Position numbers and translations under genes: made by a program. A stretch of DNA of 33,043 nt from Verrucomicrobiota bacterium (GTDB lineage: Bacteria > Verrucomicrobiota > Verrucomicrobiia > Limisphaerales > VHCN01). The stretch is from positions 1 through 33,043 of the forward strand of contig VHCN01000035.1 of assembly GCA_016871675.1 (NCBI GenBank), given 5' to 3'. The notes under the pieces were generated by a model, which saw only the letters and a program-made list of their open reading frames with translations, made no database searches and was not told where the DNA came from. How positions within the stretch are numbered: position 1 is the stretch's first letter; each line of letters opens with the position of its first letter. Shown one piece after another: positions 1 through 33,043 of this stretch.

Positions 1-1087
1 CAAGGCGAAGGCCGACGCTGCACTTGCCGCGAAGGCCAAAGTCGATGCCGAGCGCAAAGCCAAGGCCGACGCCGAGATGGCTGCAAAAAGCAAGTCCGCC
101 GCGGAAGCCCGCGCCACCGCGCAGACCGAGCGCGAACTTCGCGCCAAGCTCGAGGCCGACAAAAAGGCTCTCGACGAAGCCGCCAAGAAGGCCGCCGCCC
201 AGGCCAAGGCCGCCGAAGCGCTTCGCGTCAAGACCGAGGCCGAGGCCCGCAAAGCAGCCGATGCGCGCATGAACAAGGAAGCCGAGGAGAAGCAGCGCGC
301 CGAGATGGCCCGTGTCGCCGAGGCGAAGGCAAAGGCCAAGGCCCTTGAAGAGCAGTTGATGCGCGACAAGGTCCGCGCCGAGGCCGAAAAGCAACTCCGC
401 GAAAAGGCCGAGCGCGAAGCCCGGGCCAAGCTCGAGGCCGAGGCCCGCGCCGCAGCCATCGCCGCAGCCAAGGCCACCCCGCCGACCAAGGCCGTCACAC
501 CGCCGCCCGTGAAGACCACGACGCCGCCGGCCATGACGACCAAGACCCCCACGCCGCCGCCCGTCAAACCGACGGTGGACACTTCGAAGGCAAAGGCCGA
601 CGACATCCGCCGTGCCGAGGAGCGCCTTCAGGCGCAGCAACTCGCCGATGCCGCGAAGGCCCGCAAGGCCGAGGAAGAGGCCAAGAAGAAAGCCGAGGCC
701 GCAGCGAAAGTGAAAGCCGACGCCGACAAGCGCGCCGCGGCCGACGCCGAGCGCAAGGCCAAGGCCGACGCCGAGGCCAAGACTCGCGCCGACGCGAAGG
801 CGAAGCAGGAACTCGAGGCGAAGCTGCGTGACATGAATAAGAAGCGCGAAGCGGAGGCCGCCGCCGCCGCCAAGAAGGCAGGAACGCCGCCGCCGGTGAA
901 AACTGGAACAGCCGCGGCTGCCGCGAGCCCGAAGGCCGCCCCCTTGAGCCCGAGCGCCGCCATCGTTGCGAACACCAAGAAATCCAAGCAGCAGCGGCTG
1001 GCCGAACTGCTCCAGCTCTACAAGACCGACAAGATCACACCGCGCGAATACTTCCAGGCGCGCGCGAAGATCATCGAGGAGCCGTAA
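1..1087 (+). CDS. Ala/Lys/Glu-rich coiled-coil protein with SHOCT-like tail (5' truncated)
   Basis: The reading frame is open from base 2 to the TAA at 1085-1087, so the gene starts left of the window; an internal ATG at 77 is probably not its start. Almost all of the visible protein is charged and alanine-rich with repeated KAKADAEAK-like units, as expected for a long coiled coil or TolA-like stalk. It is broken by a Thr/Pro-rich linker around bases 475-580 and a second one around 880-960. The last ~35 residues (KQQRLAELLQLYKTDKITPREYF and following) resemble a SHOCT short C-terminal domain: a leucine-rich helix, a turn with K-I-T, then a second helix. SHOCT tails are thought to mediate oligomerisation or binding. 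Low complexity makes homology assignment unreliable and no catalytic function can be read. A strong terminator follows directly. Confidence 0.75.
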   Translation, partial: KAKADAALAAKAKVDAERKAKADAEMAAKSKSAAEARATAQTERELRAKLEADKKALDEAAKKAAAQAKAAEALRVKTEAEARKAADARMNKEAEEKQRAEMARVAEAKAKAKALEEQLMRDKVRAEAEKQLREKAEREARAKLEAEARAAAIAAAKATPPTKAVTPPPVKTTTPPAMTTKTPTPPPVKPTVDTSKAKADDIRRAEERLQAQQLADAAKARKAEEEAKKKAEAAAKVKADADKRAAADAERKAKADAEAKTRADAKAKQELEAKLRDMNKKREAEAAAAAKKAGTPPPVKTGTAAAAASPKAAPLSPSAAIVANTKKSKQQRLAELLQLYKTDKITPREYFQARAKIIEEP

Positions 1088-1106
1088 GCCGCGGCGCCCC
1101 CTTCAC

Positions 1107-1132
1107 AACCCGCCGGCCCGGGCCGGCGGGTT
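1107..1132 (+). terminator. Rho-independent terminator after the coiled-coil gene
   Basis: A perfect 26-base inverted repeat (half-site AACCCGCCGGCCC) starts 20 bases after the TAA at 1087. It is followed by TTTTTCTTT. The very GC-rich stem and the T-run on the + strand are typical of an intrinsic terminator. Confidence 0.85.
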
Positions 1133-1191
1133 TTTCTTTGCAAGCGTTGGCTTGCGTTCGTGAATCCCCGCGCCACCATGGCCGCAAGCCC

Positions 1192-2037
1192 ATGCCGGCC
1201 CGCGTTTCAAGCATCTCCTGCGCGCTGCTCGCGCTCGCGTTCGCCCCGCCCTTCGTCGCGGCAAGGACCGACACTCCAAAGCCCGACGACGCGCGGCCCT
1301 CGCCCGCCGAGTTGCTGACCAACCTGCTCGCGCGCGCCGCGCTCGTCTCGACGCAGGGTTACCGGACCCAGTTCACATTCACGAAGGTCCGCGTCACCGA
1401 GGAACTCGACAGCAAGGGGAAGGTCACCGAGAAGCAGGAGAGCGCGTTCGAGGTCGTGCCCGTGAATGGCCGGCTCTTCAGCCGCCTCGTGTCGGAGAAC
1501 GGCAAACCCGCCACGGCGAAGCAGCGCAAGGCCGAGGAGGAACGCGAGCGCAAGCTGCGCGCCGCCGCGCCGCCGGACCCGGCCGCGGGGAAGTCGCCTG
1601 CGAACTCGAAGCGCGACTACTCGGTTTCACCCGAGCTGCTCGAGCGATTCACGTTTGCAACCACGGGCCGCGAGATCGTGAACGGACGCGATTCGTGGGT
1701 GCTGACCTTCGAGCCGCGCAGCGCGGACCTGCCGGTGAGGAAAACCGCGGACCGGTTTCTGAACAAGGTCGCGGGCAAGGTGTGGATTGACGCCGCCGAG
1801 CACGAGATCGCCCGCATCGAGGTCCGGCTCACCGACCGCGTGGATCTCGTCGCCGGGATCATCGCGAGCCTCAAGAAGTTCGACATGCGGTTCGAGCAGC
1901 GGCGGCTGGAATCCGGCGCGTGGTTCAACACGCTCACCGAGGCGAGCATCGAGGCGCGGCAGTTGGTGATGAACAAGCGGGTCCACTTCACGGAGAAGTC
2001 GGGTGACTTCAAGAAAGTCGCCGCGCCCGCGAAGTAG
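1192..2037 (+). CDS. Secreted LolA/LppX-like hypothetical protein
   Basis: A 281-residue protein. I chose the ATG at 1192 because it gives a clean Sec signal peptide (MPARVSSISCALLALAFAPP, probable cleavage after FVAA); an upstream in-frame ATG at 1138 lies in the terminator tail. The mature part has a basic segment rich in K/R/E (about residues 95-125), then a region with GREIVNGRDSWVLTFEP and GKVWIDAAEHEIARIEVRL. Alternating strands of this kind recall the half-barrel of LolA/LppX/outer-membrane lipoprotein-sorting proteins. The similarity is one of pattern, not of diagnostic residues, so a role in lipid or lipoprotein handling is only a suggestion. It is convergent with the rluD-family gene, with six bases between the stops. 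Confidence 0.7.
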   Translation: MPARVSSISCALLALAFAPPFVAARTDTPKPDDARPSPAELLTNLLARAALVSTQGYRTQFTFTKVRVTEELDSKGKVTEKQESAFEVVPVNGRLFSRLVSENGKPATAKQRKAEEERERKLRAAAPPDPAAGKSPANSKRDYSVSPELLERFTFATTGREIVNGRDSWVLTFEPRSADLPVRKTADRFLNKVAGKVWIDAAEHEIARIEVRLTDRVDLVAGIIASLKKFDMRFEQRRLESGAWFNTLTEASIEARQLVMNKRVHFTEKSGDFKKVAAPAK

Positions 2038-2043
2038 CCGCGG

Positions 2044-2991
2044 TCAGCCGGCCTTCAGCGCCGCAAGCGCGTCCGAAAAATCCCCCGGCCACGGCGCGGT
2101 GCACGCGACGCTTTTGCCCGAGCGCGGATGCTTGAACTGAAGCGCGCGCGCGTGCAGGAGCTGGCGCGGCGGCTTGTAGGAGGTCAGTTCGGTGACGCGC
2201 TCGGTGCGGCGCCGGCCATAGACGAGATCGCCGAGCACGGGATGGCCGATGTGCTGGAAGTGCACGCGAATCTGGTGCGTGCGGCCCGTGTGCAGCTCGA
2301 TCTCGACGAACGACGCCTCCCGCAGGTGCCGCAGCAGCCGGAAGCTCGTTCGTGCCTCGCGGCCCTTGTCGAGCACGGCCATCTTCTTGCGCTGGCTCGG
2401 GTGCCGCGCGATGGGCTTTTCGATGCAGCCGGAGGGGTTCACGAGTTCGCCGCACACGATGCCGTGGTAAATCTTCCTGACGTGCCGCACGGCGAACTGG
2501 GTCGAGAGCGCGAGGTGGGTCTCGTCGTTCTTTGCCACCGCGAGGCAGCCGCTGGTGTCGCGGTCGAGCCGGTGCACGATGCCCGGCCGCGCCACGCCCG
2601 CGATGCCGCTCAACTGCCCGCGGCAGTGGTGGAGCAGCGCGTTGACGAGCGTGTGCTCCTCGTGCCCCGCGGAAGGATGCACCACCAGCCCCGGCGGCTT
2701 GTTCAGCACGAGCACACACTCGTCCTCGAACAGGATGTCGAGCGGGATGGACTCGGGCTGCGCCTTGTCCGGCTTGGTCGCGGGCCATCGGATGGTCACG
2801 ACTTCGCCGGCGCGCGGCGCATGGGTGGCCTTGACCTTGCGGCCGTTGACGAGGATGTCGCCGTCCTCGATAAGCCGCTGCAGCGTGCCGCGCGACACCG
2901 CGCCAAAGACCGTGGCGAGATGACGATCGAGCCGCTCGCCCGGGAGCGAACGGTCGAAGGTGATGCTGTCGGCGCGTCCGGGGGTCTGCAC
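2044..2991 (-). CDS. rluD: RluD-family 23S rRNA pseudouridine synthase
   Basis: A 315-residue protein that isomerises uridine to pseudouridine in large-subunit rRNA. Residues ~15-70 form an S4 RNA-binding domain (GERLDRHLATVFGAVSRGTL, then DGDILVNGRKVK). The catalytic domain follows, with NKPPGLVVHPSAGHEE and the hallmark RPGIVHRLDRDTSG, whose Asp is the catalytic residue. The later ELHTGRTHQIRVHFQHIGHPVLGD block is also typical of the RluA/RluD family. The start is a GTG at 2991, 12 bases after the stop of lgt, so the two genes are probably cotranscribed. The family is certain; which uridines are modified (RluD versus RluC/RluA type) is not decided by sequence alone. Confidence 0.93.
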   Translation of the reverse strand: MQTPGRADSITFDRSLPGERLDRHLATVFGAVSRGTLQRLIEDGDILVNGRKVKATHAPRAGEVVTIRWPATKPDKAQPESIPLDILFEDECVLVLNKPPGLVVHPSAGHEEHTLVNALLHHCRGQLSGIAGVARPGIVHRLDRDTSGCLAVAKNDETHLALSTQFAVRHVRKIYHGIVCGELVNPSGCIEKPIARHPSQRKKMAVLDKGREARTSFRLLRHLREASFVEIELHTGRTHQIRVHFQHIGHPVLGDLVYGRRRTERVTELTSYKPPRQLLHARALQFKHPRSGKSVACTAPWPGDFSDALAALKAG

Positions 2992-3003
2992 GGGGGCGAT
3001 GGC

Positions 3004-3873
3004 TCAGGTCTTTTGCGACGTGGACGAAGCCGGTCTTGGCGTCACCGGGACTTCGCTGTCGCCCGGTGGTTGCGCCCGCGCGGGTCGCAACTTCCAATAC
3101 AGAATCGCACCCGCGAGAAAAATCCCCGCGCTCACAAGCTGACCCGGCGTGAGTCCGAGGAACAACTTCCCCGGCGCGTAATCCCCGCGGAACAATTCCA
3201 CGAACGCGCGTAACGGCGCGTAGCCGACGAGGTAAAGCGCGAAGACCTGCCCGTCGAACTTGCGGTGGCGGAACCGCCACGCGAGCGCGCCGAAGAGCGC
3301 GAGGTTGAGCAGCGCCTCATACACCTGCGTCGGATGCACGGGCAGAGAGGCGGCACCGGGCGCGACAAGATGGAGGCTCGCGTGGTGAATGGATGCGGGC
3401 GCGCCGGCTGGGAAACTCACGCCCCACGAAAGCCCGTCGGCCGCGCGGCCAAAACAGCATCCCGTCATCAGGCAGCCGATCCGGCCGAAAACGTGCCCGA
3501 GCGCAACGCTGGGCGCGAGCACGTCGGCGAATCTCCAGACGGGCAGTCGTTTCCGGCGCAGGTGCACGATCCCCAAAATCGTCGCGCCGATGAGCCCGCC
3601 GTAAAAAACCACGCCGCTGCGGAACGCGAACACGTTCCAGAAGGGCTGCCCCGCAAACTCCTCGCGCCAGTAGGTGATGACGTAAAGGGCGCGCGCGCCG
3701 ACGATCCCGCCGAGCACAATCCAGAACGTGGCGTCCGCGACGTCCTCCGGCTTCAGGCCCGCGCGCGGAGCGCGGCGGGTGGCGGTCCAGATGCCCGTGA
3801 GCAGCCCGAGCGCGACAAGCACGCCATACCACTTGATCTCGAGCGATCCGATGGTGAAGGCGGTCTCGTGCAT
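3004..3873 (-). CDS. lgt: Prolipoprotein diacylglyceryl transferase
   Basis: A 289-residue inner-membrane enzyme that moves diacylglycerol from phosphatidylglycerol onto the lipobox cysteine of prolipoproteins, the first step of lipoprotein maturation. Several hydrophobic helices are visible. Family landmarks are WYGVLVALGLLTG near the N-terminus, FYGGLIGA around residue 90, the Lgt signature region GHVFGRIGCLMTGCCFGR around 125-142, HPTQVYEALLNL around 179-190, and RAFVELFRGD near 225. The signature here reads GCLMTGCCFGR, with extra cysteines where many homologues have NFINGE-like residues; this variant is also seen outside Proteobacteria. The gene lies upstream of the rluD-family gene in the same transcript. 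Its substrates may include the two lipoproteins encoded near 17 kb. Confidence 0.94.
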   Translation of the reverse strand: MHETAFTIGSLEIKWYGVLVALGLLTGIWTATRRAPRAGLKPEDVADATFWIVLGGIVGARALYVITYWREEFAGQPFWNVFAFRSGVVFYGGLIGATILGIVHLRRKRLPVWRFADVLAPSVALGHVFGRIGCLMTGCCFGRAADGLSWGVSFPAGAPASIHHASLHLVAPGAASLPVHPTQVYEALLNLALFGALAWRFRHRKFDGQVFALYLVGYAPLRAFVELFRGDYAPGKLFLGLTPGQLVSAGIFLAGAILYWKLRPARAQPPGDSEVPVTPRPASSTSQKT

Positions 3874-3958
3874 GTGAGGTCGAAACTACCGTGTCGCGCC
3901 GGGGCGCGCAAAGGCGCAATCGAAGCGGGCGAATCGCCCCGCAGGGCTCGGCAGCCCA

Positions 3959-4861
3959 TCACATCAACTTCAAGAGCGTGTCGGCCATCTCGCTCGGGGT
4001 GGCGGCGACGCCGATGCCGGCGGCTTTGAATGCGGCGATCTTCGCGGCGGCGGTTCCTTTGCCGCCGCTGATGATTGCTCCCGCGTGGCCCATCCGGCGT
4101 CCGGGCGGCGCCGTCGCACCCGCGATGAACCCGGCGACGGGCTTCTTGCCGTGTTTCGCGATCCACTCGGCGGCTTCCTCCTCCGCGCTGCCGCCAATCT
4201 CGCCGATCATGATGATGCCGGTCGTTTCGGGGTCGGCGTTGAAGAGCTTGATGATGTCGAGGTGCGAGGTGCCGTTGACCGGGTCGCCGCCGATGCCGAT
4301 GCACGTGCTCTGCCCGACGCCGCGCGAGGTGAGCTGCCACACCGCCTCGTAGGTGAGTGTGCCGCTGCGCGACACGACGCCGATGTTGCCCTGCTTGTGG
4401 ATGTATCCGGGCGCGATGCCGATGCGGCAGCCGCCGTGCGAATCCTTGCCCGTGCCGGGCGTGACGATGCCGGGGCAGTTCGGCCCGATGAGCCGGGTCC
4501 TGGAGTTGCCCTCCATCGCGCGTTTCACCTTCACCATGTCGTTGACGGGAATGCCCTCGGTGATGGCGACGACGAGATCAAGCCCTGCGTCCACGCCTTC
4601 GAGGATCGCATCCGCGGCGAAAGGCGGCGGAACGAACACCGCGCTTGCGGTCGCGCCGGTCTGCTTCACGGCGTCGGCGACGGTGTCGAAGATGGGTACC
4701 TTCGCGCCGCCGTGCTCGAAGCACTGGCCGCCCTTGCCGGGCGTGACGCCGGCGACGAGCTGGGTGCCGTAGTCAAGGGAGAGCTTGGCGTGGCGCGCAC
4801 CGAATTCGCCGGTGATGCCTTGGACAAGAAGTTTGGTTTGAGGAGTGACGAGGATGGCCAT
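3959..4861 (-). CDS. sucD: Succinate-CoA ligase, alpha subunit
   Basis: A 300-residue subunit of succinyl-CoA synthetase, which interconverts succinyl-CoA and succinate with NTP formation in the TCA cycle. The N-terminal CoA-binding Rossmann domain begins with [20 protein letters not shown]. The C-terminal ligase domain contains [11 protein letters not shown] and the phosphohistidine loop [17 protein letters not shown], with the histidine near residue 259. Length and motif order match SucD of other bacteria. It starts 23 bases after the stop of sucC, the usual sucC-sucD arrangement. The protein ends ...LLKLM with a stop at 3959-3961. Confidence 0.97.
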
Positions 4862-4884
4862 GGGAAAAGTGTGTTGAGGTTGCG

Positions 4885-6090
4885 TTACTTCGCCACGGCC
4901 TTGACCATCTTCTGCGCCGCGTCGGCCATGGAGTCGCCGGTGATGAGGGTGAGGCCGCTTTCGGCCAACGTCTTCTTGCCGGCGGCGACGTTGTTGCCTT
5001 CGAGGCGGACGACGAGCGGGAGTTTCAAGCCGGTCTCTTTCACCGCGGCGACGATGCCGGTGGCGATGACGTTGCAGTCCATGATGCCGCCGAAGATGTT
5101 CACGAGGATGCCCTTTACGTTCGGGTCGCTGAGGATGATCTTGAAGGCTGCAGTGACCTGCTCCTTGCTCGCGCCGCCGCCGACATCGAGGAAGTTCGCC
5201 GGGTTGCCGCCGTAGTGCTGGATGATGTCCATCGTGGACATCGCGAGGCCTGCGCCATTGACGAGGCAGGCGATGGAGCCGTCGAGCTTGATGTAGTTGA
5301 GCTGAAACTTGCTCGCCTCGATCTCGAGCGGCGCCTCCTCGGCAAGGTCGCGCATCGCCATGATGTCCTTGTGGCGGAAGAGCGCGTTGTCATCGAGCGA
5401 GATTTTCGCGTCCACGGCGACGACGGTTTCCTTGCCGTCGGGCGTGGCGATGATGCACAGCGGGTTGATCTCGACCATCGAGGCGTCGCATTCCCACCAC
5501 GTCTTGTAAACGCCGGGCAGCAGCTTCACGCCGGCGTTGAAGGCGTCGCCCCTGAGTCGGAGCGCGGCGGCGATCTTGCGCGCCTGATACGGCATCATGC
5601 CGACGGCGGGATCGATGTGCTCCTTGAAGATTTTCTCCGGCGTCTTTTCGGCGACTTCCTCGATGTCCACGCCGCCCTCGGTGCTGGCCATGATGAGCGG
5701 ACGGGAGTTGCCGCGGTCGAGCAGGACGGCGAGGTAAAGCTCCTTCTTGATGTTTGGCGCGGCGGCGACGAGCAGGGTGCTGACGAGGCGGCCGTCAGGA
5801 CCGGTCTGTTTGGTGACGAGCACGTTGCCGAGCATCGCCGTGGCAAGGTCCTTGGCTTCGGCGGCGGTCTTGCAAAGTTTCACGCCACCCTTGAAGCCGC
5901 TCTTGAAGGTGCCTTTGCCGCGTCCACCCGCGTGAATTTGGGATTTCACAACCAGCATCTTGTGGCCGGCGGCGACAAGTTTTTGGGCGGCGGCGAAAGC
6001 CTCATCGGGCGTCTTGCAGACGTCACCGTCGGGCACGGCGACGCCATATTGCGTGAGGAGTTGCTTGGCCTGGTATTCGTGGATGTTCAT
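4885..6090 (-). CDS. sucC: Succinate-CoA ligase, beta subunit
   Basis: A 401-residue ADP/GDP-forming subunit with an N-terminal ATP-grasp fold. It starts [20 protein letters not shown], an almost invariant SucC beginning. It continues with [19 protein letters not shown] (nucleotide-binding loop), [48 protein letters not shown] and [18 protein letters not shown], all typical of the family. It is the first gene of the sucCD pair. Upstream, 73 bases separate it from the divergent DUF4190-type gene. No strong Shine-Dalgarno sequence is visible, which is common in this window. Confidence 0.97.
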
Positions 6091-6163
6091 GGCGATGAAT
6101 TTAAGCTTGCGAAATCTTCCGGGGATTCAATGATGCGCGCGTCACCGGGAATCCTTCCAATCT

Positions 6164-6427
6164 ATGAAACCACATCGCGGAACACTCATCCTCGTCTTGG
6201 GCATCCTCGGGTTGGTCGTTTGCGGTCCCCTAGGCATTGCCGCCTGGATCATGGGTAATGGCGACCTCAAGCAAATGGATGGCGGCACCATGGACCCCAG
6301 CGGCCGGGGCACGACCAACGCCGGGCGCATCTGTGGCATGATCGCCACACTGTTGATGGTGTTGGCGGTGGTGGCGTTGATCGCGATGGTGGCGCTGGGT
6401 GTGCTCGGCGCGGCAGCCTCGCGTTGA
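6164..6427 (+). CDS. DUF4190-like small membrane protein
   Basis: An 87-residue protein with two hydrophobic segments (about 7-30 and 58-83) joined by a short polar loop. The first is TLILVLGILGLVVCGPLGIAAWIMGNGDL; the loop contains the G-x-M-D-P-x-G-R-G-x-T-x-A-G-R pattern that is characteristic of DUF4190 proteins. These are small two-helix membrane proteins of unknown function. It stands between the divergent sucC and the convergent gltA (41 bases between stops) and has no partner on its strand, so context gives no role. The coding call is secure; the function is unknown. Confidence 0.8.
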   Translation: MKPHRGTLILVLGILGLVVCGPLGIAAWIMGNGDLKQMDGGTMDPSGRGTTNAGRICGMIATLLMVLAVVALIAMVALGVLGAAASR

Positions 6428-6468
6428 TCCGCGCCGCCGCGGCACGTTGGTCCGGCGCATAGGAGACC

Positions 6469-7599
6469 TCACCGCTGGTCCTTCGGCACGACCTTTAAGC
6501 CGACCGGCCCGGTGTAAACGGACTGCGGGCGGATGAGGCGGTTGTCGGCGAGTTGCTCCAGGACGTGCGCGGTCCAGCCACTCGTGCGCGAGATGGCGAA
6601 AATGGGAGTGAACAGGTCGGTCGGAACGCCGAGCGAGTAATAGACCGTGGCGGAGTAGAAATCCACGTTCGCATGGAGGTTCTTGCGCTGGAGCATCAAC
6701 TCGGCGATGCGCTCGGACATCTGGATCCACTTGGGCTCGCCGAGTTGCGAGCTGAGCACCTGCGCCATGCGCTTGAGGTGCGGCGCGCGCGGGTCGAGCA
6801 CCTTGTAAACACGGTGGCCGATGCCCATGATTTTTTTCTTCTGCGCAAGCGCGTCCTCGACCCATGCGTCCACTTTGTCCGCGTCGCCGATTTCCTGGAG
6901 CATCTTGATGACGCCCTCGTTGGCGCCGCCGTGGAGCGGCCCCTTGAGCGTGCCGATCGCGGACGTGATCGCTGAATACATGTCGCTGAGCGTCGCGATG
7001 GTGACGCGCGCGCTGAAGGTGGAGGCGTTCATGCCGTGGTCCGCGTGCAGCACGTAGCACACGTCCATTGTTGCCTCCATGTCCTTGGTCGGCTTTTCGC
7101 CGTTGATCATCCAGAGGAAGTTGGCCGCCTCGCCAAGCGATGGGTCGGGGTGGATGAGCTCCTTCTTTTGCCGCGACCGGTGGAAGTAGGCGGTAACGAC
7201 GGGCACCTGCGCGATGAGGCGGCGGGCCTTGCGACGCTGCGAATCCATGTCGTCGTCGTCGCACGTCGTGTCGAAGCACCCGAGCGCGGAGACGGCGGTG
7301 CGCAACGCGTGCATCGGCGGCGTGGTCTTGGGGAGCTTCTTGATGATGTCAATGACGCCCTTGGGAATCTCGCGATATGCGGTGAGCGCGCTCTTGAGTT
7401 CGGTCAATTCGGCGGCGTTGGGCAGGTGGCCGTGATGGAGCAGGTGGACGACTTCCTCGTAGGTGACTTTGCCGGCGAGTTCGTTGATGTCGTAGCCGCA
7501 ATAGATGAGCTGGCCGATGTCGCCGCGCACGTCACTAAGCCGCGTGTGCGCGGCGATGATGCCCTCGAGACCCTTGGAAACCGGCGCCGGGATGCTCAT
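6469..7599 (-). CDS. gltA: Citrate synthase
   Basis: A 376-residue enzyme that condenses acetyl-CoA and oxaloacetate to citrate. Catalytic landmarks are visible: VLHADHGMNASTFSARV around 183-199, KGPLHGGANEGVIKML around 219-234 with the substrate-binding His, and GIGHRVYKVLDPRAPHLK around 259-275 with the second His. The frame stays open upstream to 7791, but I set the start at the ATG at 7599 because conservation begins there (MSIPAPVSKGLEGI) and a promoter lies just upstream. The size is that of the short ~370-residue bacterial type, so a 2-methylcitrate synthase activity cannot be excluded. It neighbours sucCD, making a small TCA group. Confidence 0.93.
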   Translation of the reverse strand: MSIPAPVSKGLEGIIAAHTRLSDVRGDIGQLIYCGYDINELAGKVTYEEVVHLLHHGHLPNAAELTELKSALTAYREIPKGVIDIIKKLPKTTPPMHALRTAVSALGCFDTTCDDDDMDSQRRKARRLIAQVPVVTAYFHRSRQKKELIHPDPSLGEAANFLWMINGEKPTKDMEATMDVCYVLHADHGMNASTFSARVTIATLSDMYSAITSAIGTLKGPLHGGANEGVIKMLQEIGDADKVDAWVEDALAQKKKIMGIGHRVYKVLDPRAPHLKRMAQVLSSQLGEPKWIQMSERIAELMLQRKNLHANVDFYSATVYYSLGVPTDLFTPIFAISRTSGWTAHVLEQLADNRLIRPQSVYTGPVGLKVVPKDQR

Positions 7600-7642
7600 G
7601 AAAATCGTTTCGTTACGGTATTTCCCTCTGAAAAGTCGGGGC

Positions 7643-7671
7643 AATTTAGGCAGGGGGCATGGGAGCGTCAA
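7643..7671 (-). promoter_or_regulatory. Sigma70-type promoter of gltA
   Basis: On the minus strand a -35 box TTGACG (7671-7666) is followed by a 17-base spacer and a -10 box TAAATT (7648-7643). The -35 box matches the consensus at 5 of 6 positions and the -10 at 4 of 6. Transcription would begin near 7636, giving a leader of about 37 bases before the ATG at 7599, which supports the chosen gltA start. Confidence 0.55.
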
Positions 7672-7738
7672 CGTGTTTCCCGTTTGATGCGCGGCGTCGA
7701 AGCATACGCCAAATCGCCCGCGAAACCCTCGCTGGAAT

Positions 7739-8914
7739 CTACCGGCGATCCCGCGGCGCGGCCCGATGCACCCCAAGAACCGCGTCCGCAAGCGCGGCCC
7801 AATCCTCCGGCGGCGTTTCCCAGCCGCTGCTGAAACGCAGCACCCGGCCGGCGTCCGCCGCGCTGAAACCCATCGCCGTGAGCACGTGGCTCGGCTCCTC
7901 CTTGCCGCTCGCGCACGCGGAGCCGGTCGAGACGGCGAAGCCCGCCTTGTCGAGCTTCACCACCCAGCGCGACGGGCAGTCGTGGTCCGGCATCAGCGCC
8001 GACACCGTGTTCCAAAGCCGAGCCGATTTCGCGCCGACAATTTCCACGCCGGGCAGGCTCGCGATCAACGTCCTCTCAAACCGGCTGCGCACTTCAGACT
8101 GGACACCGGTCGCATCACACGGCTCGCTTCCGCACAAAGCTGTCTCCCGCACCTCCAGCGCCGCGACCATCGCCAGCACTCCCGGCACATTCTCCGTGCC
8201 CGCGCGGCGGCGCTCCTCCTGCGGCCCGCCATGAATCAGCGGCCGCACGCGGCCCTTCGAAGGGCACTTCAGGAAGCCGACGCCTTTCGGCCCGCCAAAC
8301 TTGTGGGCGCTGCCGCTGACGAAATCAATCTCGCCCAAGCCAGTGGCGGGCAGTTTGCCAACCCACTGCGTCGCGTCGCAGAAGAAGGGAATCTCCCGTT
8401 CGCGGCAGAGTGCCAGCACCCCGCGCCACGGTTGGAGCACGCCCGTCTCGTTGTTTGCCGCCATGAGGACGAGCGCGTCGGGGCGCTTCGCTGCCTTCGC
8501 GAGATTCCTGTCCAGCCACCCGAGGTCCACGACACCGTCGCGCGTGGCGGGGATTAGCAGGAGCCGGTTCTTGAACCAGTGCCGCGCAGCCTCAAGCACG
8601 CACGGGTGCTCGATGGCCGAGAGCCAGACTTCAGCTCGGGGCGGCAACGCGGCAGCGAAGTGATGGAGCGCCAGGTTCGCCGACTCGGTCGCGCCGCTGG
8701 TCCACACCAAGTCGAGCGCATCGCAGCCGAGAATTCGCGCGAGCTTTTCCCGCGCCCCGGCGAGCGCGGCATCCGCCCGCGCGCCGACGCGGTGCGGGCT
8801 GGAGGGGTTGCCGATGAACCTCTCCGTCGCATCGAGCCACGCCTGTCTCGCGGCGGGATGCAGCGGCGAAGTGGCGTTGTGGTCGAAGTAGGTCACCTGT
8901 CGCGGATTCGACAA
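7739..8914 (-). CDS. Cysteine desulfurase (NifS/IscS-like)
   Basis: A PLP enzyme that removes sulfur from cysteine for Fe-S cluster or thio-cofactor assembly. The frame is open much further upstream, but homology begins at TYFDHNATSPLHPAA. The best start is a TTG at 8914, preceded by GGAAGGGG at suitable spacing; a GTG at 8896 is the alternative. With the TTG start the protein has 391 residues. Landmarks: SGATESANLAL (~73-83), SAIEHPCVLE (~99-108), AANNETGVLQPW (~152-163), PLP-binding SGSAHKFGGPKG (Lys ~205), RRAGTENVPG (~237-246) and the catalytic loop STGSACASG (Cys ~334). No IscU/SufU scaffold lies nearby, so its sulfur acceptor cannot be read from context. It is divergent from the GcvH-like gene. 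Confidence 0.9.
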   Translation of the reverse strand: MSNPRQVTYFDHNATSPLHPAARQAWLDATERFIGNPSSPHRVGARADAALAGAREKLARILGCDALDLVWTSGATESANLALHHFAAALPPRAEVWLSAIEHPCVLEAARHWFKNRLLLIPATRDGVVDLGWLDRNLAKAAKRPDALVLMAANNETGVLQPWRGVLALCREREIPFFCDATQWVGKLPATGLGEIDFVSGSAHKFGGPKGVGFLKCPSKGRVRPLIHGGPQEERRRAGTENVPGVLAMVAALEVRETALCGSEPCDATGVQSEVRSRFERTLIASLPGVEIVGAKSARLWNTVSALMPDHDCPSRWVVKLDKAGFAVSTGSACASGKEEPSHVLTAMGFSAADAGRVLRFSSGWETPPEDWAALADAVLGVHRAAPRDRR

Positions 8915-8965
8915 CCAATCCCCTTCCTTTTCGAGCCTTTCTTTGGTTTCGTCTCGGCGCACGCG

Positions 8966-9442
8966 ATGCCGACTGACAAGCCCGCCACTTATTATTACAA
9001 GCGGTCGCGATTTGTCGCGCACATGCCGGTGGAGCATCTCTACACGCCGTCGCACGCGTGGCTCGCGCGGCAGGTGGACGGCGCGTGGCGGGTCGGCATC
9101 ACACGGTTTGCGACGCGCATGCTCGGGGAGATGGTTGAGTGCGGCTTCGAGGTCGGGCCGGGCGCGGCGGTGGCCTGCGGGCAGGTCGTCGGCTGGGTCG
9201 AGGGCTTCAAGGCGATCTCCGATGTGTTCTGCGTGGTGGACGGCAGCTTCTCCGGCGCGAATCCGGTGTTGAAAGAGAAGATCGCACTCGTGACGAAGGA
9301 CCCGCATTTTGCCGGCTGGCTTTACGAGGCGCGCGGCGCGCCCGATCCAAAGTGCCTCGACGTCCGCGCCTACGTGAAACTGCTGGACAAGACGATTGAC
9401 CGGATACTCGAAAAACAAAAGGGAGACGAGCGTGTTCACTGA
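8966..9442 (+). CDS. gcvH: GcvH-like lipoyl-carrier protein
   Basis: A 158-residue protein with the GcvH fold pattern: THAWL-like start (YTPSHAWLARQVDGAWRVGI), TRFATRMLGEMVEC, then GQVVGWVEGFKAISDVFC with the lipoyl-lysine candidate at residue 82, and LVTKDPHFAGWLYEAR near the end. In the glycine cleavage system, H carries the aminomethyl group on lipoate. No gcvP or gcvT genes are visible here, and the protein is longer than the usual ~125-130 residues at both ends. It may serve a separate lipoyl-carrier role. The ATG at 8966 is used; an ATG at 9023 is possible. It is 19 bases upstream of a COG0523 GTPase and likely cotranscribed with it. Confidence 0.82.
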   Translation: MPTDKPATYYYKRSRFVAHMPVEHLYTPSHAWLARQVDGAWRVGITRFATRMLGEMVECGFEVGPGAAVACGQVVGWVEGFKAISDVFCVVDGSFSGANPVLKEKIALVTKDPHFAGWLYEARGAPDPKCLDVRAYVKLLDKTIDRILEKQKGDERVH

Positions 9443-9461
9443 TGGCTGATTCGTGCGGCAC

Positions 9462-10577
9462 ATGACAATAGCGCGTTACATCATGCTCGGCGGCTTCCTC
9501 GGCGCGGGAAAGACCACCGCCGTCGCCAAGCTCGCCGAGCGACTCACGAAGCAGGGCTTGCGGGTCGGGCTGATCACGAACGACCAGGGCAGTGAATTGG
9601 TGGACACCGCGATGCTCCGGTCGCGAGGCTTCGCCACGGAGGAAATCCCGGGCGGCTGCTTTTGCTGCCGCTTCAATTCGCTCGTGGACGCGGCGAACAA
9701 GCTCACCGCGGTGTCGCGCCCGGATGTCTTCATCGCCGAGCCGGTGGGCAGTTGCACGGACCTGGTCGCGACGGTCACGTATCCGCTGCGGCGGATGTAT
9801 GGCGGGCAGTTCACCATCGCGCCGCTGTCGGTGCTCGTGGACCCGGTGCGCGCCGCGCGCGTGTTCGGCCTCGAAGCCGGCGGCACATTCTCCGAGAAGG
9901 TGCTTTACATCTACCGCAAGCAACTCGAAGAGGCCGACCTCATCGTCATCAACAAGCGCGATTTGCTGGACGACGCGCAGCGGGCGGCGTTGCGGGCGGC
10001 GCTGGCGCGGGCGTTTCCGCGCGCGGGCGTGATGGAAGTCTCCGCGCGGACGGGCGCGGGGCTGGACGATTGGTTCGCGCGCATCGCGGAATCGAGGCAG
10101 CCGGCCGGCGAGGCGATGGCGGTGGACTACGAAGTTTACGCCGAGGGCGAAGCGCTGCTCGGCTGGCTCAACGGCACGGTGCGGGTGGGTTCGCCGGCGG
10201 CCTTCGACGGCAACGAACTGCTGCGCGCGCTGGCCGCCGGGCTCCAGCGCCGGCTCGCCGCGGGCGGCGCGGAGATCGCGCACTTGAAGATGACGCTCAG
10301 CCCCGACGAGGGGCTCGGCGACACGGCGGTGATCAATCTGGTTCGAAATGACTTCGTGCCCGAACTCTCGCAGGAACTTGCCGAGCCGCTGGAACGCGGA
10401 CAGGTCATCCTGAATCTCCGCGCCGAAGCCGCGCCCGAAGTGCTGCGCGACGCGGTGACCGCCGCGGTCGGCCAGCTCGTCGCGGGCGGCTCGCGGCCCA
10501 TCGCGCGCATCGAGCATCTCGAATACTTTCGCCCCGGCAAACCACAGCCGACGCATCGCATCGAGGTGATGAAGTAA
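9462..10577 (+). CDS. COG0523-family GTPase (CobW/P47K-like)
   Basis: A 371-residue G3E-family P-loop GTPase. The ATG at 9462 was chosen over a GTG nine bases upstream. Walker A GGFLGAGKTT is at residues 10-19, the metal-binding CxCC motif (GGCFCC) at ~64-69, IAEPVGSCTD near 91-100, and the guanine-specificity NKRD at ~164-167. COG0523 proteins insert or traffic metals such as zinc or cobalt; the CxCC motif is the metal site. The C-terminal ~150 residues do not show an obvious canonical CobW C-terminal domain, but contain EIAHLKMTLSPDEGLGD and end HRIEVMK. The metal and client cannot be inferred directly. Its closest partner is the GcvH-like protein immediately upstream. Confidence 0.87.
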   Translation: MTIARYIMLGGFLGAGKTTAVAKLAERLTKQGLRVGLITNDQGSELVDTAMLRSRGFATEEIPGGCFCCRFNSLVDAANKLTAVSRPDVFIAEPVGSCTDLVATVTYPLRRMYGGQFTIAPLSVLVDPVRAARVFGLEAGGTFSEKVLYIYRKQLEEADLIVINKRDLLDDAQRAALRAALARAFPRAGVMEVSARTGAGLDDWFARIAESRQPAGEAMAVDYEVYAEGEALLGWLNGTVRVGSPAAFDGNELLRALAAGLQRRLAAGGAEIAHLKMTLSPDEGLGDTAVINLVRNDFVPELSQELAEPLERGQVILNLRAEAAPEVLRDAVTAAVGQLVAGGSRPIARIEHLEYFRPGKPQPTHRIEVMK

Positions 10578-10671
10578 CCGGTGGAAAACCCGGTTTTTCG
10601 ACATCGAAACGCCCGTCCAGAATCTCCTTCCCATCCCAAACCAAAGCGCGGACGATGCGCGCCCGTTAACC

Positions 10672-13221
10672 ATGCTGGCCTACGCGTTGACGATTTTTAC
10701 CGGGGCGTTCCTGCTGTTCCAGGTCCAGCCGCTCATCGGCAAGTTCATCCTCCCGTGGTTCGGCGGCAGCCCCGGCGTGTGGACGACGTGCATGGTGTTC
10801 TTCCAATTCCTGCTGCTCGGAGGCTACGCCTACGCGCACTTTGTCACGCAGAAACTCAAGCCGCGCAACCAGGTCATCCTGCACGTCGCGTTGCTCGCGG
10901 CGGCGGTGGCCACGCTGCCGATCATCCCGGGCGACCAGTGGAAGCCCGCGGGCGGCGAGGAACCGGTCGGCCGCATCCTGCTGTTGCTCGCGGCGACGCT
11001 CGGGTTGCCTTACTTCATCCTCTCCACCACCGGGCCGCTGATGCAGGAGTGGTTCCGGCAGACCAAGCCGGGCGTGTCCCCGTATCGGCTTTACGCGCTC
11101 TCAAACGTCGGTTCGTTGCTCGCGCTGGTGAGCTATCCGTTTTTCTTCGAGCCGGCGTTCCAGCGGCGGCACCAGGCGTGGATGTGGTCGGCGGGCATGG
11201 TCGTCTTCGCGCTGCTGGCGTGCTGGTGCGCGAAGCTCGTGTGGAACCACGCGCGCGCAGCGGCGGCGGGGAACGCTCCCGCGGACGCCGGATCGCCGGG
11301 CGCCGCCGGAACTCCCGCGGCCACGGAAGCGCCGCGTCCAGGGGGGATGACGCAGTTCCTGTGGGTGGTGCTGCCCGCGTGCGCCTCGCTGCTGCTTGTG
11401 GCGATCACGAACAAACTCTGCCAGGACGTCGCGGTGATTCCATTCCTGTGGGTGCTGCCGCTCGGGCTTTATCTCGTGACGTTCATCCTCTGCTTCGACC
11501 ATTCGCGCTGGTACGTGCGGCCGGTCTTCGCGGTGCTGTTCATCCTGTGCGCGGTGTCGCTGGTGTGGGCGCTGTTCCAGGGCGTGGGCGTGAAAATCCT
11601 GCTGCAAGTCCTCATCTACGCCTCGACGCTGTTCGTCGCCTGCATGATCTGTCACGGCGAACTTTACCGGCTCAAGCCGCACCCGAAACTCCTCACGCGC
11701 TATTTCCTGCTCATCTCGCTCGGCGGAGCGCTCGGCGGGTTGTTCGTTGGCGTGGTCGCGCCGCGCGTGTTCAACTCGTTCCTCGAACTGCACATCGGCC
11801 TCGGGCTGTGCGCGCTGCTGCTCTTCTGGTGCTGCATGCGCGATGAGGCCGGCGAGTCGCGCCACGCCGCGGGCTGGGACTGGATGGTGCTGGGCTTGTG
11901 CACCGTGCCGCCGGCGGGGGCGGTGATGCTGATGCTGTATCGCGTCGTGAAGCGGGAATCGGGCTCGGGCTGGAGCCAGGTGTGGGAGGGCATGCCGTGG
12001 GTGCCGCTGGCGTTTTGCGTGATCGGTTTGCTCGCCTGGCTGCGCTGGGTGCGGCCGTTCCGGACGGATGAGGCGCGGAGCTGGGAGTGGCTTGGCTTCG
12101 TGCTCGTCGGCGCGTCGCTCTTCGGGCTGGACCGGTTGGTGGTGTTCCTCGGACCGAAGATTCCAAACGTGCTCCCCAAAGTCGGTCTGACGAAACTCGC
12201 GGGTTGGTTTGAGGGGAAGTCCTTCCGCACGGACCACCTGCACTGGCTCGTGTGGATCGTGTTCGCCATCTGGCTCGTCATCGCCATCTGGCGCAAGACG
12301 CTCTCCAAGAAGCGCGACTGGCACGAGATCGCCTGCTCGTGCCTCGTGGCGGGCGTGGTCGGCCTCATCGCGTCGCTCGTCATCCAGGTGCGCGAGGCGG
12401 ACCAGAGCGCGGTGTATTGGTCGCGGAATTTCTATGGCACGCTTACGATCTTCGAGTATCGGAAGGACGAGCCGACCGCGCACTATTTCCTTTTGCAGCA
12501 CGGCAAGATCACGCACGGGTTTCAGTTCACGGATCCGGACTTTGCCAAGTGGACCACCTCCTACTACGGCTCCAACAGCGGCGTCGGGCTCGCGTGGGCG
12601 CAGTTCCCGACCAACCAGCCGCGCCACCTCGGCGTCGTGGGCCTCGGCACCGGCACGCTCGCCACCTACGCGAAGGCGCCCACCGACACCATCCGCTTCT
12701 ACGACATCAACCCCGCCGTCACCAACATCGCGCAGACCCGGTTCACCTACCTCTCCAACTGCGTCGGCAAGGTGAACCTCGTGATGGGCGATGCGCGCCT
12801 CTCGATGGAGTCGGAACTCAAGGACGGCAAATCGCAAAAGTTCGACGTGCTCGCGCTGGACGCGTTCAGCAGCGACGCCATCCCCGCGCACCTGCTCACG
12901 CGCGAGGCGATGGAAACCTACCTCGGCCACATCAAGACCAACGGCGTGATCGCCATCCACATCTCCAACCGCTACCTCGACCTCGAGCCCGTCGTGCAGA
13001 ACCTCGCCGAGCACTTCAAACTCGAATGGGCGCTCATCTCCGACAGCAACGAAAACGACTGGTGGATCTATTCCTCGTCATGGGTCCTCGTCTCGGCCAA
13101 CAAAGACCTGCTCGCGCACGAGTCGATCGCCAGCGTAAAGAGCCCGGCCAACTCCACGCGGTCCAAGATCCCGCTGTGGACGGACGATTTCGCGAGCCTG
13201 TTCCAAATCCTGAACCGCTGA
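10672..13221 (+). CDS. Fused membrane/spermidine-synthase-like protein
   Basis: An 849-residue fusion. The N-terminal ~580 residues are an array of hydrophobic helices beginning LAYALTIFTGAFLLFQVQPL and including LPYFILSTTGPLMQEWF and YRLYALSNVGSLLAL, typical of the fused MFS/spermidine-synthase family. The C-terminal ~250 residues are a SAM-methyltransferase-like aminopropyltransferase fold: HLGVVGLGTGTLATYAK (~650-666), RFYDINPAV (acidic end of strand 2), VNLVMGDARLSM, FDVLALDAFSSDAIPAHLLT. These match spermidine synthase landmarks with the DAFSSD motif in place of the usual D-x-x-D gate. The catalytic activity of such fusions is not established; transport or membrane-linked polyamine chemistry is possible. 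It stands alone, after an approximately 95-base gap. Confidence 0.9.
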   Translation: MLAYALTIFTGAFLLFQVQPLIGKFILPWFGGSPGVWTTCMVFFQFLLLGGYAYAHFVTQKLKPRNQVILHVALLAAAVATLPIIPGDQWKPAGGEEPVGRILLLLAATLGLPYFILSTTGPLMQEWFRQTKPGVSPYRLYALSNVGSLLALVSYPFFFEPAFQRRHQAWMWSAGMVVFALLACWCAKLVWNHARAAAAGNAPADAGSPGAAGTPAATEAPRPGGMTQFLWVVLPACASLLLVAITNKLCQDVAVIPFLWVLPLGLYLVTFILCFDHSRWYVRPVFAVLFILCAVSLVWALFQGVGVKILLQVLIYASTLFVACMICHGELYRLKPHPKLLTRYFLLISLGGALGGLFVGVVAPRVFNSFLELHIGLGLCALLLFWCCMRDEAGESRHAAGWDWMVLGLCTVPPAGAVMLMLYRVVKRESGSGWSQVWEGMPWVPLAFCVIGLLAWLRWVRPFRTDEARSWEWLGFVLVGASLFGLDRLVVFLGPKIPNVLPKVGLTKLAGWFEGKSFRTDHLHWLVWIVFAIWLVIAIWRKTLSKKRDWHEIACSCLVAGVVGLIASLVIQVREADQSAVYWSRNFYGTLTIFEYRKDEPTAHYFLLQHGKITHGFQFTDPDFAKWTTSYYGSNSGVGLAWAQFPTNQPRHLGVVGLGTGTLATYAKAPTDTIRFYDINPAVTNIAQTRFTYLSNCVGKVNLVMGDARLSMESELKDGKSQKFDVLALDAFSSDAIPAHLLTREAMETYLGHIKTNGVIAIHISNRYLDLEPVVQNLAEHFKLEWALISDSNENDWWIYSSSWVLVSANKDLLAHESIASVKSPANSTRSKIPLWTDDFASLFQILNR

Positions 13222-13278
13222 GGCGCGGCCAGCTTGAATCCACCGGCGCCTGCCGCGCGTCTGCAACACCACGCCCCC

Positions 13279-13986
13279 ATGAAAACCATCTTCGCCACCC
13301 TCGCGCTCACGCTGCTCACCGGACCTGTCTTGGTTGCCGCTGAGGCCAACAACACCCTCACCGACTCCGAGAAGAAGGCCGGCTGGCGGCTGCTCTTCGA
13401 CGGCAAGTCACTCGACGGCTGGCGCACGTATCGCGCCGGCGGCACCATCGGCAAAGGCTGGGTCGTCGAGGACGGCATCCTCAAGAAAATCGCGAAGACT
13501 CCCGGCGGCGACATCATGACCACGACGCCGGTCGAGGGGGATTTCGAAGTCTCGTGGGAGTGGCGCATCGCGAAGAACGGAAACAACGGCCTCAAATACT
13601 TCATCACCGAGGCGCGCAAGGCGGCCATCGGCCACGAATACCAGCTCCTCGATGACGACGGCCACCCCGACGGCAAAGTTGGTCCGCACCGCCAGACCGC
13701 GTGCCTTTACGACGTGCTGCCGCCCAAGGAAGGCAAGCCCATCAACGCCGTCGGTGAATGGAACACCTCACGCGTCGTGGTCAAAGGCTCGCGCGTCGAG
13801 CACTGGCTCAACGGCGCCAAGGTGCTCGAATACGAACTGGGAAGCGACTCGCTCAAGGCCGCCATCGCGAAGAGCAAGTTCAAGAACGTGGGCGACTTTG
13901 GGACCAAGGTCGCGGGCCACATCCTGCTCACCGACCACAGCGACGAGTGCTGGTTCCGCAACGTGAAACTGCGGGCGGCCAGGTAG
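13279..13986 (+). CDS. Secreted DUF1080 (3-keto-disaccharide hydrolase-like) protein
   Basis: A 235-residue exported protein. The ATG at 13279 gives the signal peptide MKTIFATLALTLLTGPVLVAA. The mature part is a single concanavalin-like beta-sandwich of the DUF1080 family: GWRLLFDGKSLDGWR, KGWVVEDGILKK, GDFEVSWEWRIAKNGNNGL, GHEYQLLDDDGHPD, NTSRVVVKGSRVEHWLNG and HILLTDHSDECWFRNVKLR. DUF1080 proteins act on glycosides, and some are 3-keto-disaccharide hydrolases; they are strongly amplified in Planctomycetes and Verrucomicrobia, probably for extracellular polysaccharide use. The substrate cannot be predicted here. It is convergent with the YceI gene, 20 bases between stops. Confidence 0.9.
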   Translation: MKTIFATLALTLLTGPVLVAAEANNTLTDSEKKAGWRLLFDGKSLDGWRTYRAGGTIGKGWVVEDGILKKIAKTPGGDIMTTTPVEGDFEVSWEWRIAKNGNNGLKYFITEARKAAIGHEYQLLDDDGHPDGKVGPHRQTACLYDVLPPKEGKPINAVGEWNTSRVVVKGSRVEHWLNGAKVLEYELGSDSLKAAIAKSKFKNVGDFGTKVAGHILLTDHSDECWFRNVKLRAAR

Positions 13987-14006
13987 GCTGCCAGCGCCTT
14001 CGCGCG

Positions 14007-14630
14007 CTACTTCTTCTCGCCCTCGACCCGGGCCGTGAGCCACTCGATGGTGAGCTTCACGTCATCGCCCGTCTTGATCAGGCCGAGCGCCAGCGCGGGC
14101 GCGGGCGGTTTCATCCCGTGGTCCGTCATCTTCACAGCCGCCGTGCCTGTGACCTTGATGGTTTTGGCGTCCACGTGCTGAAGGGTGACCACCATCGTGT
14201 TCGTCCGGGTGACGCCGGCGACGGTGAGCGCGCCGCGGGCCTCGAATTGCGCCTTGGCCGCCTCGGCGCCCGGCCGCGGCGACATGTCGATCAGGCGGTA
14301 TTCGATCTTCGGATGCTCGCCCATCTTCATCGTTTCCTGCATCACGGTGTCCATCGGCTTCTTGCCGCTCTTGAGCGAGCGGATGGGGATGGACACCTCG
14401 ACCTTCGGCTTCTTGAACGCCTTGAAGTCCGCGTCGAACGCCGCGTCGACCTCGAGGAACCCGCCAATGATTTGCGTTTCGACCGTCCAGTCGTGGACGC
14501 TTGAGGTGCCGTCGATCTTGATCTTCCCGCCGGGCTGGCCTTCGTAGCGAACAGCCTTGTCGGCAGCGCGTGTGGAAACCGCGGCGAGAACCGCGGCGGC
14601 GAGGAGAAGTCGGAGAATCGTCATCTTCAT
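14007..14630 (-). CDS. Periplasmic YceI-family lipid-binding protein
   Basis: A 207-residue exported protein with signal peptide MKMTILRLLLAAAVLAAVSTRA and an eight-stranded lipocalin-like YceI pattern. Family landmarks are IDGTSSVHDWTVE at ~40-52, VEVSIPIRSLKSGKKPMD, MQETMKMGEHPKIEYRL (the K-x-x-x-x-P-x-I/x element) and ALTVAGVTRTNTMVV (the L-x-x-x-G-x-T-x element). YceI proteins bind long isoprenoid or amide lipids in a hydrophobic pocket; a quinone-related role is known for some. It is the last gene of a run of minus-strand genes (17356 to 14007) but is 152 bases from its upstream neighbour, so cotranscription is uncertain. Confidence 0.88.
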   Translation of the reverse strand: MKMTILRLLLAAAVLAAVSTRAADKAVRYEGQPGGKIKIDGTSSVHDWTVETQIIGGFLEVDAAFDADFKAFKKPKVEVSIPIRSLKSGKKPMDTVMQETMKMGEHPKIEYRLIDMSPRPGAEAAKAQFEARGALTVAGVTRTNTMVVTLQHVDAKTIKVTGTAAVKMTDHGMKPPAPALALGLIKTGDDVKLTIEWLTARVEGEKK

Positions 14631-14782
14631 GATAGGGGGGAGTGAATCGTTTTCGCGCGGCGCGCGCCGTCATTCCAACTGCCGCCCAACGGCGGCGTCA
14701 ATGGGATTGTGGGCCGGCGCACCGTGGAGACTTGGACGGATCCGGCGCACGCGGCCTTCGGAAGTCTGCAGGTTTTGCCAAC

Positions 14783-15673
14783 CTACCGTTTGGGCGGCTC
14801 CTCCTTGCCTATCGTAACTTGGATTCTGTCAACCGCGCCTGCCCGGCGGGCCGCTTCGGGATCGATTTTCCAAAGGACATGGGCTGCCAGATTGACGGTA
14901 TTCGTGTCGGCGTCCTTGAGCAGTGCTGCCAATCCTGGCGCAGCAGCCTTCGCGGCCGCGCCGTGGTTGCCGATCGCCATGAGTATGCGTTCGCGAACGG
15001 CGCCATCAGTTTCGCCCAAGGATTTCACCAGCGCGTCGGTCGCCTCTTTAACCGGCGGATTTCCCAACCTGCCTAAAACGACAGCCGAGGCGGACCGGAT
15101 GGATGGCTGCGTGTGTTGAAGTCCCGAGACCAACATCGGCAGGCACGATTGCGCTTCGGGTCCGAGATTGCCAAGCGTCTGCATCACATTTGCGTGAACG
15201 CGCCTGTCAGGGTTCGTCGATTGAGCGAGGAGTATGGCGATTCCTTCCGGACCGATCGCCGCCAGGGCGTTGGCGGCATGTATCGATGTCTCCTTCTCGC
15301 CCAGCATCTCCTTGAGCTGAGGAACCACGGGAGTTGCGATCGGACCGAGCAGCTTGAATGCAAGGATCGCCCTTCGCCGTTGGCTGACGAGTGCCATCCC
15401 CGGGTTGGTGGATGCCGGATTGTCCAGTTCGGTTTGAGTCGGCTGCTTCCGGGCGCCAATTCCCGATCCTCTGAGCGCCAACACGAGGTCGGGCAGGCAG
15501 TTTGTCCCCGCTTTGCGAAGGGAGTCGACACCCTTCTCTCGCTCCGCGGGCACGGCGCTTTCAAGTTGAGCCAGGAGTGGTGCGATTCCAGGAGGCGTTC
15601 GTTGGCAACTTATCCCTTGAATCAGCAGCGCAGACGCACAAAGCCACATTCCCGAGCGGAGTAACTGCCTCAT
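14783..15673 (-). CDS. HEAT-repeat lipoprotein or secreted protein
   Basis: A 296-residue protein starting at the ATG at 15673 (the frame is open further upstream but that part is not protein-like). The N-terminus MRQLLRSGMWLCASALLIQG is a signal peptide followed by GISC, a poor lipobox because glycine stands at -3; lipidation is therefore uncertain. The rest is helical repeats of HEAT type, at least five: units include RRAILAFKLLGPIATPVVPQ, SIHAANALAAIGPEGIAIL, VHANVMQTLGNLGPEAQSCL, IRSASAVVLGRLGNPPV and VRERILMAIGNHGAAAKAAA. Such solenoids bind partner proteins. It follows the pseudopilin gene in the same direction, with 148 bases between. Partner unknown. Confidence 0.82.
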   Translation of the reverse strand: MRQLLRSGMWLCASALLIQGISCQRTPPGIAPLLAQLESAVPAEREKGVDSLRKAGTNCLPDLVLALRGSGIGARKQPTQTELDNPASTNPGMALVSQRRRAILAFKLLGPIATPVVPQLKEMLGEKETSIHAANALAAIGPEGIAILLAQSTNPDRRVHANVMQTLGNLGPEAQSCLPMLVSGLQHTQPSIRSASAVVLGRLGNPPVKEATDALVKSLGETDGAVRERILMAIGNHGAAAKAAAPGLAALLKDADTNTVNLAAHVLWKIDPEAARRAGAVDRIQVTIGKEEPPKR

Positions 15674-15821
15674 AGGATCGCAATGTTCCAAACCGGACCA
15701 GTCACCTTGACCCGGGCACCGGACACTTGGAAAGAACCCTGTCCTGCGACTCTCCGGGCGGATTGGAGAGTTGCGCATCACGCTTCCGGAAGTGGTCACT
15801 GATCCGGGGCACGGACGGGTT

Positions 15822-16772
15822 TCAGTCCGCAAGCGACGGAGTCCAGAAACCGTTGATCCGCCGGAGGTCAGTCGTCCCGGGTGCTTGGGTTGCCTCCGGC
15901 TTCAGGGACTCAAGGTGGCCGTCAACGAACTGATACGGGAAAACGCCGTTGTGATACTCGGCCATGTCTTTCGTCAACTTTGTAGGCGCTGCACCCAGGG
16001 TTTGATTCACATGGTCGGTTGGTCCCCACATTTGTCCCCAACCCAGGAACCAACCGTCCCCGGCGGCATTGTCGGGAGAAACGGATTCGGAAAGGAAGAT
16101 GACCTTCGACGGATCGGCGAAAGTGGTCAGCAGGAACGCCGCCTGCCGGGCGTCACTCGCGGCGCTGATGGGACCGACCCAATTGAACCCTGGGGTTATC
16201 GTGTAACTGACGTCGTAGACAATTCCAATTCCCGTGCGACTCGCCCCGCTTGGCGGCCAGTCACCCGGGTTGACCGGGTTCACCGTGTTCAGGATGTAGC
16301 GCCCCATGTTGTTGATCGGCATGGCGTAACTGCGCTTGGTTGCACCTAGATTCCGATAGAACGTAGACAGGGGTTCTTTGTCCGCCGGGCACTTGATTAT
16401 CTTTGGCACGTTCGTCCCAACCCAGTAGGAATTGTATTCGGCTTGGGTGTAACGCGCGCCCACGTAGGTGTGGAGGTAGTCGTCCCACGACCACTCGCTC
16501 GGGTTCGGGTTTCCGGCCGACGGCAGGCGCACAGCGCCGTAGACGATCCGGTCGTCCATGTCGCCCGCGTAAAGAGCCATCGCAACATTCCACTGCTTCA
16601 GGTTGTTGACGCAGGAAATCGCCTGGCCCTTTTTCTTGGCCTTGGCAAGGGCAGGCAGAAGCATCCCCGCCAAAATGGCGATGATCGCGATGACAACGAG
16701 AAGTTCGATTAAGGTGAATCCCACGGATCCTGCCGTGGTGCCTCGGGTGCGCTGACTTGGGTTTGGCTTCAT
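15822..16772 (-). CDS. Prepilin-type pseudopilin with H-X9-DG motif
   Basis: A 316-residue protein. The ATG at 16772 was chosen over a TTG at 16799. A short basic leader ends in Gly18, after which the mature protein begins [18 protein letters not shown], the classic type IV pilin/type II secretion N-terminal helix; prepilin peptidase would cut between Gly18 and Phe19. The C-terminus has [16 protein letters not shown], which fits the H-X9-DG motif of pre-pilin processing-associated families abundant in Planctomycetes and Verrucomicrobia. These large pseudopilin families occur in tens to hundreds of copies; their function is unclear. It lies 38 bases downstream of a proline-rich lipoprotein gene, suggesting cotranscription. 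Confidence 0.93.
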
Positions 16773-16810
16773 ATGAAAAGGGTTCCGGTTCTTGAGCAAA
16801 CGACCATTCG

Positions 16811-17356
16811 CTATTTCTTGGTCATCCGGACTTCAATCTTCACCTTGTCGATCACGAACTTCATGTCGGCTGGCGGGTTTGGCAGGTAAGGCAGCATGCC
16901 AGCCAGGATCAACTGCTCGAGATTGTCCGGCAACTTGTTGTTCGCAGCATGGTAGTTCTTCAGGGCTTCAGTGACTTCCTTCAACCCGATCAATGGAACC
17001 GGCGGCGGCTGGGCCTTCTGGCCCGGCGTGGGCGGTGGCGGCGGCGGCGCTGACGCGCCCCGGCCTGATCCAGCGGGCCGCTGGATCGCGATCGGTGGAG
17101 GTGGTGGCGCTGTGAAAGTGACCGGTTGGGCCTTCGGGGCCGCAGTCGCAACTTCCGGTGTCGGGGCAGGGGTCTCAATCGTCGGCGCCGGCGGCTGGAC
17201 GGGAGCCGGAGCGGGTTCCTTTGAGACGACGGGCTTCGCGGCAATCACCGGCGGCGGCGGCGGCTCGTGCTTCCGGCATCCGACCGTGGCGAGGATCAAT
17301 CCTGCGGCTGCGAATGCCAAACTGCGCGCGCACCTAGGGGCAGACAGGTGTTTCAT
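16811..17356 (-). CDS. Proline-rich lipoprotein with pilin-like C-terminal domain
   Basis: A 181-residue protein with a basic start ([15 protein letters not shown]), a hydrophobic stretch and ATVGC, a plausible lipobox with Cys near 27 (the -3 residue is Thr). A Pro/Ala-rich linker (~30-118) would span the periplasm or outer surface. The last ~60 residues are ordered: [39 protein letters not shown] and a strand-rich [14 protein letters not shown]. This resembles the globular end of GspG-type pseudopilins and the C-terminus of the lipoprotein encoded at 17651-18037. It is the first gene of a group with the pseudopilin downstream. Unknown function; a role with the pseudopilin is inferred from position. 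Confidence 0.75.
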
Positions 17357-17454
17357 GAGACACTTCGGTCTTGGGTTCTGAGCCCGACGCTATTGAGGAG
17401 CCTGCCGCATGGCAAGAGTTATTTTTCTGAGGAATCTTGCTCCGCAGTCCAGTC

Positions 17455-17585
17455 GTGTTGAGACCTCTGCAAAACCCATCTTGCGCCGGTGCAGTGTCCG
17501 GCCTGTGGCCGGACTTTCCGGGGAATCTGGCAGGTTCCGTCGGGGCGCAGCCTCGACGCTACACGTTTTGCAGAGGTCTCGTGTT
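17455..17585. mobile_element. MITE-like element with 16-bp TIRs and GTGTT target duplication
   Basis: Between 17460-17475 (GAGACCTCTGCAAAAC) and 17565-17580 (GTTTTGCAGAGGTCTC) there is a perfect 16-bp inverted repeat. The 121-bp element it bounds (17460-17580) contains no transposase. The 5 bases directly outside are GTGTT on both sides (17455-17459 and 17581-17585), as expected for a target-site duplication. Inside, TCCGGCC/GGCCGGA (17497-17513) forms a hairpin. This is what a non-autonomous transposon or a very short IS remnant looks like. It lies in the 294-base gap between two divergent lipoprotein genes; I see no gene in that gap. Confidence 0.72.
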
Positions 17586-17650
17586 GTCGCCCTTTAAGAC
17601 TTCTCAACGAATTCGCGCGCTGCCAATCACGTCACTAGCTTCACTGACAT

Positions 17651-18037
17651 ATGCGCCCGCCTTACCTTGCGATGCTTGCCGTCGCGTTCGTCACAGTCAC
17701 CGCCTGCAAGAAAGGCGAACCGCCACCCACCGCGCCGCTCACGATCACGCCGAAGCCGGGCGGGGCGCCGGTTCCGGAAACAGCCGCGCGTCCCGCGCCG
17801 CCAGCCACCGTGCCCATTGCGCAGGAGCTCGACGCGAAGGGCATCAACAGTGATCAGGAGGAGCAGAACCGCGCCGCGCTCAACGCGGCGCTGCGCGCGT
17901 GGTTGATGATGAAGCCGGATGTGCCGAAGGACATGAACGAACTCGTCGCCGCGAAGTTGATCTCGCGTGTGCCACCACCGCCGCCGGGGAAGAAGTGGGT
18001 GCCCGATGCGCGAACGATGTCCGTGACGGCGAAGTAG
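17651..18037 (+). CDS. Small proline-rich lipoprotein
   Basis: A 128-residue protein with signal peptide MRPPYLAMLAVAFVTVTAC, whose V-T-A-C is a good lipobox (Cys 19), so Lgt should lipidate it. A Pro/Thr/Ala linker follows (~25-60), then about 65 ordered residues: ALNAALRAWLMMKPDVPKDM, NELVAAKLISRVPPPPPGKK and VPDARTMSVTAK. This C-terminus resembles that of the lipoprotein encoded at 16811-17356 and the tail of GspG-like pseudopilins (helix, then a P-x-x-L/M-x-x-L segment and short strands). It is convergent with the operon of cytochromes, 49 bases between stops. Function unknown. Confidence 0.75.
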   Translation: MRPPYLAMLAVAFVTVTACKKGEPPPTAPLTITPKPGGAPVPETAARPAPPATVPIAQELDAKGINSDQEEQNRAALNAALRAWLMMKPDVPKDMNELVAAKLISRVPPPPPGKKWVPDARTMSVTAK

Positions 18038-18086
18038 CGGAGGGACCGCTGCGCGCGGACCAGCTTCCGCCTCATCGTCGGGCGGA

Positions 18087-18710
18087 TTATTGCTCGGGCA
18101 CCTTCAGCAGTTCGTCCGCGGAATAGTTGCGGCCGGCCTGCGCGCTGGTCGCCTCGCGGATGGCCTTGACCTGGGCGGGCTTCACCAGCGAGGCGTTGTG
18201 GCCCCAGTCCTTGTTGCGGCGGATGAACGTCGTGACGGCGGCGATGTCGGCGTCCGAAAGCGGGTCGCGCCACGGCACCATCGCGTTGTTCCACTCGGTG
18301 ACGGCGTCCTTGACCTTGACCTTGATCGGACCTTGCACGCCGTCGAGCACGATGCGGATGACGCGGTTCGGTCCCTCGGCGAGCACCCAATCGGAGCCCG
18401 CAAGCGGCGGGAACTGGCCGGGCGTCCCCATGCCGTTCGGCTGGTGGCACGCGGAACACAGCTTGTATACCTCCGCGCCGCGCAGCATCAGCTTCTCCTC
18501 CTCGGAAAGGTCGCCCGTCGGCGGCGGTGTCTTGAGTGTCTCGGCGTAAACGTCCGCGCGGAAGCCGCCGCCGTAGGTCTCCAGGTAGAGCTGCCCGCCA
18601 AAAAACAGCGCCGCGAGCATCAACACGGGCCACATCGGCAGGCCGGCCTTGCCGAAGGTCGGTTCCGGCAGTTCAGGCAGCGGCGCGCTGGATTGCGGGT
18701 CGGGGTTCAT
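18087..18710 (-). CDS. Membrane-anchored monoheme cytochrome c (CcoP-like)
   Basis: A 207-residue protein. One transmembrane helix (~23-45, GLPMWPVLMLAALFFGG) places the C-terminal cytochrome domain in the periplasm. It has a single CSACH heme site (~85-89), GTPGQFPPLAGSDWV, and a candidate Met ligand in NNAMVPW. Canonical CcoP of cbb3 oxidase has two hemes; only one is visible here. It is the last gene of the ACIII operon and its ATG overlaps the stop of the CcoO-like gene by four bases (ATGA). I infer that it passes electrons on from ACIII together with the CcoO-like subunit. Being an independent cytochrome c of the same complex is also possible. Confidence 0.88.
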   Translation of the reverse strand: MNPDPQSSAPLPELPEPTFGKAGLPMWPVLMLAALFFGGQLYLETYGGGFRADVYAETLKTPPPTGDLSEEEKLMLRGAEVYKLCSACHQPNGMGTPGQFPPLAGSDWVLAEGPNRVIRIVLDGVQGPIKVKVKDAVTEWNNAMVPWRDPLSDADIAAVTTFIRRNKDWGHNASLVKPAQVKAIREATSAQAGRNYSADELLKVPEQ

Positions 18711-19678
18711 GGCTTGGGCGCGGGGGCGGACGGTGCCGCGTTCGTGGACGGCGTGGGAATCCGCGGCGGGCGCGGCACGGCGCGTTCGGCGAGCGATGCA
18801 TCGTGCCGAAGGCTCAACAGGTAGGCGACCAGCGCCTTCGCGTCGGAGGACGGGATGATTTCGAATCCATCGGACGGAGTGTCCTTGCCAAGTTGGATCG
18901 CGTCGGGCGATGGCTTCGCGCCGGGCTTGAGCGGGCGCTTCTCGAAAAGGAACGGATATGCGGGCATCGTCGAGCCCTTGGCCACGGCGGCGGGGTTGTA
19001 AAGGTGCGCGAGGTGGTGACGCTCGCGTTCGATGGCTTGCAGCGCGTCATTGGTCCGCGCCGCGGGACTGAAGCTCCAAATGCCCACGAACTTCTCCGGC
19101 GCGCGGCTGCCGACGTTCGCGAGGTCGGGCCCGGCGCGCAGGCTGCCGGGCAGCGGCGGGTTGTCGAAGAGGTAATCGCGCGCGACGCTACCGCGCGGGC
19201 CAAGCCCGGCCGCGATGTCGGCGCCGAGGTTCTTGAAGGTGAGCTCGGTCTTCACCTCGATGTCGGTGAAGGGTTTCATCGCCTGGTTCGCGGCCGCAGC
19301 GGTGGTGTCGGCTGCGATGACGACGGGCAGTTTGCCGGGGGTCTGTTGCGCGGTGTCCGCCGACACCGAGGGGAAGCGGGCGCGGAGCGCGGCCACAACC
19401 GCGGGCGCGTTCGTGCCCGGATCGGTGATGACGGCGCCGAAGGTGATGCCGCCCTGCCGGACCTGCTGCGAGTGGCAGTAGAAGCACCCGTTCGCGCGAT
19501 AGACCACGGCGCCCTGTTGCGCGAGTCCGGGACGCGGCGCGGGATACAACTCGGAGCTGTTGAGGATGGCCGCGGGTTGAAGCGCGCCGAGATGGAGCTG
19601 CGAGCCGAAGATGAGCGCCGCCCACGAGCACGCGAGCGAGAACAGCACGCCGACGAAGATGAGCGCGCCGCGCGTCAT
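18707..19678 (-). CDS. ccoO: CcoO-like cytochrome c (cbb3-type subunit II)
   Basis: A 323-residue protein with one N-terminal helix (~4-26, GALIFVGVLFSLACSWAAL) and a periplasmic heme c domain. The heme motif CFYCHSQQVR (~65-74) is the CcoO/FixO signature GCYGCHSQ-like element, and GPDLANVG plus HLYNPAAVAKGSTMPAYPFL (Met ligand ~238) complete it. Relative to canonical CcoO there is an extra ~80-residue segment between ~83 and 160, rich in Ala/Thr, and an extended Pro/Ala tail. The open frame continues further upstream, but the ATG at 19678 gives the correct start and overlaps the stop of the CcoN-like gene by four bases. Partner: the ligand-poor CcoN-like protein encoded just upstream. Confidence 0.88.
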   Translation of the reverse strand: MTRGALIFVGVLFSLACSWAALIFGSQLHLGALQPAAILNSSELYPAPRPGLAQQGAVVYRANGCFYCHSQQVRQGGITFGAVITDPGTNAPAVVAALRARFPSVSADTAQQTPGKLPVVIAADTTAAAANQAMKPFTDIEVKTELTFKNLGADIAAGLGPRGSVARDYLFDNPPLPGSLRAGPDLANVGSRAPEKFVGIWSFSPAARTNDALQAIERERHHLAHLYNPAAVAKGSTMPAYPFLFEKRPLKPGAKPSPDAIQLGKDTPSDGFEIIPSSDAKALVAYLLSLRHDASLAERAVPRPPRIPTPSTNAAPSAPAPKP

Positions 19679-21108
19679 GACGCCGCCTCCGCGTCCGCCT
19701 GCCCCTTGAACAGGGCGAGGACGTTTTCCTTGCAGCGGCACTGCCGGAAATGGCAGGCCGCGAGCCAGAACACATGCGCGACGAACGCGAGATTTGCCAG
19801 ACCCACGAGCGCGACGCCCGCGAAGGCCAGCATCGGCACGGGCAGCGCCATCACGCCGCCCACGGGCGAGGACTTCGCCGCAAAGACCGCGGGCGCGGCG
19901 AGGCTCACCTGCGCCAGCACCGTCCCGGCGAGCGTTCCCCAGAAATGCGCGCGCGGCAGGCCGGCACACGGCCAGGCGTGCGACGCAAGCCGGGGCGCGA
20001 GCTCATAAACCGCCGCGAATAGCAGGCTCGACACGGCGCCGGCGAGCAGCAGTTGATCCTGCGCCGTCGCAAGATTTGAGAACCGCAGTCCTTCCGCAGG
20101 CCCGCGGAACCCGGAGAAGGCGGCGCGGAGGCTCCAGCCGAGAAAGAAGACCAACCCGATGAGCGCGAAGGCGAGCGCGGGATTGTTGCGCACGCGGCTG
20201 AACGCGCCTTTCCACGTCATGAACAGGTTGCCGGTCACCGCCAGCGCGGGGCCGAGCGTGAGCGCGGTCGCGGCGATGCTCACCGTGATGAACCACGCCG
20301 GGATGGGCGCGCCCGCCGGGATGCCGCACCAACCGCCGAGCAAGACGAGCGTCCAGAAACCGAACACCGCGAGGTCGCGGCTGTGCAACGGACGCGCGGT
20401 GAGCTTCGGCACGATGTAAAAGGCGCACGCCAGCGCGAACGGAACGAGCACGAGCAACTGCAGGTTGCCGATGAACCACCAGTTGACCACCGATTGCGTG
20501 ATGCCGCGCACGGGATGGACGTGCAGCAGCCACAGGGCGGTCGAGTAAATCCACGGGAACCACAGCAGCGCGAGCAGCAGATACCATTGGGTGGCAAACA
20601 ACCCGCGCTCGCGGCGCGCGTGCATCGTCACGAGCGCGTGCCCGCCGATGATCAGATACGCGACGAGCAGCAGCGGCGCGGCGTAGCGCGGCATCTCGAA
20701 CCACTCGTGGCCCGAGTTGTCGCCGAGCAGGACGCCGCAGACGCCGAGCGTGACGCCGAGGTTCCAGAGCTTCGACGCGATGAGGAGCGAGAACGGACCG
20801 GACAGCGCGGCGCGCCCGAGGCGGACGATGAGCCACAGCGCGACGGCGAAAGCGGCCTGCAACGTGAAGCCATAGAGCAGCGCGTTGAAGGCGGCGGGCT
20901 TCACGCGGCCGTGCGTGAACCACTGGCACCCGGCGAGAAACCCGGGCGCTTGAAGCTGCCAAGCCGCGATGAGACCCAGCACGGTCGCCACGACGAGCCA
21001 CAGCGAGGCGCTGATAAGAAGGAAGGCGACCGGCCCGCGGCACGACGCGTCGAGTTCCGCGTTGGTCGGCGCGGCGGCGCAATTCGTGTTGTCGTTGGCG
21101 GCGGTCAT
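19675..21108 (-). CDS. CcoN-like membrane protein lacking heme and copper ligands
   Basis: A 477-residue polytopic protein (about 12 helices) whose closest family is cbb3 oxidase subunit I. Alignable landmarks include GRVKPAAFNALLYGF (71-76 region, family PLHTNA), VNWWFIGN (208-215, family VQWWYGHN), YIVPKLTARP, WCGIPAGAP (260-268, family WAGPHHLHY), TAQDQ (348-352, family GHVHS) and YELAPRL (368-374). In each place the metal-binding histidines are absent: Ala73 for the low-spin heme His, Gly214 and Pro264/Ala265 for CuB, Gln350 and Gln352 for the hemes. The alignment is from memory of the family. The ATG at 21108 was chosen where conservation begins. Probably an inactive scaffold for the CcoO/CcoP-like subunits; a heme-free quinone-binding or structural role is inferred. 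Confidence 0.85.
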   Translation of the reverse strand: MTAANDNTNCAAAPTNAELDASCRGPVAFLLISASLWLVVATVLGLIAAWQLQAPGFLAGCQWFTHGRVKPAAFNALLYGFTLQAAFAVALWLIVRLGRAALSGPFSLLIASKLWNLGVTLGVCGVLLGDNSGHEWFEMPRYAAPLLLVAYLIIGGHALVTMHARRERGLFATQWYLLLALLWFPWIYSTALWLLHVHPVRGITQSVVNWWFIGNLQLLVLVPFALACAFYIVPKLTARPLHSRDLAVFGFWTLVLLGGWCGIPAGAPIPAWFITVSIAATALTLGPALAVTGNLFMTWKGAFSRVRNNPALAFALIGLVFFLGWSLRAAFSGFRGPAEGLRFSNLATAQDQLLLAGAVSSLLFAAVYELAPRLASHAWPCAGLPRAHFWGTLAGTVLAQVSLAAPAVFAAKSSPVGGVMALPVPMLAFAGVALVGLANLAFVAHVFWLAACHFRQCRCKENVLALFKGQADAEAAS

Positions 21109-21116
21109 TCTGGATA

Positions 21117-21183
21117 GCCCGACGTTCCAATGTCGTGCCGGGCATGCCCGGCACGCGCCGGACTCGACATTGGGATGTCGGGC
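21117..21183. repeat. Nested palindromic repeat between operon genes
   Basis: A 19-base arm at 21117-21135 (GCCCGACGTTCCAATGTCG) pairs with 21165-21183 at 17 of 19 positions. Inside it sits a perfect 22-bp palindrome at 21134-21155 (half-site CGTGCCGGGCA). The element fills the 77-base gap between the small one-helix protein and the CcoN-like gene. It ends 2 bases before the stop of the former and can form an extended hairpin in the mRNA. It looks like a REP-type repeat; copies elsewhere cannot be checked here. Confidence 0.65.
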
Positions 21184-21185
21184 GA

Positions 21186-21605
21186 CTACTCGAACGGGCT
21201 CGGCTTCTCCGGCGGCTTCGGCGGCAGCGCCGTGGCCTTCTCGACGCGCTCGATGAGGTTTGACCGCGCCGCGGCCGGGCTCCTGTAGCGCTCGAGCGTG
21301 AGTTCCATCGCGCGGTCCACGGGGAGTCGCACGAGTCCTTTCGTCTTGTCCTGCCAGCCGTAGGTGCCGAGCGCCTCGGCGGATTCCTTGCGGACCTCGG
21401 CGAGCTTTTCGGCGCGCTCCTTTGCGCGGACGGGCGCCTTCGAGGCCTCCGGCGCGGTGTAACGGATCATCGCGCGGTCGAGGGCCAGCACGATGAGCAG
21501 CGCGCCCAGCACCGCGAAGAAATACACGCACCGCGTCCGGCAGGACTCGCTGCAGCATTCGTTGGAATCGTGTTCGGAGTTCACGGGTGACTTCGGTCGG
21601 TTCAA
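21186..21605 (-). CDS. Small single-helix protein of the ACIII operon
   Basis: A 139-residue protein: a cysteine-rich polar N-terminus (NECCSESCRTRC), one transmembrane helix (~27-45, VYFFAVLGALLIVLALD), then a charged helical tail. The element GTYGWQDKTKGLVRLPVDRA followed by MELTLERY recurs in small proteins found in ACIII and caa3 oxidase loci of several phyla (from memory, not checked), where it has the form YGWVDKxxGxxRIPIxRAMEL. The start overlaps the actF stop by four bases, so it belongs to the operon. It may be an accessory subunit comparable in place to ActG, but no homology to that subunit can be shown. Function unknown. Confidence 0.75.
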   Translation of the reverse strand: MNRPKSPVNSEHDSNECCSESCRTRCVYFFAVLGALLIVLALDRAMIRYTAPEASKAPVRAKERAEKLAEVRKESAEALGTYGWQDKTKGLVRLPVDRAMELTLERYRSPAAARSNLIERVEKATALPPKPPEKPSPFE

Positions 21606-22852
21606 TGCGCCGCGCCCGGGCCTTTCGCGGGGTCGACGTAAACGCCCATCGTCTCGGCGATGCGCGGGTCCTTCTGCGGATAAGGCGGGTGGGCGTTGAA
21701 CGCGGCGAAGAACCGGTTGATGAGCACGCCGCCGATCACGGCGAGGCTGAGCACGTCAAAGACTCCGATTCGCGGCCCGTCCGGGTAAATCTTCGGCATC
21801 ACGTTGTAGGTCATGTCCAGGTAGTGCATCAGCCATGCCCAGGCCGCGAACGGCACCATGATCGCGGCGTTCAGCTTGGTGTCGATCCGCAGGAAGGTAA
21901 GGAACGGCACGAAGAAGTGGCCAAAGATGATGAGCATGCCAATCCACCACCAACCGCCCTTCTCCCGCAGCACATACCAGAAGGTCTCCTCGGGGATGGC
22001 CGCGTTCCAGATGAGGAAGTATTGGCTGAAGTGGATGTAGGCGTAGAACACCGTGAACGCGAAGAACAGCACGCCGATGTCGTGGAACTGCCGCGGGCCC
22101 GCCACCGACGCGAGAGGGCCGCGTTTCTTGAGGATGAGCGTGATCACATAAACCGTCGCCATCGTCGTCCACACGCTGCCTGCGAAATAGTAGACGCCGT
22201 ACATCGTGCTGAAGAACTGGTGCATCAGCGACTTCATCCAGAAAATGCACGCGAGCGTCAGTGAGAAGGCGAAGATGAAGATGCCGCCGGCCGCATACTT
22301 GCGCATCGCGCGTGTGTGCCCGGCGGCGCCGGTCTTGTCCTGCGCGAGCGAGTGGCGGCGCAACCCGTGCGTGAGCCAGCCCCAGATGCCGAAGAGCGCG
22401 AGCGACACGAGGACGAATGCGGGCTTGTTGAAAAGCGCGTGCTTCGCGTGCAGGGCGTGATCGGCCTTCGCGGGATCCATCCACTCGTAGATGAGGTTTT
22501 CGGGGCCGGCGAGCAGCACGTTGGCGAGGATCGGCAGGAAAAGCACCAGCATCCACGGGCACAGCAGGCAGGCCATGTGCTCGCAAAAGCGCCGCGTCGG
22601 CACTGACCACATCGCATCGAAGAGATGATGGATCAGCACGAGGAACAGCCCGCCGAGGCAAAGGCTGAGGAAGAACATGTAGGCCGTCAGATACGAATAC
22701 CCGGCCGCCTTGATCCACGGCGGCGCGGCGTGCGGTGCGGCAGCTCCTGTCTGGGCCGCCTCGGCGACGCCGCCCAACACCGCGAACATCACGGCCGCGG
22801 CGAGCCATCCGGAGAACCGGCGCCAGAAACCGGATTGTGCAGACTCGTTCAT
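21602..22852 (-). CDS. actF: Alternative complex III quinol-oxidising subunit ActF
   Basis: A 416-residue polytopic protein of about ten helices, NrfD/PsrC-like. Its distinctive segments are AGYSYLTAYMFFLSLCLGGL near the N-terminus, VPTRRFCEHMACLLCPWML, WMKSLMHQFFSTMYGVYYFA and FYAYIHFSQYFLIWNAAIPE, which match the second NrfD-type subunit of ACIII. A possible signal peptide (to ~residue 32, GVAEAA) precedes the first helix. ActC and ActF form the two homologous membrane subunits; ActF carries a proton half-channel in known structures, and quinol oxidation is assigned mainly to ActC. Only three bases separate it from actE, and its stop overlaps the next start. Confidence 0.93.
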   Translation of the reverse strand: MNESAQSGFWRRFSGWLAAAVMFAVLGGVAEAAQTGAAAPHAAPPWIKAAGYSYLTAYMFFLSLCLGGLFLVLIHHLFDAMWSVPTRRFCEHMACLLCPWMLVLFLPILANVLLAGPENLIYEWMDPAKADHALHAKHALFNKPAFVLVSLALFGIWGWLTHGLRRHSLAQDKTGAAGHTRAMRKYAAGGIFIFAFSLTLACIFWMKSLMHQFFSTMYGVYYFAGSVWTTMATVYVITLILKKRGPLASVAGPRQFHDIGVLFFAFTVFYAYIHFSQYFLIWNAAIPEETFWYVLREKGGWWWIGMLIIFGHFFVPFLTFLRIDTKLNAAIMVPFAAWAWLMHYLDMTYNVMPKIYPDGPRIGVFDVLSLAVIGGVLINRFFAAFNAHPPYPQKDPRIAETMGVYVDPAKGPGAAH

Positions 22853-22855
22853 GGT

Positions 22856-23500
22856 TTACTTCAGCAGCGCCCGCGCGGCGGGCGGGACGTCGTTGGTGGA
22901 GCCAAGCTTCGATAGTTGCAACGCCCGCACGTAGGCCACGATCGCCCACCGGTCCTCGACCGTGATGTTGGCCGCGTATCCCTGCATCAGGTTCCGGCCG
23001 TGTGAAATCACGCCGAACAGCTCCCCGTCCGGCTGCGACACGATCCGCTTGTCGTGCAACGTCGCCACGACGGCCATCGCGCCGATTTTCTTCGTGATGC
23101 CGTTCCCGTCGCCCTGCGGACCGTGGCACGGCGTGCAACTGATATTGAACCGCTCCCGTCCGCGCGCCATCAGCTTCTCGTTCACCGCGAGCGGGATCGT
23201 CGCCACATGATTCGTCGTGCCGGGCACCAGTCCCGTGTTCACCGCGTGTTCCTCGAACGGAAGCACCCTCGCCCCTTTGACGTCCAGCGCCGTCGCGCGA
23301 GCGACCGTCCCGGCGACCGGCGGGCGCGAGTCCATGCCATCCGCAAAAAACCCGCCGGCCTCCTGCGGCCGCACCTTGTTCTGACGCACCATGTCCGGAA
23401 TGATCTCGATCGGCGGGCGGCGGGAATGATCGCCGCGCTTGCCCGCGACGAGGTAGACCGTCGCAACCGACAGCACAAACAGGAGGACGATGTATCGCAT
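22856..23500 (-). CDS. actE: Alternative complex III monoheme cytochrome c ActE
   Basis: A 214-residue periplasmic cytochrome c anchored at its N-terminus (RYIVLLFVLSVATVYLV). The region RPPIEIIPDMVRQNKVRPQE followed by AGGFFADGMDSRPPVAGTVA is the ActE hallmark. A single CTPCH heme site is at ~122-126, with MQGYAANI supplying a likely Met ligand near 172. In ACIII, ActE receives electrons from ActA or hands them to the terminal oxidase. The start codon overlaps the stop of actD (TAATG). Confidence 0.93.
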   Translation of the reverse strand: MRYIVLLFVLSVATVYLVAGKRGDHSRRPPIEIIPDMVRQNKVRPQEAGGFFADGMDSRPPVAGTVARATALDVKGARVLPFEEHAVNTGLVPGTTNHVATIPLAVNEKLMARGRERFNISCTPCHGPQGDGNGITKKIGAMAVVATLHDKRIVSQPDGELFGVISHGRNLMQGYAANITVEDRWAIVAYVRALQLSKLGSTNDVPPAARALLK

Positions 23501-24039
23501 TATTCCTCGACCTCCTCGATGTGCGAACTGCCCGCCGCCTCCAGCATCTGCCGGGCCGACGCGGGCGAATACTTCGGGTCCGACGTCTCGATCACGATGA
23601 AGAACTTGTCATGGGTCACCTGCGCGAAGCGCCGGTTTTTGAGCAGCGGATGATGCAGCCGCGGCAGGCGGTTGAGGAACAACATGCCGCCGAGCGACCC
23701 GAAGCTCGCCAGGAGGATCGTGCATTCGTAGCTGACCGGGAACGCGAAGAACGGGCTGAACATGGGCTTGCCGCCGACGACGATCTGGTAATCGAACGCG
23801 TTCATCCACCAAATCATCAGCATGCCCGCCGTGTAGCCGGTCGCTCCTCCGAGGAAACTGAACCAGCCGACCTTCGATGACTTCAAACCCATCGCCGCGT
23901 CCATGCCATGCACCGCGAACGGGGTGTGGACGTCCCATCGTGTGTAACCGGCATCGCGCACCTTTTCGGCGGCGTGCAGGACGTCGGCCGTGCGCGAGAA
24001 CTCCGCCACCAGCCCGTAGATTTTGGCGCCCGCAGCCAT
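23500..24039 (-). CDS. actD: Alternative complex III subunit ActD (DUF3341)
   Basis: A 179-residue membrane subunit with two hydrophobic helices (about 60-85, SFLGGATGYTAGMLMIWW, and 100-125, AFPVSYECTILLASFGSLGG) and soluble ends. Family landmarks are IYGLVAEFSRTADVLHAAEK, RDAGYTRWDVHTPFAVHGM and PVSYECTILLASFGSLGG, followed by FLNRLPRLHHPLL. DUF3341 is the ActD family; it bridges the membrane subunits and the periplasmic part. The ATG at 24039 was chosen (the frame is open upstream but inside actC), and both neighbours overlap it by one or two bases. Confidence 0.93.
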   Translation of the reverse strand: MAAGAKIYGLVAEFSRTADVLHAAEKVRDAGYTRWDVHTPFAVHGMDAAMGLKSSKVGWFSFLGGATGYTAGMLMIWWMNAFDYQIVVGGKPMFSPFFAFPVSYECTILLASFGSLGGMLFLNRLPRLHHPLLKNRRFAQVTHDKFFIVIETSDPKYSPASARQMLEAAGSSHIEEVEE

Positions 24040-25478
24040 TAGTGGTGCCCTCCGTGCTTCGCGCCGCCCAGCGGATGATGCGGATCCGCCTGCGGCGTCA
24101 CGCCCTTGACCTCGCTGATCGCAATGACCGGCAGGAACCGCATGAACACCAGGAAGCACGTCATGAACAGACCGAAGCTGCCCACGAACGTCAGCACGTC
24201 CACGTAAGTCGGGCTGAAGTCGCCCCAGTTGGACGGGATGTAATCCCGCGTGAGCGACGTGGCGATGATGACGAACCGCTCGAACCACATGCCGACGTTC
24301 ACGAACGCCGCGATGATGAACACCGCCACCATGTTGGTGCGGACTTTCTTGAACCAGAACAGGTGCGGGCTGATCACGTTGCACGAGACCATCCACCAAT
24401 ACGCCCACCAATACGGGCCGAACGCCCGGTTCTTGAACGTGTCCAGCTCATACTGGTTGCCGCCATACCACGCGATGAAGAACTCCATCCCGTAGGCGTA
24501 GCCCACGATCGAACCCGTCGCGAGGATCACCTTGCACATGAGCTCCACGTGCCGGACGGTGATCACATCCTCCAGCTTGCACAACGTCCGGATGGGAATC
24601 ATCAGCGAAAGCACCATGCCGAAACCGGAGAAAATCGCGCCCGCGACGAAGTAAGGCGGGAAAATGGTGGTGTGCCAGCCGGGCACCTGCGACACCGCGA
24701 AATCGAACGACACGATCGAGTGCACCGAGAGCACCAGCGGCGTCGAGAGACCCGCGAGGATCAGGTAGGCCTTCTCGTAATTGCTCCAGTGCCGGTTCGA
24801 TCCCGTCCAGCCCAGCGCGCCGAGGCTGTAGAAGAACTTGCGAATCTTCGTCTTGCACCGGTCTCGCATCGTCGCCAGGTCCGGGATCAAGCCCATATAC
24901 CAGAACAGCAGCGACACCGTGAAGTAGGTCGAGACCGCGAACACGTCCCACAACAGCGGCGAGCGGAACTGCGGCCAGATGCCGTAGGCGTTGGGAATGG
25001 GCGGCAACCACCAGACCGCATACCAGATTCGCCCCACGTGGATGACGGGGAAGGTGCCGGCGCAGATGACGGCAAAGATGGTCATGGCCTCGGCGGCGCG
25101 GTTGATGGAGGTGCGCCACTTCTGACGGAGGAGGAAGAGGATGGCGGAGATGAGCGTGCCGGCGTGCCCGATGCCGATCCAGAACACGAAATTGGTGATG
25201 TCCCACGCCCATGCGACGGGCTGGTTCAAGCCCCACACGCCCACGCCCGTCGAGACGAGGTAGGCGATCATGATGCCCATCATGGACATGACGCCGAAGC
25301 TGATGAGAAACGCGGGCCACCACCACTTCGGAGCCTTGCCCTCGGCGATGCCGGCGACCGTGTCCGAGATCCAGCCGAAGCTGTGGTTGTTCAGCACCAG
25401 CGGTTCCCGGGCGAGTTCCGCCGGGGGCGCCGCGACCTGCACCACGGCCGGGGTCGATTGTTGCGAAGCGGCGTCCAT
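24039..25478 (-). CDS. actC: Alternative complex III quinol-binding subunit ActC (NrfD-like)
   Basis: A 479-residue polytopic subunit with about ten helices. It starts with a soluble Pro/Ala-rich stretch, then [78 protein letters not shown] and [20 protein letters not shown], all characteristic of ActC. In solved ACIII structures this subunit holds the quinol site near the periplasmic side, facing the ActB [3Fe-4S] cluster; the conserved His, Asp and Arg residues in those helices are present here. The tail is His/Gly-rich (GGAKHGGHH). The start overlaps the actB stop. Confidence 0.95.
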
Positions 25479-28400
25479 CAGTGCGCTCCTTTCTTCGCGC
25501 CGCCGGCGGCGGGGCCCGAGCCGTGCGGTTCAAAGGGGGAACCGCTGCGCTTCGCGTATTCGCTGATGCTGTGCGGCATCGGGTGTTCCTTGTAATCGGG
25601 CATTGCCGGGTTCGGGTTGCGCACCCGCGCGAGGTAGGTCAGGCGCGGACGCGTGTCGAGGAAGCCCAGCACGGCGTAGTCGCGCTGCTGCTTCTTGAGC
25701 TTCGACACCCGGCTCGACGGATCAAGCACGTTGCCGAAGACGATTGCGTCCGCGGGGCACGCCTGCTCGCACGCGGTCTGGATTGTGCCGTCGCGGACCT
25801 CGACGTCACCGCTGGCGCCGGCCTTGACCTTCTGCGAAATCTTGGCCGCCTCGACGCGCTGCACGCAGAACGTGCACTTCTCCATCACGCCGCGCATGCG
25901 GATGCTCACCTCGGGGTTCTTCGCGAGCTTCACGAGGTCCATCTCGTCCGCGCCGCGCCCGGCGAGCGGGCCCTTGTAGAGGTTTTCGAGCGGGCGCTTG
26001 TTGAAATCGAAGAAATTGAACCGGCGGACCTTCCACGCGCAGTTGTTCGAGCAATAGCGCGTGCCGACGCAACGGTTGTAAGCCATCACGTTGATGCCTT
26101 CTTCGTCATGCACGGTGGCATTGACGGGGCAGACGCTCTCGCACGGCGCGGCCTCGCAGTGCTGGCAGAGCATCGGCTGGTTGACGACCTGCGGCTCGTC
26201 AATCCACTCCTTCTTCTGCTGCGCGGGGTCGGCAAGCACGAGGTTGACCTCGTCGGTCTTGCCGGGCGACGACGTGAGGTTGTTCGCGAAGGAACCGAGC
26301 AGGCTCGCGGCCTTCTGCTTGAGCGGCGTGCCGGTGAAGTAGCGGTCAATGCGCAGCCAGTGCATCTCGCGGTTGCGGTGCACCTGATCCTTGCCGACGA
26401 TGGGGATGTTGTTCTCGGCCTGGCACGCGATGACGCACGCGTTGCAGCCGACGCATGCGTTGAGGTCAATGCTCATCCCCCACTGGTGCATCGAGCTCAT
26501 GAGGTGCGGATGGCTCTGGTAGGGGTGCTTGTAAATCGTCAGCGGCTGCCCTTTGTCATCCTTCGGGATGTGCGCCGAGTGCGAGGGCGCATCGAGGTCC
26601 ATGTTCCGGGCGAAGTCCGGGTGCTCGTTGAAGTCCTTGAGGTTCGCCTCGCGCACGACGGGGCGGCCTTCCATGGACCAGTGGTCCTGCGTGGTGACGA
26701 GCTTGTAAGTCGCGCCGGTCTTGGTGAGCTTCGCGCCGGGCACGATGAGCGAGTCGGTGCGCAGCGCGTAGCCGTTGAAGCCGGTGCGGCCGCGGTTCGA
26801 ATTCTCGTCGTTGCCGTGGAAGTTGGCGATGCGCCCGCCTTTCTGGCGTCCCCAACCGAGCGCGATGCCGGCGGTGTAATCGGCCTGTCCCGGCTGAATC
26901 CAAACGGGGCCGGCGACCTTGCGGCCACCGACGGAAATCTCGACCACGTCGTTGTTCTCGAAGCCGAGCTCGACCGCGGTCTTGCGGCTGAGGAGCAGCG
27001 CGTTGTCCCAGACAATCTTGGTGATGGGGTCGGGCAGTTCTTGCATCCAGCCGTTGTTCGCGAACCGGCCGTCGTCGAGCTTGGTGTCGCGGAACAGCAC
27101 CACCTCGATGCTTGCGGCCGACGGCGCGGCGGGCGCGGTCGCCTTCGCCAGTTCGTCGGCGATGTTCTGCGCGGCAAGGCTGGTGGCCGGTGGCTGGTGG
27201 TCGGCGGCGCCGCCGCCGAGGAAGCCGTCGTGGAGGTAATGCTTCCACTTTTCCTCGTCCATCTTGCCCCCGGTGAGCGACGCAAAGGTCTCGCGCGTGA
27301 TGTCGTGGGACTTGAGCGACTCGCACGCGCCGAGGCGGGCGAGAACTTCGGTCTCGGTGAGTCCTGCGTAAAGCGGCTCGATGAGGGGTTGCACGGGGAC
27401 GAGCGTGCCGTCGCCCGTGCGCGCATCGTCCCACGATTCAAGGTAGTGCGCGGTGGGCAGGTGCCAGCCATTCGCGCCGAGTGCGGAGAAGGTTTCGTCC
27501 TCGTGCGTGCCGAGGCGGACGATGGCCTTCGCGTTCTTGAGCGCGGCGGTGAAGTTGAGCTGGGCGGGCGCGGTGAACGCCGGATTGCCGCCGAGGATGA
27601 CGAGCAGGTTCACGCCGCCGGTGCCGAGTTGCGCCACGAGCGCCTCGATGCCGGCGGCCGGGGCGGGCGCGGCGCGGAACACGACGGAGTTGCCGATGGC
27701 GCCGAGCAGCATGTTGAGCAGGTGCGCGACGAGATGGACCGCGGGCGGCTGGCGGTGTCCGGCGAGCACGAGCGCCTTGCCCTTGTTGGCGACAAGATCC
27801 TTCGCGCATTCGAGGATCCACTCGCGCTTCACGCCGGCGGGCAACGGGCACTTCTGTGCGAGGGTGGCGAAGGCGGGCATGCCGGGCTCGACGGCGGCGG
27901 CGATGGCCGCGGCGACGGCGATGATTTGTCCGGAGGGGCAGCGGAGGCGGTGGTCGGCGTTCGCGCCGGTCTGTGACATGATGGCCTCGACGCAGTAGAG
28001 GCGGCTCATGGTGGCGTTTTGCTTGGCCGGACCCGATGGGGCCCGGGTGGAACCGAGCCCTGCCTCGGTGATCTTGCGGCCGTTGGCGAAGCCGCGGATG
28101 TGGCGGGCGGAGTCTTCCTCGGTGCTGATGAAGTCGCTGTCCAGGGAAAGGATGACTTGGGCGTTTTCGAGTTTGTATTGGGGCTGGACGCTTCGTCCGT
28201 AGGCGAGGCTGGCCGCGCGGGCTGCGACGCCGAGGTCAATGGCGTCGTGGAAGAACCACCTGGCCTCGGGCCACCTGGCGCCGAGGGATTTGACGAGTCG
28301 GTCCCGGGACGGCGAGGACGACGATTCCATGAGCACCGCAACGCCGGCTCCCCGGCTCGCGCTGAACTGCGTTGCAAACTGGGCCAGCTGATCGAGCGCG

Positions 28401-28918
28401 GCCTCGCGCTCGATGCGGTTGCCTCCCTTGGTGAACCGCTGCGCGCGGTCGGGGTCGTAGAGGTCGAGGAGGGAGGCTTGCGCGTAAAGGTCGGAGCCGC
28501 CGTGGGCGCGTCCGGCCACCGTGTTGATGGGGTGCTCGCGGTTGCCCTCGACCTTGATGGGGCGGCCTTCGTGCGATTTCACCACAAGCGGCACGGCGCC
28601 GTGGCGGGTGGGCATCGCGGTGGCGAAGCTCTGAGAAACGCCGTGGATGTAGTTCTCGGGTTGCTTGCCGAAGGGGTAAATCTTCTCGACGGGGCGGCGG
28701 CATCCGGTGAGCGCACCCGCGCCGGCAAGCGCGAAGCCCGCCGTCATCAGCCGCATGAAGTCGCGCCGGGTGACGGGGTCCTTGAGTTCGCCCGCGCCGT
28801 CGACGAATTCGCGCTCGACCCAGGCGCGGGCCTCGGGTGTGCCCTCAAGGGCTTCGAGGCTGCGCCAGTATTGGACGCCGTTGTCGGGCTCGCGGCAGGC
28901 CGGGGGAATGGTCTTCAT
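25478..28918 (-). CDS. actB: Alternative complex III iron-sulfur/molybdopterin-like subunit ActB
   Basis: A 1146-residue periplasmic subunit. The N-terminus carries a Tat-like motif [18 protein letters not shown] (~49-66) followed by TGC, which also fits a lipobox with Cys73. A large domain related to molybdopterin oxidoreductases (~75-780) comes next; in ACIII it binds no molybdenum. The C-terminal ferredoxin-like region has cysteines at about 822, 825, 828, 832; 918, 921, 926, 930; 950, 956, 960; 1015, 1018; 1050 and 1054. That makes 15, which fits three [4Fe-4S] clusters plus one [3Fe-4S]. It moves electrons from the quinol site to the hemes of ActA. The ATG at 28918 overlaps the actA stop by four bases. 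Confidence 0.95.
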
Positions 28919-29565
28919 CGGTGGCAGGCGGAGCAGCTCGTGGAGGAAAGGACCTTCCAGTCGTGGGCGAATTTCTTGCCGTGGGTCTCGGTGAAGTTGG
29001 CGGGGCGCTGCCAGTCGAGGTTGTAGATTTCGGCGGGCGGGCGCAGCCTGGCCTCGGGCGCGTTGTGGCATTCAAGGCAGAAGGGCATGCCCAAGGGCTT
29101 GGCGTGCCAGACTTCGTCCATCTCGTTGACTTTCCCATGGCACTCGACGCAGGAGACGCCGCGGTTCACGTGGACGGAGTGGTTGAAGTAAACGTAGTCG
29201 GGCAGCTTGTGGATCTGCACCCACGGGATGGGCTTGCCGGTCGCGGCGGAGTCGCGCACGAGCGCGAGGCGGGGGTCGTCCTTGAGCACCTGATTGTGGC
29301 AGTTCATGCACGTGCTCGCGGCGGGGATGTTGGAATACCAGGACCTTTCGACGCCGTTGTGGCAGTAACGGCAGTCAATCCCGAGCTGGCCGGCGTGTAT
29401 GGTGTGCGAGAATGCGACCGGCTGGATGGGTTTGTAACCAACGCGCGTGTAGCCGGGATGCGCGTAGTAATACACGCCAAACGTGCCCGCGCCGCCAAAC
29501 AGCGCCGCGCTCAGCCCGACCATCAGCGGGAGCTTGTTCGTCCACTTGGGGAAGATGTCAGACAT
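28915..29565 (-). CDS. actA: Alternative complex III pentaheme cytochrome c ActA
   Basis: A 216-residue membrane-anchored pentaheme cytochrome. One N-terminal helix (~12-34, LPLMVGLSAALFGGAGTFGVYY) is followed by five CxxCH sites: CRYCH (~65-69), CMNCH (~86-90), CVECH (~139-143), CLECH (~163-167) and CSACH (~211-215, three residues from the end counting the final H-R). The spacing and the YAHPGYTRVGYKPIQPVAFS segment match ActA of other ACIII operons. It is the first gene of the operon; about 600 bases without a gene lie upstream. ActA takes electrons from ActB and passes them to ActE or a soluble acceptor. Confidence 0.95.
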   Translation of the reverse strand: MSDIFPKWTNKLPLMVGLSAALFGGAGTFGVYYYAHPGYTRVGYKPIQPVAFSHTIHAGQLGIDCRYCHNGVERSWYSNIPAASTCMNCHNQVLKDDPRLALVRDSAATGKPIPWVQIHKLPDYVYFNHSVHVNRGVSCVECHGKVNEMDEVWHAKPLGMPFCLECHNAPEARLRPPAEIYNLDWQRPANFTETHGKKFAHDWKVLSSTSCSACHR

Positions 29566-30163
29566 GCGCGCTGGCGTCAGGATTGCGGGACGCAGACAAG
29601 CGTGGACCAGCCGATGGGGCTGGTCGTCGGGATGGTGTCAGGTGTCTCGGTCCGCACTCGCACACTTGGGTCCTGGTTCCGGTCGCCTCGTGACACTAAG
29701 CGCCGCTCGCGCGCAGCTTCAAGTCCCCACGGGCGGGCTCTGCACGTTTTCCGTTTTCGTAATGCAGGCGATAAGCCGCGCCCGCCGCACCGCCGGGTGA
29801 GGCTGCCGGAGCCCCGGGGCACGGCCGCCTGAAAACGCACGAGGCGAGAACCCGGCCCGCAGGTCCCGCCCCGAAGCGGCGTTGTTGTAGCGGTTCGCGA
29901 AGCGGAGTCAACAGCTTTTCGGACGCGCGTCGCGCCGCAATAAAATCGGAAAAGTGTGTGCGATCAAAACTGAAATGGGGCCGGAGGCAAGATGACGGGG
30001 TTGGCCTTGCGCGCGGAACTGCCAAAGGCAGGGCGCCTCCGCAACGCGTGAATCCACCCGCCCCGGGGATCGCGACCTGCCGGCGCCACAGGAGGTGCTG
30101 AATTGGTCGGGTCATCGTCGACCTTCACCCTCTTGAGGCTGATCGGGTTGGCGCCCGGCAGTT
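29566..30163. other. 598-base gap upstream of actA, no convincing gene
   Basis: No reading frame here looks like a protein. The stretch holds a hairpin on either strand (GACCAGCC at 29605-29612 with GGCTGGTC at 29618-29625) about 40 bases before the actA ATG. It also holds a GC-rich stretch near 29790-29840 and a promoter candidate near 29884-29911. It probably contains the regulatory region and a long leader of the ACIII operon, and possibly the 3' end of the Gfo/Idh/MocA transcript. Confidence 0.5.
29884..29911 (-). promoter_or_regulatory. Candidate promoter of the ACIII operon
   Basis: On the minus strand TTGACT (29911-29906) and TACAAC (29889-29884) are separated by 16 bases. The -35 box matches 5 of 6 consensus positions, the -10 box 4 of 6. 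It would give a leader of about 310 bases before actA. It is a pattern match only; other starts closer to actA are possible. Confidence 0.3.
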
Positions 30164-31204
30164 TCAAGGATCCGTCGTGTTCGCGCCGACCTGCCGGGTG
30201 ATATCGAACGCAAGGTCGAGCGCCTCCTTCGCGGATTCGCCGCTCACGCGCGGGGTCCGTTTCGCGCGGACGCACTCGACGAAGTGCTGCAGCTCGAGTT
30301 TGAGCGGCTCATCCTTTGCGATGGGCACGGGCTCCCGCACGATCTTTTTCCCGGCGAACTCGCTCACGATGGCGGCGTCCTTGATGTGCGTGACCGCAAG
30401 CAACGTTTTGAGCACGGATGATTCCTGTTCCCCGTCGCGGGCGATGCGGTAGATGAAGCCTTCCTGCGCACGGTAGTCCAGCGAGACGTAGCTGGGCTGC
30501 GCGCCGCCGCTGAAGACGCGAATCTTGCGCAGGCGCTCGGGGCTCACGCGGCTCGCGGTGAGGTTGGCGACGCAGCCGTTGGCAAAGCGCAGCCGGGCGT
30601 TGGCGATGTCCTCGGACTTGCTCAGCACCGGGATGCCCACGGCGTCCACGCTTGTGACCGGCGACCGCACAAAGGCGAGCACGACGTCGAGGTCGTGGAT
30701 CATCAGGTCGAGCACGACGCCGATGTCCGTGCTGCGCGCGGGATACGGCGAAAGGCGGTGGCACTCGATGAAGCGCGGCTCGGGCGCGGCCGTTTCGAGA
30801 TAGCTGAAGACAGGATTGAACCGCTCGACGTGGCCGACCTGCAGCACGCAGCCGCGTTGCTGCGCGAGTTGCACCAGTTCCGCGGCCTGCGCGGTGTTGT
30901 CGGTCATCGGCTTCTCGACGAGCACGTGCCGGCCCTGTGCAAGCAACGACCTCGCAAGCGCGAAGTGCGTGGTGGTCGGCGTGACGATGCTCACGGCGTC
31001 CGCGGCGGCGGCGGCGGCGTCCGCGGAGTCGAACACCCGCGTGCGGCACTTCTCGGCGACCTTCCGGGCGCTCTCTGCGTTCACGTCGAAAACGCCCGCG
31101 AACTCGACCGCGCCGGACGCCGCGAGCTCCGCGTAGAGCCGCGCGTGCTCCTTGCCGAGCGAGCCGGCGCCGAGGACGGCGACCCTGAGTTTTTCCGAGG
31201 ACAT
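30164..31204 (-). CDS. Gfo/Idh/MocA-family oxidoreductase
   Basis: A 346-residue NAD(P)-dependent sugar or cyclitol dehydrogenase-like protein. The ATG at 31204 was chosen where the Rossmann fold begins: VAVLGAGSLGKEHARLYAEL (~7-26). Later landmarks are IVTPTTTHFALA (~75-86), the family-defining VEKPMTDN (~98-105, Lys of the E-K-P motif), VGHVERFNPVF, MIHDLDVVLAFV (~175, catalytic His region) and RLRFANGCVANLTASR. The substrate is unknown; homologues of this type near lipid A or cell-wall genes act on nucleotide sugars. It lies 46 bases downstream of the PQQ-propeller gene on the same strand and may share its transcript. Confidence 0.9.
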   Translation of the reverse strand: MSSEKLRVAVLGAGSLGKEHARLYAELAASGAVEFAGVFDVNAESARKVAEKCRTRVFDSADAAAAAADAVSIVTPTTTHFALARSLLAQGRHVLVEKPMTDNTAQAAELVQLAQQRGCVLQVGHVERFNPVFSYLETAAPEPRFIECHRLSPYPARSTDIGVVLDLMIHDLDVVLAFVRSPVTSVDAVGIPVLSKSEDIANARLRFANGCVANLTASRVSPERLRKIRVFSGGAQPSYVSLDYRAQEGFIYRIARDGEQESSVLKTLLAVTHIKDAAIVSEFAGKKIVREPVPIAKDEPLKLELQHFVECVRAKRTPRVSGESAKEALDLAFDITRQVGANTTDP

Positions 31205-31250
31205 CACGCGCGAAGTCTGCCCGCGAGCACGAGCGCTGGCAATTGCGCCG

Positions 31251-32666
31251 TCACCGGCCAAAGCAAAAGAGCCGCTTCTCGGTGCGGAGGAATATGCGCC
31301 CGTCGAGGATGGCCGGCGTGGCGAAGACCTGCTCCCCCATGTCATTTCGAGCGAGAACATTCAACGTGTCGCCGGCCTCGTAAACAACCACGCGGCCCTT
31401 TTGCGATGCGGCGTAGATGCGGCCGTTCGCGGTGATGGACGAGGTGTAATAGCTGCCCTCGGCGTCGAGTCGCTCGGCCTGATAGCCGATGCTGCCGGTC
31501 TTCGTTTCGTAACACGACGCGAGACCGCCGTCCTTGACCGTGTAAACGCGCCCCTTGTAGCAGAGCGGCGAGGAGACGTAAGGCAGGTGGCGGTTGATTT
31601 TCCAGACGACGTGCGAGTCGGTGATGTCGCCACGGCCGCCGGGCTTGATGGCGAAGACCTGGTTCTCGGCGCGCTCAAACATGGACTGCATGTCCGCGTA
31701 TTCCTGCCGCGTCACGGTCCCGTCCTTGTTCACGTCAATCTGGCTGAAGCGGTCTTTGAAGGGGCCGGCGGGAAACTCGTCCTTCACGAGCGTGCCGTTC
31801 TTGTCCTTGTCGTTCTGCGCGAGGAACTGCTCGAAAGGCGGCATCGCGATGCGGTCACCCTCGTCGCCGCCGACGTTCCAACTCGACACGATGAGCAACC
31901 CGTCGCCCGCAACCGGCGACGCGTTCGACACGCGTGCCATGCCGCGCGCGGACCAGCGTTCCCTGCCATCCTTCAAATCGTAGCTCTTCACCCACAACGA
32001 ACCCGCGACAACGAGTTCCCCGGTGCTGCCATGACGCCACAGGAAGGGCGACGAGAAGCCGCGGCGAAACTCCGAGCGGTCGGTGCGCCAGATGTCCTTG
32101 CCCGTCTGCTTGTCCACCGCGAGCAGGAAGGAATTCATGTCCTGATCGCACACGAGGATGACCTTGTCGCCGGCGAGCAGGGGCGAAGTGGCGGCTCCAA
32201 ACTCGACCACCGGCACGGGCAGCGGCTTGCGCCACTTTTCGTTGCCGTCGAAGTCGTAGGCGAGCAGGCCGAACGAGCCGAAGTAAACGTAAACGCGCTC
32301 GCCATCGGTGCAGGGCGTCGAGGCCGCGGGACTTCCGATGCGATGGAACGCCTCGAGCTTCTCCGCGGGGGCCGGCGCGCGCCACAAGATGCGGCCGTCC
32401 TTGCGGTCGAGGCAGAGCGTCTCAAGTTTGCCGCCCGCGTGGCCGGTGAGAAAAATGCGCTGGCCCCAGATGCAAGGCGACGAGTGGCCCTGCGGCAACT
32501 CGGTTTGCCAGACGACGTTCGACTTGGGCCCGAAGTGAGCCGGCGGATCACCGGGGCCGGCGATGCCAAGCCCGCCGGGTCCGCGGAACTGCGGCCAGTG
32601 CGAGTCGGCGGCGGGCGTGGTGGCGAGTGGGGCGGCGAGGAGGACGGCGAGATTGAGGATGTGCAT
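31251..32666 (-). CDS. Secreted PQQ-type beta-propeller protein with EF-hand pair
   Basis: A 471-residue exported protein. The signal peptide MHILNLAVLLAAPLATTPAA is followed by WPQFRGPGGLGIA, a typical start of verrucomicrobial and planctomycetal PQQ-propeller proteins. Blade repeats are visible, e.g. LETLCLDRKDGRILWRAPAP, LLAYDFDGNEKWRKPLP, LLAVDKQTGKDIWRTD and SYDLKDGRERWSAR. An insert near residues 280-330 carries two EF-hand loops, DKDKNGTLVKDE (286-297) and DVNKDGTVTRQE (311-322), so calcium binding is likely. The propeller resumes with NQVFAIKPGG to the end. No PQQ dehydrogenase catalytic residues are evident; it may be a BamB-like binding scaffold. Function unknown. Confidence 0.88.
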   Translation of the reverse strand: MHILNLAVLLAAPLATTPAADSHWPQFRGPGGLGIAGPGDPPAHFGPKSNVVWQTELPQGHSSPCIWGQRIFLTGHAGGKLETLCLDRKDGRILWRAPAPAEKLEAFHRIGSPAASTPCTDGERVYVYFGSFGLLAYDFDGNEKWRKPLPVPVVEFGAATSPLLAGDKVILVCDQDMNSFLLAVDKQTGKDIWRTDRSEFRRGFSSPFLWRHGSTGELVVAGSLWVKSYDLKDGRERWSARGMARVSNASPVAGDGLLIVSSWNVGGDEGDRIAMPPFEQFLAQNDKDKNGTLVKDEFPAGPFKDRFSQIDVNKDGTVTRQEYADMQSMFERAENQVFAIKPGGRGDITDSHVVWKINRHLPYVSSPLCYKGRVYTVKDGGLASCYETKTGSIGYQAERLDAEGSYYTSSITANGRIYAASQKGRVVVYEAGDTLNVLARNDMGEQVFATPAILDGRIFLRTEKRLFCFGR

Positions 32667-32725
32667 CGGCGGAAGGTGAGAAGTCAGAAGTGAAGCGTGA
32701 AGCGTGAGGATTGAACGCCACTCAC

Positions 32726-32834
32726 CCGGCCTGGAGTGCGGTGGCAGGGCGCCGCGGCGACACCGTTTTCATTTGCGAGTGGTTGCCCTTCAAAGCGGCG
32801 CGCCGCTTCGCCCTGCCGCCGCACTCCACACCGG
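32726..32834. repeat. Long imperfect inverted repeat (REP/MITE-like)
   Basis: The arm 32726-32759 (beginning CCGGCCTGGAGTGCGG) pairs with 32801-32834 over 34 positions with five mismatches; the core 27 bases have three. The arms enclose about 41 bases. It sits in the 225-base gap between the PQQ-propeller start and the partial gene at the window end; I see no gene in that gap. Nearby, 32690-32703 is a tandem pair of GTGAAGC. The element could be a repeated mobile hairpin or a strong transcription barrier. Confidence 0.6.
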
Positions 32835-32891
32835 GGATGCGCGGCCTTGCGGCGTCCGTTTGATTCGTGTCCATCTGTGATCGTGAAATCT

Positions 32892-33043
32892 TCAATTCGC
32901 CCGCGGGCGCGGCTTGGGCAGGTTCACCTTGGTTTTCTCCTCCGCGAGCTTCAGCAACTGCGCGGGCGTGACGAGGCGCCGCCAGTTGAGGAAGTCAGGC
33001 GCGGCTTGATCCTCGCGCGGGGCCTGCGACAGCGTGAGCGAGG
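32892..33043 (-). CDS. C-terminal end of an unidentified protein (truncated)
   Basis: Reading from the window edge, the minus strand has an open frame of 49 codons ending in TGA at 32892-32894. It encodes DQAAPDFLNWRRLVTPAQLL near its middle, then KLAEEKTKVNLPKPRPRAN. The basic, proline-rich end is not diagnostic and I do not recognise the family. The gene continues beyond base 33043 and runs in the same direction as the PQQ-propeller gene. Coding is likely because the frame has no stop and codon use resembles the neighbours, but the stretch is short. Confidence 0.45.
   Translation of the reverse strand, partial: SLTLSQAPREDQAAPDFLNWRRLVTPAQLLKLAEEKTKVNLPKPRPRAN

Follow-up and report, generated by a model that had tools for sequence, protein, structure and literature searches.

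The window, a stretch of 33,043 nucleotides, is contig C35 in a draft genome of 3.6 Mb with an estimated completeness of 97%. It contains an operon in which the genes for ActA, ActB, ActC, ActD, ActE, and ActF of alternative complex III (ACIII) are followed by a small one-helix open reading frame (Sml) and by genes for CcoN-, CcoO-, and CcoP-like proteins (Table 1). The ACIII portion comprises a pentaheme ActA, a monoheme ActE, ActB, two NrfD-like subunits, and ActD, with ActF assigned from its place and homology; Pfam and NCBIfam searches with Sml gave no match. The downstream genes provide the c-type heme partners expected of a cbb3 oxidase, namely homologues of FixO and of cytochrome c, each with a CxxCH motif. 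Unlike in cbb3 operons, the CcoP-like protein has one heme motif rather than two, and CcoQ and CcoS were not seen in the operon.

The CcoN homologue is read from an ATG at 21108 to a TGA at 19675–19677 as an uninterrupted frame, whereas the plus strand over the same interval contains many stops. A longer open reading frame in the same frame extends to 21558; because it would overlap Sml, and because homologues begin near 21108, the start was set there. The gene had been predicted to be intact, full length, and part of a tightly packed operon, and it is: the CcoN/CcoO and CcoO/CcoP joints are 4-base overlaps (ATGA), and about 77 bases separate Sml from CcoN. Given such an overlap at both joints, translation of the three cbb3-like genes is probably coupled.

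Table 1. Genes and ligand-position codons of the ACIII-linked operon in the window.
Feature	Coordinates	Strand	Basis
ActA, pentaheme cytochrome c of ACIII	28915..29565	-	Pfam cytochrome c7 / NCBIfam QrcA-like; five CxxCH; conserved synteny
ActB, iron-sulfur subunit of ACIII	25478..28918	-	1146-aa open frame, ferredoxin-type Cys motifs; conserved synteny
ActC, NrfD-like quinol-binding membrane subunit of ACIII	24039..25478	-	Pfam NrfD 7e-23
ActD of ACIII	23500..24039	-	Pfam ActD 1e-62; sole ActD in genome
ActE, monoheme cytochrome c of ACIII	22856..23500	-	Pfam Cytochrome_CBB3; heme motif and axial Met retained by all relatives
ActF, membrane subunit of ACIII	21602..22852	-	Without Pfam match; invariant place and homology among ACIII operons
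Sml, small one-helix protein, 139 aa	21186..21605	-	Conserved at most loci, flanked by ActF and CcoN
CcoN homologue, 477 aa, without heme b, heme b3, and CuB ligands	19675..21108	-	Frame, Pfam, phmmer, MAFFT, AlphaFold/Foldseek
Codon of Ala73, replacing heme b ligand H60	20890..20892	-	Alignments; position computed from ATG at 21108
Codon of Gly214, replacing CuB ligand H207	20467..20469	-	Alignments
Codons of Pro264-Ala265, replacing CuB ligands H257/H258	20314..20319	-	Alignments
Codons of Gln350 and Gln352, replacing heme b3 ligand H345 and heme b ligand H347	20053..20061	-	Alignments
CcoO-like monoheme cytochrome c, 323 aa, CFYCH motif	18707..19678	-	Pfam FixO 4e-16; start lies inside CcoN end
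CcoP-like monoheme cytochrome c, 207 aa	18087..18710	-	Pfam Cytochrom_C 2e-12; CxxCH and axial Met144

Fold and Ligand Positions of the CcoN Homologue

Sequence homology and fold, that of a 12-helix subunit I, both place the CcoN homologue in the heme-copper oxidase superfamily. It matches Pfam COX1 (E 9.7e-28; 97.6 bits versus a cut-off of 34.8), and its top NCBIfam model is ccoN, at 100 bits far under the cut-off of 583. A phmmer search against the PDB aligned residues 32–403 with Pseudomonas stutzeri CcoN (3mk7_A; E 2.9e-19). Modeling had been proposed as a check on the original prediction; an AlphaFold2 model built with 54 relatives (pLDDT 92.3, pTM 0.92) was submitted to Foldseek, which ranked cbb3 CcoN chains first (3mk7_A: TM 0.85, rmsd 2.0 Å, 21% identity). 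The window protein is thus predicted to have the CcoN fold with its cofactor sites gone.

Histidines define subunit I of heme-copper oxidases. The original prediction held that all heme and copper ligands of this protein had been lost, and phmmer and MAFFT alignments with P. stutzeri CcoN return exactly its six positions. The low-spin heme b ligands H60 and H347 are replaced by Ala73 and Gln352, the high-spin heme b3 ligand H345 by Gln350, and the CuB ligands H207, H257, and H258 by Gly214, Pro264, and Ala265. The cross-linked Tyr251 corresponds to Gly258, and the K-channel residues S240 and Y237 to Ala247 and Arg244. The histidines that had been named as possible substitutes (66, 134, 157, 196, 198, and 445) are not conserved in relatives. 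Hidden alternative ligands were rejected more generally, as the only other histidine conserved in relatives is H388, equivalent to P. stutzeri H384, which occurs in every canonical copy too and is no ligand. Chance or sequencing error is excluded as the source of the loss, which recurs in dozens of genomes, including closed isolate genomes.

The protein therefore resembles P. stutzeri CcoN in sequence, in its predicted 12 helices, and in its neighboring genes, and differs from it in every ligand, the cross-linked tyrosine, and the K-channel residues. Heme-copper family members with altered centers, such as NorB, likewise combine the shared fold (TM 0.76–0.78) with a changed active site. NorB retains all heme ligands, however, whereas the CcoN homologue of the window has none.

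Distribution and Repeated Loss of the Ligands

Orthologues with the same loss in ACIII operons had been suggested as a further check. Among 286 genomes of the same class that were searched, 216 contained relatives, and the 20 kb surrounding the best match was taken from 80 genomes. A second set of 80 named GTDB contigs was recovered with an alignment query, a single-protein query having given no matches. The order ActABCDEF–small ORF–CcoN–CcoO–CcoP is found in nearly all loci of either set and is the standard operon across the class, which is probably Verrucomicrobiia. In one family (f25), one additional monoheme cytochrome takes the place of the small ORF.

All seven key residues (HHYHHHH) are present in 25 of the 80 same-class CcoN copies and at least one is lost in the other 55, a split that leaves aside the copy in the window and the reference from P. 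stutzeri, and that is biased in that the query was itself a stripped copy. In most of the 55, every ligand is gone or all but one, individual ligands surviving in 3–24% of stripped copies. The same operon in the GTDB set, which spans Limisphaerales, Pedosphaerales, Opitutales, and Chthoniobacterales, encodes 39 canonical and 41 altered copies; this set also suggests a place for the window in the Limisphaerales/Pedosphaerales branch. As a control, four homologues from other classes without ACIII linkage (L200–L203) all have the complete ligand set. The loss anticipated for a single gene is therefore class-wide and repeated, with canonical copies in the same operon of sister lineages, neither of which the original prediction had seen; the canonical copies of many Opitutales are direct relatives of stripped CcoN.

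The replacement residues vary by lineage (AHSSRRW, ANGPQQQ, WGGPSEA, LNATYHW, and others). This variety bears on the idea that the stripped protein moves protons or binds another cofactor, such as a quinone, a metal, or a heme with different ligands. One family (L051, L052, L067, and L180) keeps H60 and H347 while having lost the CuB and b3 ligands, and by these residues its CcoN may be an intermediate that still binds low-spin heme b, making a heme-b-only form possible there; Cys61 is also commoner in stripped than in canonical copies (55% versus 3%). Apart from this partial Cys61 enrichment, however, no newly conserved His, Met, or Cys appears across the stripped set, unrelated residues occupy the ligand positions in different lineages, and the loss of S240 and Y237 along with the ligands weakens the proton-handling role that had been among the predicted options; the quinone-binding option gained no support. 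We regard a new cofactor or proton movement as quite improbable.

How often the ligands were lost was judged on an ACIII tree of ActB, ActC, and ActF, from which CcoN was left out. If ligands are never regained, this tree implies 17 losses, or 9–13 when poorly supported forks are collapsed. The alternative is a single loss, after which a stripped gene replaced its counterparts in other ACIII operons, as hinted by a FastTree CcoN tree that unites most stripped copies with only three changes of state. A mixture-model CcoN tree does not uphold this picture and groups stripped copies, family by family, with the canonical CcoN: L037 and L113 with L071/L077/L080 (SH-aLRT 96%), L053 with L047/L038/L044 (95%), and L101, L105, and L106 with L068/L050/L061/L070 (97%). 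Constrained family clades, where tested, were not rejected (p-AU 0.11–0.24), and most of the stripped copies tested find their best matches for CcoN, CcoO, CcoP, and Sml among canonical loci of the family they belong to. The clearest case lies within one genus, where canonical L068 and stripped L101 have 94% of ActC in common and just 47% of CcoN. Long-branch attraction best explains the exclusive stripped clade in the FastTree result, and a single origin with subsequent spread is accordingly rejected as highly improbable. Ligand loss occurred repeatedly and in place, about 9–17 times.

Selection on Stripped Copies

The original prediction had read the loss as a change of role, with oxygen reduction unlikely, rather than as decay. 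Decay would make the CcoN gene an oxidase remnant heading for loss, and CcoN does evolve faster once its ligands are gone: at ACIII p-distances of 0.3–0.4, the CcoN p-distance is 0.60 in stripped pairs and 0.31 in canonical pairs, and the post-loss rate is about twice that of the canonical sister at equal ACIII distance. Against decay, dN/dS (NG86, single pairs) is low in unsaturated pairs of stripped CcoN, at 0.108 with dS 0.41 (L105/L106), 0.15 with dS 0.25 (Methylacidiphilum SolV/Kam1), 0.18 (L056/L057), and 0.13–0.24 in other stripped pairs, with most pairs overall at 0.08–0.24. The outlier L074/L089 (0.72) has low dS and odd composition and is unreliable, its ratio also being high in CcoO, CcoP, and ActE. 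Long open frames without internal stops are present at all 55 altered loci, and the stripped state persists to family and order depth. Stripped CcoN is thus under purifying selection, with neither the relaxed selection nor the broken frames of a pseudogene, and together with complete ligand loss, a predicted intact fold, and conserved synteny in many genomes this bears out the predicted change of role. Decay is an extremely improbable account of these genes.

What selection has preserved differs between parts of the protein. Of the columns that never vary among canonical copies, 14 belong to the active site and the K-channel, a set picked partly after viewing the column list (the seven ligand and Tyr positions having been picked beforehand). 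These 14 are retained at 18% in stripped copies, compared with 67% for the 105 others, and fold positions are kept. The cytochrome partners retain CxxCH in 55 of 55 (CcoO) and 53 of 53 (CcoP) stripped loci; the axial Met is present in 100% of CcoP and 85% of CcoO. Retention of surface positions showed no bias toward the periplasmic face, on which docking would take place (p 0.70), and a selectively conserved periplasmic face was rejected as not significant.

Other Oxidases and the Proposed Role of Stripped CcoN

A COX1 search in 76 genomes identified five in which the ACIII-linked CcoN is the only strong COX1, and all five copies are canonical (three genera, about three independent cases). The only genome with a stripped copy and no further COX1 (G239) has cytochrome bd. 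In the genome of the window, one further COX1 was found, an A-type enzyme on contig C43, and no cytochrome bd. This A-type oxidase needs a c-type donor, since its CoxII has a CuA motif and lacks a c-heme domain. Elsewhere, A-type cox genes directly follow CcoP on the same strand at the stripped loci L083, L090, L092, L097, L102, L103, L105, L106, L196–L199, L213, and L214, and at the canonical loci L064, L070, and L084. CcoG, considered as a marker of cofactor insertion into the ACIII-linked module, proved uninformative: it comes after a separate conventional cbb3 locus rather than the ACIII-linked one, and it is absent where a canonical ACIII-linked CcoN is the only oxidase.

The reading we favor, and consider rather probable, is that stripped CcoN is a heme-free membrane scaffold that still carries CcoO and CcoP beside ACIII and relays electrons to another oxidase. 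A scaffold docking cytochromes was one of the predicted options and is the best supported role, because the CcoO and CcoP heme motifs are kept without exception. The genes are linked and inherited together, and we infer that the three proteins are part of the ACIII complex or attached to it, with the c hemes feeding the other oxidase. On the simplest account, the ancestral operon would have encoded an ACIII–cbb3 pair in which ActE and ActA handed electrons to CcoP and CcoO, and these to CcoN. Once another oxidase accepted the electrons, heme b, CuB, and the proton-channel residues would have become dispensable, but not the membrane-embedded part, which supports CcoO and CcoP and may also contact ACIII. 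Electrons would now pass from menaquinol through ACIII (ActB, ActA, ActE) and the c hemes of CcoO and CcoP to a separate terminal oxidase, which in the genome of the window would be the A-type enzyme on contig C43. Stripped CcoN would serve as an adaptor, now structural only, and CcoO and CcoP as the wire.

A precedent for a c-heme bridge from ACIII to an A-type oxidase is found in the ACIII–aa3 and ACIII–caa3 supercomplexes of Flavobacterium johnsoniae and Rhodothermus marinus, which pass electrons via an adjacent c-type heme domain (PMC5928083). The bridging heme there belongs to a domain of ActA or CoxII, whereas here it would be that of CcoO and CcoP, carried by a heme-free CcoN.

A purely structural protein, assembling or stabilizing ACIII or an ACIII–oxidase supercomplex, with the CcoO and CcoP hemes kept for folding and no relay, would account for the unvarying place of CcoN behind ActF and for a fold that is kept, and would require no further cofactor. 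The heme motif and axial Met in every CcoP of stripped loci exceed what folding needs, and A-type cox genes come next in several operons; we therefore judge the purely structural role unlikely. Counted against the relay are the surface retention without periplasmic bias, the location of the A-type genes on another contig, the incomplete axial Met of CcoO, and a second route: the genome of the window also encodes a bc1/b6f-like cytochrome b and a Rieske protein. The latter pair led us to reject ACIII as sole quinol oxidizer of this genome and, with the A-type genes on another contig, means that ACIII and its CcoNOP proteins need not be the only route to the A-type oxidase.

More generally, we think it probable on balance that an oxidase catalytic subunit was converted, in many independent events, into a scaffold of an ACIII supercomplex that has neither heme nor copper, an electron-bridging adaptor between ACIII and a second oxidase; the "cbb3 oxidase" of verrucomicrobial methanotrophs would be one of these adaptors. 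Such recurrent, selected loss of all ligands would be a clear case of a respiratory-chain pseudoenzyme in a large bacterial class, and sister genomes with the active form offer a natural experiment on the assembly of oxidases and supercomplexes. Because stripped copies exceed the Pfam COX1 cut-off (97.6 bits in the window, about 50 in Methylacidiphilum), surveys that count them as high-affinity oxidases overestimate microaerobic capacity.

The linkage of ACIII to a C-type oxidase is already known and was described as restricted to verrucomicrobial methanotrophs and Opitutaceae (PMC8498564); the gene order behind ActABCDEF is the same there as in the window (PMC8498564, PMC6688271). A cbb3 oxidase is also on record in PMC8498564, PMC10205796, and PMC11102522, and the ACIII-linked locus of Methylacidiphilum was described as a high-affinity cbb3 oxidase and tied to high oxygen affinity (PMC6688271). 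The literature thus treats this oxidase as active, whereas the ligands are missing from the window protein and, as the original prediction had not foreseen, from that of Methylacidiphilum SolV, Kam1, and V4. We found no earlier report of CcoN ligand loss in the open literature.

In the three closed Methylacidiphilum genomes, those of M. fumariolicum SolV, M. kamchatkense Kam1, and strain V4, all of which contain pmo genes, the ACIII-linked CcoN has S60, E207, S251, S257, H258, F345, and V347 at the key positions. With these ligands missing, the published high-affinity cbb3 assignment is not supported by the sequences, and the high oxygen affinity (PMC6688271) requires an explanation other than an ACIII-linked cbb3 oxidase. 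An A-type oxidase directly follows the ACIII-linked module in all three strains, which are in culture, so that the role of stripped CcoN is open to experiment now. The remaining COX1-family genes of SolV, typed by scores and sequence, are two A-type, two B-type-like, and one NorB-like.

CcoN copies lacking all or part of the ligand set

The heme and copper ligand set is missing from the alternative complex III (ACIII)–linked "cbb3" oxidase of the Methylacidiphilum strains SolV, Kam1, and V4 (loci L196, L250, and L251), which contradicts the published annotation of these methanotrophs. In the Kam1 ACIII locus, ActC is apparently split into two open frames, which is not the case in SolV and V4.

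Partial alteration was observed in six further copies. Both low-spin heme b ligands, H60 and H347, are retained in four of them, from which the CuB and heme b3 ligands are gone; these proteins possibly represent a heme-b-only intermediate. Two near-canonical copies carry one or two substitutions, at CuB or the tyrosine, which could be first steps of loss or a sign of changed chemistry.

Cys61, located in the loop preceding helix 2, is found in 55% of stripped CcoN copies but in only 3% of canonical ones, and possibly forms a disulfide or contacts a partner.

Coordinates of features, with CcoN residues at P. stutzeri positions 60, 207, 251, 257, 258, 345, and 347
Feature	Location	Residues
Half-stripped CcoN	L051:9388-10872	HNxQRYH
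Half-stripped CcoN	L052:9291-10793	HNxQRYH
Half-stripped CcoN	L067:1270-2754	HNxQRYH
Half-stripped CcoN	L180:1636-3138	HNxQRYH
Near-canonical CcoN	L050:7581-9050	HRYHHHH
Near-canonical CcoN	L054:365-1816	HHCSHHH
CcoN–heme c fusion	L110:1568-3772 (G239:C63)	
CcoO	window 18707-19678	
Segment behind ACIII operon	window 15822-17356	
Cys61 codon	window 20926-20928, minus strand	

Variation in the partner cytochromes

CcoO of the window (323 aa) exceeds that of most other families by about 90 aa and carries an insertion that separates its heme motif from the C-terminal part. The segment behind the ACIII operon holds no respiratory genes; it encodes a prepilin-like protein with an N-methylation motif and a proline-rich protein.

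In family f25 (L083, L090, L092, L097, L213, and L214) and in L204, an additional CcoP-like monoheme cytochrome replaces the small ORF between ActF and the stripped CcoN; A-type cox genes come next in the f25 loci. In genome G239, a stripped CcoN is naturally fused to a CcoO-like heme c part in a protein of 735 aa, and cytochrome bd is present without a further COX1.

A possible second quinol route

The window's own genome also encodes a cytochrome b adjoining a Rieske protein (L256 and L258, contig G000:C50), and electrons may therefore have two paths by which to reach cytochrome c from quinol.
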